Assembly: GCA_913055615.1 (NCBI GenBank)
Contig: CAJXKK010000004.1
Span: 1-64,000, forward strand
DNA length: 64,000 nucleotides
Source of the DNA: an uncultured Ectothiorhodospiraceae bacterium
GTDB taxonomy: Bacteria; Pseudomonadota; Gammaproteobacteria; XJ16; Halofilaceae
Direction: 5' to 3'
A model generated the notes under the pieces. The model made no database searches and was not told where the DNA came from. It worked only from the letters and a program-made list of their open reading frames with translations. Within the stretch, counting starts at the first letter, position 1. Each line of letters starts with the position of its first letter. The translations under genes and the position numbers were made by a program. Positions 1-64,000 of the stretch are shown here, piece after piece.

Positions 1-13
1 GCCAAGGGCTGAT

Positions 14-76
14 GGCCAAGGGCCAAGGGCCAAGGGCGAAGGGCGAAGGGCGAAGGGCGAAGGGCGAAGGGCGAAG
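14..76. repeat. Heptamer tandem array, copy 1 of 3
   Basis: About nine tandem copies of a 7 bp unit, first in the form GCCAAGG and then GCGAAGG. Similar arrays occur near 13676-13739 and 60485-60527, each time next to a GTAGGCCGGC-type or TTGCGCGG palindromic element. An open frame reads through it (12-389), but its protein is low-complexity Lys-Gly-Glu-Arg and has no family resemblance, so no gene is called here. Confidence 0.85.
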
Positions 77-227
77 GCTGGAGGTGGGAGGCATATGCGC
101 GTTTTCGACGAAGGCGAACGCGCGCGTTTTGGTGCGTGTGCGCTGTGGCTGGCCCCGGGCTATGAGAGGCCGGCCTTCCCCGGCGTCCGTCACGTCTCGG
201 GCGTGCATCGGCATACGACGCCGGGGA

Positions 228-298
228 ATGCCGGAATTGCGCGGTGACATGCCCTGGGCCGGTATGCACCGCCCTGGACCGCGCAAGGCCGGCCTGCG
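228..298. repeat. REP-like palindromic repeat, copy 1
   Basis: An imperfect hairpin unit about 70 bp long. It opens with CCGGAATTGCGCGGTGACAT and closes with CGCGCAAGGCCGGCCT, so TTGCGCG faces CGCGCAA across a variable centre. Related units lie at 12751-12815 and 13745-13814, with a collapsed palindrome at 60539-60552. The right side of the unit runs up to the left end of the insertion sequence. Confidence 0.7.
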
Positions 299-321
299 GA
301 CGGTCGCTGCGCTGCCTTGCT

Positions 322-1726
322 CAGTCCTTTCCAATTCGGAGATGAGTCTGAACGCGGAGGGTTTTGAGCTTCGGTTCAGGCGACGGTAGTCAGGTTTTCG
401 CTGATGGTACGCAACAGTTCCTGCCGGGCTTTGTTGAGTTGCCGGGCGGCCTGATTGACGCTGATGGCGTAAGCGATTGCATCCGGCTGTTCGAAGGTGA
501 CGCCGGGTTTGAGGTAGCGCTCGGCCCCGGGCGGGGATTTGAGCTTGTCATAGGGTGTCATCAGGTCCTGGTGGCGGTAGCGCCTGCGCACGCGGCCTTT
601 GGCGTCGATGACCTCGCTCGGGAAGTAGCAGGGGCGGTGGTAGTTGAGGTAGGGCGACAGCGCCTGCTGGGTGAACACGTTGACCTCGCCGGCGAAGCGC
701 TGGGGGATGTGGGCGTAGCCGAGGTGTTTGCGCACCACGGCGCCGTTTTTGGACTCGGCCAGGGCGTTGTCGTTGGTCTGTCGGGCGCGGGATTTGGTGA
801 AGTCGTCGATGTGGAGCTTGTCGAGCAGGCGGGCGACGCGGTGGTTGATGTACTCGGAGCCGTTGTCGGCGTGGAAGGCCTGGATGGCGAAGGGGAAGGC
901 CTGGAGCAGGCCCTCGAGCGCGGGGACGAGGAAGTGCTCGCTGATGCGCGCGACGCTGGCGATGAACTGGAACTGGGTGACCTCGTCGACCAGATTGATG
1001 TGATACAGGCCCTTGGCGCCGTCGAGATCGCCCTGGTGGACGGAGTCGACGCGCAGGAAGCCGGGTTCGCCGCCGGGACGGGGTCTGCGGCGTTCGCCGA
1101 TGGCCACCGACACCGGGTGTGTGGCTTCGAAGGGGCCGCGCTGGCGGCTGTAGGTGGTGGTGTGGCGCAGGTTGTAGAGGTGGCCGTTGGAGATCGCCGC
1201 GAGGCGCTCGAAGCGGGCCTCGCCGAACACGAGCCAGGCGCGTTCGCAGAGCTTGCGCGTGGCCGGGCCCGACAGCGTGCCGTGATCGGCGTCGATCGCC
1301 GCCAGCGCGCGGATGTCGGCGCGCGTGTAGTGCTGTGCGAAGGGCCTGGCCGGTGCTCCGCGCCGGTCCCGGACCTCCCCGGTGGAGCGGAACTGCCCGA
1401 TCAGGCGGGTGACCTGCTGGCGCGAGCGCCCGGTGATCCGGCACAGATACCGGATAATCAATCCCTTATCCGCCCTGCCCAGGCGCGTATAGCCGAAATG
1501 GCGAAGCGTGTCGGCGACAAAGGCGTAGCCCGCCTCGCGCTGGTGGACCTCGATATCCAGGGCCTCGCTGCCGTCGAGAAAGGCGCGTACCTGCTCCAGG
1601 GTCTGAAGCCGTCGGGTCTGCAGAGTCACGATCATCCTCCCATGATCCCAACTCCGCCGCCTTGAGACGCATCTGTCGCTGGAAACCCGGCCCTCGTTCA
1701 GACTCACTTGTCGTTGGAAGAGGCTG
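322..1726 (-). mobile_element. Insertion sequence with an rve-type transposase, about 1.4 kb
   Basis: The ends form imperfect inverted repeats. Positions 322-354, and 1695-1726 read on the minus strand, match at about 24 of 33 positions. They share the exact 12-mer TGAGTCTGAACG and the outer CAG..TTCCAA. A diverged third copy of the same unit (CCAGCGACAGATGCGTCTC on the minus strand) lies inside the right end, just upstream of the transposase, as expected for multiple transposase binding sites. The single transposase gene fills the interior. No target-site duplication could be identified, so the outer borders are good to a few bases only. Confidence 0.7.
376..1635 (-). CDS. DDE (rve) transposase of an IS481/ISNCY-like element
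   Basis: A 419-residue transposase. A helix-turn-helix-like N-terminal part comes first (GRSRQQVTRLIGQFRSTG around residues 69-86), followed by an integrase core. The acidic triad is visible as Asp197 (RVDSVHQGD), Asp257 (FHADNGSEY) and Glu294 (ALAESKNG), with 36 residues between the second and third. That spacing is typical of retroviral-type DDE enzymes. GGAGG directly abuts the ATG, so the GTG two codons further in (six bases after GGAGG) is an equally likely start. The open frame extends upstream to 1812, but that part is only the right end of the element. The gene appears intact, so the element could still be mobile. Confidence 0.85.
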   Translation of the reverse strand: MIVTLQTRRLQTLEQVRAFLDGSEALDIEVHQREAGYAFVADTLRHFGYTRLGRADKGLIIRYLCRITGRSRQQVTRLIGQFRSTGEVRDRRGAPARPFAQHYTRADIRALAAIDADHGTLSGPATRKLCERAWLVFGEARFERLAAISNGHLYNLRHTTTYSRQRGPFEATHPVSVAIGERRRPRPGGEPGFLRVDSVHQGDLDGAKGLYHINLVDEVTQFQFIASVARISEHFLVPALEGLLQAFPFAIQAFHADNGSEYINHRVARLLDKLHIDDFTKSRARQTNDNALAESKNGAVVRKHLGYAHIPQRFAGEVNVFTQQALSPYLNYHRPCYFPSEVIDAKGRVRRRYRHQDLMTPYDKLKSPPGAERYLKPGVTFEQPDAIAYAISVNQAARQLNKARQELLRTISENLTTVA

Positions 1727-1824
1727 CGCGCCCGGCTTCCCGGCTCGAGGCCATTCCTTCGCCGGTCGGCGGCCTCCGGGCCTCTGCGTGATACCGCCGT
1801 TGCCCCGCACATGGCATCGCGGCG

Positions 1825-2616
1825 TCACTCCGTCTCCCCCGGACAGCGGACTCCGGCGATATCCGGCACGAGGGCCATCGGTTCGTGCGCCTCGCCCGGC
1901 CGTACGCGGTAGATGCGCGGCGGGGCGCCGGCGCCGGCGAGGTGGGTGAGGGTGAGGTTGTAGCCGTCGCCGGCGTCGAAATGCCACCACGCCATCGGTG
2001 CGCAGCAGCGCGCGGCGCCGTCCAGCCGGAGGTCGGCGGTGCCGTCGCGGATGCCGGTGACGCGGATGCCGGCGAGCGTGCTCCACAGGCTCACCCCGAG
2101 GCCCTTCGTGACCGCCTCCTTCAAGGTCCACAGCTGGAAGAAGCGGTACCGCTGCCGCTCCTCGTCCAGGCCCGCGAGTTCGGCGCGCTCGGCGTCGCCG
2201 AACCAGTGCCGGGCGAGGGCGTCGATGCGGGCGCGGCGATGACGGAACTCGACGTCGACGCCGACGGGCGCGCCACGCGTGATCGCGAGCACCACGCGGT
2301 CATGGCTGTGCGATAGATTGAAGTGCCAGGCGTCGTCGCCGGCGAGCGCGGGCTTGCCCTGGGGGCCGTAGCTGAACTCGACCAGTTCCGGGCGGCAGGC
2401 GAGCCGCTCGGCGAGCTCGAGGCGCAGCAGGGCGCGGGCGACCAGGGCACGATCCCGGGCCCGCTCGTGGCGCAGGCCGTCGATCCGTTCGCGCTCGGGG
2501 TGGGTGAGCAGCTCGCGGCAGGCGGCGGGCTGGACGGCCGGGTCGTCCAGCCGGCAGATCACCAGCGTCGGTGTCATCGCGTGCGGCTCGGCGCCGGGGC
2601 GTGGCGGTGCGGTCAT
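1825..2616 (-). CDS. 4'-phosphopantetheinyl transferase, Sfp type
   Basis: It transfers the phosphopantetheine arm of coenzyme A to a serine of carrier proteins (acyl, peptidyl or aryl). The family signatures are present: FNLSHS at residues 99-104, the magnesium-binding GVDVE with Asp121 and Glu123, and WTLKEAVTK at 163-171. The length (263 residues) fits the two-lobed Sfp/AcpT class rather than the short AcpS class. The first ATG gives a proline-rich lead; the ATG at 2577 ([10 protein letters not shown]) is a possible alternative start, and neither has a clear ribosome site. No carrier protein or synthase gene is nearby, so the partner is unknown. It is transcribed away from guaB. Confidence 0.85.
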
Positions 2617-2712
2617 GTGTTCGCGGTCAGGCCGTGTGCGTGCGGACCATTATCGCCGAGTCGACGGCGGTCGCGCATCGGGCGGCCCGCTCTCGCAGTG
2701 GGCCGGTGGCGA

Positions 2713-2741
2713 TTTACTGCGCCGCCCCGGCATCCTATAAT
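2713..2741 (+). promoter_or_regulatory. Sigma-70 promoter of guaB
   Basis: TTTACT at 2713-2718, a 17 bp spacer, and a perfect TATAAT at 2736-2741. Transcription would start near 2748, giving a leader of about 30 nt to the guaB ATG at 2779. This also excludes the upstream in-frame extension of the guaB frame. Confidence 0.75.
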
Positions 2742-2778
2742 TGTACGCTTAATCGCCGTCCGACCCGAGTCGCCGCCC

Positions 2779-4239
2779 ATGCGGATTATCGAGGAAGCCC
2801 TCACCTTCGACGACGTTCTGCTGCTGCCGGCGCATTCGAACGTCATGCCCCGCGAAGCGGATCTCCGCACCTGGCTGACCCGCGATCTCGCCCTGAACAT
2901 CCCGATGCTCTCCTCGGCCATGGATACGGTCACCGAGGGGCGCCTCGCCATCGCCCTCGCGCAGGAGGGCGGGATCGGCATCGTCCACAAGAACATGACC
3001 ATCGAGCGCCAGGCCGCCGAGGTCCGCCACGTGAAGAAGTTTGAGTCCGGCGTCGTGCAGGACCCGATGACCATCAGCCCGGACACGAGCATCCACGAGG
3101 CGATGGAGCTCACGCACAAGCACGGCTTCTCCGGCCTGCCGGTGGTGGACGGCAATGATCTCGTCGGCATCATCACGCGCCGGGACCTGCGCTTCGAGAC
3201 CCGCCTGGACGAGCCGGTGTCCTCGATCATGACCCCCAGGGAGAAACTGGTCACGGTCGAGGAGGGGGCCGGCAAGGAGGAAGCGGTCGAGCTGCTGCAT
3301 CGCTACCGCATCGAGAAGGTCCTGGTGGTCAACGATCGTTTCGAGATGCGCGGGATGATCACCCTCAAGGACATCCAGAAATCGACGGACAATCCGCACG
3401 CGGCCAAGGACAGCGCCGAGCGCCTGATCGTCGGCGCGGCCGTGAGCACCTCCGCCGGCACCGAGGAGCGCGTCGCCGCGCTCGCCGAGGCGGGCGCGGA
3501 CGTGCTCGTGGTCGATACCGCGCACGGCCATTCCGCGGGCGTGCTGCGCACCGTGCGCTGGATCAAGGACAACTACCCGAACGTGCAGGTCATCGGCGGC
3601 AACATCGCCACGGGCGCCGCGGCCAAGGATCTCGTCGCCTCGGGCGCCGATGCGGTCAAGGTCGGCATCGGGCCGGGCTCGATCTGCACCACGCGCGTCG
3701 TCGCCGGCGTCGGTGTGCCGCAGATCACTGCCATCACCAGCGTGGCCGCCGGCCTCGACGGCACCGGCGTGCCGCTGATCGCCGACGGCGGCATCCGCTT
3801 CTCGGGCGACATGGCCAAGGCGCTGGCGGCCGGTGCCTGGTCGGTGATGATCGGCAGCATGTTCGCCGGCACCGAAGAGGCGCCGGGCGAGGTCGAGCTC
3901 TACCAGGGGCGCTCCTACAAGTCGTACCGCGGCATGGGCTCGATCGCCGCGATGCACCAGGGTTCCGCGGATCGGTATTTCCAGGACGACGAGGATAAAG
4001 CCGACAAGTTCGTGCCGGAGGGTATCGAGGGCCGCGTCCCGTACAAGGGCCCGCTCGGGGCGATTGTCCACCAGATGCTCGGCGGCCTGCGCTCCAGCAT
4101 GGGCTACGTCGGCGCCGGCGATCTCGAGACCATGCGCGAAAAAGCCCAGTTCGTCCGCGTCACCGCCGCCGGCGTCCGCGAAAGCCACGCGCACGACGTC
4201 TCCATCACCAAGGAAGCGCCCAACTACCGCGTCGACTGA
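2779..4239 (+). CDS. guaB: Inosine-5'-monophosphate dehydrogenase
   Basis: It oxidises IMP to XMP with NAD+, the first committed step of GMP synthesis in the cytoplasm. The 486-residue protein has the family's usual length. It begins [15 protein letters not shown], carries a CBS-domain pair at about residues 95-200 inside the barrel, and has the catalytic cysteine loop GPGSICTTR. The flap motif [17 protein letters not shown] appears near residue 415. The start chosen is the ATG just after the clear promoter; the open frame upstream is not transcribed from it. guaA follows after a 360 bp repeat-filled gap instead of directly, so the two probably have separate transcripts. Confidence 0.97.
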
Positions 4240-4240
4240 A

Positions 4241-4383
4241 GAACCACAGATGAACACGGATGGACACAGATAAAGGCGATCCAGTTTCGCCGATCCGGCA
4301 TCGCGCGAGTGGATGCCAAATTCACCACAATGGGCTCCGTGACAGGGGTTTTATCTGTGTTCATCTGTGTCCATCTGTGGTTC
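4241..4383. repeat. Inverted repeat element with CACAGATG arms
   Basis: Two 32 bp arms, 4241-4272 and 4352-4383, are inverted and match at 29 of 32 positions; each contains CCACAGATG and GGACACAGAT-type words. They enclose about 79 bp without a gene. The element starts one base after the guaB stop codon and may act as a transcript end or RNA-stabilising stem, which is inference. Confidence 0.8.
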
Positions 4384-4479
4384 AAACAGCTGGGCGATCC
4401 GTTGAAGGCCCATCAGGGAAGGTCCCGAGCCACTGAATTTCTCCGGTAGCTATTCGTGTTTATTGCTCGGCGCATCCTT

Positions 4480-4529
4480 GCGCCTCGCCCCTTCGGGGCT
4501 GGCGCGAAGATTTGCTCCCGACAAATCTT
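4480..4529. promoter_or_regulatory. Double hairpin upstream of guaA
   Basis: Two successive stems. GCGCC..CCCC-TTCG-GGGC..GGCGC lies at 4480-4505 and carries a stable UUCG tetraloop. AAGATTTG-N7-CAAATCTT lies at 4507-4529. A T-rich stretch (GTTTTTTT) begins 25 bp later. They sit 70-120 bp before the guaA start and could be a terminator or leader structure; the sequence does not show which. Apart from this and the inverted repeat, no gene is visible between guaB and guaA. Confidence 0.55.
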
Positions 4530-4599
4530 TCCTGTTCATTAGTGGTTTTTTTACCGCCTGAGCGCCCGTACCCGCCCCTGACCCGGAAGCCTTCGTCCC

Positions 4600-6174
4600 A
4601 TGTCTGATATCCACGACCAGCGCATCCTGATTCTCGATTTCGGTTCGCAGTACACGCAGCTGATCGCGCGGCGGATCCGGGAACTGGGGGTGTATTCGGA
4701 GATCCATCCCTGGGACTGGGATGACGCGAAGCTGCGCGAATTCAATCCGCGCGGCGTGATTCTCTCGGGTGGCCCGGCCTCCGTGGTCGGCGATGAGCCG
4801 CCGAGGGTGCCGGATGCGGTATTCGATCTGGGCGTGCCGGTGCTGGGGATCTGTTACGGCATGCAGGCCATGGCGGCGCAGCTGGGCGGCAGCGTCGAGA
4901 CCGGGCATGAGCGCGAGTTCGGTTACGCCCAGGTCCGGGTGCGCGGGCATTCGCGCCTGCTCACGGACATCGAAGACCATGCGGGTCCGCGCGGTGAGGG
5001 GTTGCTCGACGTCTGGATGAGCCACGGCGATCGGGTGGGGGGGGTGCCGGAGGGTTTCCGCACCATCGCCGAGACGGACAACGCACCGCTGGCCGGCATG
5101 GCCGACGACGAGCGCGCGTTCTATGGCCTGCAGTTCCACCCGGAGGTCACACATACGCCCCAGGGCGGGCGGATCCTCGAGCGCTTTGTGCGCACGATCT
5201 GCGGCTGCGACGGGCTCTGGACCGCCGGTAATATCATCGATGACGCCATCGCGCGCATCCGGGAGCAGGTCGGCGAGGGCGAGGTCATCCTCGGCCTGTC
5301 GGGCGGGGTCGATTCCTCGGTGGTCGCCGCGCTGCTTCACCGCGCCATCGGGGATCAGCTCGCCTGCGTCTTCGTCGACAACGGGCTCCTGCGCCTGGGC
5401 GAGGGCGACAAGGTCATGGCGACCTTCGCGGAGCACTTCGGGATTCGGGTATTCCGCATCGACGCCGAGGACCGTTTCCTCGATCGGCTCAAGGGCGTCG
5501 ACGATCCCGAGGCGAAACGCCGCATCATCGGCAACGAGTTCATCGCCATCTTCGACGAGGAGGCGAAGAAGTTCCGTAACGCGGCGTATCTCGCGCAGGG
5601 CACGATCTACCCGGACGTGGTGGAGTCCGCGGGCACGAACACCGGCAAGGCGCACGTGATCAAGTCGCATCACAATGTCGGCGGTCTGCCCGAACACATG
5701 AACCTGAAACTGGTCGAGCCGCTGCGGGAACTGTTCAAGGACGAGGTCCGGCGCATCGGGGTCGAGCTGGGGCTGCCGGCCGATATGGTGTACCGCCATC
5801 CGTTCCCGGGGCCCGGCCTCGGCGTGCGGATCATGGGCGAGGTCCGCAAGGAGTACGCGGATCTGCTGCGCGGCGCCGACGCGATCTTCATCGAGGAGCT
5901 CGAGCGCCACGGTTTCTATGATCGGGTTTCGCAGGCGTTCGCGGTGTTCCTGCCCGTGAAATCCGTCGGTGTGGTCGGCGACGGTCGCGCCTATGAGTAT
6001 GTCGTGGCGCTGCGCGCGGTGGAGACGGTCGATTTCATGACCGCGCACTGGGCGAACCTGCCGTACGAATTCCTTGACCACGTATCGCGCCGGATTATCA
6101 ACGAGATCGGCGGCATCTCCCGGGTCGTCTACGATATTTCGGGCAAGCCGCCCGCGACGATCGAATGGGAGTGA
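4600..6174 (+). CDS. guaA: GMP synthase (glutamine-hydrolysing)
   Basis: It amidates XMP to GMP with glutamine and ATP. Three domains are visible in order. The first is a class I glutamine amidotransferase with the nucleophile in GICYGMQ (about residue 87) and the His/Glu pair in FHPEVTHT (about 182). The second is an ATP-pyrophosphatase domain with the P-loop GLSGGVDSS (about 231). The third is the C-terminal dimerisation domain ending in [12 protein letters not shown]. The length of 524 is normal. It lies downstream of guaB in the usual order, but the long structured gap suggests separate expression. Confidence 0.97.
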
Positions 6175-6212
6175 TAGCGCTCCCCGCCCGCCCGCCAGCC
6201 CCACCCGGCACT

Positions 6213-6242
6213 CTTGAAAGGTCCACGGATTCCTCCCATATA
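6213..6242 (+). promoter_or_regulatory. Sigma-32 heat-shock promoter of hsp20
   Basis: CTTGAAA at 6213-6219, a 15 bp gap, then CCCATATA at 6235-6242. This matches the known RpoH consensus (CTTGAAA, 11-16 bp, CCCCATNT) very closely. It lies about 90 bp upstream of the small heat-shock gene, which makes the assignment functionally coherent. Confidence 0.8.
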
Positions 6243-6331
6243 TAGTAATGGGCCGCGGCGGAACGCCCTTGTGGCGTCGCGTACGGGGCCTGCTCAATAC
6301 CGTGGACGATTCAAGACGGGAGGTGATCACC

Positions 6332-6907
6332 ATGGTGCGCAGCAACGAAAACGTGAGCCGGATGCCCGAACGGCAGTCGGATCGTGAAATCCCGGTTCGC
6401 GGGGGCGGCCTGTCCTCGCTCCGCAGCGAGATGAATCGGCTGTTCGACCGCGTCGGCGGGCGTGGTATCGCGCCGTCCGGCGGTCGGCGCGGGGACCTTG
6501 CCGCTTTCGACCCGTTCGGTCGCGATCCGTTCGAGCTGCTTGAGAGTGCACTAGCGGAAGGCGGACTCGAGTCCTTCGGTCGCGCGGACCTCAGTGAGAC
6601 GGAGGACGCATACGAACTGCAGGTCGATCTGCCCGGCATGAACAAAGACGATGTCGCGGTGGATTACTCCGACGGCGTCCTTACGATCTCCGGTGAGCGC
6701 CGGGATGAGCGTGAGGACGAGCGCAAGGGGTACTATCTCAGCGAGCGCAGTTACGGTGCGTATCGCCGCAGCTTCCGGGTGCCGGAGAGTGTCGATCACG
6801 ACTCGATCGCGGCCCGGTTCAACGACGGCGTACTGACGGTCAAACTGCCCAAGACCGAGGAGTCCCGCGAAACGTCGCGGCGGATCGATATCAAGGACGA
6901 GAACTGA
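6332..6907 (+). CDS. Hsp20/alpha-crystallin small heat-shock protein
   Basis: An ATP-independent chaperone that holds unfolding proteins in the cytoplasm. The alpha-crystallin domain spans roughly residues 83-190, with YELQVDLPGM near its start and the GVLTVKLPK motif near its end. The N-terminal arm (to about residue 80) is rich in Arg and Gly. The start chosen is the ATG after GGGAGGTGAT at good spacing; an earlier in-frame ATG at 6248 lies too close to the promoter. The 191-residue length is slightly long for the family. It is monocistronic: a sigma-32 promoter precedes it and an intrinsic terminator follows. Confidence 0.92.
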   Translation: MVRSNENVSRMPERQSDREIPVRGGGLSSLRSEMNRLFDRVGGRGIAPSGGRRGDLAAFDPFGRDPFELLESALAEGGLESFGRADLSETEDAYELQVDLPGMNKDDVAVDYSDGVLTISGERRDEREDERKGYYLSERSYGAYRRSFRVPESVDHDSIAARFNDGVLTVKLPKTEESRETSRRIDIKDEN

Positions 6908-6934
6908 TCGGGTCCGCAGCTGACGCGTTTTCGG

Positions 6935-6962
6935 CCCGCCCGGTATTCCGGGCGGGTTTTTT
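6935..6962 (+). terminator. Intrinsic terminator of hsp20
   Basis: A perfect 9 bp stem CCCGCCCGG-TATT-CCGGGCGGG followed by six T, 28 bp after the hsp20 stop codon. Confidence 0.9.
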
Positions 6963-7024
6963 CGTCTCGGGAATCCCGACGGAGCGGTGCGCGCCGGGAG
7001 TTCCTGTGGCAACATGCGCTCGCC

Positions 7025-9328
7025 GTGGCTGCCCGTAAACGTCCCCGTCGTCGCCGTTCCCTGCCCCGCCGTCGTGGCTGGCTGGCGCGCCTGCGCCCAT
7101 GGCTGCTGCTTCTTGTCGGCGTAGGGGTTGCGTTCGGCGCGACCTCGTTCCTTCTCCTCGATATGCGCGTCCGGGCCCAGTTCGGGCAGACCCAGTGGCG
7201 GGTACCGGCGCATGTGTATACCCGGCCGCTGGAGATCCACGACGGCCGCGATATCGGGCGAATGGCCGTCCTGGGGCATCTGCAGGCGGCCGGCTATCGG
7301 CGTAGCGCGGATACCTCGCGCCCGGGCCGCTACCATGTGGATGGCGACACCGTTGAACTCCACACCCGCCCGTTCGCCTGGCCGGACGGCGAGGAATCCG
7401 CGCGGCGCCTTACCGTGCGCTTTGACGGGGACCGGATCACGCGTGTCGATACGGCCCACGGGCGCCCGGCGCTCGCGCGGATCGAACCCGAGCGTATGGG
7501 CAGCGTGTATCCCGGCCGGCGTGAAGACCGGGTGCTGGTCCGGCTTGAGGATACGCCGCCGCTGCTGACCGAGACCCTCATCGCGGTCGAGGATCAGGAT
7601 TTCCACTCCCATGCGGGTGTGCAGCCAACGGCCATCCTGCGGGCGGCGCTGGCGAACCTGCGCGCCGGGCGCACCGTGCAGGGCGGCAGCACGCTGACGC
7701 AGCAGCTGGTCAAGAACTTCTTCCTGTCGAACGAGCAGACCCTGGGGCGCAAATTCACCGAGGCGCTGATGGCGCTGTCGCTGGAATGGCATTACAGCAA
7801 GGACCAGATCCTCGGTGCCTATCTCAATGAGATCTACCTCGGCCAGGACGGCGAGCGCTCAATCCACGGCTTCGGTCTCGGCGCGCGCTTCTGGTTCAAC
7901 CGTCCGCTCGGTGAGCTGGACCTGCCCGGGATCGCGCTGCTGGTCGGCATGGTCAAGGGCCCCTCGTATTACGATCCGCGCGCGCATCCCGAGCGTGCGC
8001 GTCAGCGCCGGAATACGGTGCTGCGCCTGCTGGCCCGGACCGACACCGTTGAGCGCGAGCGCGTCGAGGCGGCCATGGACGCCCCACTCGGGGTAGTCGA
8101 TCGCGACACGGTGCGCCTGCAGACCTATCCCGCGTATCTCGATCTCGTCCGGCGTGAACTCGCGCGCAATTATGATGAGGCCGATCTGCGCGAAGCCGGG
8201 CTGCGGATCTTCACGCATCTCGACCCGGTCGTGCAGCGGGCGGCCGAGCAGGCACTCGAGCAGCGCCTGGACCAGCTCGACGAAGGCGGGGATCGGCTCC
8301 AGGGCGCGGCCGTGGTGGCCGAACACGACAATGGCGCGGTGCGCGCGGTCGTCGGCGATCGCCAGGGCAGCCGTTCGGGCTACAACCGGGCCCTGTCCAC
8401 AAACCGCTCGGTGGGATCGCTCATCAAACCGGCCGTCTACTACACGGCGCTGGAGCAACCGGAGCGCTACACTCTGGTCACACCCCTGCGCGATGAGCCC
8501 GTGCGCGTAGAACGCACCGGCAGCCCGGTGTGGGAACCGAAAAACTACGGCGGCGAGTTCCATGGGAAGGTGCCCCTGATCGACGGGCTCGTACATTCCT
8601 ATAACGCCGCGACCGCGCGGCTGGGCATGGAGCTCGGCCTGCCGGCGGTCGGGCGGACCCTGCAGCGCCTGCGTATCCGCGAGGCGGACTCGCTGGTGCC
8701 GGCGGATCTGCTCGGCTCGACCTCGCTGTCGCCGCTGGAGGTGACGCGCATGTATCAGACCTTCGCGGCCGGCGGTTTCGACACACCGCTGTCCACGATC
8801 GCGGCGGTCCAGGCGGGCAACGGTGAGACGCTCAGCGAGGATTCGATCGATGTGCGTCGGGCGCTGGATCCGGCGCCGACGTATCTGCTGAATACGGCCA
8901 TGGAGCGGGTCACGCGTGAGGGCACGGGCCGTGCACTGCGTCACCTGCTGCCGGGGCGGCGCGTCGCCGGCAAGACCGGCACCACCGACGACCTGCGCGA
9001 TTCGTGGTTCGCCGGTTTCGATGGCCGGCGTGTCGGTGTGGTCTGGGTCGGTCGTGATGACAACCGGCCGGCCGGCCTCACCGGCAGTGCTGGCGCGTTG
9101 CGCGTCTGGGCCGATATGATGGGCGAGTTGTCCGTGGTGCAACGCCGCTCGACGCCACCGCCGGGTATTGTCGAAGTGCCGGTCGATCCCGCTTCCGGAT
9201 ACAGCCTCCCGGATGACTGCGACGAAGCGCTCCGTCTGCCGTTTATCGAGGGCTCGGTACCCGAGCGGGCGCGCCGCTGTGAACCCGGCTCCCTGTGGGA
9301 TGCCGGGCGTTCAAGGAATGCCCGATGA
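7025..9328 (+). CDS. mrcB: Penicillin-binding protein 1B (bifunctional)
   Basis: It polymerises lipid II into glycan strands and cross-links the peptides, anchored in the inner membrane and acting in the periplasm. After a highly basic N-terminus comes one membrane helix (about residues 25-46), then the UB2H-like region, the transglycosylase domain (EDQDFHSHAGV, GGSTLTQQLVKN around 190-240), and the transpeptidase domain. The latter has the nucleophile motif SLIK (about residue 463), SYN (about 526) and KTGTTDD (about 651). The length of 767 fits PBP1B. The start is a GTG; the nearby ATG at 7014 is out of frame. It overlaps the next lipoprotein gene by 4 bp, suggesting translational coupling. 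Confidence 0.94.
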   Translation: MAARKRPRRRRSLPRRRGWLARLRPWLLLLVGVGVAFGATSFLLLDMRVRAQFGQTQWRVPAHVYTRPLEIHDGRDIGRMAVLGHLQAAGYRRSADTSRPGRYHVDGDTVELHTRPFAWPDGEESARRLTVRFDGDRITRVDTAHGRPALARIEPERMGSVYPGRREDRVLVRLEDTPPLLTETLIAVEDQDFHSHAGVQPTAILRAALANLRAGRTVQGGSTLTQQLVKNFFLSNEQTLGRKFTEALMALSLEWHYSKDQILGAYLNEIYLGQDGERSIHGFGLGARFWFNRPLGELDLPGIALLVGMVKGPSYYDPRAHPERARQRRNTVLRLLARTDTVERERVEAAMDAPLGVVDRDTVRLQTYPAYLDLVRRELARNYDEADLREAGLRIFTHLDPVVQRAAEQALEQRLDQLDEGGDRLQGAAVVAEHDNGAVRAVVGDRQGSRSGYNRALSTNRSVGSLIKPAVYYTALEQPERYTLVTPLRDEPVRVERTGSPVWEPKNYGGEFHGKVPLIDGLVHSYNAATARLGMELGLPAVGRTLQRLRIREADSLVPADLLGSTSLSPLEVTRMYQTFAAGGFDTPLSTIAAVQAGNGETLSEDSIDVRRALDPAPTYLLNTAMERVTREGTGRALRHLLPGRRVAGKTGTTDDLRDSWFAGFDGRRVGVVWVGRDDNRPAGLTGSAGALRVWADMMGELSVVQRRSTPPPGIVEVPVDPASGYSLPDDCDEALRLPFIEGSVPERARRCEPGSLWDAGRSRNAR

Positions 9329-10026
9329 AATCACGCGTATGTACGCTCTGGATTATTCTCCTGCTGGCCGGTTGCGCCGGCACGGGCCCATCGCGCGACG
9401 CCGATGATACGGCGCCGGCCGATCAGGGGCCGCTCGACCCGGAAGCGTCGGTCCGCCATGAGGTCGATAACCGGGCCGTGGCGATGCTCTGGGACCAGGC
9501 GGAGGAGGCGCGCCGCGAGAACCGGACCGGCGATGCCATCGAGGCGCTGGAACGCGCCTTGCGGGTCGCACCCGAGGATCCCGTACTCTGGAGCCGGCTG
9601 GCCGAAATGCGTCTGCGCGAGGAAGATTTCGCTGTCGCCGAGAACCTGGCCGCCAAATCGAATGCCCTGGCCGGTGACCAGCGCCTGCTCCGCTACCGCA
9701 ACTGGCTCCTGATCGCCGAGGCCCGCAAGCGGCGCGGTGATGAGGAGGGTGCCCGCAAAGCGCGGGATAAGGCCGAGGGACTGCGAGGCGGGCAGGCCGA
9801 AGGCGGATCGGGTCGTACCGAGGGCGAGCTCCCGGCGGTGGTCAGGCAGGGCGATGCCCTGGAGCGATCGGCGACGGTCGCCACGGCCATGTCCCCGCAA
9901 GTGATCGCCGAGCGCGTGGAGGCCCGGGGACTGGCCGCGCAGATCCGCGAGCGCCTTGACCGCGAGGCGTTTGTCGTCCGCGCTCGCCCGACGTTGACAT
10001 CCAACCGGGCCAGCGACGACCGATGA
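9325..10026 (+). CDS. TPR-containing lipoprotein
   Basis: A probable outer-membrane lipoprotein: the signal sequence ends in a lipobox (LLAGC, Cys at residue 15). Tetratricopeptide-like helices follow, with AMLWDQAEEARRENRTGDAI and a second repeat at LWSRLAEMRLREEDFAVAE. The C-terminal third is charged and probably flexible. Starting at the ATG that overlaps the mrcB stop puts the signal peptide at the N-terminus. Known activators of PBP1B (LpoB) are lipoproteins, but this TPR protein does not resemble LpoB. A role beside the synthase is inferred only from the coupling. It overlaps yoaA by 4 bp. Confidence 0.8.
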   Translation: MKSRVCTLWIILLLAGCAGTGPSRDADDTAPADQGPLDPEASVRHEVDNRAVAMLWDQAEEARRENRTGDAIEALERALRVAPEDPVLWSRLAEMRLREEDFAVAENLAAKSNALAGDQRLLRYRNWLLIAEARKRRGDEEGARKARDKAEGLRGGQAEGGSGRTEGELPAVVRQGDALERSATVATAMSPQVIAERVEARGLAAQIRERLDREAFVVRARPTLTSNRASDDR

Positions 10027-11954
10027 CGACGGCGGGTGAGGCGCTGGGCGCAGACGGCCCCATCGCGCGTTCGATCGACGGTTTTGCCCCGCGATCGGGC
10101 CAGCAGGCGCTGGCGGACGCCTTCGAACGCACGCTCATCGAGGGCGGGGCACTGATCGGCGAGGCGGGCACCGGCGTGGGCAAGACCTTCGCGTACCTGG
10201 TGCCGGCATTGACCCGTGGTGAGAAGATCATCGTCTCCACCGGCACCCGTCACCTGCAGGACCAACTCTTCCACAGTGATCTCCCGAGGGTGCGCAACGC
10301 GCTCGGTACTCCGGTGCGCGCCGCCCTGCTCAAGGGCCGCTCGAACTACCTGTGCCTGCACCGTATGGAATTGGCGGATGGCGTGCCGCTGACCCGCCGC
10401 CCGGAGATGGCGGCGCAGCTGGAGCGCGTCCGCGCGGCCGCTCGCCGCACGCAGACGGGCGACATCGCGGAGATCACCGATGTCCCCGAGGACTCGCCGA
10501 TCTGGCCGTACGTCACCTCCACCGCCGAGAACTGCCTGGGCCAGGAATGCCCGTTGTACCGCGACTGTCACGTCCTGCAGGCCCGCAAGGCGGCGCAGGA
10601 GGCGGAGGTGGTGGTCGTCAATCACCATCTGCTGTTTGCGGATATGTCCCTCAAGGAGAGTGGTTTCGGTGAAGTGCTGCCGAGCGCCGACGCATTCATC
10701 CTGGACGAGGCGCACCAGCTCCCTGATACGGCGACGAATTTCTTCGGCCAGCGGATCAGCGCGCGCCATATCCAGGAGCTCGCGCGCGACTCGATCGCCG
10801 AGCATCTGCGCGAGGCGGCCGACGCCGGCTGGATCCGCGACGCGGCGGAGGCGCTCGAACAGGCGGCCCGCGATTTCCGCCTCGCGCTGGGCAGCGAGGC
10901 GCGCCGGGCGAGCTGGTCCGAGGTGGCCGACGAGCCCGGGGTGACCGACGCACTGGCTGGTCTGCGTGATGCCGTCGAGGCCCTCGAAGGGGAGTTGGCA
11001 GGTCAGGCCGAGCGCGGTCGTGGTCTCGAGCAATGCGCGCGCCGCGCGCGGGAACTGTCGAAACTGCTGAACGAATGGCTGGAGCCCGATGCCGATGCGG
11101 GCCTCGTCCAGTGGTTCGAGACCTGGCGGACGGGGTTCGCGCTGGCACTGACCCCGCTGGATATCGCCGGCCGGTTCTCTCGCCTGATGAACCAATGGCC
11201 TGCGGCGTGGCTGTTCACCTCCGCGACCCTCTCGGTGGACGGGCGCTTCGATCATTTCCGGCGCCGGCTGGGCCTGGACGAGGCCGGGGAGATCCAGGTG
11301 GACAGCCCGTTCGACTATGCGCGGAACGCGCTGCTGTATTTGCCGCGCGGGCTGCCGGAACCGTCGCATCCGGGGTATACGGAGGCGGTGCTGGAGGCTG
11401 CACGGCCGGTGCTGAAGGCATCCGGCGGGCGTGCGTTCTTCCTGTTCACGAGTTACCGCGCGCTGCATCAGGCGGGGGAACGGCTGCGGGGAGAGGGGAC
11501 GCACACGATCCTGGTGCAGGGTGAACAGCCCAAACATGAACTGATCGAACGGTTCCGGCGCGAGTCGGGCGCCGTGCTGCTCGGCACGGCGAGCTTCTGG
11601 GAAGGCGTGGACGTCCCGGGCGAGGCCCTGTCCTGCGTTATTATCGACAAGCTGCCGTTCGCCGCGCCCGGAGATCCGGTCGTGCAGGCGCGCCTGGATG
11701 CGCTGCGCGCCGCCGGTGGTAACCCGTTCGCGGAATATCAGTTACCGCAGGCGGCGATCGCGCTGAAACAGGGCGCCGGACGCTTGATCCGCGGGGTCGA
11801 CGACCGTGGCGTCCTGATGCTCTGCGACCCGCGCCTGCACTCGCGCGGCTACGGCCGGGTATTCCTGAACAGCCTGCCGCCAATGGGCCGCACACGTGAT
11901 CTCGATGAGGTTGAACGGTTCTTCGATCCAGTGCCGGAGGCCGGCGGGGCATGA
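10023..11954 (+). CDS. yoaA: DinG/YoaA-family ATP-dependent DNA helicase
   Basis: An XPD-like superfamily 2 helicase with an iron-sulphur cluster, tied to DNA repair. Motif I is GEAGTGVGKT (about residues 47-56). The cluster cysteines appear as NYLCLHRM and CLGQECPLYRDC at about 110-185. The DEAH box is ILDEAHQL (about 230). C-terminal motifs include FTSYRALHQ and GTASFWEGVDVPGE (motif V), then QGAGRLIRG (motif VI). The length of 643 fits YoaA; DinG itself is longer. The ATGA overlap with the lipoprotein gene upstream and the 4 bp overlap with tsaB downstream indicate one operon. The order yoaA-tsaB is common in gammaproteobacteria. Confidence 0.93.
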   Translation: MTTAGEALGADGPIARSIDGFAPRSGQQALADAFERTLIEGGALIGEAGTGVGKTFAYLVPALTRGEKIIVSTGTRHLQDQLFHSDLPRVRNALGTPVRAALLKGRSNYLCLHRMELADGVPLTRRPEMAAQLERVRAAARRTQTGDIAEITDVPEDSPIWPYVTSTAENCLGQECPLYRDCHVLQARKAAQEAEVVVVNHHLLFADMSLKESGFGEVLPSADAFILDEAHQLPDTATNFFGQRISARHIQELARDSIAEHLREAADAGWIRDAAEALEQAARDFRLALGSEARRASWSEVADEPGVTDALAGLRDAVEALEGELAGQAERGRGLEQCARRARELSKLLNEWLEPDADAGLVQWFETWRTGFALALTPLDIAGRFSRLMNQWPAAWLFTSATLSVDGRFDHFRRRLGLDEAGEIQVDSPFDYARNALLYLPRGLPEPSHPGYTEAVLEAARPVLKASGGRAFFLFTSYRALHQAGERLRGEGTHTILVQGEQPKHELIERFRRESGAVLLGTASFWEGVDVPGEALSCVIIDKLPFAAPGDPVVQARLDALRAAGGNPFAEYQLPQAAIALKQGAGRLIRGVDDRGVLMLCDPRLHSRGYGRVFLNSLPPMGRTRDLDEVERFFDPVPEAGGA

Positions 11955-12637
11955 GGCTGCTCGCCATCGATACCGCGACCGAGGCCTGTTCCGTCGCCGT
12001 GCAGACCCCGAAGGGGGTATTCGAGCACTGGGTCGAGGCGCCGCGCGAGCACGGCGATCGTGCTCTCGGCATGGTCGACGCGGTCCTCGGCGAAGCGGGC
12101 ATCACCGCCGCCGATCTGGACACCATTGCGTTCGGGCGTGGCCCCGGCGCCTTTACCGGTGTGCGGATTGCGACCGCGCTAGTGCAGGGCATGGCCGCGG
12201 GCCTGGATCGGCCGGTCGTCCCGGTGTCCACGCTGGCGGCCATCGCCCAGGGGGTTCATCGTCGTACGGGGCACCGACGGGTCCTGGCGGCTCTGGATGC
12301 GCGCATGGGCGAGGTGTACTGGGGCGCCTGGACGCTCGACGAGGGCGGCGTCATGCGTGCGACCGACGAGGAGTGCGTTGTCCCACCGTCGGCGGTACCG
12401 CTGCCGTCGGGTTCGGGGTGGGCCGGAGCGGGGACCGGCTGGTCACGCTACGAGAACCTACTGACGGAGCGCATCGGCGCGCAGCTGGCAATCTGTCTGG
12501 GCCACGCCCTGCCGGCGGCCCGCGACCTGTTGCCCACTGCCGCGGCGGCGTACGCCGCCGGCGAGGCGGTCCCGGCGGAGCAGGCGCTGCCGGTGTACCT
12601 GCGCGACCGGGTGGCCGAACGACCGCAGCGCGGATGA
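11951..12637 (+). CDS. tsaB: tRNA threonylcarbamoyladenosine synthesis subunit TsaB
   Basis: The scaffold subunit that, with TsaD and TsaE, makes the t6A modification at position 37 of ANN-decoding tRNAs. The N-terminal ASKHA fold is clear: LLAIDTATEACSVA at the start and FGRGPGAFTGVRI near residue 60, followed by the VSTLAAIAQG helix. The length of 228 is standard. It overlaps yoaA by 4 bp and is the last gene of the mrcB-lipoprotein-yoaA-tsaB run. Its partner tsaE lies at 55.3 kb in this window. Confidence 0.95.
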   Translation: MRLLAIDTATEACSVAVQTPKGVFEHWVEAPREHGDRALGMVDAVLGEAGITAADLDTIAFGRGPGAFTGVRIATALVQGMAAGLDRPVVPVSTLAAIAQGVHRRTGHRRVLAALDARMGEVYWGAWTLDEGGVMRATDEECVVPPSAVPLPSGSGWAGAGTGWSRYENLLTERIGAQLAICLGHALPAARDLLPTAAAAYAAGEAVPAEQALPVYLRDRVAERPQRG

Positions 12638-12750
12638 TCCGGCGCGAGCGGTTTGCAGCCTCTGTGCGGTGGTGGTTCCCCGGGGATGTAATCCGGCTTT
12701 CCCCGGCGCCGGTTGCATGTGAGGAGTCCACCATCATCGGCCGCTGGTGA

Positions 12751-12815
12751 ATGCCGGCGTTGCGCGGTGATATGCGCGGCCGGTTATTGAACACCGCGGC
12801 TCGCGCAAAGCCGAC
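12751..12815. repeat. REP-like palindromic repeat, copy 2
   Basis: Begins ATGCCGGCGTTGCGCGGTGA and ends CGCGCAAAGCCGAC, pairing TTGCGCG with CGCGCAA. It lies between the convergent tsaB and gloB and is the only copy without an adjacent heptamer array. Confidence 0.65.
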
Positions 12816-12821
12816 AGACTG

Positions 12822-13595
12822 CTAGAAGCTGTTCTTCCAGTCGCGGAGCACGGCGAAGACCTCGGCGGCGGTCTCCAGGCTGCGGCCGGCGTGGGTCTCG
12901 GCGGCCTCGTGCACGGCCGGTTCATCACAGCGCATGAAAGGATTCGTGCGCAGCTCCCCGCCGAGCTCGAATGGTACCGTCGGTTCGCCGGCATCGCGCA
13001 GCGCGCGGGCCTGACGCTGGCGTTCGGCCAGGTCTTCATTATCCGGTTCCACGGCCCGTGCGAACTCGAGATTGGCCAGCGTGTATTCGTGACCGCAGCA
13101 GCAGATGGTTTGGCGGGGCAGCGCGGCGAGCGCCTTGAGCGCTCGGTGCATCTGGTCGTTGGTGCCCTCGAACACGCGGCCGCAGCCCCCGGCAAACAGC
13201 GTATCCCCGCAGAGCAGGATGCCGCGGCCATGGAAAACGATGTGGCCGAGTGTGTGGCCCGGAGTCGCAATCACATCGAAATCCGCGTCGAGCGCATCGA
13301 GCTCGACGCGACTGCCGTCCTTCACCTCGTCGGTGACGCCATCGACCGGCTCCTCGGCGGGGCCGTACACCGGGATGTCGGGCCAGGTAGAACGGATCTC
13401 TTTCAGGCCGCCGACATGGTCATGGTGACGGTGTGTGATCAGGACCGCCACGGGCTCGAGGCCCTGTTGGCGGATCGCCTCGATCACTGGGGCGGCCTCG
13501 CCCGGATCGACGATCGCGCAGGCGTTGTCGTGGTCGGAGCGGATCAGCCAGACGTAATTGTCCGACAGGGCGGGGATGGCGATCGGTTGCGGCAT
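12822..13595 (-). CDS. gloB: Hydroxyacylglutathione hydrolase (glyoxalase II)
   Basis: It hydrolyses S-lactoylglutathione to lactate and glutathione in methylglyoxal detoxification. The metallo-beta-lactamase fold is shown by the dizinc motif THRHHDHVGG (about residues 54-63), the metal ligand His in TPGHTLGH, and CGDTLFAGGCGR. The C-terminal glutathione-binding domain carries CGHEYTLANLEFA. The start at 13595 (MPQPIAIPAL) gives the standard N-terminus and 257 residues; the frame extends upstream without family similarity. It is single and convergent with tsaB. Confidence 0.95.
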   Translation of the reverse strand: MPQPIAIPALSDNYVWLIRSDHDNACAIVDPGEAAPVIEAIRQQGLEPVAVLITHRHHDHVGGLKEIRSTWPDIPVYGPAEEPVDGVTDEVKDGSRVELDALDADFDVIATPGHTLGHIVFHGRGILLCGDTLFAGGCGRVFEGTNDQMHRALKALAALPRQTICCCGHEYTLANLEFARAVEPDNEDLAERQRQARALRDAGEPTVPFELGGELRTNPFMRCDEPAVHEAAETHAGRSLETAAEVFAVLRDWKNSF

Positions 13596-13675
13596 GGGTG
13601 TGGCTCCAGTGCTTGAACCCGTGATTGTAGTGGGGGATGGCGGTTGTACCAATCATTGATGGCGGCAGGTGGCAG

Positions 13676-13739
13676 GGCCAAGGGCCAAGGGCCAAGGGAA
13701 GGGCTAATCGGCGTTGGGCGAGGGGCGAGGGGCGAGGGC
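13676..13739. repeat. Heptamer tandem array, copy 2 of 3
   Basis: Degenerate 7 bp units of GGCCAAG, then GGGCGAG type, directly followed by the palindromic unit at 13745. It has the same composition as the arrays at the window start and at 60.5 kb. Confidence 0.75.
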
Positions 13740-13744
13740 GGCAC

Positions 13745-13814
13745 GTAGGCCGGCATTGCGCGGTGACACGCTCCAGGCCGATAGCTGTTGCTGCGGAACG
13801 CGCAAGGTGGGCCT
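13745..13814. repeat. REP-like palindromic repeat, copy 3
   Basis: TAGGCCGGCATTGCGCGG at the left end pairs with CGCGCAAGGTGGGCCT at the right end around a centre of about 36 bases. Confidence 0.7.
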
Positions 13815-13893
13815 GTTTCCGGGCGCGAAGGCGGTGATTCCGGTGCCTGCACGTTTTGAACGATTTTGGGGTCATTCCCACGATCAAGTCCGG

Positions 13894-14097
13894 ATGGATC
13901 GTTATGAGCATATTGGAATCAATAAGTTAAGGGCGGAAGTTGAGAAAAAGTCAACGCGTGGAACGATTGGTGTTATCCGAGGGGTCTCGTTGCTATTCGG
14001 CTTGGGAAAGCTTATTAAAATCGTTCATGAACAGCAAGATAAGAGCGATATAAAGAAAGTATATCAAGTGTGGTCGCTGTCGGCTCTGGCGGCGTAG
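13894..14097 (+). CDS. Possible small protein in an AT-rich islet
   Basis: A 67-residue frame from ATG at 13894, MDRYEHIGINKLRAEVEKK onward. It has a short hydrophobic stretch (IGVIRGVSLLFGLGK) and a Lys/Asp-rich end. I do not recognise it. The stretch 13850-14075 is far richer in A and T than anything around it, with codons such as AAA, ATA and TTA that neighbours avoid, so it is probably acquired DNA. There is no strong ribosome site, and the last 34 bases overlap the end of the convergent eIF-2B-like gene. It may be a remnant rather than a working gene. Confidence 0.35.
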   Translation: MDRYEHIGINKLRAEVEKKSTRGTIGVIRGVSLLFGLGKLIKIVHEQQDKSDIKKVYQVWSLSALAA

Positions 14098-14954
14098 CGA
14101 ACACCTGTTTCATCGATCCATGCGTCGATCAGGCGGGCGGGGGTGATGTCGAAATACACGTTGAGGGGGGTGATATGACGGCCGCGTGGGGCATCGAGTT
14201 CGCGCGGGTCGAGACTCTCGAGTTCGAATGAGGCGGCAGCGTACGGCACCTGCTTGAAGCTCTCGCAGCAGACGTAGAAAGGGATGCCGCAATCGCGGGC
14301 GGCCAGTGCCAGCAGATAGCTGCCGGCCTTGTTCACCAGCGCGCCGTCGCCCAGCAGGGTATCCGCGCCCACGAGCGCGACGTCGGCGATGCGGCTGAAA
14401 TGACCGAGCTGGGCATCGGTGATGAAACTGACGGGGATGTGGGCCTTGTCGAGGTAACGGGCCTGGTTGCGGCCCTCGAGACCGGGTCGGGATTCGGTCA
14501 CGATGGCGCTCACGTCGGCCGCGGCGAGCTCGTGAAAGGCCTCCAGCACGGTCGAGCTGAGCGAATGGGTGATGATGGTCGCGCCGGGGCCGATCAGGCG
14601 CGCGGCTTCATGGGCGGCGGCGGCGACCGCATGGATGGAATCGTCGGACAATTGCTGCGCCAGCGCCGCGCCATCTCGACGCAATTCCGCTGCCGTCGCC
14701 GGCTCCAGACCGGCTACCCGATCGGCCCAGCGCTCGACCAGGTTGTGGATCGGGGCCATGTTCGGACGGGCGAACTGCAGTTCCTCGGCGAATGCGAGCA
14801 GCGAGTCCCGCAGTTCATCGGGCTCCTCGGCCGAGCAGCTGCCCGCGAATTCCGCGAGGCTGTCCAGGGCCTGGCGCGCCAGTTGGCTGGCACCGCTGGT
14901 CCGGTCCTCCGCCAGTTCCCGGCGGTGCAGCTCGCGGAATGCCGCGTCGTCCAT
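14064..14954 (-). CDS. eIF-2B alpha/ribose-1,5-bisphosphate isomerase family protein, catalytic Cys replaced
   Basis: A 296-residue member of the MtnA/R15P isomerase/eIF-2B fold. The helical N-terminal domain is followed by a Rossmann-like domain. The aspartate of the isomerase site is present (VALVGADTL, Asp198), and so are the IVTESRPGLEG and NKAGSYLLALAA segments. The expected catalytic cysteine of the THC motif is a serine (IITHSLSST, Ser131). The family's known bacterial roles are methionine salvage and ribose bisphosphate isomerisation; this copy may be non-catalytic or do something else. No mtn genes or RuBisCO lie nearby. It is followed upstream by the small DUF6494 gene in the same direction. 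Confidence 0.75.
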   Translation of the reverse strand: MDDAAFRELHRRELAEDRTSGASQLARQALDSLAEFAGSCSAEEPDELRDSLLAFAEELQFARPNMAPIHNLVERWADRVAGLEPATAAELRRDGAALAQQLSDDSIHAVAAAAHEAARLIGPGATIITHSLSSTVLEAFHELAAADVSAIVTESRPGLEGRNQARYLDKAHIPVSFITDAQLGHFSRIADVALVGADTLLGDGALVNKAGSYLLALAARDCGIPFYVCCESFKQVPYAAASFELESLDPRELDAPRGRHITPLNVYFDITPARLIDAWIDETGVRYAARADSDHT

Positions 14955-14975
14955 GAGGATGCCCCCCGAGCGTTG

Positions 14976-15182
14976 CTATTCGAGGCGGATCTCGTCGTCG
15001 ATCCTTACTTCCAGATCGAGTTCCGGGACCCGGATAACCACCGAGGCCGGCAGGGCTTCGTTACCCTGCAGGCGACCGTCGCCGACGCGCTCGTAGACCG
15101 CCTTTTCGAGTTCGCGCTGGGACGTGATGCCAACCTTCTTCAGGAAGCCGCGCATCTGCTTGTTGAATAGTTCCTCGTCCAT
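14976..15182 (-). CDS. DUF6494 family small protein
   Basis: A 68-residue protein of unknown function, beginning MDEELFNKQMRGFLKKVG and continuing ITSQRELEKAV, then an ELDLEVRIDDEI-type end. This matches what I know of the DUF6494 family, small conserved proteins of proteobacteria. A GGAG site precedes the ATG at 15182. The frame open further upstream to 15449 is an antisense shadow of metY. Confidence 0.75.
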   Translation of the reverse strand: MDEELFNKQMRGFLKKVGITSQRELEKAVYERVGDGRLQGNEALPASVVIRVPELDLEVRIDDEIRLE

Positions 15183-15276
15183 TCCGTATCTCCGCCGTGG
15201 GCTGTGGTTCCCATCATAGTCCTGCGTACCGGCGACGGTCACGAACCGGGCGCGTTGCCGATACCGTGAGGGGCGA

Positions 15277-16554
15277 TCAGGCGCGGGCCGCGGCGAGCGC
15301 CTGATCGATATCCGCGAGGATGTCGTCGATGTGCTCGATCCCGACCGAGAACCGTACCATGTCCTGGCTGACACCGGCCTTCTCCAGCTCGTCGGGTTCG
15401 AGCTGGCGGTGCGTGGTGGTCGCCGGGTGACAGGCGATCGTCTTGGCATCGCCGATGTTCACCAGCCGGGTGATCAGCTCCAGCGCATCGATGAACCGGG
15501 CACCGGCCTCGCGGCCGCCTTCGATACCGAAGGACAGGATCGAGGCCGCGCGGCCGTCCATGTAGTGCTTCGCGAGCGGATGGTCGGGGCTGTCCTCGAG
15601 GCCGGCGAATTTCACCCAGGTGACGTGGCCGTGGGCCCGCAGGTGTTCCGCGACCGCCTGGGCGTTGTCGCAATGCCGCTCCATGCGCAGCGCCAGTGTC
15701 TCGATCCCCTGCAGGATCTGGAAGGCGTTGAACGGTGACAGGGCGGCACCGGTATTGCGCAGCGGTCCGACTCGGCAGCGGGTGATGTAGGCGGCCGGCC
15801 CGGCGGCATCGGTGAAAACGACGCCGTGGTACGACGGATCGGGCTCGGTCAGCATCGGGTAGCGCCCGGAATGTTCCGTCCACGGGAAATTGCCCGAATC
15901 GACCACGCAGCCCCCGACCGTGGTGCCGTGCCCGCCCATGTATTTGGTCAGCGAATGCACGACAATATCGGCGCCGTGCTCAATCGGCCGCCACAGATAC
16001 GGGGTTGGAACCGTGTTGTCGACGATCAGCGGGATGCCTGCACCGTGGGCGATCTCCGCGAGGCGGGCGATATCGACCACGTTGCCGGAGGGGTTGCCCA
16101 CGGTCTCGCAGAACAGCGCTTTGGTGCGTTCGTCGATCAGGCCGGCAAGGCCATCGAAATCGTCATGCCCGGCGAAGCGGACATCTATGCCGATGGCCGG
16201 CATGCTGTGGGAAAACAGGTTGTAGGTGCCGCCGTAGAGCTGGCTGGTGGTGACGATATTGTCGCCGGCCCGCGCGATCGTCTGGATCGCGTACGTGATC
16301 GCCGCCATCCCCGACGCCGTCGCCAGTCCGCCGATGCCGCCCTCGAGTTCCGCCACCCGCTGTTCGAGCACCGCGTTGGTCGGGTTCATGATGCGGGTGT
16401 AAATGTTGCCCTGCACCTTGAGGTCGAACAGATCCGCCCCATGCTGGGTGTCGTCGAACGCGTACGATGTCGTCTGGTAAATCGGCACCGCTACGGCATG
16501 GGTGGTCGGATCGGGCGTGTAGCCCGCATGGATGGCACGGGTCTCGAATTTCAC
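15277..16554 (-). CDS. metY: O-acetylhomoserine sulfhydrylase (aminocarboxypropyltransferase)
   Basis: A PLP enzyme of the Cys/Met metabolism family that makes homocysteine from O-acetylhomoserine and sulphide. It opens KFETRAIHAGYTPDPTT and carries TSYAFDDTQHGADLF, the ASGMAAI segment, VVHSLTKYMGGHG with the PLP lysine (about residue 209), and SVGIEHIDDIL near the end. The start is a GTG at 16554, nine bases after GGAGAGG; the longer open frame upstream has no family match. At 425 residues it has the normal MetY length, longer than MetB/MetZ. It is single in its direction. Confidence 0.92.
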   Translation of the reverse strand: MKFETRAIHAGYTPDPTTHAVAVPIYQTTSYAFDDTQHGADLFDLKVQGNIYTRIMNPTNAVLEQRVAELEGGIGGLATASGMAAITYAIQTIARAGDNIVTTSQLYGGTYNLFSHSMPAIGIDVRFAGHDDFDGLAGLIDERTKALFCETVGNPSGNVVDIARLAEIAHGAGIPLIVDNTVPTPYLWRPIEHGADIVVHSLTKYMGGHGTTVGGCVVDSGNFPWTEHSGRYPMLTEPDPSYHGVVFTDAAGPAAYITRCRVGPLRNTGAALSPFNAFQILQGIETLALRMERHCDNAQAVAEHLRAHGHVTWVKFAGLEDSPDHPLAKHYMDGRAASILSFGIEGGREAGARFIDALELITRLVNIGDAKTIACHPATTTHRQLEPDELEKAGVSQDMVRFSVGIEHIDDILADIDQALAAARA

Positions 16555-16679
16555 GACGGGTTCCTCTCCTGATCGATGGAAACGAATCGGCCCTCGGGCC
16601 GACCCCGCCGAGCGTAGCACGCGTTCAGCCTGTGGGGGTGCGCCACGCGTCGCGGGGCCTGGCCTCGGGCCGGGAGGCC

Positions 16680-17162
16680 TCAGGGGGGCGCACGATGCGC
16701 TTCGCCGAGGGCTTCCAGCAGGCGGTCGCTGGGAATGTTGCCCTCGCGGCCGCGCAGGAGGCCGTGGATGCGGGCGCTGGCGCAGACGCGCTCATCGGTC
16801 TCGAACCGCTGCTCCAGATACAGCCATTTCTCGTCCCAGCCGGCGAGTCGGGTGTGCAGGCGGAACCGCTGGAACGGCATCAGGGGCCTGAAGTAGTCGA
16901 TCTCGATGCCGCGGACCAGCGGCATCCATCGGTACTGCGCGGCGACCTCCAGAAGGCCGGACCGTGCCATGAGCGCGTAACGGCCCAGATCCATGACCGA
17001 CAGGTAGCGGCCATTGTTCATATGGCGCTGGACATCGAGGTCCGTGGGCCAGACCCTGAGGTCCAGCACGACCTCGTCCAGCAGATCGATCCGCGACCGG
17101 CGCTTCAGGCTCAGGTGGAGCAGCAGCAGTCGTAGCCAGAGATTCATGCGCGCACCGGTCAT
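16680..17162 (-). CDS. Hotdog-fold acyl-CoA thioesterase, THEM6-like
   Basis: A 160-residue hotdog protein: DLRVWPTDLDVQRHMNNGRY is the typical 4-hydroxybenzoyl-CoA thioesterase/THEM6 start, with the catalytic-site aspartate in DLDVQRHMN and the central helix YLSVMDLGRYALMARSG. The N-terminal 25 residues form a short amphipathic or membrane-associated segment (MNLWLRLLLLHLSLK), so the ATG at 17147 is an alternative start. The substrate is unknown. Confidence 0.8.
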   Translation of the reverse strand: MTGARMNLWLRLLLLHLSLKRRSRIDLLDEVVLDLRVWPTDLDVQRHMNNGRYLSVMDLGRYALMARSGLLEVAAQYRWMPLVRGIEIDYFRPLMPFQRFRLHTRLAGWDEKWLYLEQRFETDERVCASARIHGLLRGREGNIPSDRLLEALGEAHRAPP

Positions 17163-17221
17163 GCGGTCGATGAGCGGCGCATGCTGCCATGCCGGTCGCC
17201 GCGCCGCCAGCGGCGCCCGGA

Positions 17222-17314
17222 TCAGAGCTCGAAGCCGTCCTCATCCGGCTCATCGGGCAGCGGTTCGCGCAGGCGCGCCCGCTCATTGAGCAACTCGTCG
17301 ATGTATTCGTCCAT
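17222..17314 (-). CDS. Possible 30-residue acidic small protein
   Basis: MDEYIDELLNERARLREPLP followed by an acidic tail. A strong ribosome site (GGGAG, then AAGGTG, then ATG) makes translation plausible, and the gene sits between aat and the thioesterase on the same strand. No family is recognised; the call rests on the ribosome site alone. Confidence 0.35.
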   Translation of the reverse strand: MDEYIDELLNERARLREPLPDEPDEDGFEL

Positions 17315-17384
17315 CACCTTCTCCCGTATGGCCCACGAGGCATGAATGTGCCGCCGCCGCGTGACATGACGATGACGCCACCGG

Positions 17385-18050
17385 TCACGTGTCCGTGACG
17401 CCCAAACGGCCAATCAGTGCCTGGAAGTGCGAGCGCGGGATATCTTCGGCGCCCATGCGTGCGAGATGCGGATTGCTGAGCTGGCAATCGATCAGCTCGA
17501 TATCCGTAGTGGCCGCGGTGGCGGTGAGCGCGACCTTGGAGGCGTCCGTCGCCCGGCTGAACATGGACTCCCCGAAGAAGACCCGGCCCAGGTGTACACC
17601 ATAGATGCCACCGGCGAGCCGCCCGTCTTCCGCCCAGCACTCGAATGAGGTCGCATAACCCAGCCGATGCAGTTCGATATAGGCGTCGACCATCGCGGGC
17701 ACGATCCATGTCCCGGGGCTTTCGGCGCGCGGCTCGGCGCAGGCGTGAATGACAGCCTCGAAATCCCGGTTTCGGGTGACGCTGAATACGCCCCGGTTGA
17801 GCGTGCGCCGCAGGCGGCGCGAGACATGCAGGCGGTCCGGGAAGATCACGCAGCGCGGATCGGGCGACCACCAGAGGATCGGTTCGCCCTGACCGAACCA
17901 CGGGAAGATGCCATGACGATAGGCCTCCAGCAGCCGTAGCGGCCGCAGACTGCCGCCCACCGCGAGCAGACCGTTGGGCTCACGAGCGGCGTTATCGAGC
18001 GCCGGAAACGGGACACGGTCATCGTCGGGCGGGAGCAGGGCTACGGCCAT
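17385..18050 (-). CDS. aat: Leucyl/phenylalanyl-tRNA--protein transferase
   Basis: It adds Leu or Phe from aminoacyl-tRNA to proteins with N-terminal Arg or Lys, feeding the ClpAPS degradation route. Family signatures are PNGLLAVGG near residue 27, AYRHGIFPWFGQGEPILWWS at 44-63, HVSRRLRRTL and GRVFFGESMFS. The length of 221 is standard. Its usual partners ate and clpA/clpS are not next to it here. Confidence 0.94.
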   Translation of the reverse strand: MAVALLPPDDDRVPFPALDNAAREPNGLLAVGGSLRPLRLLEAYRHGIFPWFGQGEPILWWSPDPRCVIFPDRLHVSRRLRRTLNRGVFSVTRNRDFEAVIHACAEPRAESPGTWIVPAMVDAYIELHRLGYATSFECWAEDGRLAGGIYGVHLGRVFFGESMFSRATDASKVALTATAATTDIELIDCQLSNPHLARMGAEDIPRSHFQALIGRLGVTDT

Positions 18051-18116
18051 CGCTTGCGGGTCATTTGCATGGGGGGACAGGATGCCACCGTTGCGGCTCC
18101 CAGGGGGATCGCCTGT

Positions 18117-19265
18117 TTATGCAGCGTGGTCGGGATCCCGGAAAGGAGAGTCGGCTTCCAGCTCGCGGAAACGGCCCGCTAGCAGGCGCCGCTCGCGGTC
18201 CAGGTACTCCGCGATCGCTTTGCGGAACGCGGGTTCGGCGATCCAGTGCGCGGAGTGGGTCCAGGTCGGCAGAAAGCCGCGCGCGATCTTGTGCTCGCCC
18301 TGGGCGCCCGGCTCGAATCGCTGCAGGCCCTGCGCGATCGCATACTCGATGCCCTGGTAGTAGCACAGCTCGAAGTGGAGGCTGTGGAAATCCGCTTCGC
18401 AGCCCCAATAGCGTCCGTAGAGCGTATCACCGCCACGGAACAGGATGGCCGCGGCCACGGTGCGCCCCGCGAGTCGCGCAAATACGACCACTACCCGATC
18501 GCCCATCGTCGTGCCCAGCTCCACGAAGAAATCGCGCGTCAGGACCGGGATGTTCCACTTCTTCTCGAAGGTCGAGGCGTAGAAGTGGTGGGCGAGGGAC
18601 CACTCCTGCGCGTCCATGTCCGCGCCGTGCCGGCGGACGATCTCGATGCCCTGTTCCAATACGCGTCGGCGCTCGCGGCGCGCCTTTTTCCGCTTGCGGC
18701 TGGTGAACGCCTCCAAAAACGCGTCGAAGTCGGCATAGCCGTCGTTGGTCCAGTGGTACTGGATATCGTCGCGGACCAGCAGGCCGTCGGTGCGCAGGGT
18801 GTCCAGGTCGCGCTCGACCGGGAACAGCCAGTGCAGGCTGGAGACCCCGAGTTCATCCGCGTGTTCGCGGACCGCGGCGGCGAGGTCGGCCGCGACCCGC
18901 CCGCGATCCTGGCCCGGTGCGACCAGAAGGCGCGGGCCGGTCGCGGGCGTGTAGGGCGCGGCGGCGACGAGCTTGGGGTAATAGCGCAGACCGTGGCGCT
19001 CGTAGGCCTCGGCCCAGGCGAAGTCGAAGACGAATTCGCCGAACGAGTTGAGCTTGAGGAAGGTCGGCGCCGCGGCCACGAGCGCACCGCCCGGGCCGTC
19101 GCGCAACAGCAGGAAATACGGAATCCAGCCGTAGTCGCGCCCGACACAGCCGTGGCGCTGGAGCGCGCTCAGGAATTCATGGCGCAGGAACGGGAACTCG
19201 CCGGCGAGGGCGTTCCATTCGTCCGGCTCGACGTCATCGAAGCGTTTGAGCACTTCGAGCTGCAT
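18117..19265 (-). CDS. FemAB-like GNAT acyltransferase (PF04339 type)
   Basis: A protein of about 382 residues of the peptidogalycan/FemAB-like group (COG3146). It begins DEWNALAGEFPFLRHEFLSA and contains FTSRKRKKARRERRRVLEQG and YYQGIEYAIAQGLQRFEPGA, typical of this family. The acyl donor and acceptor are unknown. The start at 19265 (MQLEVLKRFDDVE) lies nine bases after GAGG; the ATG at 19274 and the upstream frame to 19352 are alternatives. The frame upstream enters an inverted-repeat element and is unlikely to be coding. Confidence 0.82.
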   Translation of the reverse strand: MQLEVLKRFDDVEPDEWNALAGEFPFLRHEFLSALQRHGCVGRDYGWIPYFLLLRDGPGGALVAAAPTFLKLNSFGEFVFDFAWAEAYERHGLRYYPKLVAAAPYTPATGPRLLVAPGQDRGRVAADLAAAVREHADELGVSSLHWLFPVERDLDTLRTDGLLVRDDIQYHWTNDGYADFDAFLEAFTSRKRKKARRERRRVLEQGIEIVRRHGADMDAQEWSLAHHFYASTFEKKWNIPVLTRDFFVELGTTMGDRVVVVFARLAGRTVAAAILFRGGDTLYGRYWGCEADFHSLHFELCYYQGIEYAIAQGLQRFEPGAQGEHKIARGFLPTWTHSAHWIAEPAFRKAIAEYLDRERRLLAGRFRELEADSPFRDPDHAA

Positions 19266-19323
19266 GATCTGCATCCTCGGCTGGGGCAGCCCGATAGCAT
19301 GGGGCTCGGGAAAGCGCGTCAGT

Positions 19324-19589
19324 GGTTCTCGCCAAGGCGCGAAGGGCGCCAAGTGAGGCGAAGACTGACTGTAGGAGCGGCCTTGGCCGCGAACCGCCGG
19401 CCACTGGCGTTGCGGGCAGGGTCTACCTGAGCGGTTAACCGTTACGGGCCAGCGCAGACGCAGTATCGCCCGCAGCGGTCATTGCGGAACCCGTGGGGCG
19501 CGGATATCGGTTTTCGCGAGCAAGCTCGCTCCTACAGGTGCTTTCCTTTCTTTGCGCCTCTTGGCGCTCTTTGCGACTGGGTGAGAACC
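19324..19589. repeat. Nested inverted repeat element
   Basis: The outer arms 19324-19363 and 19545-19589 are inverted copies built on GGTTCTC..CGC..GCGCCAAG..GGCG. The inner arms 19370-19393 (TGTAGGAGCGGCCTTGGCCG) and 19513-19536 (inverse of TGTAGGAGCGAGCTTGCTCG) are inverted and each is itself palindromic. The inner unit looks like the TAGGAGC REP seen in pseudomonads and xanthomonads. About 120 bp without a gene lie inside. The element fills the gap between two minus-strand genes. Confidence 0.8.
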
Positions 19590-19655
19590 CGAAACCGAAG
19601 CTGACCGAACCCCGGGGCATGGAATCTCCGGACCGCCCCCCGGGCGAGCCCCGGG

Positions 19656-20678
<1,023 letters not shown>

Positions 20679-20752
20679 TTACGAGACGGTCCCAACCCGG
20701 TAAAGCGCACCAGCGCCGCCGCCAGGGGCCGATCGGCCACGGGGGCTCCGGA

Positions 20753-23083
20753 TTGGCGCAGGCCAAAAAGCAACGCGGCAGCAACGGCCCGCCGGCGATC
20801 GTGCGCCATGTCCAGCGAGGGCTCCGCGAGGGGGCGTTCTTCCTCCTGCTGGCCATCTCCGCGTATCTGCTGCTTTCGCTGCTGAGTTTCAATACCGCGG
20901 ATCCCGGCTGGTCGCATACGGGCAACGGCGGCCCCGTCCAGAACGCGGGCGGCCATGCGGGCGCCTGGTTCGCCGATATCTTCCTTTATTTATTCGGCTA
21001 TATCGCGTACCTGATCCCGCTCATGGTGGCCTGGGGCGGCTGGATCGTGTATTGCGGCCGTGCACCGGCGGACGAGGCCGGTGCGATCCGTTTCCATCTC
21101 CTGCGCTGGGCCGGTTTCCTGTTTACGCTGCTGGCGGCGTGTGGACTGGCCTCGCTGCATTTCTCCGCGGTGCCGGGGACGCTGCCGATCGGGGCCGAGG
21201 CCGGCGGTGTGCTGGGCGGTGTCATCTCAATCCAGGGGATCCGTGTACTCGGCCTGCTGGGCAGTACGCTGTTGCTGCTGGCGTTGCTGCTCGCGGCCAT
21301 AACCCTGTTCACGGGCATCTCCTGGTTCGGCGTCATGGACGCTCTCGGGCGGGGCGTGCTGTGGGTGGCTGCATGGCTGCGCCGTGTCGCCGCATTGGTC
21401 CGCGAACGCCTCCAGGCCCGGCGTGCGCGCCAGCAGCGGGAGCAGAAGGTCGCCCGCGAGACACGCAAGAAGGAATCACGGCGCAAGAAGACCCCGCGTA
21501 TCGAACCCGTCATCGAGGCGCCGAAGGAGAGCAAGCGCGCCCAGAAGGAAAAGCAGATCCAGTTGTTCGAGGCGCCCGCGGATTCGCAGCTGCCGGCCCT
21601 GTCGCTGCTGGATTCGGCGAAGGACGAGAAGGGCGGCTACTCGAACGAGTCGCTGGAGGCGATGTCGCGGCTGCTCGAGCATAAGCTCGAGGACTTCAAT
21701 ATTACCGCCGAGGTGGTGGCGGTTCACCCCGGGCCGGTCATCACGCGTTTCGAGCTGCAACCGGCCGCGGGCGTCAAGGTCAGCGCGATCACGAACCTCT
21801 CGAAGGACCTGGCGCGCTCGATGTCGGTGGTCAGCGTACGCGTGGTCGAGGTGATTCCGGGCAAGCCGACGGTCGGCCTCGAGATCCCGAACGAGCAGCG
21901 CCAGATGGTGCGGCTGTCCGAGGTCCTGCGGTCGCGGGAATACGATCAGTCGAAGTCGCCGCTGACGCTGGCGCTCGGACAGGACATCAGCGGTCAGCCG
22001 GTGGTCGCCGATCTGCAGAAGATGCCGCATCTGCTGGTCGCCGGTACCACCGGCTCCGGCAAGTCGGTCGCCGTGAACGCCATGCTGTTGAGCCTGTTGT
22101 ACAAGGCCCAGCCAAAGGACGTGCGCCTGATTCTGATCGACCCGAAGATGCTGGAGTTGAATGCCTACGAGGGCATCCCGCATCTGCTCGCGCCGGTGGT
22201 CACGGACATGAAGGAGGCCGCCAATGCGCTGCGCTGGTGCGTGGCCGAGATGGAGCGGCGCTATAAGCTGATGGCGTCGCAGAACGTGCGCAACATCGCC
22301 GGCTTCAACCGCAAGGTGCAGGAGGCGATCGACGCTGGCGAGCCCATCCGGGATCCGTTCTACAAGCCCGAAGAGGCGGCCGATCCCGAGGCGCCGGCGC
22401 CGGCGCTCGAGCCCTTGCCCTATATCGTCGTCGTGATCGACGAATTCGCCGACATGATGATGGTGGTCGGCAAGAAGGTGGAGGAACTCATCGCGCGCAT
22501 CGCCCAGAAGGCCCGTGCCGCCGGGATCCATCTGCTGCTGGCGACGCAGCGTCCGTCCGTGGACGTCATCACCGGGCTGATCAAGGCGAATATCCCGACG
22601 CGGATGGCCTTCCAGGTCTCCTCGCGGGTGGACTCGCGCACGATCCTGGACCAGCAGGGCGCGGAGCAGCTGCTCGGCAACGGTGACATGCTGTATGTAC
22701 CGGCCGGGACCAGCTATCCACAGCGCGTGCACGGTGCGTTCGTAGACGATCACGAAGTCCATGCCGTGGTCGAAAGCCTCAAGAAGGCCGGGCCGCCCAA
22801 GTATGACGAGTCCATCATCGAGGAGCAGTCCGGCGCCGGCAGTACGCTGCCCGGTGAATCCGGCGGCGACGACGGCAGCGAGTCGGATGCGCTGTACGAC
22901 GAGGCGGTGGCGATCGTGACCGAAAGCCGCAAGGCATCGATCTCCTACGTCCAGCGCCGCCTCAAGATCGGCTACAACCGCGCGGCTCGCATCGTCGAGG
23001 ACATGGAGAGCGCCGGCGTCGTGTCCCCGGTCCAGTCCAACGGTGCCCGCGAGGTGGTCGCACCGCCACCGCCGAAGGAGTGA
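20753..23083 (+). CDS. ftsK: DNA translocase FtsK
   Basis: An essential division protein: four or five N-terminal membrane helices (about residues 25-200) anchor it at the septum, a short basic linker follows, and the motor pumps DNA to resolve chromosome dimers. Walker A is [12 protein letters not shown] (about residue 432), Walker B is [13 protein letters not shown] (about 560), and the C-terminal gamma winged helix runs [20 protein letters not shown] to the end. At 776 residues the linker is much shorter than in E. coli. The start is a TTG; a GTG 48 bases further on is an alternative. lolA and rarA follow in the classic ftsK-lolA-rarA-serS order, broken here by about 8 kb before serS. Confidence 0.95.
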
Positions 23084-23114
23084 GGTCGATCGGAAAGGCA
23101 GTGAAAATCGTTTT

Positions 23115-23306
23115 CTCGCCAAGACGCCAAGCGCGCCAAGAAAGGCGATAACGAGTGTAAAACCCGGGCTGCAGAAAAGTTCACGTTGAGTGTTGAACGA
23201 AGAATCAGGGCATCAAGCTGGGCCGATGAGTGACATACATCTGAATGCCCGGTCACGAACGCATTCTGCCTTTGACTTTCCTTGGCGCGCTTGGCGTCTT
23301 GGCGAG
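23115..23306. repeat. Inverted repeat element with CTCGCCAAGACGCC arms
   Basis: The arms 23115-23144 and 23276-23306 are inverted and identical except for one extra base. They enclose about 130 bp without a gene. The CTCGCCAAG..CGCCAAG wording relates them to the outer arms of the element at 19.3-19.6 kb. It separates ftsK from lolA. Confidence 0.85.
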
Positions 23307-23368
23307 ATACCGAATTTCGCCGGATCAACCGACCACATTCGATCAATTGCAAGGAGCCCTGATAACCG

Positions 23369-24025
23369 ATGGGCATCAAGACGATACGTAAGAGCCTTCT
23401 GGGCATCGTGCTCGGGCTGGTGGCGTTGCCGGCCTCGGCCGGGGAGGCGCTGGAGCGGCTGAAGGACTTTACCCGGGGGCTGGAGTCGTTCACGGCGGCG
23501 TTCGAACAGACGCGTTATGACGAAGACCAGGAGCCGATCCGCGAGAGCAGGGGGCTGGCCTGGCTGAAACGCCCCGGGCTGTTCCGGTGGGCGTATCGTG
23601 AGCCATATCAGCAGATGATCGTCGCCGATGGCGAGCGCCTGTGGATCTACGATGTCGATCTGGAACAGGTGACGGTCAAGAAGACCGAGCGCGCCCTGGG
23701 CACGGCGCCGATCATGCTGCTCTCCGACACGGAGCCGCTCTCAGAGCAGTTCGATCTCAAGGATCTCGGCAAGCGTGAGAGCCTCTACTGGGTGCGTCTG
23801 CGACCGAAGGTCGACGACACGGATTTCGAAGAGATCTATCTCGGTTTCGACGAGCGCTCGCTCAAGGTCATGGAGTTGCGCGACCGCTTCGATCAGGCGA
23901 CACAGATCGTGTTCAGCGATGTCGAGCTCAACCCGGACGTATCGCCGGAGCGGTTTCGTTTCGAGCCCCCCGAGGGCGTCGACGTGATCGGCCCCGGCGC
24001 CGACGGGATCGACGGGGACGGCTGA
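23369..24025 (+). CDS. lolA: Outer-membrane lipoprotein carrier LolA
   Basis: A periplasmic chaperone that ferries lipoproteins from LolCDE to LolB. A signal peptide ends at ALPASAGEA (about residue 25). The mature part has the LolA pattern: LESFTAAFEQTRYDED, RPGLFRWAYREPYQQMIVADG, LWIYDVDLEQVTVK and the strand YWVRLRPKVDD. The length of 218 is normal. AAGGAG lies 14 bases before the ATG, which is rather far. rarA begins 1 base after the stop. Confidence 0.92.
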   Translation: MGIKTIRKSLLGIVLGLVALPASAGEALERLKDFTRGLESFTAAFEQTRYDEDQEPIRESRGLAWLKRPGLFRWAYREPYQQMIVADGERLWIYDVDLEQVTVKKTERALGTAPIMLLSDTEPLSEQFDLKDLGKRESLYWVRLRPKVDDTDFEEIYLGFDERSLKVMELRDRFDQATQIVFSDVELNPDVSPERFRFEPPEGVDVIGPGADGIDGDG

Positions 24026-24026
24026 T

Positions 24027-25394
24027 ATGGCCGGCGACCGCCAGGGCTCATTGCTGGACTCCGGTGCCGGGGGCGGGGATCGTACGGGCACGGCGGAAGG
24101 CCCGGACTACCGGCCGCTGGCCGATCGCATGCGCCCGCGCGACCTCGATGAGTTCGCGGGCCAGCAGCACATCCTCGGTGCCGGCAGCCCGCTGCGCGAG
24201 GCGATCGAGCATGACCGCCTGCACTCGATGGTCTTCTGGGGGCCGCCCGGTACGGGCAAGACCACGCTGGCGCGGATGATCGCCGCGCGCTGCGGCGCCG
24301 AGTTCATCGCCGTGTCCGCGGTCCTTTCCGGCGTCAAGGACATCCGGGCGGCGATCGACCGCGCCCGCGAGGTGCGACAGTACGATGGCCGTCCCACCGT
24401 GCTCTTCGTCGACGAGGTCCACCGTTTCAACAAGGCGCAGCAGGACGCGTTCCTGCCGCACGTCGAGGACGGCACCGTTTTCTTTATCGGCGCGACCACC
24501 GAGAACCCCTCGTTCGAACTCAACAACGCGCTGCTCTCGCGCGTGCGCACGTACATCCTCAAGGCCCTGACGGCGGATGACATCCGCGGGGTGATCGACC
24601 GCGCGCTCGAAGACGGGCAACGCGGTCTCGCCGGCCGCGGCATCGCGATGGACCAGGAGGAACGGGATCGCCTTGCCGGCGCCGCCGATGGCGATGCCCG
24701 CAGGGCGCTGCTGTTACTCGAGATCGCGGCCGATCTCGCCGAGGGCGAGGGCGATGCGCGGATCACCGGCGATATCCTCGAGCAGGTCTCGCGTGAGACG
24801 CTGCGCCGGTTCGACAAGGGCGGGGATTACTTCTACGACCAGATCTCCGCCCTGCACAAGGCCATGCGCGGCTCCAATCCGGACGCCTCGCTGTACTGGT
24901 TCTGCCGCATGGTCGACGGCGGCTGCGACCCGCTCTATATCTGCCGCCGCGTCGTCCGCTTCGCCTCCGAGGATATCGGCAACGCCGATCCGCGCGCGCT
25001 GCAGCTCGGTCTGCAGGCCTGGGATACCTACGAGCGCCTCGGCAGCCCCGAGGGTGACCTGACCATCGCCCAGGCCATCATCTATATGGCCTGCGCCGCC
25101 AAGAGCAATGCCGTCTACACGGCCTTCAAGGCGGCCACGCGCGACGCGAAATCGACCGGTTCGGCCGAGGTCCCCATGCACCTGCGCAACGCCCCGACCG
25201 CGCTGATGAAGGAACACGGCTGGAGCGAGGGCTACCGTTATGCCCACGATGAACCGGATGGCTTCGCCGCAGGCGCCACCTACTTCCCGGACGCGATGGG
25301 CGAGACGGTCTATTACGAGCCGGTTGACCGTGGTCTTGAGGCGCGCATCGCGGAGCGCCTGCGCGACCTGCGGGCGCGCAATCGCGAGGCCTGA
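24027..25394 (+). CDS. rarA: Replication-associated recombination protein A (AAA+ ATPase)
   Basis: A clamp-loader-like ATPase that acts at stalled replication forks. MRPRDLDEFAGQQHIL opens the core; Walker A is GPPGTGKTTLA (about residues 72-82), Walker B is VLFVDEVHRFN (about 125-135), and sensor 1 is IGATTENPSF. The C-terminal tetramerisation domain contains SALHKAMRGSNPDASLYW and MEVPMHLRNAP-type sequence. The length of 455 is usual. It is translationally adjacent to lolA. Confidence 0.95.
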   Translation: MAGDRQGSLLDSGAGGGDRTGTAEGPDYRPLADRMRPRDLDEFAGQQHILGAGSPLREAIEHDRLHSMVFWGPPGTGKTTLARMIAARCGAEFIAVSAVLSGVKDIRAAIDRAREVRQYDGRPTVLFVDEVHRFNKAQQDAFLPHVEDGTVFFIGATTENPSFELNNALLSRVRTYILKALTADDIRGVIDRALEDGQRGLAGRGIAMDQEERDRLAGAADGDARRALLLLEIAADLAEGEGDARITGDILEQVSRETLRRFDKGGDYFYDQISALHKAMRGSNPDASLYWFCRMVDGGCDPLYICRRVVRFASEDIGNADPRALQLGLQAWDTYERLGSPEGDLTIAQAIIYMACAAKSNAVYTAFKAATRDAKSTGSAEVPMHLRNAPTALMKEHGWSEGYRYAHDEPDGFAAGATYFPDAMGETVYYEPVDRGLEARIAERLRDLRARNREA

Positions 25395-25425
25395 GGCGGC
25401 TTCGGTTCAGTAACCCGCTGGGGCG

Positions 25426-26355
25426 TCAGTGCCCGGTCAGCAGGTACAGCCACATGGGCAGTGTGGTCAGCGAGAACGCCGTCGAGATCGTGACGATCAG
25501 CGAGTAGTAGCGCGAGTCCAGCCCGTAGCGGTCACAGAGGACGATGCCCAGCACCATGCTTGGCATGGCCGCCTCGAGGATGGCCCCGGTGCGATAATCG
25601 CCCTTCAGGCCGATCGCGTCGGCCAGCAGCAGGGCGATCAGGGGCTGGATCGCCAGCTGGATGGCGAGTACGGGCACGATCGCCCAGGCCGTACCCCGGT
25701 CCAGCGCCTGCCATGACAGGCTCATCCCCAGTGCCAGCAGCATCAATGGCACGACCGCGCCGCCGAGCGTGTCGAGCAACCCGCCGAGGGCGTCAGGCAG
25801 CCCTACGCCTTGGGCATTCAGTGCGACCCCGGTGAGCGCCGCCCAGAAAGGCGGAACGCGCGCCAGCCGCAGCCAGGCCGGGACCGTGTCGCCGCCAGAG
25901 CCGTAACGCTGGGCCATGACAACGCCGAACGTCAGCAGGATGGGCGTGCAGGCGAAGTAATCGAACTGGATCGCGATGCCGGCGCCGACCGGCCCAAGGG
26001 CCGCATCGAGCGCCGGCAGGCCCATATAGGTAGCGTTGGGAAAGGCCGCCGCGAGCAACAGGGCGCCGGTGCGTGCCCGGGTCAGGTGCAGGCGGCGGGC
26101 GGCGAACAGTCCCAGCGCCCAGCCGGCGATCACCACCACCACAGCGGTTAGCGCGATCCGGATCGAGTCCAGCCCCAGCGGCGTCGACCACAGGATCTGC
26201 AGCACCAGTGCCGGCAGGAGCAGGTAATACACGAGTGTGGCGATGGCCCCGCGCAGGGTATCGCCGTCGAGCCCGCCCGGGCGAACGATCCGCCAGGCGG
26301 CGCCGAGGGCGATCAGCGCGGCCATGCGCAGCAGGACGTCGAACATGGGCGTCAC
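25426..26355 (-). CDS. AEC-family transporter (auxin efflux carrier/MdcF type)
   Basis: An inner-membrane carrier of about ten helices: 309 residues, overwhelmingly hydrophobic. AAAFPNATYMGLPAL in the first half and the end region EAAMPSMVLGIVLCDRYGLD are typical of the AEC/bile-acid-arsenite fold. The substrate cannot be read from sequence; relatives move malonate or other carboxylates. It starts 12 bases after the queG stop, so it is probably expressed with queG. Confidence 0.85.
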   Translation of the reverse strand: MTPMFDVLLRMAALIALGAAWRIVRPGGLDGDTLRGAIATLVYYLLLPALVLQILWSTPLGLDSIRIALTAVVVVIAGWALGLFAARRLHLTRARTGALLLAAAFPNATYMGLPALDAALGPVGAGIAIQFDYFACTPILLTFGVVMAQRYGSGGDTVPAWLRLARVPPFWAALTGVALNAQGVGLPDALGGLLDTLGGAVVPLMLLALGMSLSWQALDRGTAWAIVPVLAIQLAIQPLIALLLADAIGLKGDYRTGAILEAAMPSMVLGIVLCDRYGLDSRYYSLIVTISTAFSLTTLPMWLYLLTGH

Positions 26356-26367
26356 GGGCGACGCCGA

Positions 26368-27447
26368 TCAGGCCGGGTGGTGGCGTTGCAGCGCCCACTC
26401 GACGTGCTCGCGCACGATCGGGTCCGGGTGATCCTGCCGACTCCGCAGGGCGTCGACGACGCGCTTTGATGTCGGCGCGTTGCCCAGGGCCACGGCGACG
26501 TTGCGCAGCCATAGTGCGTGACCGAGCCGTCGCACGGGTGAACCCTCGAAACGCTGAAGGAACTCCTCCTCCGACCAGGAAAACAGCCATACCGGGTCCG
26601 GTGCATCAAGGCCGTTGCGGACGCGGAAATCCTGCTCGGCGGCGTCGGTCGCGTAGCGGTTCCAGGGGCAGACGAGCTGGCAGTCGTCGCAGCCGTAGAC
26701 CCGGTTGCCCATCAGCGGCCGCAGTGACTCCGGGATCGACCCCGGGTTTTCGATCGTCTGGTAGGAGATACAAAGGCGCGCATCGAGCTGATACGGCGCG
26801 GTGATGGCGCCGGTCGGGCAGGCGTTGATGCAGGCGCGACAGCCACCGCAGACGTCATCCCGCGCCGGTTCGTCGACCGGCAGCGGCAGGTCCGTGTAGA
26901 GCTCGCCGAGGAAGAAATACGACCCGCGGTCGGGATCGATCGCGCAGGTGTGTTTCCCCTGGGTGGCCAGCCCGGCCTTTTGGGCCAGCGGCTTCTCCAT
27001 GACCGGTGCACTGTCGACGAAGGCGCGATAGCCGAACGCACCGACTTCGTCCTCGATCCGCCGCGCCAGCCTCTGCAGGCGGCTGCGCATGAGCTTGTGG
27101 TAATCGCGTCCGAGGGCGTAACGCGATATGTAGGCGGTTTCGGGATCCTTCAGCACGGGCTTCGCGGGGGCGCTGTCCGCCGGCCAATAGTCCATCGACA
27201 CGCTCAGTACCCGGATGGTTCCCGGGACCAGTTCCGCGGGCCGGGTCCGTTTCGTGCCATGGCGCGCCATCCACTCCATGGTCCCGTGCCGGCCCTCGTC
27301 GAGCCACGCCTGCAGGCGGGGCTCGATCGCAGACAGATCGACGTCGGTGACGCCGAAGCCGCCAAAGCCGAGTTCGTGCGCCCAGCCGGCGATGCGCGCA
27401 CGCAGGTCCGACCAGTCAGCGGACGGGGACGGCGTTGCGGTCGTCAT
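26368..27447 (-). CDS. queG: Epoxyqueuosine reductase
   Basis: It carries out the last step of queuosine synthesis in tRNA, using cobalamin and two [4Fe-4S] clusters. Cluster ligands appear as CGGCRACINACPTG (about 195-208) and CDDCQLVCPWN (about 243-253). The catalytic aspartate segment is FVDSAPVMEKPLAQKAG. HEAT-like repeats end the protein (RVVDALRSRQDHPDPIVREH). The start at 27447 (MTTATPSPSADWSDL) is chosen because the upstream frame has no family match. The length of 359 is normal. Confidence 0.93.
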   Translation of the reverse strand: MTTATPSPSADWSDLRARIAGWAHELGFGGFGVTDVDLSAIEPRLQAWLDEGRHGTMEWMARHGTKRTRPAELVPGTIRVLSVSMDYWPADSAPAKPVLKDPETAYISRYALGRDYHKLMRSRLQRLARRIEDEVGAFGYRAFVDSAPVMEKPLAQKAGLATQGKHTCAIDPDRGSYFFLGELYTDLPLPVDEPARDDVCGGCRACINACPTGAITAPYQLDARLCISYQTIENPGSIPESLRPLMGNRVYGCDDCQLVCPWNRYATDAAEQDFRVRNGLDAPDPVWLFSWSEEEFLQRFEGSPVRRLGHALWLRNVAVALGNAPTSKRVVDALRSRQDHPDPIVREHVEWALQRHHPA

Positions 27448-27671
27448 CGCGGCATGTCTCCAGCAGACTCGGGCATTGGTTGGATTCCGCCAGCGTATCA
27501 ATATCGGGGCGGCTGCGGGGAAGCCGGGAAGATACGCGCAATCGGTCCTGACGGCAGTCCGGTAGCGCCCGGTTGCCGGCGGGCATGCCATAGCCGCGGG
27601 CTGGCCGATCGGTGATTGGCCTGAACGCCCGGGTTGCGTAGGCTGCCGAGCAACGCGACGGAGATCCCCCG

Positions 27672-29105
27672 ATGTTCACCACCCTGGTCGTCCTGCTCCA
27701 CGTCACCCTGGCGGTCGCCGCCGCGGGGCATGCTCTGGTGTATAAGCGCGATTCGCGTTCGGCCCTGGGCTGGATCGGCATGTGCGTGGTCTTTCCGGTG
27801 GCCGGGCCCGTCCTGTATTTCCTGTTCGGCGTGAATCGCGTGCACACACGTGCCCGACGGATGATCCGCGATGCACCGTTTCGCCTTGGTGTCGGCTACG
27901 AACGCGGCGAATATGGTTCCCGTGACTCGGTCCTCGATACCGACAGCGTGGAACCGAAGTGGCGTGTTCTGGCGCGGGTCTCCGGAGCACTCACGCGGCG
28001 TCCCCTGGTGAACGGCAACCAGGTCGATCCTCTGCACAATGGCGAGGCTGCCTATCCGGCCATGCTGGAAGCCATCGATCAGGCGCATGAGCGCGTAGTG
28101 CTCTCGACGTATATCTTCGAGACCAACGCGAGCGGACGCCGGTTTATCGATGCCCTGGCCAATGCCCAGCGGCGCGGGGTCGATGTACGGGTGCTCATCG
28201 ACGGCGTGGGCGAACTGTACGCGCTGCCGTGGGCGGGGCAGCTGCTGCGTGAACGGGGCGTGCGCACGGAGCGCTTCATGCGGCCGAGCCTCTGGCCACC
28301 CCGGGTCGATATCAATCTGCGCAATCACCGCAAGATCCTGTCCGTGGATGGCGAGACCGCCTTCATAGGCGGCATGAATATCGGCGATCGGCACCTGCTC
28401 GGCGCCGGTGCGACGCGCAATCCCGTGGTCGATCTCCACTTCCGGCTGCGTGGACCCGTGGTCAGCCAGATCGAGACGGTGTTCGCGGAGGACTGGCGTT
28501 TCGTGACCGGGGAAGTCCTGGAGCCCACGCCCATGGATGGCAGCGGGCCGGCGGGGCCTTCGGTATGCCGGGCATTTACCGATGGACCCAACGAGGATCT
28601 CGATACCATGGCGCTGGTCCTCAATGGTGCCGTCAGCGCCGCGACGGAGCGCGTGGACATCATGACGCCGTATTTCATCCCGCCGCCGGCGCTGGTGGTC
28701 GCCATGCAGACGGCGGCCCTGCGCGGGGTGCACGTGCGCGTGCTCCTGCCGGGCCGCAGCAACCTGCGCTTTGTCGACTGGGCCACGCGCAACATGCTCG
28801 GCGAACTGTTGGCGTTCGGGGTGGATATCCGTTTCCAGCCGCCGCCGTTCGCGCACTCGAAGCTGTTCGTGGTCGATCGGCATTACGCGATCATCGGTTC
28901 CGCGAATATCGATCCGCGCAGCCTGCGACTCAACTTCGAGCTGGCCGCGGAGATATTCTGTGATGCCACCGCGGGCCTGCTCGCCGATCATTGTGACCGG
29001 ATGGCCGCGCGTTCGCGTGCGGTTATGCAGTCGGAGGTGGACGAGCGGCCGCTGGCCGTCCGGGTACGTGATTCTGCCTGCTGGCTGTTTTCGCCGTATC
29101 TGTAA
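27672..29105 (+). CDS. cls: Cardiolipin synthase (phospholipase D family)
   Basis: It condenses phosphatidylglycerol to cardiolipin at the inner membrane. Two N-terminal helices (about residues 1-22 and 33-55) form the PLDc_N domain, followed by two PLD cores. The HKD motifs are NHRKILSVDGETAFIGGMN (about 218-236) and HSKLFVVDRHYAIIGSAN (about 395-412). The length of 477 is normal for ClsA. It is divergent from queG; the 224 bp between them show no gene. Confidence 0.93.
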   Translation: MFTTLVVLLHVTLAVAAAGHALVYKRDSRSALGWIGMCVVFPVAGPVLYFLFGVNRVHTRARRMIRDAPFRLGVGYERGEYGSRDSVLDTDSVEPKWRVLARVSGALTRRPLVNGNQVDPLHNGEAAYPAMLEAIDQAHERVVLSTYIFETNASGRRFIDALANAQRRGVDVRVLIDGVGELYALPWAGQLLRERGVRTERFMRPSLWPPRVDINLRNHRKILSVDGETAFIGGMNIGDRHLLGAGATRNPVVDLHFRLRGPVVSQIETVFAEDWRFVTGEVLEPTPMDGSGPAGPSVCRAFTDGPNEDLDTMALVLNGAVSAATERVDIMTPYFIPPPALVVAMQTAALRGVHVRVLLPGRSNLRFVDWATRNMLGELLAFGVDIRFQPPPFAHSKLFVVDRHYAIIGSANIDPRSLRLNFELAAEIFCDATAGLLADHCDRMAARSRAVMQSEVDERPLAVRVRDSACWLFSPYL

Positions 29106-29141
29106 CGTGCGCGACCGGCCGTGCATGGATGGCCGCCGCGA

Positions 29142-30221
29142 TCAGAACAGTTCCGTTTGGTCCCCGCTGCGCGGTGGGCGCCGGAAGGCGTCGGCGGATA
29201 GGGTACTACGCCGTGACGGGTCGATACCGGCGCGGCGGCTGGCGACCCGGAAGCGCTTTCGGAGCAGATCCGCATATGCACCGCTGCCGCGCATGCGCTG
29301 CCCGAACGAGGCGTCGTAACAGGCGCCGCCGTGCGCATCGCGCAGGTGATTCAGGACACGTTCCGCGCGATCGGGGTAGTGGGCGCGCAGCCATTCCGTG
29401 AACAGCGGCTCCACTTCATGCGGAAGACGCAGCAGGACGTAGCCGGCCGAGCGGGCACCCGCGTCGGCCGCCGCCTGCAGCAGATACTCCAGCTCATGAT
29501 CCGTTAGCGCCGGGATGACCGGCGCGATCAGGGTCCCGACCGGAATGCCCGCTTCGTTCAACCGCTCGATCGTACGCAGCCGGCGCCCTGGCGCCGCGGC
29601 CCGGGGCTCCAGCAGGCGCTTCAGGCCGGCATCCATGCTGGTCAGACTGATCATGACCGAGACCGCGTCGTAGCGGGCGAGTTCCTGCAGGACATCGAGG
29701 TCGCGCTCGACCAGGGCCCCCTTGGTGATGATGCTGACCGGATGGCGATAGTCGGCGAGCACCTCCAGCAATCCACGCGTAACCCGGTATGAACGCTCGA
29801 TCGGCTGGTACGGATCCGTATTCGCGCCCAGCGTGATCGGCGCGGGCTCATATTTCGGGGAACGGATCTCCGCTTCGAGCAGCCGCGCGGCCTCGGGTTT
29901 GTAGAAGAGCTGCGTCTCGAACTCCTGACCGGGGGACAGGCCGTACCAGGAGTGGCTCGGACGCGCGAAGCAGTAAATGCAGCCGTGTTCGCAGCCACGA
30001 TACGGATTGATTGAGCGGTCGAAAGGTACGTCGGGTGACTGGTTCCAGGCGATCACGCTGCGCGCGCGGTCGACACCGACCGTGGTCTCCGGAGCAGGGA
30101 CCGGCTCGTCGAGTCCGCCCCAGCCGTCGTCCAGCGCCTCGGTCAGGACGGACTCGAATCGCCCGGGCGGGGCGGAGAGGGCGCCGCGGCCTTTATGCCA
30201 GGTGCGTTTCGGCATCGTCAT
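29142..30221 (-). CDS. Radical SAM protein of the PA0069/Rv2578c family
   Basis: A 359-residue radical SAM enzyme related to spore photoproduct lyase-like proteins. The iron-sulphur motif is CEHGCIYCFARPSH (about residues 75-88), and NPYRGCEHGC, LGANTDPYQP and GALVERDLDVL are family landmarks. The chemistry is not established. The start at 30221 (MTMPKRTWHKGRGA) gives the normal N-terminus; the frame upstream to 30695 is unrelated. A perfect-core LexA box sits seven bases before the start, so the gene is probably DNA-damage induced. The Pseudomonas aeruginosa homologue PA0069 is known to belong to the LexA regulon, which agrees. Confidence 0.88.
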   Translation of the reverse strand: MTMPKRTWHKGRGALSAPPGRFESVLTEALDDGWGGLDEPVPAPETTVGVDRARSVIAWNQSPDVPFDRSINPYRGCEHGCIYCFARPSHSWYGLSPGQEFETQLFYKPEAARLLEAEIRSPKYEPAPITLGANTDPYQPIERSYRVTRGLLEVLADYRHPVSIITKGALVERDLDVLQELARYDAVSVMISLTSMDAGLKRLLEPRAAAPGRRLRTIERLNEAGIPVGTLIAPVIPALTDHELEYLLQAAADAGARSAGYVLLRLPHEVEPLFTEWLRAHYPDRAERVLNHLRDAHGGACYDASFGQRMRGSGAYADLLRKRFRVASRRAGIDPSRRSTLSADAFRRPPRSGDQTELF

Positions 30222-30228
30222 GATGAGA

Positions 30229-30244
30229 CTGTACAAAAATACAG
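30229..30244 (-). promoter_or_regulatory. LexA (SOS) box of the radical SAM gene
   Basis: CTGTACAAAAATACAG on the plus strand: the exact CTGT-N8-ACAG core with an all-A/T centre apart from one C. It lies seven bases upstream of the start codon, where bound LexA would block transcription or initiation. It is inferred by consensus only. Confidence 0.7.
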
Positions 30245-30298
30245 CTCGCCATGCCAGCGATGGCGCGTTCCGGCGATTGCCAGCGCGCCGCGCAGCGG

Positions 30299-30625
30299 TC
30301 AGCGCGTGACGCCGGCGAATCGTTCCGGGGCGGGCCCGAGGAGTTCCGGTAGGGCGACCAGCGTCGCGGTCCCGCCCAGCGCGCCCAGTGCCAGCGCCAG
30401 CAGGATCGGTGCGATCGGCGTACGTGGGGCGCGCCAGCAGGCGAGCCCGGCGACCACCGCGAGCATAACGCTCACGATCACAGGCGGCTGTAGGGCGAGC
30501 AGGCGCTCCAGGGCCGGGCGCCCGGCCAGACCGATGGCATCGGCCTCGTAAGGGATGATGGTCGCGGCCAGCGTTATCAGGGTGAGGCCCGACGCAAGCA
30601 GGGGGAGAGCGGCGCGACGACTCAT
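30299..30625 (-). CDS. Small membrane protein, function unknown
   Basis: 108 residues with three hydrophobic segments: ALPLLASGLTLITLAATIIP, PVIVSVMLAVVAGLACW and PILLALALGALGGTATLVAL. It begins MSRRAA, giving a positive-inside N-terminus. It resembles the N-terminal membrane part of several endonuclease/phosphatase-like proteins but carries no catalytic domain. It lies upstream of the radical SAM gene on the same strand, 77 bp before its start, so the LexA box would separate their control. Confidence 0.55.
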   Translation of the reverse strand: MSRRAALPLLASGLTLITLAATIIPYEADAIGLAGRPALERLLALQPPVIVSVMLAVVAGLACWRAPRTPIAPILLALALGALGGTATLVALPELLGPAPERFAGVTR

Positions 30626-30808
30626 TGTCGGGGAGTCCCGTTTGTCGGTTGGATGCGGTGATCGGATACCGGGCGAGGACCGCCGGGAGGCGCAATTATG
30701 CTGCTTCAGCAGTGCTTTACAAGGGGGAATGCCGCCTTATTTCAGGGGCTTCGCGGATTCCGCGTTTTCACGCATACTCGCACGCCAGCCGGCTCGCGCG
30801 GATCGCCG

Positions 30809-31495
30809 ATGATCCCCCTCAAAGATGACAATCCGACCCGCATCAGGCCGATCGTCAGCATTACGATCCTCGTGGCCTGCGTGGCCGTGTTCCTGTGGCA
30901 GTTCAGCCTCGGCCCCGAGGCCGGGCAACGCGCGATCTATACCTTCGGCATGATCCCGGCGGTGCTCAGCGGTCAGGCTTCGCTGCCGCCGGAGATGGCG
31001 GTGGTGCCGCCGGCGGGCACCGTGTTGACCTCCATGTTCATGCATGGCGGCTGGATGCATCTGATCGGGAACATGCTCTATCTGTGGATCTTCGCGGATA
31101 ACGTCGAGGACGCGATGGGCCATAGCCGCTTCATCGTGTTCTATATCGTCTGCGGCGTGGCCGCCGCCATGGCCCAGCTCGCGCTGGACCCGTCTTCGGA
31201 AATCCCCATGGTGGGCGCATCCGGCGCGATTTCCGGTGTGCTCGGCGCCTATCTCCTGCTCCACCCGAAGGCGAAGGTGTTGGTCGTCATCCCGCTGGGT
31301 TTCTTCACGCAGATCGTGCATCTGCCGGCGCTGATCGTACTCGTGCTCTGGTTCGGGCTGCAGTTGTTCCAGCAACTGATGGCCGGCACGGGCGGGGGCG
31401 GTGGGGTCGCGTTCATGGCGCACATCGGCGGATTCGTCGCCGGGATGGCGCTGATCCCTCTCTTCCGGTGGCGGCAGGTTCCGCTGTTCCGCTGA
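30809..31495 (+). CDS. Rhomboid-family intramembrane serine protease
   Basis: A polytopic protease that cuts within transmembrane segments. Signatures are HGGWMHLIGNMLYLWIFADN (loop 1 and helix 2), the catalytic serine in GASGAISGVLGAY (about residue 137), and the catalytic histidine in FMAHIGGFVAG (about 204). The length of 228 fits a six-helix core. The start at 30809 (MIPLKDDNPTRIRP) is typical of the group; the frame upstream is not. The substrate is unknown. Confidence 0.92.
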   Translation: MIPLKDDNPTRIRPIVSITILVACVAVFLWQFSLGPEAGQRAIYTFGMIPAVLSGQASLPPEMAVVPPAGTVLTSMFMHGGWMHLIGNMLYLWIFADNVEDAMGHSRFIVFYIVCGVAAAMAQLALDPSSEIPMVGASGAISGVLGAYLLLHPKAKVLVVIPLGFFTQIVHLPALIVLVLWFGLQLFQQLMAGTGGGGGVAFMAHIGGFVAGMALIPLFRWRQVPLFR

Positions 31496-31512
31496 TCCCC
31501 GTGGCCCGGCGA

Positions 31513-32031
31513 TCAATGGCCGGGAGAGTAGTAGGGCGGATAACGCCAATACGGGTCATACCACCAGCGCGGTGGCGGTAGCGGACTCGGATCGACGGTC
31601 CGTCGTTCCGGCCAGACGTGCACGGCTTCTGGCCGGATCACCGGGTAGCGGTAATCGTAATCCCCGATCGGGCGGGTCTCGAAGCCGTTAATCTCGCCGA
31701 CGACCGTAATATCCGAATCGGCCGGGTACGAGGCGGGGTCGTCGAATCCGTCACGGCAGGCGAGGAACCGGCGACCCGGGGGGGAGCTGCTCTCGAGCGG
31801 CCGCGCGATGTCGTCGAGTTCACGCGCGAGGATCTCGAAGCAGGTGCGCTCGCGTCGGGGCTGGACCTCCAGCAGCCGTCCGCCCCAGCGCACGTTGATG
31901 CCGATATCTTCGTCGGTGGCTTCGGCCGGCTTCGGGCCGGTGTAGTCACCGCGGAGTTCGTCCGGCGTGCTCGCGCAGCCCGAGAGGGCCGCGCCCAGAA
32001 CAAGCACGGTAATCGCGCGGAGTCGTCGCAT
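31513..32031 (-). CDS. Slp-family outer-membrane lipoprotein
   Basis: A 172-residue lipoprotein: a signal peptide with lipobox LSGC (Cys at residue 19), then the Slp domain with GINVRWGGRLLEVQP, TCFEILARELDDIARP and ITVVGEINGFETRPIGDYDY. The C-terminal tail is rich in Pro, Trp and Tyr (PPPRWWYDPYWRYPP). In E. coli Slp is starvation-inducible; the role here is unknown. It is convergent with the rhomboid gene. Confidence 0.88.
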   Translation of the reverse strand: MRRLRAITVLVLGAALSGCASTPDELRGDYTGPKPAEATDEDIGINVRWGGRLLEVQPRRERTCFEILARELDDIARPLESSSPPGRRFLACRDGFDDPASYPADSDITVVGEINGFETRPIGDYDYRYPVIRPEAVHVWPERRTVDPSPLPPPRWWYDPYWRYPPYYSPGH

Positions 32032-32156
32032 CGTCGTTCCGATTGCAGTCGCCTGGATGGCAGTATAGCGCTTGGATGCTTGTGTCGAGCATATGACTCG
32101 GTCGGTTCCGCAGGGGCCAATCGGCCGCGATTTCCCGGAGCGTCACCCGGGTCGGT

Positions 32157-32162
32157 TATAAT
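32157..32162 (+). promoter_or_regulatory. -10 box before the FMN reductase gene
   Basis: TATAAT 43 bp upstream of the ATG at 32205; no convincing -35 element. Confidence 0.35.
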
Positions 32163-32204
32163 CCGCGATTCGTTCACCAGCCCACTCTTGGATCGGGGAT
32201 CCCC

Positions 32205-32759
32205 ATGACGCATCTCGTCGCGCTGTCCGGCAGCCTTCGCCGCCATTCGTTCAACACGGCACTGGCCAACGCGTTTGCGGAACTCGCGCCGCCCGGTGTC
32301 AGTGTCGAGGTATTCACGCCCGCCGGCGTTCCGCTGTATGACGCTGATCTGGAGGCCGCGGAGGGCATCCCCGAGGCGGTCGCGATCCTGAAGGAGCGGA
32401 TCAGTGTCGCCGACGGCATGATCCTGGTGACGCCCGAATACAACCAGGGTGTGCCCGGTGTACTGAAAAACACCCTCGATTGGCTCTCGCGGCCGCCTGC
32501 GGACATCAAACAGGTCTTCCGGGATCGCCCGCTGGCGCTGTGTGGCGCCTCGGCCGGGGGCGGCGGTTCACGTTCCGCCCAGTATGCCTGGCTGCCGACC
32601 CTGCGTGCGCTGGGTGTGCGGCTGTGGAATGGTGGTCAGCTCTATCTGCCCGCTGCCGGCGAGCTTGTGGATGCGGATGGCCGCCTTGTGGACAACGCAA
32701 TGCGCGAACGCGTCCAGGGGTTCGTGAAGGGGTTCGTTGAATTCTCCGGGCACGGCTGA
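32205..32759 (+). CDS. NADPH-dependent FMN reductase
   Basis: A flavodoxin-like quinone or chromate reductase of the ArsH/YieF type, 184 residues. The FMN phosphate loop is ALSGSLRRHSFNTALANAF (residues 5-23) and the isoalloxazine loop is TPEYNQGVPGVLKNTLDWLS (about 76-95). The physiological acceptor is unknown. crcB starts 9 bases after the stop, suggesting one transcript. Confidence 0.92.
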   Translation: MTHLVALSGSLRRHSFNTALANAFAELAPPGVSVEVFTPAGVPLYDADLEAAEGIPEAVAILKERISVADGMILVTPEYNQGVPGVLKNTLDWLSRPPADIKQVFRDRPLALCGASAGGGGSRSAQYAWLPTLRALGVRLWNGGQLYLPAAGELVDADGRLVDNAMRERVQGFVKGFVEFSGHG

Positions 32760-32768
32760 GGGGCGAAC

Positions 32769-33155
32769 GTGCAGACGTGGATCGCGATCGCGTTGGGTGG
32801 TGCGGCCGGGGCGGTCGCGCGTTGGCTGATGTCTACCGGGGTCCAGCGCTGGCTGGGCCGCGATTTCCATTTCCCCTGGGGGACGCTCAGCGTCAACGTT
32901 CTGGGCTCGCTCGCGATGGGACTGCTGGTGCTGCTGTTCATCGAGCGCTTCGAGCCGGGACCGGCGCTGCGGCTTGGTGTTCTGGTCGGCTTCCTCGGGG
33001 CATTTACGACCTTCTCGACCTTCGCCCTTGAGACCGTGAATCTGGTCCAGGATCAGGCACCGCTGCGCGCATTCGCATACGTACTCGTGAGTGTGGGTGC
33101 CTGTGTAACCGCAGCACTCGCGGGTATGCTGATCGGGCGACAGATCGTCGCCTGA
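32769..33155 (+). CDS. crcB: Fluoride ion channel Fluc/CrcB
   Basis: A small dimeric channel that exports fluoride. It has four membrane helices in 128 residues. The diagnostic GFLGAFTTFSTFALE (about residues 75-89) holds the fluoride-path phenylalanines and threonines, and SVNVLGSLAMG carries the conserved pore asparagine. The start is a GTG preceded by GAGGGGCGAAC. No fluoride riboswitch is visible upstream. Confidence 0.93.
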   Translation: MQTWIAIALGGAAGAVARWLMSTGVQRWLGRDFHFPWGTLSVNVLGSLAMGLLVLLFIERFEPGPALRLGVLVGFLGAFTTFSTFALETVNLVQDQAPLRAFAYVLVSVGACVTAALAGMLIGRQIVA

Positions 33156-33171
33156 AGGTCATCGTCATTAA

Positions 33172-34503
<1,332 letters not shown>

Positions 34504-34523
34504 GCGGGGCGTGCCGTCATGCG

Positions 34524-34553
34524 CGTGGGCCCGGGATGCAACCCCGGCCCACG
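34524..34553 (+). terminator. Hairpin after serS
   Basis: CGTGGGCC..GGCCCACG with a short loop, 21 bp after the stop; no T tract follows, so it may end the transcript only weakly or in a Rho-assisted way. Confidence 0.45.
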
Positions 34554-34604
34554 ATATCCGCCCAGGCGAAGTGCCTTACGCCCGAGCACCCGCGCGCTGA
34601 ACGA

Positions 34605-34793
34605 CTAAGACTGCGCCATCCAGATCAGCAGCAGCACGAACAGCACCACGCCGCCGATCGGCAACAGGGCACCGAGCCAGTCTTTGGCCGAGCCTTTCGG
34701 ACTGTTCTTGACTGCTTCCCCCGCTCTGGGGCCGAAGTAGAACAGCGCGACCAGCGCCATGGCACCCAGAGCGATCTGCATCCAAAGTGTCAT
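34605..34793 (-). CDS. Small two-helix membrane protein
   Basis: 62 residues with hydrophobic segments at about 4-20 (WMQIALGAMALVALFYF) and 43-59 (ALLPIGGVVLFVLLLIW) joined by a charged loop. GGGGAG precedes the ATG. I do not recognise a family beyond small conserved membrane proteins of gammaproteobacteria. An intrinsic terminator separates it from the BI-1 gene upstream. Confidence 0.65.
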   Translation of the reverse strand: MTLWMQIALGAMALVALFYFGPRAGEAVKNSPKGSAKDWLGALLPIGGVVLFVLLLIWMAQS

Positions 34794-34805
34794 ATCGGGC
34801 TCCCC

Positions 34806-34836
34806 GAAAAAGCGAGCCCCGCACGGGGCGGGGCTC
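34806..34836 (-). terminator. Intrinsic terminator of the BI-1 gene
   Basis: Reading on the minus strand: GAGCCCCG, a seven-base loop, CGGGGCTC, then a T run. It ends the Bax-inhibitor-like transcript. Confidence 0.85.
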
Positions 34837-34872
34837 GGTAATGCGTTTGCTGCCTCTGAACCGGCTTGCTGA

Positions 34873-35547
34873 TCAGCGCTCGCCGGCAAAAGCCGCCAGC
34901 AGCTGCAGCAGGCTGAGGAAGAGGTTGTAGATGGCGATATAGAGCGTGACGGTCGCCATGATGTAGTTCGTCTCGCCGCCATGGATGATCGCGCTGGTCT
35001 GGTACAGGATCATCCCGGACATCAGCAGGATAAACATGGCCGAGACCACCAGCGACAGCGTCGACAGCCCGAAGATCGCAGCGCCGATGCCGGCGAGGAA
35101 TGCGACCAGAATGCCGACGAACAGGAACCCGCCGAGGAAGCTGAAATCACGCTTCGACACGAGCGCGTAGGCGGACAGGCCGAGGAAGATGATCCCCGTG
35201 CCGCCGAGCGCGGTCATCACGAGCTGGCCACCGTTCGACAGAGCGGCAAGGTAATAGCTGAGCACGGGCCCCAGCCCGAAGCCGAGCAGGCCGGTCACGC
35301 CGAACACGACGCCGATGCCCGCCGCCGAATTCGCGAACCGGGGGAGCACGAACCACAGCAGCCCAAGACTGGCCAGCGTGCAGATGAGCCCGGCACCCTG
35401 ACCCACGTTCAGGGCCATCGCCAGGCCGGCCGTCATGGCGCTGAACAGCAGCGTCATCGACAGCAGCATGTACGTGTTGCGCAGTACCCGGTTGGTGGAA
35501 AGTACACCCGCTTCGGTACGGCCGTGCAGGACACGATCCTGATTCAT
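34873..35547 (-). CDS. Bax inhibitor-1/YccA family membrane protein
   Basis: A protein of about 224 residues with seven helices, matching the YccA/YbhL group that modulates FtsH in E. coli. VLRNTYMLLSMTLLFSAMTA starts the core, and the last helix ends YLAIYNLFLSLLQLL-like sequence, as in the family. The start at 35547 (MNQDRVLHGR) follows GGAGG by six bases; the frame upstream is not family-like. Confidence 0.9.
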   Translation of the reverse strand: MNQDRVLHGRTEAGVLSTNRVLRNTYMLLSMTLLFSAMTAGLAMALNVGQGAGLICTLASLGLLWFVLPRFANSAAGIGVVFGVTGLLGFGLGPVLSYYLAALSNGGQLVMTALGGTGIIFLGLSAYALVSKRDFSFLGGFLFVGILVAFLAGIGAAIFGLSTLSLVVSAMFILLMSGMILYQTSAIIHGGETNYIMATVTLYIAIYNLFLSLLQLLAAFAGER

Positions 35548-35713
35548 TTCATTCCTCCAGTGGATACGGAGATCGCTTTCGCGGGGCGCAATCACCCCCA
35601 CGATCCCTTCTGACCCCGCTATTTCGACAGGTAGTGACGCGGACGTCAACTTACAAGTGGTTTAGCCGCGAAATACCTGAATGCGGGCGCTTGCGGGGCC
35701 TCAGCCCCCCATT

Positions 35714-35742
35714 TTCGCATACGCCTCCCGATGCGCTACTAT
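35714..35742 (+). promoter_or_regulatory. Promoter of the tRNA-Ser gene
   Basis: TTCGCA, 17 bp, TACTAT, followed by a GC-rich discriminator (TCGCGCCCGG) as expected for stringently controlled stable RNA. The start would be near 35749, about 54 bp before the tRNA. Confidence 0.5.
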
Positions 35743-35802
35743 TCGCGCCCGGCCGCCGAAAGGTTGCGCGCGGTGCGGGTGCGCGTTCGTGCCGAGACCG
35801 CT

Positions 35803-35892
35803 GGAGGGGTGGCAGAGTGGTCGATTGCAGCGGTCTTGAAAACCGCCGAGGGTTCACGCCCTCCGTGGGTTCGAATCCCACCCCCTCCGCCA
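35803..35892 (+). tRNA. tRNA-Ser (anticodon UGA)
   Basis: 90 nt including an encoded CCA. The acceptor arms GGAGGGG and CCCCTCC pair fully, the anticodon loop reads CTTGAAA (anticodon TGA), the long class II variable arm is CGAGGGTTCACGCCCTC, and the T loop is TTCGAAT. A perfect intrinsic terminator follows at once. Confidence 0.97.
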
Positions 35893-35895
35893 TAT

Positions 35896-35933
35896 AAACA
35901 GAAAACCCCGCTGCAAGGCGGGGTTTTCTGTTT
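35896..35933 (+). terminator. Intrinsic terminator of tRNA-Ser
   Basis: A 16 bp perfect stem centred on ACCCCGC-TGCAAG-GCGGGGT, with A and T runs at its feet so that it works in both directions. Confidence 0.9.
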
Positions 35934-36052
35934 ATGCGGTGCCGGGTGTGTGGACGAACCCGCCCGGTTCGACAAATCGGCAGGACAGCCGATTTGGACG
36001 CCGACCGAAGGGAGGCGCCCCGAAGGGGTGGCGGCCATGGATGGCCGCCATC

Positions 36053-36078
36053 AATCCCACCCCCTCCACCATACAAAC
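36053..36078 (+). repeat. Imperfect repeat of the tRNA-Ser 3' end (possible att site or tRNA remnant)
   Basis: Matches 35874-35899 (T arm, acceptor, CCA and six bases beyond) at 24 of 26 positions. No tRNA body precedes it, though a GGGGTGGC word at 36026-36033 recalls the tRNA 5' part. Integrases often use tRNA 3' ends, leaving such direct repeats; no integrase is seen between the copies. Confidence 0.6.
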
Positions 36079-36094
36079 CAATTGGGCCAACAAC

Positions 36095-37108
36095 CTACCC
36101 ATTCCGATACAGATAGCTGTACCCGTTGATCGCGGGCACCCCACCCAGATGCGCGTACAGCACTCGCGAGCCCTCGGGGAAGTAACCCTTGCGCACCAGA
36201 TCGATCAGCCCCTGCATCGATTTCCCCTCGTACACGGGGTCGGTCATCATCCCTTCCAGGCGCGCACAGAGCCGGATGGCGTCGTTGGTCTCGTCGGACG
36301 GCACACCGTACACCGGGTACGCATAGTCTCTGTTCAGGACCACTTCGTCGGCCTCGATGGTGCGCCCGAGTCCGACCAGATCCGCAGTCCGACCAGCGAT
36401 CTCGCGGACCTGGTCGCCCGTCTTCTCCGGGGTTGCGGAGGCATCGATACCGATCACATTCCGGGCGCGGCCGTCGGCCGCGAAACCGACCACCATGCCG
36501 GCATGCGTCGAGCCGGTGACCGTGCACACGACGATGTAGTCGAAGTGCAGATCCATCTCCCGTTCCTGCTGGCGGACTTCCTCGGCGAAGCCCACGTAGC
36601 CGAGCCCCCCGAGTTCGTGCACCGATGCACCGGCGGGGATCGGGTAGGGTGTCCCGCCGCGGGCGCGCACATCTTCCAGCGCCTGCTCCCAACTGTCGCG
36701 GATACCGATATCGAAACCGCGATCGACCAGTTCGATTTCGGCGCCCATGACGCGCGACATGAGGATATTGCCGACCCGGTCGTAGACGGCATCGGGGAAG
36801 GGCACCCAGCTCTCCTGGACCAGGCGGCACCGAAGACCCAGTTTGGCCGCGACCGCGGCGACCTGGCGGGTATGATTCGACTGGATCCCGCCGATGGTGA
36901 CGAGCGTGTCGGCGCCCTGTTTCAGGATATCGGGAACGAGGTACTCGAGTTTGCGGATCTTGTTGCCGCCGAATGCGAGACCCGAGTTGCAGTCCTCGCG
37001 CTTGGCGTGGATCTCCACGGTAGCGCCGAGGTGTTCGCTGAGGCGATCGAGGCGTTCGATCGGGCTGGGCCCGAAAGTGAGCGGGTAGCGTTCGAATTGT
37101 TCAAGCAT
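36095..37108 (-). CDS. acdS: 1-aminocyclopropane-1-carboxylate (ACC) deaminase
   Basis: A fold-type II PLP enzyme that opens ACC to 2-oxobutyrate and ammonia. The 337-residue chain aligns closely with the known Pseudomonas enzyme, one residue shorter at the start: [33 protein letters not shown] with PLP Lys50, [10 protein letters not shown] with Ser77, and PVYEGKS with Tyr293 and Glu294. Leu321 sits in AHLGGVPA. Glu and Leu at the last two sites are those reported to separate ACC deaminase from D-cysteine desulfhydrase. It borders the tRNA-Ser repeat and diverges from the phosphatase gene. Confidence 0.88.
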
Positions 37109-37279
37109 GCCGTGCGTCCTGTTTCTCGGTGTCGTTGGGGGATGATAACCGCCCGCGCCACTCCGTGGTGCTGATCGGGTGTTTCTGGACGCGCACCACT
37201 CCCCGGCGAGCGCTCCATTCTGCTAGGCTCAATTTTGTCTCACGGGACATTGTTCGACTTCCGGGATGCGAGCGTGACG

Positions 37280-37774
37280 ATGAATGATCAACGTGAAATC
37301 GCCGTACTGATGGTCTGTATGGGCAACATCTGCCGTTCGCCCACCGCCCACGGCGTGTTGCGGCACCGATTGGCGGAGGCCGCTCTTCTCGATCGCATCC
37401 GCGTGGAGTCCGCCGGCACCCACGGTTATCACGTCGGCGCCGAACCGGATCGACGCGCCCGCAATGCCGCGCGTGATCGCGGCTATGAATTCGATGACCT
37501 GCGGGCACGTCAGGTCGAGGCCGCGGATTTCGAGCGTTTCGACTATTTGCTCGCGATGGATCGCGATAACCTGGCCATGCTCGAACGGCTCGGATCGGGA
37601 GGCGGCGGGCGTGCGGAGATTGCGCTGTTCCTCGATTATTCCCCGGATCTGGCCGGCTGCGAGGTGCCCGATCCTTATTACGGCGCCATGAACGGTTTCG
37701 AAGAGGTCCTGGATCTGGTGGAGGCCGGCGCCGACAGCCTTCTGGCGCACCTGCGCCGCCAGCACGGTTTCTGA
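37280..37774 (+). CDS. Low-molecular-weight protein-tyrosine phosphatase
   Basis: A cytoplasmic phosphatase with the P-loop CMGNICRSP (the CX5R nucleophile loop, residues 13-21) and the acid aspartate in DPYYGAMNGFEEV (about 128). The length is 164. The start at 37280 (MNDQREIAVLMVCM) is chosen because it puts the P-loop at the usual distance; a TTG at 37235 opens the frame earlier. The substrate is unknown. It has no obvious link to the neighbouring transport genes. Confidence 0.9.
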   Translation: MNDQREIAVLMVCMGNICRSPTAHGVLRHRLAEAALLDRIRVESAGTHGYHVGAEPDRRARNAARDRGYEFDDLRARQVEAADFERFDYLLAMDRDNLAMLERLGSGGGGRAEIALFLDYSPDLAGCEVPDPYYGAMNGFEEVLDLVEAGADSLLAHLRRQHGF

Positions 37775-37840
37775 TCGTCGTATACAAAGCGTTCGAATCG
37801 CGGCGTACACTGGGAGTCTGGTTGGTGGTCCGAGGTGGTC

Positions 37841-38647
37841 ATGATGTCGAATCCCTCTGTGGCAAATACCGTGCCCCGTTTCCGGCGGGTCGCAATCGAC
37901 TGGCAACCGGAACCGGTCAGCGCGCGGCTGCGTTTCGGTCTGGTCGCGCTGGCGACGGACCACGTCTCGGAGAGCGAGCTCCACCGGATGATGCCGCCCG
38001 AGGAGGTCGATCTCTTCGCGACCCGTACCCGCCACGACGGCCAGTGCGACATCGGCTCCCTGCGCGCTATGGCGGATGGGCTGGCTGCTTCCTGCGATCT
38101 CCTGCTGCCGGGGACACCGCTGGACGCGATCGCGTACGGCTGCACCTCGGGGACGGTGGCGATCGGTTTCGATCGGGTCGCGGCCACGATCCGGTCGCAA
38201 CGGCCGGGGGTTGCCGTCACGACTCCGATCAGCGGCGCCGAGGCGGCCTTACGCGCCCTTGGCGTTCAGCGCATCGCCATGCTCACACCGTATGTCGATG
38301 AGGTGAATGCACTGGTCGCGGATTACCTCGAAGGGAGGGGGCTCGAGGTGACGACGCTGGCCAGTTTCGGCCTCGACACCGATATCCAGATGTCGACGGT
38401 CCCCACTGAGGCGATCGAACGGGCGGTGCTCGATATGGACAGCACGGGGGCGGAGGGCGTGTTCATCTGCTGCACGGCCCTGCGGTCGGTGAGCACGATC
38501 GCGCCGCTCGAGCAGCGGCTCGGCCTGCCGGTGATCAGCAGTAATCAGGCCATGCTGTGGGAGATGCTGCGGGCCAGCGGCTATTCGCGGCCGATCCAGG
38601 GCTATGGGCGCCTGATGGCCGATCTGATGGTGGACGGTACCGGCTGA
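37841..38647 (+). CDS. eutA: EutA-like Asp/Glu racemase-family protein
   Basis: A 268-residue member of the Asp/Glu racemase, maleate isomerase and arylmalonate decarboxylase superfamily. Both active-site cysteine loops are intact (YGCTSGTVAIG and FICCTALRSVS). ARLRFGLVALATDHVSE, RMMPPEEVDLFATR and LPVISSNQAMLWEMLRASG resemble what I know of EutA, the ectoine-utilisation member of the family. The reaction is not known with certainty. ATGs at 37841 and 37844 both lie behind GAGGTGG. No eutB-E genes accompany it; convergent with the EhuB-type gene. Confidence 0.7.
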   Translation: MMSNPSVANTVPRFRRVAIDWQPEPVSARLRFGLVALATDHVSESELHRMMPPEEVDLFATRTRHDGQCDIGSLRAMADGLAASCDLLLPGTPLDAIAYGCTSGTVAIGFDRVAATIRSQRPGVAVTTPISGAEAALRALGVQRIAMLTPYVDEVNALVADYLEGRGLEVTTLASFGLDTDIQMSTVPTEAIERAVLDMDSTGAEGVFICCTALRSVSTIAPLEQRLGLPVISSNQAMLWEMLRASGYSRPIQGYGRLMADLMVDGTG

Positions 38648-38664
38648 ACGACTCGGCATGGGGC

Positions 38665-38684
38665 CCGGTACGGAGACGTACCGG
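38665..38684. terminator. Hairpin between the convergent eutA-like and ehuB-like genes
   Basis: CCGGTACG-GAGA-CGTACCGG, a perfect 8 bp stem with a tetraloop, 18 bp after the eutA-like stop and 15 bp from the facing stop. It is symmetric, so it could serve both transcripts; there is no T tract. Confidence 0.5.
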
Positions 38685-38698
38685 GGTCCCGCGGCGGG

Positions 38699-39580
38699 TC
38701 AGGCGCCGTCGCTGCACAACTCTTCGGCGGTCATGTCCGGCTCCATGTCGGGTGCGAAGCCGAATTCCTCGACCATGGCCCAGTGCTCGTCGGTGCCGAT
38801 GAAGTCGTCGATTTCCCGGTTGAAGGCCGCGACGATGGCTTCATCGCCCTTGCGGAACGCGAACGCGCCGTAACCTTTCTGCTCTTCGCCGTTGATGACC
38901 GGATAGAACTGATCGGTGGCCTCGAAGCGCCCGTCGCCCACACGCCGGGCCAGCGAGCGCGCGGTGAGTGACGTCAGACCGACGGCGTCGACTTCGCCGG
39001 CCTCAAGCGCATCCACGGCGCGGGTGAAATCGCGGTAGAGGATCGCGCGCTCGGCCGGAATGCCGGCGTGCATGGCAAAGTTGTACTCGACGGTTCCGGC
39101 CACGAGCGCGACTTTCGCATCGGGATTTTCCGAAACCGAATGGTAGTCCCCGATGTCCTCGGGGTTGCCCGATTCGACCAGGAACGATTCCCCGACTACG
39201 TATGTGGGATCCGTGAACGTGACCTCCCTGCAGCGTTCTGGTGTGATGAACATGCCGGCGGCGACTACGTCCACGTCGCCATCCTGCAGCGACGGGATGA
39301 GTCTGCTCCAATCGAACGCTTCACCCTCCATGCGGATGTCCGGATCGATCCGGCGCAGGATCTCGCGAGCGATGGTCGGTGACTCACCGGTCAGGTTGCC
39401 ATCGCTGTCGATGTACCCGTAGGGCTGCTCGTTCGCGACCGCGATCCGGATCATGTCCTCTTCGGTGACCCGCTCGAGTGTCGTATCTTCCGCGTTTGCC
39501 GTGGCGGGGATCAGGATCGATATGGCGAGGCCGAACGCCTTGCGCCGCCAGGCAGGGGCCGGCTGTGTGCGGTATCCCAT
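38699..39580 (-). CDS. ehuB: Ectoine/hydroxyectoine-type ABC substrate-binding protein, EhuB-like
   Basis: A 293-residue periplasmic binding protein with a signal peptide cut after ATANA (about residue 30). IRIAVANEQPYGYIDSDG, LTGESPTIAREIL, VDVVAAGMFITPERCREVTF and GYGAFAFRKGDEAIVAAFN follow EhuB of Sinorhizobium closely, including the GMFITPxRC motif. The permeases EhuC and EhuD and the ATPase EhuA are absent here, so it is an orphan binding protein or works with genes elsewhere. GGAGGTGA sits six bases before the ATG. Confidence 0.8.
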   Translation of the reverse strand: MGYRTQPAPAWRRKAFGLAISILIPATANAEDTTLERVTEEDMIRIAVANEQPYGYIDSDGNLTGESPTIAREILRRIDPDIRMEGEAFDWSRLIPSLQDGDVDVVAAGMFITPERCREVTFTDPTYVVGESFLVESGNPEDIGDYHSVSENPDAKVALVAGTVEYNFAMHAGIPAERAILYRDFTRAVDALEAGEVDAVGLTSLTARSLARRVGDGRFEATDQFYPVINGEEQKGYGAFAFRKGDEAIVAAFNREIDDFIGTDEHWAMVEEFGFAPDMEPDMTAEELCSDGA

Positions 39581-39600
39581 CTGCGTTCACCTCCGTACCC

Positions 39601-39620
39601 GTGTCCCCGGCAGGGGACAC
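39601..39620 (-). terminator. Perfect hairpin between usp and the ehuB-like gene
   Basis: GTGTCCCC-GGCA-GGGGACAC. It lies 20 bp upstream of the ehuB-like start and 10 bp after the usp stop, on a common strand. Without a T tract it may be an mRNA-processing or attenuation element that lets the binding protein be expressed differently. Confidence 0.5.
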
Positions 39621-39630
39621 CGGGACTGCG

Positions 39631-40095
39631 TCAGCGCACCGTAATGCAGGTGCAGTCCGCCAGCGCGTTGACCTTGTGCGATACGCTGCCGAGGAAGAAA
39701 CCCTCGACGTCGCCAAGCCCGCGCGTGCCGAGGACAATGGCGTCGGCGTCGTTTTTCTTGGCCGTCTGTACGATGGTACGGGCGGGCGGACCACGCCGGA
39801 TCATGGTCTCTACGCCCTCCACACCGGCCTCCGTGAAACGCTCCGCGGCCCAGTCGACCGCCTCCTGGGCCAGATCATGCATGACCTCGTCCGGCGGTGC
39901 GGGGACCTGACGCGTGCGCACGAGCGACAGGGAACTCTCCATGTGGCTCGTGTGCTTGTAGACACTCAGCACGGTCACTTCAGAACCGAAATGCCGCGCC
40001 AACTCGATCGCGAACTGCACGGCCCGACCCGCGTTCTCGGACCCGTCGACCGCGACGAGGATGCGGTGCAGCGCTGTGGAATCGAATTCAGTCAC
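39631..40095 (-). CDS. Universal stress protein, TeaD-like
   Basis: A 154-residue UspA-fold protein. The ATP-binding glycine motif is LGTRGLGDVEGFFLGSVSHK (about residues 122-141), and ILVAVDGSENAGRAVQFA begins the fold. In Halomonas elongata a Usp (TeaD) lies at the end of the teaABC operon and regulates it in an ATP-dependent way. Here a Usp likewise follows the large TRAP subunit by 21 bp, so the same role is inferred. Confidence 0.85.
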   Translation of the reverse strand: MTEFDSTALHRILVAVDGSENAGRAVQFAIELARHFGSEVTVLSVYKHTSHMESSLSLVRTRQVPAPPDEVMHDLAQEAVDWAAERFTEAGVEGVETMIRRGPPARTIVQTAKKNDADAIVLGTRGLGDVEGFFLGSVSHKVNALADCTCITVR

Positions 40096-40116
40096 GCTCG
40101 TACTCCTCGTTCGATC

Positions 40117-41403
40117 CTAGCGGAACGCCATATCGCGCAGGAACAGGGCAATCTGCGGGAATGCGATCAGCAGGACCGTTGTCAGCAGCAGCAATAAGAA
40201 AAATGGCGGTGTTCCGCGGATCACATCGAAATACGGCCGCCGGAAGATCGCGATCGCCGTGAAAATATCGCAGCCGAACGGTGGCGTGGCGGAACCGATC
40301 GCCACCTGCAGGGTGATCAGCGTGCCGACGAGGACCGGGTCGATCCCGGCATCGGCGACGATCGGCGCGAAGATCGGCGTCAGCACGAGGATCACGACGA
40401 TCGGATCGACGAACATGCAACCGATGAAGAAGGCGATCGATATCGCGATCAGGATCCAGACCGGTTCGGCACCGGCGAGGCCGATACCGCCCAGGACTTC
40501 CTGCGGGACCTGGGCGAAAGACAGGACCCAGGAAAACGCGTTGCCGGCCCCAACCAGGATGAAGACGACGGCCGTGATCAGGCCGGTCGACAAGGCGATC
40601 CCCGGTATCTCGGCGATGCGCACGGAACGGAAGATCAGCAGTTCAAGGATCAGCGCATACATGACGGAAACGGACGCCGCCTCCGTCGGGCTGAAGATAC
40701 CGCCGTAGATGCCGCCGATGATGATCACCGGGAAACCCAGTGGCCAGAGCGCGCCGCGCACAGCGCGAAGGCGATCCATCCAGCTCGATTTCTCCAGTGT
40801 CTCGATCCCCTTGCGCCGGGCGTAGATGTAGCAATACGCCGAGAAAAGGACGAGGATCAGAAGCCCGGGGCCGAGGCCGGCGATAAACAGCTCGGCGATC
40901 GATGTGCCCGAGATCACGCCATAGATGATCATGCCGATGCTGGGCGGGATCAGGAACGCGATATCGCTGGCATTGATCGCCAGCGCCATCGTGAAGGAAT
41001 CGCCGTAACCGGCCTTGAGCATTTTCGGCCGCAGGGGGCCGCCGATCGCGACCACGGTCGCCTGGGTGGAACCCGACACGGCGCCGAACAGGGTACAGGT
41101 CACGGCGGTGGTGATCGCGAGACCGCCACGGACATGGCCGACGAAACGCATGACCATGTCGATCAGTCGATCGGCGGAGTAGCCCTTGGTGACGATGTCC
41201 GCCGCGAAGATGAACATCGGTACGGCCACCAGTGCGGCCGGCGTGACGCCACCGATCATCTGCTGGATGATGATGTTCGGCTGCATGCCCGCGAAATAGA
41301 CGAAGAAGCCAAGCATGGTCGCGCCCAGCAGCGGGATCATCATCGGGAATCCCAGCAGCAGGAGCACGATCATGAGCGTGAGCATGCCGGCACCGATACT
41401 CAT
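40117..41403 (-). CDS. teaC: TRAP transporter large permease (DctM family, TeaC-like)
   Basis: The sodium-coupled large subunit of a TRAP transporter: 428 residues with about 12 helices. Typical DctM sequences are VPMFIFAADIVTKG, FGAVSGSTQATVVAIGGPLR (helical-hairpin substrate gate), FLIPPSIGMIIYGVISGTS and GSATPPFGCDIF. It follows the small permease by 57 bp on the same strand. The substrate is inferred from the TeaA-like binding protein; an ectoine-like solute is the leading guess. Confidence 0.92.
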   Translation of the reverse strand: MSIGAGMLTLMIVLLLLGFPMMIPLLGATMLGFFVYFAGMQPNIIIQQMIGGVTPAALVAVPMFIFAADIVTKGYSADRLIDMVMRFVGHVRGGLAITTAVTCTLFGAVSGSTQATVVAIGGPLRPKMLKAGYGDSFTMALAINASDIAFLIPPSIGMIIYGVISGTSIAELFIAGLGPGLLILVLFSAYCYIYARRKGIETLEKSSWMDRLRAVRGALWPLGFPVIIIGGIYGGIFSPTEAASVSVMYALILELLIFRSVRIAEIPGIALSTGLITAVVFILVGAGNAFSWVLSFAQVPQEVLGGIGLAGAEPVWILIAISIAFFIGCMFVDPIVVILVLTPIFAPIVADAGIDPVLVGTLITLQVAIGSATPPFGCDIFTAIAIFRRPYFDVIRGTPPFFLLLLLTTVLLIAFPQIALFLRDMAFR

Positions 41404-41460
41404 CGGCCGACCCCTTCATGCGGCTCCGACAGGGCGATGGGCCTGATCTGCGGGGGCGTC

Positions 41461-42063
41461 TCAGACCTTGGTTTCATCGCTCTCTCCATAGCTGTCGATG
41501 AACTCATACGATATGTAGACCTCGGACGAGCGGAGGTTCTGCCAGGCCGTCAGGAGGTACTGGATACCGGCGATGACGAATCCAAGCGGTACCCACAGGT
41601 ACATGATCCACATCGGGAATCGCAGCGACGAGGTCACCTTCTCGAGCTCCCACAGCCGATGGACGTAACTGCCCGCGTAGTAAGCCAGCACGAACATCAC
41701 TGCAGCGGTAACCAGTGAGATCACGATCATCAGGATCTTGCGGCCGGTGTCCGGAAGCTGATCGTAGATCGCCGACATCCGGATATGTCGGCCTCGCCGG
41801 GCCGCGTAGCCAAGGCCCATGAAGGTGATCAACACCATCAGGAAGGCATTGAGTTCGTTACTGAAGTAGATGCTGCGGCCGAAACCGAAGCGTCCGATCA
41901 CGTTCGCCATCGAATTGATGGCCATGATCAGCACGCCATAGGAAAGAACGATCCGCTCGAAATGGGCGATGCCGTAGTCGAGACCCCGGATCGAGGAACC
42001 GATCACCTGGCCGATGGTCTTGAGGGGGCCTTTGCTGTTCCCGGAATCCTGGGTATCCGTCAT
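41461..42063 (-). CDS. teaB: TRAP transporter small permease (DctQ family, TeaB-like)
   Basis: The four-helix small subunit, 200 residues. ELNAFLMVLITFMGLGYAAR, then RRGRHIRMSAIYDQLP, is the DctQ signature. The N-terminal extension of about 35 residues before the first helix is as in the ectoine-type subfamily. The start at 42063 (MTDTQDSGNSKG) is chosen; the open frame upstream enters the divergent regulatory gap. It is the first gene of the minus-strand teaB-teaC-usp run, facing away from the binding-protein gene. Confidence 0.88.
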   Translation of the reverse strand: MTDTQDSGNSKGPLKTIGQVIGSSIRGLDYGIAHFERIVLSYGVLIMAINSMANVIGRFGFGRSIYFSNELNAFLMVLITFMGLGYAARRGRHIRMSAIYDQLPDTGRKILMIVISLVTAAVMFVLAYYAGSYVHRLWELEKVTSSLRFPMWIMYLWVPLGFVIAGIQYLLTAWQNLRSSEVYISYEFIDSYGESDETKV

Positions 42064-42521
42064 TGTTCTGGTGCCCTCGAAACGCACTGGACCCGTTCGC
42101 GGGCCGTACGCAATGACTGTAACACCATCCGGTACGCGATCCGAAAACGCTGAACCGGGCGTCGGCACCGACCGGCCCGGCGTTGCCGCGGGCGGTCAAC
42201 GTATGGTTTTCGGTTATAGGCGAATGCCCGGCCAGCGTCAACGCATGTGCCGGCCCGGCAGTGGTCCGCGGCAATTATTTTTATCCGAGCGCGGATTGTA
42301 GGCGATTTTTTTGCAGATCCTTACCCGGATCGCAGGAATTTCGGTACGGCTTCCATGGCGTGCCGTGAAGGTTTGCAGCAGAGGGCAAAAGGGCTAGAGT
42401 CGGATACAGGTTCCCGTTGGAGCCAGGGCCGCCACCGGGGTAGGGATGGCATGATGCACTGCATCGCCGTCCGCCTTACGGTGGTGGCGCATTCCCCGGC
42501 TGATTGCCAGGACGATGGAGA

Positions 42522-43553
42522 ATGATGATGCAGATCAACAATAGTCGAAAGCCTGTAGCGGCAGCGGTCACGCTGCTCGCGGCCGCGTTTTTTGCCCAGG
42601 GGGCGCATGCTGGATCGTGGAAATTCGCGCTCGAAGAGGTTGATGGCAGTGTTCAGGACGCCTATGCGGAGGAGTTCAAGAAGCGCGTCGAAGAGCGGAC
42701 CAATGGTGAGGTAACGGTCCAGATCTACCCGTATGGCACCCTTGGTACGTCGCAGGATATAGCCGAGATGACCGGCCAGGGCGTGCTCAAGCTCGCCAAT
42801 GCGTCACCCGGTCATCTGGGTGGGCTCATCAAGGAGATGAACGTCTTCAACATTCCCTACCTGCTGTCCCAGGACAATCAGGTGAACAAGGATGTGCTGA
42901 CCGACAGCGAGTGCATTTACGGCAAGCTTGAGGAAGATTTCCGCTCCAAGGGCCTGGAACTGCTGACCATGTACCCCGAGGGTGACATGGTCTGGACGAC
43001 CCAGAAGCCGGTGCGCAGCCCGGAGGATATGGACGGCATCAAGATGCGCACCATGACCTCACCGCTGCTGGTGGCGGCCTACGAGGCGTTCGGCGCGGAT
43101 CCGACACCGATGCCGTACGGTGAGGTCTATGGCGGGCTGCAGCTCGGGCAGATCGATGCCCAGGTAAACCCGATCTTCGCCATCGAGGAGATGAAGTTCT
43201 ACGAGGTGACGGAGTACATGATCTGGGCCGGCCAGCAGCAGTTCACCACCACGGTGGTGGGCAACCGAGACTGGTACGCCGGTCTGTCGGATGACCGCCA
43301 GCAGATGCTGGACGAGGTCGTCGACAGCATGGCCGACTACATCTTCGAGAAGCAGGCCGAGTACAACGAAGAGCGCCTCGAGAAGATCAAGCAGGCCAAG
43401 CCCGACATGGAAATGATCGAGCTGAGCGAGGAAGAGCGTGAGGTCTTCCGCGAAGCCAGCATGGGCGTGCGTGAGAAGTTCGTCGAAATGGCGGGCGACA
43501 GCGGCAAGGAAGTGATGCAGTGCCTGGCCGCCGAATTCGGCACTGAAAGCTGA
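42522..43553 (+). CDS. teaA: TRAP transporter substrate-binding protein (DctP family, TeaA-like)
   Basis: A periplasmic binding protein, 343 residues, with a signal peptide cut near QGAHA. The mature chain follows TeaA of Halomonas elongata over its length: WKFALEEVDGSVQDAYAEEF, then LELLTMYPEGDMVWTT, then MRTMTSPLLVAAYEAFGADP, then PYGEVYGGLQLGQIDAQVNP. The early Glu that contacts ectoine in TeaA and the Arg of the MRTMTSP motif are kept. Three consecutive ATG codons (42522, 42525, 42528) follow GGAG; the last has the best spacing. It is divergent from teaB across a 458 bp gap without a gene. Confidence 0.85.
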   Translation: MMMQINNSRKPVAAAVTLLAAAFFAQGAHAGSWKFALEEVDGSVQDAYAEEFKKRVEERTNGEVTVQIYPYGTLGTSQDIAEMTGQGVLKLANASPGHLGGLIKEMNVFNIPYLLSQDNQVNKDVLTDSECIYGKLEEDFRSKGLELLTMYPEGDMVWTTQKPVRSPEDMDGIKMRTMTSPLLVAAYEAFGADPTPMPYGEVYGGLQLGQIDAQVNPIFAIEEMKFYEVTEYMIWAGQQQFTTTVVGNRDWYAGLSDDRQQMLDEVVDSMADYIFEKQAEYNEERLEKIKQAKPDMEMIELSEEEREVFREASMGVREKFVEMAGDSGKEVMQCLAAEFGTES

Positions 43554-43592
43554 TACGGGCCGACCGATCGGCGCCGCGCGCGCCGTGAGGTC

Positions 43593-43630
43593 AAAAACCC
43601 CGGCAGGGCGTCGCCCTGCCGGGGTTTTTT
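43593..43630 (+). terminator. Intrinsic terminator of the TeaA-like gene
   Basis: A stem built on ACCCCGGCAGGGCG and its complement around a three-base loop, ending in six T. A-rich on the other side, so it may also stop the converging hydrolase transcript. Confidence 0.9.
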
Positions 43631-43647
43631 ATGCACGGTTCACTGGA

Positions 43648-45675
43648 TCAGACCAAATCGCGCGGGATTCTCCGGTCCCAGGTATGGGCGAATACCCGGG
43701 TGTCGCCCTCGTATGCGTCGAGGGTCGCCCGGATCCGGAAGGCCTCGGCGTCCGCGGTCAGCAGCGTACGTGTCACCGTGCTCACCTCCCATTCGCCACG
43801 GCGGAACGACCGCACCCACTCGCACCAGCCACGCAGGGAGTCATGATTGGCGTATGAGTGCGTGTACTGTTCGGTGACCTTCGCGGTCACGTCCAGGTCG
43901 ATATCGTTGTATCGCTTCGTACCCTCGTCGTTGACTACCTGCAGCGTCGTCCGGTCGTGGGCCAGGTCCCGGATTACGGTCCATTCCTCCTGCGTGGGCT
44001 GGACCAGCGAGATGTTCGCCGGCCGTCCCGATTCCGGTTCTTCGAAGGGCCGCAGCGCGGCCTCTTCCGCGGGGCGGGGCTCGCGGATCGGCAGCACGAG
44101 CTCGCTGTCGCGCGGGCTGATGGTGAGCTTGACCGGCTCCGGCGACGGCCATGCGAGCGGCCAGTACACGGTGGAGATCGACAGCCGGATCGAGTGGCCG
44201 GCGGGGAACCGCTGCGCAATGTGCTTGAGATTGACCGTCACCCGATAGCGCCTGCCGGGCTCCAGTGGCTCCGGGGACTCGTCGCTGTCGCGGTGGGTGA
44301 GGTTCAGCACGCCATAGGAGATGCGCGTCGCCGCGTCATCGGGGGCGACATCGATCAGGCGCGCGGCGACCATCGCCACCGGCCGGTCGGATTCGACATC
44401 CAGGGTGACCGTGGGTTGCCCGAAGATCTCGACCGCCTCTTCCAGCCGTTCGGTCTCGAACACCAGTGCACCGCCGTCTTCGTCGCGCTGATCGTGGGGG
44501 AGATCCGGCGGCGCGTTGTAGGAGCACCACTTCCCGGCATAGAGGCCGACGAACAGCGGCGACTGGATACCCAGGCGGCGATCGTCGTCCGGCTGCTGGC
44601 CATCGGGATGCAGGCCCAGGGCATAGCTCATGCGGTACGGGCGGGGCTTGATCTCGGGGGACGGCCAGCTCTCCTCGGCGATCCAGCGGCCCGGACGGGT
44701 GGTGTAGCGCGCGCTGGGCGCTACCGTGTCCTGCATCCAGACCCGGATCATCGGCTCGTCCATGATGCCCGTGTCGAGGTCCTTGAGGCAGTCATCATAG
44801 AAGCGGATACATTCCTGCAGAAAGCCGATAGCCGGTCCGGGTTCGCCCAGGTGCGGGTATTTGTGTGACCACGGTCCGACCAGTCCCTTACGCGGTCCCT
44901 CAAGACCCTTGAGCAGCCGGAATACGGCATTGCAGTAGCCATCCGCCCAGCCGCTCACGGCGTAGACCGGGCAGCGGATCGCCGAGTAGTCCTCGCAGAC
45001 GGAGCCGTGTTTCCAGTAATCGTCGCGGCGCTGGTGCTCAAGCCATTTCTCCAGCCACAGCCCGCTGTGCTCGAGGCGCTCCATCCACATATCGCGCCAG
45101 CGCTCACCCACGAGTGCCGGATCCGGCGGGCAGGCGTTCTGGTCGAACATCGTTGAGGCCCACGACAGGTTATCGCCCAGCATACAGCCGCCCATATGAT
45201 GGATGTCGTCGGCATAGCGATCGTCGGTGGAACACAGCGTGATCACGGCACCCAGTTCAGGGGGCTGCATGGCGGCGATCTGCAGCCCGTTGAAGCCACC
45301 CCAGGAGATCCCGATCATGCCGATGCGCCCGGTACACCACGCCTGCCTGCCCATCCAGGCCAGGATCTCGACGCCGTCATCGAGTTCCTGTTGAAGGTAC
45401 TCGTCCGTGAGGATTCCGTCCGATTCGCCACTGCCGCGGATATCGGCGCGCACGCAGGCATACCCGTGGCCCGCGAAATAGGTGTGCATCGGCACATCGC
45501 GGTCCGATGTCAGCTCGCGTTTGCGGTAGGGGAGATATTCGAAGATGCCCGGTACGGGATTGTCTTCGGTGTCGGCCGGGCGCCAGATACGCAGCGCGAT
45601 CCGGCAGCCATCCGAAAGGGTCATCCAGGTCTCTTCCTCGATGACCTCGCGTGGCAGGTTGTATACGTGTTTCAT
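43648..45675 (-). CDS. CocE/NonD-family hydrolase (X-Pro dipeptidyl-peptidase/acylase type)
   Basis: A 675-residue serine hydrolase. The alpha/beta-hydrolase domain has the nucleophile elbow IGISWGGFNG (about residue 127), the acid in YAVSGWADGYCNA (about 255) and the histidine in VGPWSHKYPH (about 285). The C-terminal jelly-roll domain is recognised by RRYRVTVNLKHIAQRFPAGH. Known relatives cleave cocaine esters, acylated antibiotics or Xaa-Pro peptides. There is no signal peptide, so it acts in the cytoplasm. It lies 136 bp downstream of the ATP-grasp gene on the same strand. The start at 45675 drops a long non-family upstream frame. Confidence 0.88.
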   Translation of the reverse strand: MKHVYNLPREVIEEETWMTLSDGCRIALRIWRPADTEDNPVPGIFEYLPYRKRELTSDRDVPMHTYFAGHGYACVRADIRGSGESDGILTDEYLQQELDDGVEILAWMGRQAWCTGRIGMIGISWGGFNGLQIAAMQPPELGAVITLCSTDDRYADDIHHMGGCMLGDNLSWASTMFDQNACPPDPALVGERWRDMWMERLEHSGLWLEKWLEHQRRDDYWKHGSVCEDYSAIRCPVYAVSGWADGYCNAVFRLLKGLEGPRKGLVGPWSHKYPHLGEPGPAIGFLQECIRFYDDCLKDLDTGIMDEPMIRVWMQDTVAPSARYTTRPGRWIAEESWPSPEIKPRPYRMSYALGLHPDGQQPDDDRRLGIQSPLFVGLYAGKWCSYNAPPDLPHDQRDEDGGALVFETERLEEAVEIFGQPTVTLDVESDRPVAMVAARLIDVAPDDAATRISYGVLNLTHRDSDESPEPLEPGRRYRVTVNLKHIAQRFPAGHSIRLSISTVYWPLAWPSPEPVKLTISPRDSELVLPIREPRPAEEAALRPFEEPESGRPANISLVQPTQEEWTVIRDLAHDRTTLQVVNDEGTKRYNDIDLDVTAKVTEQYTHSYANHDSLRGWCEWVRSFRRGEWEVSTVTRTLLTADAEAFRIRATLDAYEGDTRVFAHTWDRRIPRDLV

Positions 45676-45811
45676 ATCCGTTCTTTTCGCTCCGTCGGGG
45701 GTCGATTGATCAATAACATACAGGCCCGCGCCACGTTGCCGCCCCGCGCATCTCCCGGTGCGCGGGGCGGCAAGGTGGCGACCGGACCGGTCACCCCGTG
45801 TGGGGCATGAT

Positions 45812-47140
45812 TCAGGCGGGGGGCTGACTCTCTTCAGCGGGCCGATGGAACGTGTCGTCGACCTTCTCGAGTTCGAACGGCAGCCGCTCCAGTACCCGCT
45901 CGTAATTGCCGAGCAGCGTTTCCTCGTCCGGTGCACCCATATAGATATAGGCAAGGGCATAGCTGTAGCTGTCCTGTTCCGGCAGTTGCGACAGCCACAT
46001 CCCCGGCTCCACCTGCGGCAGTATGTACGTTTCCGGGAAATCCTTCACGATGGCCTTGATCTCATCGGCCGTCGGTGCACGCTTGACGCGCGCGTCGCCA
46101 CTGAATACGCGGTGGAAGAACTTGCCCGCGATCGGGAATTTACCTTCCCGCGAAGGCATGTTCGGATGCCGTCCGAGCGCCAGGTCGATCGTGAGCTGCT
46201 GATTACTGACCCCGTCGACCTTCTCGAAGATATCGCTGTGCGACTGCGATATCCGGGTATTGACCTCCAGCAGCCACACCTTGTCGAGTTGCTCGTCCCA
46301 GAAGTATTCGATGTTGAAGGACGAGTTGTTGTAGCCGACGTGCGTCATGATGCGGTCGGTGAGCCGCTCCATTTCCTTCTGGATCCGCTCGGGCAGCCGG
46401 GACGGGTACTGGTAGCGGAAGAAACTCAACACCTGTGGGTAGCGGATGGAGTCGACCAGACCGGTACAGGTTACTTTGCCGTCGTAGACGTAGCCTTCCA
46501 TCGTGCATTGGCGCCCACCGATGATCTCCTCGGCGATGCAGTAATGGCCGCTGATCTCGGCGACTTCCGCGGGCAGCTGCAGCTGGTCGAGGATGTAGTC
46601 GAACGGTTCGGAGATCGTGCCGATCCCGGCCCGCAGCCGTTCGATCGCGAGGTCGAAATCCTCCGGCTTGTCGATGCGGAACCCGAGCCGCGAGCCCGAG
46701 CCCTTGATCGGTTTGACGAAGAACGGGAAGCCGAGGCCGATGTTCCCCAGCGCGTTGTCGTTGAACGGGTCGAAAGCGATGAAGCCCGGGATGTGCTCGG
46801 GGATTGCCTCGCGCTGGCAGAGCCGGCTCCAGTACTTGTGCTCACACTTTAAAAGCGCTTGCAGCGAGACACTCGCGGTGCCGAAGCGATGACAGATGAT
46901 CGGCAACATCGTCGAGACGGGGAAATCCATGTAGCCGGCGATGCCATCGATCGAGCCCTCAAATGCATTGAGCTGCTCTTCGGCCGCCTGCAACAGGGCA
47001 GGGATATCGAACTCTTCGGTCTCATAAAAGAGCGCCGGGTCCAGCAGTCCGTGGAACTCGATCTCGTCGGCGCCCCGCAGATGGCGGAGCATGTTGAGAT
47101 TGAATTCATTCAGTCCGATAACGAAAACATTCTTCTTCAT
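45812..47140 (-). CDS. ATP-grasp carboxylate-amine ligase family protein
   Basis: A 442-residue ATP-grasp enzyme of unknown product. The preATP-grasp part begins NVFVIGLNEFNLNMLRHL. The ATP clamp has FPFFVKPIKGSGSRLGFRID (about 149-168) and CIAEEIIGGRQCTMEGYVYD. The magnesium site is FNIEYFWDE and WLLEVNTRISQSHSDIF (about 310-326). These enzymes join a carboxylate to an amine via an acyl phosphate. Paired with the CocE/NonD hydrolase downstream, it suggests making and breaking of one amide-linked small molecule; this is inference. No carrier protein or amino-acid adenylation gene is near. Confidence 0.8.
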   Translation of the reverse strand: MKKNVFVIGLNEFNLNMLRHLRGADEIEFHGLLDPALFYETEEFDIPALLQAAEEQLNAFEGSIDGIAGYMDFPVSTMLPIICHRFGTASVSLQALLKCEHKYWSRLCQREAIPEHIPGFIAFDPFNDNALGNIGLGFPFFVKPIKGSGSRLGFRIDKPEDFDLAIERLRAGIGTISEPFDYILDQLQLPAEVAEISGHYCIAEEIIGGRQCTMEGYVYDGKVTCTGLVDSIRYPQVLSFFRYQYPSRLPERIQKEMERLTDRIMTHVGYNNSSFNIEYFWDEQLDKVWLLEVNTRISQSHSDIFEKVDGVSNQQLTIDLALGRHPNMPSREGKFPIAGKFFHRVFSGDARVKRAPTADEIKAIVKDFPETYILPQVEPGMWLSQLPEQDSYSYALAYIYMGAPDEETLLGNYERVLERLPFELEKVDDTFHRPAEESQPPA

Positions 47141-47342
47141 TGCACGCCCGGTTGGCCGACCGTCTCGGCGGTTAGAGGTGTTTTTACTCTAGCATGCGAA
47201 TGCCGATAGTGCCGCGGTCCTCGGCAGTTATAGAGGGTAGCCGAGGGGGCGTGGGAACCCAATGGACGGGCTTGGCAGGTCGGGTGCCGGTGCCGGCCGA
47301 TGCGCGGTGCGGCGACGCCCGGGGCGGGCGCCGCCGATGGCA

Positions 47343-50300
47343 TTATTCCTTGTCCGTTCCGGTTCCGGGAACGGGTTTGTCCGGCGAGCGATCCTCCCCG
47401 GAATCATCCTTGTCGGATCGATCGCTTCCTGATTCACGCCGGGTATTGGCGTCGTCCGCCCGAGCGGCGGTCGGGTCGGCGAGCGAACGTACACGTGTGC
47501 CGAGCTGGCTCGGCTGGCGGGCCGATACGCCCGCGTCATCGGGACTGACGTTGCCCGCGGAAGCCGTTGCGTCCTCGGTCGCCGGAGCGCCGCCGGAGAT
47601 GGGGGTCGCGGAACCGGCTTGCGTGCCCGGAGTCGCGTCGCTTGATCCGGGGGCGGCCGGTCCTTTTACCGGCTCCGTTGCACCCGTATTTTTCGGGTCG
47701 ACCGGATCGGGCGGCCGTTCACTCGGGGTCGCCCGCGGTGCGCCCGAGTCCGACGGGGTGTCGCTCCCGCTCGCACCGGTGCCGGTTGCACCGGAACGCG
47801 CTGACCGCTGTTCGCCGGACGCGGCGCTGCCCCGGGGGTTGCGCCGGGTTCCCCGGCTACGGCCATCCGGATCCGGATCGGGTTCCGATGGATTGGCATC
47901 GGCGACCTGCTGTGGTCCCTCGGATGCGCCCGTAGGCTTCGCGTTCGAGGCGCTGGATTCGCCGCCGGTGTCCTTTTTCGCGGATGCCGGTGCCGCGGCC
48001 GCGGCCTGTCCGGACCAGTCGTTGTCCCCGCGCGCGGCGTGCGAGCGGCCTGCCGACGCCGGGGCATTGTCCGGCTTGGCATTGCGCGAGCCGGAATCCC
48101 CCGTGGCCGCGGGCGTTACTTCGCCGGAGGAGGCTTCCGCGGATGCTGTCGAGCCTGACTGGTCTTCGCCCGCCGTCGCGTTGTCGGTGCCCGCTGCCCC
48201 GGAAGCGTTGTTGCGCCGCCCACCGCGGCGGCGACGGCCGCCACGGCGCGAGCGGCCACGCGAACGCGATTTGCCGCTGCCCTGACCCTCCGTCTGGGCG
48301 CTTTCGGAAACCGAGTCGGCGGATACAGTGTTTGCCTCGGTCGCGTCCTTCGCCGCAGCCGATTCCTTGTCGACATTCGTCTCGCTGCTCTTCTCGCGAC
48401 GCTGAGGCGTGTCCCCGCCCGCGCCCGTGTTCTTCGTCTCTTCGGTGGCTTCGCGCTTGTCGCTTCGACCGCCGCTCTTGCTGCCACCCGCGTCCTTCCT
48501 GCGGCGGTCGCCACTACCGCCGCGGTTCTCTTTGCGACCGCCTTCCGGTTGTTTCGGACCGTCCCCGTCGGTGCTGTCGCCACCAGCACTCCGGCGACGG
48601 TCCGCGTCGCCGCCGCGGCGCTCGGATTTCGAATCGCCGTTGCCGCCGCTACTGCGGTTGCGGCCGCCACGACGCTGACTGTTGGTGGAGCCTCCACGGG
48701 ACTGATCGCGGTTGTTTTTCGATCGGGACTGATCGCCCTGGCCGCTCGTCTCCGCCTCTTTCGATTGCTGGCCCGGATTACGCTGCGTGGCGGTTTCTTC
48801 GACCGCTGCCGCCGGCTGCTCCGCCGATGGCATGATCGCCCGCGTCAGGCGCGCGAGCAGACCGGGGCGCCGCGGCGCGGGGGCCGTCTGCTGCTGCGCG
48901 GGGGCCGTCTGCTGCTGCGCGGGTTCCGGTTCCGCCTCGGCCGCCGGGGCCTTGCGGCGCGGTTCCGGCGCCGGACCGCTCGGGGACACGGCCCGCACCG
49001 CCGGCTCCTCCGGGCGCTTACGATCTTCTTCGGCCGCCGGCAGGACGTTGGCGTCCGCCGCCTCACCGGCGAGTTCGTAGCTCCTCCGGCTGAGTGATTC
49101 GTGTTCATTATCCGAGGAGCGTACGCGTTCGATATTGTAGTGCGGCGTTTCCAGGCTCGGATCCGGGATGATAAGTAGATGCACCCGGTTGCGTTCCTCG
49201 ATCTGCGTGAGTTGTTCGCGTTTCTCGTTGAGCAGATAAGTGGCGACCTGGACCGGGACCTTGGCGACGATGCGCCCGGTCCCGTCCTTCATGGCCTCTT
49301 CGCCGAGCACGCGCAGGATCGTCAGCGAGAGCGAACCGAGGCTGCGGATCGTGCCGTGGCCCAGGCAGCGCGGGCAGGAGCTCGAGGCCGATTCACCCAG
49401 GGAGGGCTGCAGCCGCTGGCGCGACATCTCGAGCAGGCCGAAGCGGGAGATACGCCCGATCTGCACGCGGGCGCGATCCATCTTTACGGCCTCGCGCAGC
49501 CGGTTCTCGACCTCGCGCTGGTGCTTGTTGCTCATCATGTCGATGAAATCCACGACGATGAGCCCACCGATGTCGCGCAGCCGCATCTGGCGCGCGATCT
49601 CGTCCGCCGCTTCCAGGTTGGTGTGGAATGCGGTGTCCTCGATGTCGGAGCCCTTGGTCGAGCGGGCCGAGTTGATGTCGATCGAGATCAGGGCCTCGGT
49701 GTGATCAATCACCAGCGCACCGCCGGCCGGCAGCGTCACCTCGCGCTCGAAGGCGGTCTCGATCTGATGCTCGATCTGGAAGCGCGAGAACAGGGGGACA
49801 TCGTCCTCGTAGAGCTTCAGCTTGCCGATGTTGTGCGGCATGGTCTGTTCGATGAACTGCCGTGCCTGCTCGTGGATCCCGGGTTCGTCGACCTGGATGA
49901 TGCCGATGTCGTTGCGGAAATAGTCACGCAGCGCCCGGATGATGACGTTGCTCTCCTGATAAATCAGGAAGGGGGCCTTTTGCGTGTCCGCCGCCTTGCG
50001 GATCGACTTCCAGATCTCGACCTGGTAATCGAGATCCCACTGCAGCTCCTCCGCGGTACGGCCGACCCCGGCCGTGCGGACAATGGTGCCCATACCCTCG
50101 GGCACCTCGAGCTGGCTGATGGCCTCACGGACCTCGCTGCGATCCTCGCCCTCGATGCGGCGGGAGACGCCGCCGGCGCGGGGGTTATTCGGCATCAGTA
50201 CGAGGTAGCGTCCGGCGAGGCTGATGTACGTCGTCAAGGCGGCGCCCTTGGTGCCGCGCTCTTCCTTCTCGACCTGTACGACGATCTCCTGGCCGTCCTT

Positions 50301-50579
50301 CAGCGCTTCGCGGACGGCCGCCTTGCCTTCCGACTTCGCGTCGGCGAGATACTCGCGGGCGATCTCCTTGAACGGCAGGAAGCCGTGGCGGTCCGCGCCG
50401 AAGTCGACGAATGCCGCTTCGAGGCTGGGTTCGATACGGGTGATGACACCCTTGTAGACGTTGGATTTCTTCTGTTCGCGGGCGCCGTGCTCGATATCGA
50501 GGTTCTCGAGGCGCTGGCCGTCGACGATCGCGACACGCAGCTCCTCCGGCTGAGTCGCGTTGATCAGCATCCGTTTCAT
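47343..50579 (-). CDS. rne: Ribonuclease E
   Basis: The endoribonuclease that starts mRNA decay and processes rRNA and tRNA. It contains the S1 domain (about 36-118), a 5'-sensor and RNase H-like region, and the catalytic aspartates in [10 protein letters not shown] and VVDFIDMM (about 300 and 343). The zinc-link CPRC sits near 402. [16 protein letters not shown] resembles the E. coli membrane-targeting helix. Beyond about 560 the tail is disordered, rich in Arg, Gly, Ser and Asn, with an arginine-rich block ([16 protein letters not shown]) for RNA binding. The length of 1078 is near that of E. coli; no clear PNPase-binding end is visible. Confidence 0.96.
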
Positions 50580-51127
50580 GTTGTACCCGTTCGGTTGAAC
50601 GCGGCGCGGGGCAGGGAACAGCCCGGCGCGGACACGGCGAAGTGTCGCGCTGGCGCTCGACGTCGATCGACTCGATCACGGCGAGGCGGTGGTCCGCAGG
50701 AGAGTTCCGCCGGCTTGCGCGCGCGTTGCGATTCATTATCCGCATGTCGCCATCAGGCGGCATGCCCGTTTTCGTTCATGGCCGGGAGCGGTCTGTCACC
50801 CCTGGCCAGGCGCTGTCGCGGCAACTGGCCGGATGCGCCTTGTGCGTATCGGCGCCGGCGTGCGGCCGATTTCGCCGCACCCGTCGCACTGGAACCGCTG
50901 ATCCGCCTCGCCGGCCGTTCCTCGAACCCGGCGTGGTCGGTACAATCCCGTTCCGGTCGGGAGCGCGCCCGTGCGCGCCCAGCCGGTTGATCGCGTCTCT
51001 GCGCCGACCCACGACTACCCTTATACGACAGGAAACCGGGGATGTGCATCCGTTTGAATTGCGGGCAAAAAACGCCATCGCAATATAGCAGTAACCCCGC
51101 GCACCCGCAATCCACGCGCGGGCGCCC
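50580..51127. promoter_or_regulatory. Divergent rne/rluC control region with a long rne leader
   Basis: 548 bp without a gene. On the minus strand an extended -10 (TGCTATATT, 51082-51090) would start rne transcription near 51077, giving a leader of about 500 nt. Long rne leaders are known in enterobacteria, where RNase E cleaves its own leader to autoregulate; the same is inferred here. Open frames across the gap are shadows without family resemblance. Confidence 0.55.
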
Positions 51128-52069
51128 GTGAGCGCGCCGCAGACGGGGCGGGGTGCCCGCACTGAAGTGGCGGGTGCCGACGATGCCGGGCAGCGGATCG
51201 ACAATTATCTGCTGCGCGTGCTGCGCGGTGTCCCGCGGACCCGTGTCTACCGGCTGCTGCGCAAGGGCGAGGTCCGCGTCAACGCCGGGCGCGTGAAACC
51301 CTCGTACCGGCTCAGCGAGGGCGACCGCGTGCGTCTGCCCCCCGTGCGGACCGAGCGCCATCCCGACGGCCGGTTGCCGCCCGCGGCGCTCGACCGGCTG
51401 CGGGATTCGGTCCTGTACGAGGACGATCGCTGCCTCGTCATCGATAAACCGCCGGGCATCGCGGTGCACGCGGGCAGCGGTCTGGCCGCCGGCGTGATCG
51501 ATGGTATGCGCGAACTGCGCCCGGATCTCGGCGGTCTTGAACTGGTGCATCGCCTGGATCGGGATACCTCCGGTTGTCTATTGCTGGCCCGCGGCCGACC
51601 GGCCCTGCGGGCGCTGCAGGAGGAGTTGCGCGCGGGCGGTTTCGACAAGACCTACGCGGCGCTGCTGGTCGGTGCCTGGCCAGGGCCCGAGACCACCGTC
51701 GATCTGGCATTGCGGCGCGATGTCCTGTCATCGGGGGAGCGCATGGTCCGCCCGGATGCCACCGGCAAATCCGCTCGCAGCCACTTTCGCCGGCTCGGCG
51801 GGTCCGATCGCCTGACACTCGCCGAGATCGTGATCGACACCGGGCGCACGCACCAGATTCGGGTGCACGCCGCGACACTCGGTTATCCGGTGCTCGGGGA
51901 CTCGAAGTACGGTGATGCGCCGCCCGCCCGCGCGGCGCTGGGGCGCAAGCCGCCGCGGCTGTATCTCCATGCCTGGCGGCTGGCCTTCACCGGCGCTGAT
52001 GGACGCGTCACGGTGGAGAGCCCGCTGCCTGAAGAGTTCGCTACCCTGGTCGGAGAATCAACTATATGA
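51128..52069 (+). CDS. rluC: 23S rRNA pseudouridine synthase RluC
   Basis: It converts specific uridines of 23S rRNA (955, 2504 and 2580 in E. coli) to pseudouridine. The N-terminal S4 domain is DNYLLRVLRGVPRTRVYRLL, with KGEVRVNAGRVKPSYRLSEG after it. The catalytic aspartate is in HRLDRDTSGCLLLAR (about 142), and GRTHQIRVHAATLGYPVLGD is the RluA-family C-terminal motif. The length is 313. The start is a GTG. It overlaps the next gene by 4 bp and is divergent from rne, the usual arrangement. Confidence 0.95.
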   Translation: MSAPQTGRGARTEVAGADDAGQRIDNYLLRVLRGVPRTRVYRLLRKGEVRVNAGRVKPSYRLSEGDRVRLPPVRTERHPDGRLPPAALDRLRDSVLYEDDRCLVIDKPPGIAVHAGSGLAAGVIDGMRELRPDLGGLELVHRLDRDTSGCLLLARGRPALRALQEELRAGGFDKTYAALLVGAWPGPETTVDLALRRDVLSSGERMVRPDATGKSARSHFRRLGGSDRLTLAEIVIDTGRTHQIRVHAATLGYPVLGDSKYGDAPPARAALGRKPPRLYLHAWRLAFTGADGRVTVESPLPEEFATLVGESTI

Positions 52070-52752
52070 AGCGTATCGAACTGGTGGTCTTTGACTGGGA
52101 CGGCACCCTGATGGATTCCGCCGCCCGCATCGTCGAGGCGGTCCGGGCCGCGACCGACGCCGCCGGGTTGCCGCCGCGCTCGGGAGCGGATATCCGGGAG
52201 ATCATCGGGCTCGGCATGGGCGAGGCGATCGCCGCGCTCTATCCGGATGAACCGCAGGCGAGCCATGCCCGGCTGGCGGCGACCTACCGGAATGGGTTCG
52301 TGCGCGCCGTCGCCGATCGACCGTCGGCGCTGTTCCCGGGGGTCGAGGCGGTGCTGGCCACGCTCGAGGCCGAACGCCGCATGCTCGCGGTGGCCACCGG
52401 CAAGAGCCGCGCGGGCCTGCAGCGGGATCTTGAGAATTCAGGCATCGGCGCACGCTTTGTCGCCAGCCGTACGGTCGACGAATCGCCGTCGAAACCGGAC
52501 CCGCACATGCTCCATGAGATCATGGCGCTTTGCGGTGTCGGCCCGGATGCGACGCTGGTGGTGGGTGATAGCCTCTTCGACCTGGAGATGGCGGCGCGCG
52601 CGGGTGTGCCCGCTCTCGGCGTCGCCTGGGGCGCACACGCGTGCGAACGCCTGTGGCAGGCGGAACCGCTGGCCGTGCTGGAACGAATTGAACATCTGCC
52701 GGAACGATTGCGCCAGCACGAAGGCGGCGCGGTCGGATCGGAGCAACCCTGA
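52066..52752 (+). CDS. HAD-superfamily hydrolase, subfamily IA (Gph-like)
   Basis: A 228-residue phosphatase. Motif I is VFDWDGTLMDS (nucleophile Asp10), motif II is AVATGKS (about residue 108), motif III is Lys in ESPSKPDPHML, and motif IV is VVGDSLFDLEMA. The cap domain lies after motif I. The sequence resembles phosphoglycolate phosphatase-like proteins that sit between rluC and sppA in many gammaproteobacteria. The substrate is not proven. It starts by ATGA overlap with rluC. Confidence 0.92.
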   Translation: MKRIELVVFDWDGTLMDSAARIVEAVRAATDAAGLPPRSGADIREIIGLGMGEAIAALYPDEPQASHARLAATYRNGFVRAVADRPSALFPGVEAVLATLEAERRMLAVATGKSRAGLQRDLENSGIGARFVASRTVDESPSKPDPHMLHEIMALCGVGPDATLVVGDSLFDLEMAARAGVPALGVAWGAHACERLWQAEPLAVLERIEHLPERLRQHEGGAVGSEQP

Positions 52753-52778
52753 ATCCCGTTCAACGGAGACTTTTCAAT

Positions 52779-53756
52779 ATGGCGGAAACGGAAGAGGACC
52801 TCGCTCGCGGTGGTGACGGTCGCTGGGAACGCGACACCCTGGCGCGGCTGGCGGCGGCCGGCCTGGTCGAGCAGCGGCGCGCGCGGCGCTGGGGGATTCT
52901 GATCAAGCTGCTGGTCGTGCTGTATCTGTTCGCGCTGCTGTTCGCGGTGCTCAACGTGTCGACGCTGACGGGCGCCGCCACCCCCTCCACGGGGGCCCAC
53001 ACCGCCGTAGTCCGCGTCGAGGGCGTGATCGCCGCGGACAGCGATGCCAGTGCGGAGCGCGTGAACCAGGGGCTGCGCGAGGCCTTCGGCGCCAGCGGTA
53101 CCCAGGCCGTGCTGGTCCATATCAACAGCCCTGGCGGGAGCCCGGTTCAGGCGGGCCTGATCTACGACGAGATGCTGCGCCTGCGCGAGCAGTATCCGGA
53201 TACGCCCCTGTACGCGGTCACGACTGATCTGGCGGCGTCCGGCGGCTACTACGTCGCGGCCGCCGCGGATCGGATCTTCGCCAACCGCGCCAGCCTGGTC
53301 GGCTCGATCGGCGTGCGCTTTGGCGGGTTCGGCTTTGTCGAGGCCATGGACAAGGTGGGCGTCGACCGGCGCCTGATCACCGCTGGAGAGAACAAGGCAC
53401 TGATGGATCCATTCCTGCCGGAAGATCCGGAGCAGGTGGCACATATCCAGGCGACGGTGGATGGAATCCATGGCCAGTTCATTGCGGCCGTGAAGGAAGG
53501 GCGCGGTGATCGCCTGGGCGAGGATCCGCCGCAGGAGCTGTTCTCCGGACTGATCTGGACCGGCCAGGAGGCGCTCGACAACGGCCTCGTGGATGACCTC
53601 GCCAGTCCCTCTCAGGTGGCGCGCGAGATCGTGGGTGTTGAGCGCACGATCGACTATACCCCGCGCAAGGACCTGTTCCAGCGCTTCTCCGACCGGGTCG
53701 GCGCGACGATCGCGAAGACCCTGAAGAGTGAGGCCCTGGTACCCGATCTGCGTTGA
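52779..53756 (+). CDS. Signal peptide peptidase SppA-like S49 protease
   Basis: A membrane-anchored serine protease that digests cleaved signal peptides. One membrane helix at about residues 40-62 is followed by a single S49 domain. INSPGGSPVQAG is the substrate-binding strand, the nucleophile is in DLAASGGYYVAAA (about 153), and the general-base lysine is in TAGENKALMDPF (about 205). At 325 residues it is the short, one-domain form, unlike the double-length E. coli SppA. It is part of the rluC-HAD-sppA run. Confidence 0.92.
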   Translation: MAETEEDLARGGDGRWERDTLARLAAAGLVEQRRARRWGILIKLLVVLYLFALLFAVLNVSTLTGAATPSTGAHTAVVRVEGVIAADSDASAERVNQGLREAFGASGTQAVLVHINSPGGSPVQAGLIYDEMLRLREQYPDTPLYAVTTDLAASGGYYVAAAADRIFANRASLVGSIGVRFGGFGFVEAMDKVGVDRRLITAGENKALMDPFLPEDPEQVAHIQATVDGIHGQFIAAVKEGRGDRLGEDPPQELFSGLIWTGQEALDNGLVDDLASPSQVAREIVGVERTIDYTPRKDLFQRFSDRVGATIAKTLKSEALVPDLR

Positions 53757-53766
53757 GGATGGCGTT

Positions 53767-55314
53767 ATGAGGATCCAGTCCGATCGCCTGTACACGGCCG
53801 AGCGAGTGCGCGAACTCGATCGACGCGCGATCGAGGATCACGGTATCCGTGGCTACGATCTGATGAGGCGCGCCGGGCGGGCGGCCTTCCGCCTGTTACG
53901 CCTGCGCTGGCCAAGCGCCCGGCGAATCGCCGTGTACTGCGGTGGCGGTAATAACGGCGGCGATGGTCTCGTGGTCGCCCGCCTCGCGCGCGAGGCCGGG
54001 TTCACGGTCGAGGCGGGCCTCGCGGGTGACCCGGAACGGCTCCAGGGCGCGGCCGGCGAGGCGTGGCGCGCCTGGGTCGATGCGGGCGGCACCGCCGCGC
54101 CGCTCGATGTGGTCGACCCGGCGCGGGCCGACGTGATCGTCGATGCGCTGCTCGGTACCGGCCTCGATCGGCCCGTGCGCGGCGCGATCGCCGATGCCAT
54201 AGAGGCGATCAACGGGGTCGCCACGCCGGCGCTGGCGCTTGACATCCCCAGCGGACTACAGGCCGATACCGGGGCCGTGATGGGGCTCGCGGTGAAAGCG
54301 GACGCGACCATTACGCTCATTGGCCACAAGCGCGGCCTGTTCACGGCGGCCGGACCCGACTGCACCGGTGCGGTGTTCAGCGATGGCCTGGAGGTGCCGG
54401 CGGCGGTATACGCCGATGACGACCCCGCGGTCGAGGTCATCAACCGCTCAGCGGTGGCGCGCGCGCTGCCGCGCCACCGACCCGGCGCGCACAAGGGCGA
54501 TCGCGGCCGCGTACTCGTGGTCGGTGGCGATCACGGCTATGCCGGAGCGCCACGGTTGGCCGCCGAGGCGGCCCTGCGCGCCGGTGCCGGACTGATCACG
54601 GTCGCCACCCGGGCCGCGCACGCGCCGGCGCTCGCGGCGGCCCGGCCCGAACTGATGGCACGGGGCATCGAGGAACCGGCCAGCGAACTGCCAGCGCTGC
54701 TTGCGGTGAGCGACATGGTCGTTGCCGGCCCCGGTCTGGGTTCGGGCGAGTGGGGTCGAGCGGTGCTCGACACGATCCGCCAGGCCGGACCGGGGCGGGT
54801 ACTACTGGATGCGGATGCACTCAATCTCATGGCTGCCGAGCCCGCACTGGCGCCGACACCGACCGTTGTCACGCCGCACCCGGGTGAGGCCGGGCGTCTG
54901 CTCGGTATCGAGACTGGCGCGGTCCAGGCGGATCGGTTCGCCGCGCTCGACGGGCTGATCGACCGCTGCGGCTGTACGGTCGTGCTCAAAGGGGTGGGGA
55001 CGCTGGTCGGCACGGCCGGGCAGTGCACGGCCCTGCTCCCCGGGGCGCGGCCGGAACTCGGTGTCGGCGGGACCGGCGACGTGTTGAGCGGTCTGATCGC
55101 CGGGCTGCTGTCCCAGGGCCTGACGGGCCACGACGCGGCGTGTGCGGGCGTATGGCTGCATGCCACCGCGGCGAATGCCGCGAGTGGCGGAGGGCACGGG
55201 CGCCCCTCGCTGCCGTCTGAACTCGGGGCCGCCGCCGCAACCGTGGTGCAGGGCCTCACCGGGCGCGCCGGGCAGGGCGCGCCATGGGATCGTGAATGGC
55301 CGATCGAACGGTAG
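53767..55314 (+). CDS. nnr: Bifunctional NAD(P)H-hydrate epimerase/ADP-dependent dehydratase
   Basis: It repairs hydrated NADH and NADPH. The N-terminal YjeF_N epimerase domain (about 1-215) has YCGGGNNGGDGLVVARLA and ALLGTGLDRPVRG. The C-terminal ribokinase-like dehydratase domain (about 235-510) has RGRVLVVGGDHGYAGAP, VTPHPGEAGRLLG and the catalytic GVGGTGDVLSGLIAGLL. The length of 515 is usual. The start at 53767 follows GAGG by eight bases. It overlaps tsaE by 19 bp. Confidence 0.95.
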   Translation: MRIQSDRLYTAERVRELDRRAIEDHGIRGYDLMRRAGRAAFRLLRLRWPSARRIAVYCGGGNNGGDGLVVARLAREAGFTVEAGLAGDPERLQGAAGEAWRAWVDAGGTAAPLDVVDPARADVIVDALLGTGLDRPVRGAIADAIEAINGVATPALALDIPSGLQADTGAVMGLAVKADATITLIGHKRGLFTAAGPDCTGAVFSDGLEVPAAVYADDDPAVEVINRSAVARALPRHRPGAHKGDRGRVLVVGGDHGYAGAPRLAAEAALRAGAGLITVATRAAHAPALAAARPELMARGIEEPASELPALLAVSDMVVAGPGLGSGEWGRAVLDTIRQAGPGRVLLDADALNLMAAEPALAPTPTVVTPHPGEAGRLLGIETGAVQADRFAALDGLIDRCGCTVVLKGVGTLVGTAGQCTALLPGARPELGVGGTGDVLSGLIAGLLSQGLTGHDAACAGVWLHATAANAASGGGHGRPSLPSELGAAAATVVQGLTGRAGQGAPWDREWPIER

Positions 55315-55730
55315 CGGACGAATCGGGGATGGCCGCGCTCGGGACCGAACTCGCCGGGGTCCTGGCGGCGCCCGCCGTGGTTTTCCTCGAGGGCGCGCTC
55401 GGCGCCGGCAAGACGACGCTCGCGCGGGCGTTCCTGCGGGGACTTGGCTATACGGGGGCGGTACGCAGCCCGACCTATACCCTCGTGGAGAGCTACTCCT
55501 TCGAGGCCTTCGAGGTACATCACCTCGACCTTTATCGGGTGGCGGATCCGGACGAGCTGGAGTTCCTCGGAATCCGCGATCTCGCGGCCTCGCGAGCCAT
55601 CTGGCTGGTCGAATGGGCCGAGCGCGGGGCCGACCGGCTGCCGCCGCCGGATCACGTGATCCGGATCGACTTCGAAGGGACGGGGCGCCGCGTGGCCGGC
55701 CTGCCGGCCGCCCTTGCATGCACTGGATAA
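55296..55730 (+). CDS. tsaE: tRNA threonylcarbamoyladenosine synthesis ATPase TsaE
   Basis: The ATPase that drives the TsaBD complex in t6A formation. The Walker A motif is EGALGAGKTTLARAFLRGLG (about residues 33-52), followed by VRSPTYTLVESY and the Walker B-like HHLDLYRVADPDELEFLG. The length of 144 is standard. It overlaps nnr, as in many gammaproteobacteria, and precedes the amidase. Confidence 0.95.
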   Translation: MADRTVADESGMAALGTELAGVLAAPAVVFLEGALGAGKTTLARAFLRGLGYTGAVRSPTYTLVESYSFEAFEVHHLDLYRVADPDELEFLGIRDLAASRAIWLVEWAERGADRLPPPDHVIRIDFEGTGRRVAGLPAALACTG

Positions 55731-55832
55731 GTTCAGTGGTACTTGAGGATCTACGTGTATCTGACTGGACAGACTCGAAAATTGCTTGACCTGCACGCGA
55801 TTTTGGTCAAACTTGTGCCTGTCGCGTAAGCC

Positions 55833-57059
55833 GTGAAGCGCCCGCAGATGGCCACACACCCTTATACAACCCGTGATCGTGGACCGTGCCGGAGGGCGCT
55901 GCCACTGCTGTTGCTGGGTCTGTTCTGCGTCGTTGTGTCCGGCATCGCGAGCGCGTCCACGACCCGGATCACCGGCCTGCGGACCGCGGCCGACACGGAT
56001 CGCTCCCGCCTGGTGTTCGACCTCGGTGGCCCCGTGGAGCATCAGATCTTTACCCTGCAGGATCCAAGTCGGATCGTCATCGATATCGAGGATGTCAGCA
56101 TCGACACGGATCTGCGCGAGATCATCCCCGATTCCGATCTGATCCGGCGTATCCGCAGCGCACCGCGTAACGGCAACGATCTTCGGGTTGTGCTTGATCT
56201 GACCGAGTCCGCGCGCCCGAAGAGCTTCGTGCTGGAACCCGCCGCCGATTACGGGCACCGGCTGGTCGTCGATGTCGTCGGCGGCGACGCGAGCGGCGGC
56301 GGATCCGGGGGCGATCGCAACCAGCCGAATGCCGACGAACCGCGCGATATCGTGGTGGCAATCGATCCCGGTCACGGTGGACACGACCCGGGCGCGATCG
56401 GTCATGGTGGCGTCAACGAGAAACTGGTCGTGCTGCAGATCGCCCGGCGTCTGAACAGGCTTCTCGAGGAGACACCGGGGCTTAAACCGGTCATGACGCG
56501 CAACAGTGATATCTATCTGCCGCTGCGTGAACGTATGCGGCGGGCGCGCAAGGCCGACGCGGACCTGTTCATCTCGCTGCACGCCGATGCCTTTCGGGAT
56601 GCCCGCGCGCGCGGCTCCTCGGTCTACGCGCTGTCGACCAACGGGGCCAGTTCCGAGGCCGCAAAATGGATCGCGAACCGGGAGAACTCCGCCGACATGC
56701 TCGGCGGGGTATCACTCGACGACAAGGATGAAATGGTCGCTTCGGTGCTGCTGGATCTCTCACAGAGCGCGACGATCGAATCCAGCCTGAGCGCAGGGGA
56801 ACGGATCCTCAATAAACTGGGCAGCGTCAATCGGTTGCACAAGCATTCGGTGCAGCAGGCCGGGTTCGTCGTGCTCAAGGCGCCCGATGTCCCGTCGCTG
56901 CTGGTCGAGACCGCCTTCATCTCGAATCCGCAGGAGGCGCGCAATCTGCGCTCCAGTGCGCACCAGGAGAAATTGGCGCGGGCCATGCGCGACGGGATCG
57001 AGGAGTACTTCAAGACCGCGGCACCGCGCGGCACCCGGATCTACGCCCAGAACAACTGA
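55833..57059 (+). CDS. N-acetylmuramoyl-L-alanine amidase, AmiB/AmiC type
   Basis: A periplasmic amidase that splits septal peptidoglycan during daughter separation. The signal peptide ends near ASASTT (about residue 42). The AMIN domain at about 45-150 targets the septum, and the zinc amidase domain follows: IDPGHGGHDPGAIG (His ligand), NEKLVVLQIARRL (Glu ligand), FISLHADAF (His ligand) and LLVETAFISN (catalytic Glu). The insertion DMLGGVSLDDKDEM is the regulatory helix found in EnvC- or NlpD-controlled amidases. The length is 408. The first start is GTG; an ATG at 55848 is an alternative. LysM repeats are absent, which favours AmiC. Confidence 0.93.
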   Translation: MKRPQMATHPYTTRDRGPCRRALPLLLLGLFCVVVSGIASASTTRITGLRTAADTDRSRLVFDLGGPVEHQIFTLQDPSRIVIDIEDVSIDTDLREIIPDSDLIRRIRSAPRNGNDLRVVLDLTESARPKSFVLEPAADYGHRLVVDVVGGDASGGGSGGDRNQPNADEPRDIVVAIDPGHGGHDPGAIGHGGVNEKLVVLQIARRLNRLLEETPGLKPVMTRNSDIYLPLRERMRRARKADADLFISLHADAFRDARARGSSVYALSTNGASSEAAKWIANRENSADMLGGVSLDDKDEMVASVLLDLSQSATIESSLSAGERILNKLGSVNRLHKHSVQQAGFVVLKAPDVPSLLVETAFISNPQEARNLRSSAHQEKLARAMRDGIEEYFKTAAPRGTRIYAQNN

Positions 57060-57148
57060 GCGCGCGTGGTCTGCCGGGCGCCGTGTGCAGCGGTTCCAGT
57101 GGCCGGTCACCATGGCCTCCGCACCATCCGGCGCAGTACCATGCGCGC

Positions 57149-58960
57149 ATGCCCATTCAGGCCCTCCCCGAATCACTGGTCAACCAGATCGCTGCCGGCG
57201 AGGTCGTCGAGCGCCCGGCGTCCGTCGTCAAGGAACTGGTGGAGAACGCGCTCGACGCCGGCGCCCGGCGTATCGCGGTAGAAGTGGATCAGGGCGGGAC
57301 GCGCCTGATCCGCGTGCGCGATGACGGCGGTGGTATACCGGCCGCCGAATTGCCGCTTGCCCTCGCCAGCCACGCGACCAGCAAGATCGCATCGCTCGAT
57401 GATCTGGAGCACGTCGCCAGCCTCGGCTTCCGCGGCGAGGCGCTGCCGAGCATCGCCTCGGTGGCGCGCGTGCGTATCACCTCGGCGCCGGCCGGCGCCG
57501 ACCACGCCACGGCGATCGAGGAGGATGGGCAGGTCGCGCCCGCGGCGCACCCGACCGGGACCACCGTCGAAGTGCGCGACCTGTTCCACAACGTCCCCGC
57601 CCGGCGCCGTTTCCTGCGCACGGAGCGCACCGAATACGGCCATATCGAACGGACCATGCGGCGGCTCGCCCTTGGGCGCTTCGATGTCGACTTCCGCCTG
57701 ACGCACAATGGGAAACCGACCGGCCACTGGCCCGCGGCGGTGGCGGCGGCCGAACTCGATCGGCGTATCGGCGCCGCTTTCGGGACCGGGTTCGTCGAAC
57801 ATGCACTGCGGATCGACCATGCCGGTGCCGGCCTGCAGCTGTCGGGCTGGATCGCGCAGCCGACGTTCTCCCGCAGCCAGGCCGATCTGCAGGAGTTCTT
57901 CGTCAATGGCCGCGCGATCCGCGATCGGCTGGTGACCCATGCCGTGCGCCAGGGCTATGCGGATGTGCTGTATCACGGGCGCCAGCCGGCGTTTGCGCTC
58001 TACCTGGCCATCGACCCGGCCCAGGTGGACGTCAATGTCCACCCCGCCAAGCAGGAGGTGCGGTTCCGCGAGAGCCGCATGGTGCATGAATTCCTCCGCC
58101 GTACTGTCGAGGAGGCGCTGCAGACCCCCCGTGAAGAGCGCGCGGACGCACCGTCGCCGAAAGCGGCGGCCAGCCTGACGCCTGGGGCCGGGGCCGCCCA
58201 GGGTGCGGGTAACAACCTGGCCATGCCGCCGCGCCAGAACCGTATGTCGTTGCCGGTTTCCGAGCAGATGGCGGGTTACGCGTCACTGCACCCCGAGGCG
58301 GGCGCGGTCGATGCCGCAGTCGCGCGGGGCTCAATGGGGGACCGCCTCGATATGGCTGAAGCGCGGACTGATACCTCGCCGCCGCTCGGCTTCGCCCGCG
58401 CCCAGATCCGCGATGTCTATATCGTGGCGGAGAACGAACAGGGCCTTGTGCTGGTCGACATGCACGCCGCTCATGAGCGCGTCACGTACGAGCGCCTCAA
58501 GAACGGCCATGCCAGCGGGAGGATCCGCAGCCAGCCGCTGCTGGTGCCGCACGACATGGCGGTCAGCCGCGGCGAGGCCGATGCGGCGGAGGCGCACGGC
58601 GAGGCATTCGCGGCGCTTGGGTTCGAGGTGGACCGCGCCGGTCCGGAGCGCCTGACCGTGCGCTGCGTGCCGACGCTGCTCGCCGACGGCGACACCGAGG
58701 CGCTCGTTCGCGACGTGCTTGCGGATCTGCGCACGCTCGGCAGCAGCGAGCGCCTGCACGAGGCGATCAACAGCGTGCTCTCCACCATGGCCTGCCATGG
58801 CTCGGTGCGGGCCGGGCGCACGCTCACCCGCGAGGAGATGGATGGGCTGTTGCGCGCTATGGAGCGGACCGAGCGGGCGGATCAGTGCAACCACGGCCGC
58901 CCGACCTGGATCCAGATCGGTATGCAGGATCTCGACCGGCTTTTCCTGCGCGGGCGATGA
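57149..58960 (+). CDS. mutL: DNA mismatch repair protein MutL
   Basis: A GHKL ATPase that links MutS to strand incision. The N-terminal motifs are [44 protein letters not shown] and [13 protein letters not shown]. The C-terminal dimerisation domain holds the endonuclease motif [12 protein letters not shown] (from Asp437) and the metal-site partner CNHGRP (from Cys580), which E. coli MutL lacks. This copy is therefore expected to nick DNA itself. The length is 603. The start at 57149 is the first codon giving the normal N-terminus. It overlaps miaA by 4 bp. Confidence 0.96.
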
Positions 58961-59922
58961 TGGGCACCGGGACCGCCGGGCGGCAACCGCCGGCCATTTT
59001 CCTGATGGGCCCGACGGCCTCGGGCAAGACCGATGTCGCCCTGCGCCTCGCCGAGGCCTTCCCGCTGGAGATCATCTGCGTCGACTCGGCGGTCGTCTAC
59101 CGCGGCCTCGACATCGGTACGGCCAAGCCCGATCCGGATGAGCGGGCGCGCGTCCCGCACCACCTGATTGATATCGTGGATCCCGGCGAGTCATACTCCG
59201 CCGGTCGCTTCCGGGCAGAGGCCATGGCCGCGATGGCGGCGATCCGCGCCCGCGGGCGCGTCCCGTTGCTGGCCGGCGGCACCATGCTCTATTTCCGTGC
59301 CCTGGCCGAGGGGATCGGTCCGATGCCCCCGGCCGATGGGGGGGTCCGCGCGGAACTCGATCGCGAGGCGAGGGAGCGCGGCCTCGCCGCACTCCATGGC
59401 GATTTGCGAGCGCTCGACCCGGACGCCGCGGACCGCATCCATCCGAATGACCCGCAGCGTATCCAGCGTGCGCTGGAGGTCCACCGCATCACGGGCCGCC
59501 CGATCAGCGCCTTCCAGGGCGAGCGGAGCGCGCAACCGCTCGCCGACCGGATACTCCGGCTGGCCGTCGCACCGGGTGACCGTGAGCGGCTGCATGAGCG
59601 GATCGCGGAGCGCTTCGATGCCATGCTTGCAGCTGGTCTGGTCGATGAGGTGGCCGCGCTGCGTGCGCGACCTGATGTCCATCCGGAACTGCCGGCGATG
59701 CGCGCGGTCGGGTATCGCCAGGCCTGGCAATACCTGGACGGCGAGCTCGATACACGGGCTCTGCGCGAACGCGGCATCATCGCGACCCGCCAGCTGGCCA
59801 AACGCCAGCTCACATGGCTGCGGGGCATGCAGGGCGTTCATTGGTTCGACAGCGAGCCGGATCCGTTACCGGCGATCCGCGCCGAGGTCGCGTGCTTCCT
59901 CGGCGGCGATACGGCCGCATGA
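58957..59922 (+). CDS. miaA: tRNA dimethylallyltransferase
   Basis: It adds the dimethylallyl group to A37 of tRNAs reading UNN codons. The P-loop is [17 protein letters not shown], the substrate region is [18 protein letters not shown], then [25 protein letters not shown], and the C-terminal [16 protein letters not shown] and [10 protein letters not shown]. The length is 321. It starts by ATGA overlap with mutL. hfq, its usual neighbour, does not follow. Confidence 0.95.
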
Positions 59923-60024
59923 TCCACTGGGCGGATACGGTGATAATCTGCACATCGGATACCCGTTGGCGCAGTGGCCGGCCGCGATGATGCGCCGCGG
60001 GATGACAAGGGGATGGGGATGGGG

Positions 60025-60486
60025 ATGACGGTCGCGAAAACGCCTGCACGGTGCGCTCTCGCCCTGGGATTCGTGATCGCCGCGCCACTGCAGGCCGCGG
60101 CGATCTACAAATGGGTGGACGAGGACGGGGTCACGCACTACTCGCAGCAGCCGCCGCCGTCCGGCGATGCCGTACGCGTCGGTGTCGACCGCCCGCCGGA
60201 GGAAGAGATCAAGCGCGAACGCCGGCAGATGGAAGAGACGGGGGAGCGGCTCGAGGAGCGGCGCGAGCAACGCCGCGAGGCTGAGCAACAGGCGCGCACG
60301 GACGCCGAGGAGCGCAGGAAACGTGAACAGCGTTGCGCGGATCTGCGTTCATCGCTCGAGGAGTTGACCGACAACCGGCGTCTTCTCGTGCGGGACGGCG
60401 ACGGCGATGTGCGCCGGCTGCCCGAGGAGGAGCGCCAGCAACGCGTGGCCGAGCGGCGCCGCCAGATTGAAGAGGAATGTGGGTGA
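60025..60486 (+). CDS. DUF4124 domain periplasmic protein
   Basis: A 153-residue secreted or membrane-attached protein: a signal sequence ends near APLQAAA, and the DUF4124 core follows (IYKWVDEDGVTHYSQQPPPS), then a long charged helix of Glu, Arg and Gln that is probably a coiled coil. The function of the family is unknown. Three in-frame ATGs lie within a tandem ATGGGG repeat (60013, 60019, 60025), which also supplies the G-rich ribosome site; the last is chosen. It sits after miaA, with no hfq between. Confidence 0.78.
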   Translation: MTVAKTPARCALALGFVIAAPLQAAAIYKWVDEDGVTHYSQQPPPSGDAVRVGVDRPPEEEIKRERRQMEETGERLEERREQRREAEQQARTDAEERRKREQRCADLRSSLEELTDNRRLLVRDGDGDVRRLPEEERQQRVAERRRQIEEECG

Positions 60487-60527
60487 GGCCAAGGGCGAAG
60501 GGCTAAGGGCGAAGGGCCAAGGGCCAA
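60485..60527. repeat. Heptamer tandem array, copy 3 of 3
   Basis: Units GGCCAAG, GGCGAAG, GGCTAAG, GGCGAAG, GGCCAAG, GGCCAAG in tandem directly after the DUF4124 stop codon. Confidence 0.85.
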
Positions 60528-60538
60528 GGCGACAGCTC

Positions 60539-60552
60539 GTAGGCCGGCCTAC
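60539..60552. repeat. GTAGGCCGGCCTAC palindrome
   Basis: A perfect 14 bp palindrome next to the heptamer array. It equals the outer arms of the REP-like units elsewhere in the window, brought together without the centre. Confidence 0.7.
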
Positions 60553-60579
60553 GTGTGACGGTGGCAGGGCGGTCCCCGG

Positions 60580-60888
60580 TTACGTCTCGCGGTCCGCGGC
60601 GCAGGCCCAGCAGATCTCGAAGGCGGGTTCGTTGGTCTCGCCGCAATGACGACATGTCCATTGCTTGCCGTCCGCGCGGGCGTTTTCGAATCGGCCGATC
60701 AAATCGCGCGCCCGCTCATAGAGGTCCGGGTCCTCGATCCATACGCTCGGGCGGGTGTCCATTGGCAGTTCACCGATCGCCCCGGTCAGCATGTTGCCGT
60801 GCACGGCCGCCGCGATGCCGTGGTGTTCCAGGTGGTCGCGGATGATCTGGGCGTCGAACGCGTTTTCCGCGCTGTAGACCCGTTTCAA
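60580..60888 (-). CDS. DUF2007 domain protein with a C-terminal zinc-ribbon-like motif
   Basis: 102 residues. The N-terminal half is the DUF2007 fold (MKRVYSAENAFDAQIIRDHL, then HGIAAAVHGNML), named a putative signal-transducing domain. The end carries two cysteine pairs, CRHCGE and CWAC, consistent with zinc binding. It begins one base after the ygfZ stop, so the two are co-translated. Confidence 0.85.
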   Translation of the reverse strand: MKRVYSAENAFDAQIIRDHLEHHGIAAAVHGNMLTGAIGELPMDTRPSVWIEDPDLYERARDLIGRFENARADGKQWTCRHCGETNEPAFEICWACAADRET

Positions 60889-60889
60889 C

Positions 60890-61900
60890 TCAGGCGGCCT
60901 CGTCTTCGATGCTGTACGGCAGCGGGCGCCGTTCCGCCGGCTGGTTGTCGATCACCAGCGGGTCGCCCGCCTCGATATGGATAACAGCCAGCACAAGCGC
61001 CCCATCCGCGGACAAGCTCGCCCCATCGACGACTTCACCTGCCTTTTTCCCATCCTGCTCGACCGGCGTGCCCGGTGCGGGGGCCTCCGTAGCGGCGGAC
61101 AGATGGAGCAGCTGCATGCGGCGCTTGACGCGACCGAGATAGTGCGCGCGTGCGATCACCTCCTGACCGGGGTAACAGCCCTTGCGGAAGTCGATCGCAC
61201 CGAGGCGGTCGAGATTGAGCATCTGGGCGACGAAATGACCGGCTGTGGCCTCGCGGACGGTCGGGATGCCGGCCTCGATATCCAGCAGGCGCCACTGGGC
61301 GCTGTCCACCTCAACGGTATGACCGGCGAGCCGGTCCCAGAGGGCCTCCACCGCTTTGGGGCCGCCGTGGATCTGCCAGCGCGGCCGCGGGCCGGCGAGG
61401 CGAACGATGCGGGCGCCGGCATCCGCGAGCACCGATTGACCCGGCTCGGCCGGCAGGGCGTCGACCGCGGCGCCCAGGGCGACAGCCGCGCTGTGCCCGG
61501 CGGCGGCGCAGCGTGTGAGCCTACCCGAAAAGTCCTCGATGCGGACATCGGCGCGCAGCACGTATTTGGCGAGTTGTTGGCGTACCGGCTCGAGCCGATC
61601 ACGCGGCATCTCCAGCAGGAAGCGATCGGTTTCCGCGTACAGGCGGCCGACCAGCAGCAGCCGGCCCCGCGCGTCGGAATACGATGTCAAGCGCGATTCA
61701 CCGGCGGCGAGTTCAAGCACATCCGTGCTCAGTTGACTGTGCAGGAATTTCGCGGCATCACTGCCCTCGAACGACAGCATGCCCCGGTCGTCGAGCCGGC
61801 AGCGGATACTGCCATCCGTGGTCGCCATGGTCGGGTCGGCCGGATCACGTTCGGCCCGGGGGTCGTTGCCGGGGAGGGTGGTGGAGACCGTCGCGGACAT
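60890..61900 (-). CDS. ygfZ: Folate-dependent iron-sulphur maintenance protein YgfZ
   Basis: A GcvT-like protein that binds tetrahydrofolate and helps keep certain iron-sulphur enzymes active. The diagnostic motif KGCYPGQEVIARAHYLGRVK (about residues 235-254) contains the conserved cysteine; SFEGSDAAKFLHSQLSTDV lies near the start. The length is 336 from the ATG at 61900, which has CAGGAG upstream; a later ATG at residue 25 would also keep the domain. It lies opposite the sdh operon, whose SdhB subunit is an iron-sulphur protein. Confidence 0.92.
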   Translation of the reverse strand: MSATVSTTLPGNDPRAERDPADPTMATTDGSIRCRLDDRGMLSFEGSDAAKFLHSQLSTDVLELAAGESRLTSYSDARGRLLLVGRLYAETDRFLLEMPRDRLEPVRQQLAKYVLRADVRIEDFSGRLTRCAAAGHSAAVALGAAVDALPAEPGQSVLADAGARIVRLAGPRPRWQIHGGPKAVEALWDRLAGHTVEVDSAQWRLLDIEAGIPTVREATAGHFVAQMLNLDRLGAIDFRKGCYPGQEVIARAHYLGRVKRRMQLLHLSAATEAPAPGTPVEQDGKKAGEVVDGASLSADGALVLAVIHIEAGDPLVIDNQPAERRPLPYSIEDEAA

Positions 61901-62142
61901 CACTGCACTCCTGAATCTGTTCGGGTGCCGCGTCGATACGGCTGGGTCACGAATGGATGGGGGTGAACGGTAGCGAATCCAAGGTAGACTACACATCCTG
62001 TCCTGCCGTGCTCATGGTACGCCGAAACGCCTGCAGTGGACGAATCGCCGGTCCTGATAGCTTCAACAAAACAGGATATTCGGCCATTGCCGAATTATCC
62101 AGGGTATCGTGCTGCTAGTGGGCGCATGTAAGGCGTAGTGTT

Positions 62143-62171
62143 TTGACAAAGACGGTGTGAACGTAAACAAT
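62143..62171 (+). promoter_or_regulatory. Sigma-70 promoter of the sdh operon
   Basis: Perfect TTGACA at 62143-62148, a 17 bp spacer, AACAAT at 62166-62171. Transcription from about 62178 would include the SDHAF4 gene from its GTG at 62202 but not the earlier GTG at 62157. The rest of the gap back to ygfZ (61901) shows no gene. Confidence 0.6.
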
Positions 62172-62201
62172 ATCCACTCTACTCACCTGGGGGCGTGCGC
62201 A

Positions 62202-62393
62202 GTGACCGAATCCGATAACCGCAAACCCGCCGAAAGTGTTGTGCGCGAGTCGGGCGACGATTCGGATCGTCGAACGGCTGTGGAAGAGGAGTCCAATACC
62301 GGACCGAAGACCGGGGAGAGCGGTGGTCCGAAGGGGCCGGAACCGACCCGGTACGGTGACTGGGAGCGCAACGGACGCTGTACGGATTTCTGA
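62202..62393 (+). CDS. DUF1674/SDHAF4-type succinate dehydrogenase assembly factor
   Basis: A 63-residue protein whose C-terminus, [20 protein letters not shown] followed by TDF, is the DUF1674 signature shared with mitochondrial SDHAF4/Sdh8. The first 40 residues are acidic and probably disordered. In mitochondria SDHAF4 binds flavinylated SdhA before complex assembly; the same role is inferred here. The GTG at 62202 is chosen because the promoter ends at about 62178 and GGGGG precedes it; a GTG at 62157 opens the frame earlier. It stands 68 bp before sdhC. Confidence 0.85.
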
Positions 62394-62461
62394 AAAGTCG
62401 CCCATGTGACCGCGTATCATGCCGACGGTGACCGGGGCTTTGTATTCGAGGGGGAGTTGAA

Positions 62462-62854
62462 ATGGCCGGACGCGCAAAACCGCTGTCGCCACATCTGCAG
62501 ATCTACCGCCTGCCGCTCAATGCCATCCTCTCCATCACGCACCGGATTACGGGCGTGATCCTCGCGCTCGGCGCTGTGGTCGTCGTGGCGATGCTGGTCG
62601 CGGCCGCTTCCGGTTCCCAGGCCTTCGGCGCGATGTACGCGTTGGGGGCGAACTGGCTCGGGCAGATCGTCCTGTTCGGCTTCACCCTTGCACTGTACTA
62701 CCACATGTCCGCCGGTGTGCGGCACCTGTTCTGGGATGCCGGCTACGGTTATGAACTCGAGACGGCACGCCGGTCCTCGCAGGCGATTATCGCGGTGGCG
62801 GTTGTCCTTACGCTCGCGACCTGGGCAGTCGCGTATTCGGTTTCCGGAGGTTGA
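62462..62854 (+). CDS. sdhC: Succinate dehydrogenase cytochrome b556 subunit
   Basis: One of two membrane anchors of complex II, holding haem b and the quinone site. RPLSPHLQIYRLP-type start (KPLSPHLQIYRLPLNAILSI), the SITHRITG motif and three helices; the haem-ligand histidine is in YHMSAGVRHLFWD. The length is 130. GGGGGAG precedes the ATG. sdhD follows 4 bp after the stop. Confidence 0.95.
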   Translation: MAGRAKPLSPHLQIYRLPLNAILSITHRITGVILALGAVVVVAMLVAAASGSQAFGAMYALGANWLGQIVLFGFTLALYYHMSAGVRHLFWDAGYGYELETARRSSQAIIAVAVVLTLATWAVAYSVSGG

Positions 62855-62858
62855 TGAC

Positions 62859-63239
62859 ATGGGTCTGCGCACACCGCTCTCCGCCGCGCGCGGGCTGGGT
62901 TCAGCGAAGGAAGGCGTCGATCACTGGTGGAAGCAGCGCCTGACCGCGATCGCCCTGGTCCCGCTGCTGCTGTGGTTCGGTTTCTCCGTGGCCCTGCTGG
63001 GCACGGCCGACTACTACACGGTAGTGGGCTGGCTGGCGCATCCGGTCAACGCGGGCCTGATGATCCTCGTGCTGGCGGTCGGTATCTGGCACGGCGTACT
63101 CGGCCTGCAGGTCGTCATCGAGGATTACATCGCCACGGAATGGAAGAAGATCATGGTGCTCCTGCTGGTGCAGTTCGCCGCCGTGATCCTGGCCCTTGCC
63201 GGCATCCTCGCCGTGCTCCGAATCGCCCTGGGAGTCTGA
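62859..63239 (+). CDS. sdhD: Succinate dehydrogenase hydrophobic membrane anchor
   Basis: The second anchor: 126 residues, [19 protein letters not shown] then [13 protein letters not shown], the usual SdhD start, and three helices. The haem and quinone region has [21 protein letters not shown] lies nine bases before the ATG. Confidence 0.93.
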
Positions 63240-63243
63240 CTGC

Positions 63244-64000
63244 ATGACCGCCGACTACACCATCGTCGATCACACCTACGATGTCGTCGTCGTGGGCGCC
63301 GGCGGCGCCGGCCTGCGCGCGACGCTCGGCATGGCCGAGAAAGGGCTCAGCACAGCCTGCGTCACCAAGGTTTTCCCGACCCGCAGCCATACCGTTGCGG
63401 CACAGGGCGGCATGTCCGCCGCGCTCGGCAACATGGGCGAGGACAGTTGGCAGTGGCACATGTACGACACCGTCAAGGGATCCGACTGGCTGGGTGACCA
63501 GGACGCGATCGAGTACATGTGCCGGGAGGCGGTGCCGGCCGTGATCGAGCTGGAGCATTCCGGCGTACCGTTCTCACGGACCGACGAAGGTACGATCTAT
63601 CAGCGGCCGTTCGGTGGCATGACCACCCATTTCGGCAAGGGCACCGCCCAGCGCACCTGCGCGGCCGCCGACCGCACCGGGCACGCGATCCTGCATACGC
63701 TCTATCAGGTCTCGCTGGCGGAGAAGGCGGAGTTCTTCATCGAGTACTTCGCGCTCGATCTGATCATGGAGGACGGCGAGTGCCGCGGCGTCGTCGCGTG
63801 GGAACTGGCGACCGGCACGCTGCACCGGTTCCGGGCCCAGCAGGTCGTGCTGGCGACCGGTGGCTACGGTCGCTCGTACTTCTCCTGCACGTCGGCCCAT
63901 ACCTGCACCGGTGACGGCAACGGCATGGTGCTGCGGGCCGGCCTGCCGCTGCAGGACATGGAATTCGTCCAGTTCCACCCGACCGGCATTTACGGCGCGG
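63244..64000 (+). CDS. sdhA: Succinate dehydrogenase flavoprotein subunit (partial, runs off the end)
   Basis: It oxidises succinate to fumarate with covalently bound FAD. The first 252 codons are present. The dinucleotide motif is [20 protein letters not shown], the FAD-linking histidine lies in [11 protein letters not shown], then [37 protein letters not shown] and [13 protein letters not shown]. The 3' part lies outside the window. It begins 4 bp after sdhD. Confidence 0.96.

Follow-up and report, generated by a model that had tools for sequence, protein, structure and literature searches.

LexA control of radical SAM genes has been described in several bacterial groups. According to PMC3323433, splB genes, which are treated there as photoreactivation or spore photoproduct lyase (SPL) genes, carry LexA sites in alpha- and betaproteobacteria, and such sites were "not observed" in gammaproteobacteria. 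PMC8565304 places SplB/COG1533 under LexA in Bacteroidetes and calls it SOS-regulated in several species, and SplB-like genes share operons with genes for ImuB-C domains (PMC3765255). For a Streptomyces radical SAM gene, which may or may not be of the PA0069 family, LexA binding in ChIP and a 20-fold induction by mitomycin are reported (PMC9380542). SOS control of splB/COG1533-type genes is already published for alphaproteobacteria, betaproteobacteria and Bacteroidetes, and the link is largely known.

The gene examined here resembles those systems in being an SPL-like radical SAM gene with its lineage's own LexA box upstream, a pattern that holds across differing LexA motifs (PMC3323433 and PMC8565304). 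It differs from the splB genes of PMC3323433 in being gammaproteobacterial and in its assignment to the PA0069 family, to which those splB genes may also belong. We found no literature that names PA0069 together with LexA, and the papers retrieved for PA0069 alone include, by title, no functional or SOS study. PA0069 is reportedly among the 15 genes of the Pseudomonas aeruginosa LexA regulon of Cirz et al. 2006. That study is cited in PMC13114513 and PMC8944484, and the former counts 15 LexA genes in P. aeruginosa, recA and recN included. To this background we add the breadth and patchiness of the control in gammaproteobacteria, a very small LexA regulon in one genus, and the lack of a conserved fourth cysteine in the enzyme family.

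The PA0069-family gene lies in a window of 64,000 nucleotides, which is the whole stretch of DNA analyzed (Table 1). Upstream of it is a putative LexA box that reads CTGTACAAAAATACAG on the forward strand and CTGTATTTTTGTACAG on the gene strand (30244-30229), separated by 7 nt from the ATG at 30221-30219. The preliminary description had reported a CTGT-N8-ACAG sequence with an A-rich center seven bases before the start codon, and this is confirmed. No other CTGT-N8-ACAG occurs in the window. By itself, the bare pattern is weak evidence: 0.28 sites are expected per window by chance, at least one site occurred in 23 of 100 shuffles, and across the genome of origin the pattern is not enriched (12 sites versus 17 for a reversed-pattern control). 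With an A/T-rich center, the expectation from base composition falls to about 0.002 per window and 0.08 per genome. We consider the box significant because its center is A/T in DNA of 66.5% G+C and because it matches the operator of the genome's own lexA gene, sharing 14 of 16 positions with the box directly before lexA (CTGTACGGAAATACAG). Scored with a matrix built from 47 lexA-promoter sites of other genera, with this genus excluded, it reaches 22.3 (control threshold, 10.1).

Table 1. Features at the PA0069-family locus, in window coordinates.
Feature	Position	Strand	Basis or remark
LexA box CTGTATTTTTGTACAG	30229..30244	-	7 nt before start codon; pattern, matrix score, match to lexA box
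PA0069-family radical SAM protein, 359 aa	29142..30221	-	NF033668, 482.4 bits; PF04055, 66.6 bits
Codons C77 to C84, CxxxCxxC [4Fe-4S] cysteines C77, C81, C84	29970..29993	-	invariant in 45/45 aligned members
Terminator-like hairpin, T-run tail overlapping LexA box	30247..30265	-	adjoins box on upstream side
Upstream ORF, 108 aa, membrane-like by eye	30299..30625	-	same strand as PA0069-family gene

Because a hairpin ends just before the 16-mer, and because the bare pattern shows no genomic enrichment, one could argue that the palindrome is a chance product of the terminator T-run of the upstream ORF and no operator at all. We reject this very improbable explanation on the strength of the matrix score and the lexA-box match, the presence of boxes at the same place in homologues, and the footprint in a second genome of the genus (G138), in which the exact 16-mer is retained and the hairpin, as judged by eye, is lost. 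The hairpin probably marks the end of the upstream ORF, for which no Pfam match was found and which is probably transcribed separately from the PA0069-family gene. We found no sigma-70-like promoter at the PA0069-family gene of the window, and a promoter-like TTGCCA-16-TATAAT lies just 5′ of the box of lexA in the same genome. With just 7 nt between box and ATG, the PA0069-family transcript may be nearly leaderless.

The 2,998,264 bases of the genome of origin contain three exact CTGTA-N6-TACAG sites and 12 with one mismatch. Three of the one-mismatch sites are those of loci L001, L008 and L009; of the other nine, the eight that were judged (all but that of L313, a locus not centered on its site) fall mostly within ORFs. 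Two of the exact sites precede the PA0069-family gene and a lexA-imuA-imuB operon, where downstream of lexA (TIGR00498, 241.6 bits) come imuA (NF033429, 200 bits) and the gene for a Y-family protein (PF00817), which we take as imuB. The third is a perfect palindrome, CTGTAGTCGACTACAG (G000:C32:4963-4978, L011), before a gene that by eye encodes a MerR-like regulator; the same site occurs in G138, and it is probably the operator of the regulator itself. No LexA-like box was found in the 350 to 500 nt scanned upstream of recA, recN and dinB, where the best scores were −8.5, −8.3 and −0.5, respectively, against the threshold of 10.1. Among strong boxes, the genome has two LexA targets, the PA0069-family gene and the translesion operon, and weaker scattered ones are possible.

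The PA0069-family gene is boxed in each of the three genomes examined from this genus. In G138 the 16-mer is identical to CTGTATTTTTGTACAG within diverged flanks, and in G236 it is the variant CTGATCTTTTATACAG. Upstream of recA no LexA-like box was found in either genome (best scores, −8.5 and −6.9 against 10.1); the recA, recN and dinB loci scanned across the three genomes are L303, L340, L341, L343 and L330. The lexA and PA0069 boxes of G138 are as in the genome of origin, and G138 has one more box before an integrase-like ORF (L332, G138:C5:433678), which appears to be frame-broken and is covered in part by PF13495. In G236, a LexA-like box, CTGTCTAAAAATACAG, precedes a ribonucleotide reductase gene (L333, G236:C196:34830). 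What is unusual here is how small the LexA regulon is: P. aeruginosa has the family's founding gene, and all nine Pseudomonas loci examined likewise carry CTGT-N8-ACAG, but its LexA regulon includes recA and recN (PMC13114513), which are unboxed in the genome of origin. We tentatively raise the possibility, which we consider rather doubtful, that the canonical LexA regulon of this genus has shrunk to the PA0069 enzyme plus the translesion operon lexA-imuA-imuB and no longer takes in recA, recN or dinB. PA0069 would then be the one non-polymerase repair function still under SOS control after almost all others have gone. Acting beside the ImuAB mutasome, it would represent a class of radical SAM enzymes for DNA lesions that is new and distinct from SPL.

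To place the box in a wider context, we scanned 91 PA0069 loci from an even sample of 276 gammaproteobacterial genomes, in which 93 full-score family members were found (those of G056 and G074 are 5′-partial and were left out). In the matrix scan, a CTGT-type box scored above the threshold in 16 of the 91 promoters, three of them from the genus studied here, and in 1 of 1,567 control windows. Boxes before PA0069 were found in 12 of the 34 genomes whose lexA promoter carries CTGT-N8-ACAG, in 4 of the 29 whose lexA promoter was read and has no such site, and in none of the 28 whose lexA promoter was unread. Two further loci have sites of other kinds: the GAAC-N7-GAAC-type GAACCTATGGAGAAC in G180, where a site of this type also stands in the promoter of a second lexA, and the Xanthomonas-type TTAGTAATAATACTAA in G147, where the lexA promoter has TTAGTAGTAATACTACTAA. 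A recognized LexA box is absent from the remaining 73 loci. Boxes occur in none of the 16 PA0069-bearing genomes without a LexA match and in 18 of the 75 others (Fisher test, P = 0.035, with groups assigned by hand). A divergent or second lexA gene is common in gammaproteobacteria, with an alpha-like GAAC-N7-GAAC or GTTC-N7-GTTC site in its promoter (L136, L138, L180-L187, L189 and L190); in G071, a divergent lexA lies less than 2 kb upstream of PA0069.

Because the CTGT box is found in just 16 of 91 evenly sampled loci, control in gammaproteobacteria is patchy. In addition, 38 of the 73 unboxed PA0069 genes lie close behind another ORF, compared to 2 of the 18 boxed ones (P = 0.0015, for mechanically called ORFs), and the enzyme therefore operates without SOS control in many lineages. 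This patchiness, together with the variety of ORFs that many homologues closely follow, fits an enzyme that is truly controlled by LexA and is not a repair enzyme, one that modifies an RNA, peptide or metabolite useful in damage stress and that was co-opted into the SOS response.

Among the named loci, which are the best-scoring 80 of 593 and hence a biased set, GTTC-N7-GTTC boxes precede 32 of 35 alphaproteobacterial genes and CTGT boxes precede 15 of 28 gammaproteobacterial genes (besides the 9 of Pseudomonas, these include 3/3 from Marinobacterium and 1 from Vibrio, with 0/4 from Rhodanobacter/Dyella). Four of seven betaproteobacterial genes have CTGT-N8-ACAG and two have GAAC-N4-GTTC; the latter palindromes, upstream of Nitrosomonadales/Gallionellaceae genes (L225 at −48 and L242 at −97), are possibly another LexA motif type. 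All eight unclassified loci are boxed, and the single Muproteobacteria locus is not. One named locus labeled Mycobacterium sp. KBS0706 (L237) has an alphaproteobacterial-type PA0069 gene with a GTTC LexA box, and the organism name is probably wrong. Control windows carried GTTC boxes in 14 of 2,942 cases and CTGT boxes in 3 of 2,942. In a sample of the phylum, 205 of 397 genomes exceed the family cut-off, and the 30 highest-scoring loci of these 205, again a biased set, all have GTTC-type boxes.

The comparison of homologue upstream regions that had been suggested as a check thus gave a positive outcome, with each lineage's own LexA box recovered in the class sample and in the named gamma-, beta- and alphaproteobacterial loci more often than in the controls. 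The preliminary description had also supposed that SOS control is conserved over a long distance; the range, spanning gamma-, beta- and alphaproteobacteria, is wider than it proposed, and the conservation within gammaproteobacteria is patchy, with 73 of 91 loci unboxed. SOS control reappears often with two types of LexA motif and a single time with a third. A FastTree phylogeny of 201 proteins, on which we do not rely because only 58 of its 195 branches are starred, has 18 changes between box and no box and, within the boxed rows, 3 switches of motif between CTGT and GTTC. Because the regulation of PA0069 tracks the LexA motif of the host, it is hard to explain except through selection for SOS control.

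The match of the protein to NF033668 covers profile positions 1 to 348 and exceeds the cut-off of 360 bits, which assigns it to the PA0069 family. Its match to the related Rv2578c radical SAM family (NF038135; 228 bits) is below the cut-off of 430; Rv2578c is not named in the main text of PMC8151990. An AlphaFold2 model built from 45 sequences (pLDDT 84.6, pTM 0.84) has SPL structures as its six best PDB matches in both search programs. The Foldseek E values for these matches range from 7e−10 to 2e−8 (TM 0.54, 15% identity), and the Z scores from 19.8 to 19.4 (best match, rmsd 3.3 over 272 aligned residues), followed by lipoyl synthase at Z 15.1. The predicted resemblance to SPL is moderate, and SPL (PDB 4fhc and 4rh0) is the closest solved fold.

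The cluster cysteines C77, C81 and C84 are the only conserved cysteines among the 45 sequences. Y83, immediately before the third of them, and A86-R87-P88 are invariant in 45/45. In SPL, a tyrosine before the third cysteine is a feature of the motif, and C140 is the hydrogen donor. Residues C140 and Y98 of SPL are named in PDB titles. The PA0069 family shares with SPL the CxxxCxxC motif and the tyrosine, but identity is only about 15% and the alignment has no fourth conserved cysteine: the best additional columns hold 21, 18, 14 and 10 cysteines of 45, the first of them near the C terminus. Because of this lack, we suggest that an SPL-like fold is combined with a probably different final hydrogen-transfer step.

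The predicted fold, the CxxxCxxC motif with its invariant tyrosine, and the published annotation of splB would also fit a true SPL-type lyase that repairs 5-thyminyl-5,6-dihydrothymine, as PMC3323433 proposes for splB. The missing conserved fourth cysteine argues against such simple SPL chemistry. No SPL family appears among the NCBIfam and Pfam matches of the protein up to E = 1, which would also speak against it if these libraries hold an SPL model. Moreover, the spore photoproduct forms in dry spores, which bacteria of this kind are not known to produce. We therefore regard a true SPL as improbable. The lack of a counterpart to the SPL donor cysteine, and the presence of other radical SAM folds next in rank at Z 15, would equally suit the co-opted non-repair enzyme considered above. 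Against it stand the clear lead of SPL among the structural matches, the recurrence of control under different LexA motif types, and the position of the gene as one of two strong LexA targets here, the other being a translesion operon. On balance, we consider a non-repair enzyme unlikely, less so than a true SPL.

With fair confidence, we favor a LexA-repressed radical SAM enzyme of SPL fold that acts on damaged DNA by chemistry unlike that of SPL. Because the LexA box has equivalents in relatives and the fold is like that of a repair enzyme, the enzyme probably helps cells handle damaged DNA; it is the regulation and the fold together that point to repair. We propose that the LexA operator covers the promoter and start region of the radical SAM gene, which would have its own promoter region, and that in undamaged cells LexA bound there would block transcription. 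Upon damage, RecA filaments would induce LexA self-cleavage, and the gene would be derepressed at the same time as the mutasome operon lexA-imuA-imuB. Its product, a [4Fe-4S] radical SAM enzyme with a predicted SPL fold, would most likely direct the 5′-deoxyadenosyl radical at a DNA base that is damaged or crosslinked, and the lesion would be reversed or modified without the hydrogen-donor cysteine of SPL. Given the repeated LexA control under different operators and the SPL-like fold, we suggest that PA0069, a widespread radical SAM family, is a strong candidate for an unrecognized DNA-damage enzyme. Lineages with small LexA regulons, such as the genus studied here, offer a clean setting in which to test its role.

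PA0069 matches also occur in 10 phage records, none covering above 80% of the query, and in 77 plasmid records, 26 of which cover at least 80% of the query and, among those listed, are mostly large alphaproteobacterial replicons. No useful conserved neighbors of PA0069 were found in the gammaproteobacterial class sample, where the best clusters comprise 4 and 6 loci. An ORF cluster represented by RNase HII lies downstream of PA0069 in 48 alphaproteobacterial-type loci, which we count in favor of the proposed role in DNA damage. In some such loci a CcrM-like DNA methylase (PF01555) is also found downstream; coordinates for these neighbors are L200 2905-3936 and L241 5625-6836. A plasmid of Legionella adelaidensis carries PA0069 and a polX DNA polymerase gene in divergent orientation (L339 341-3089).
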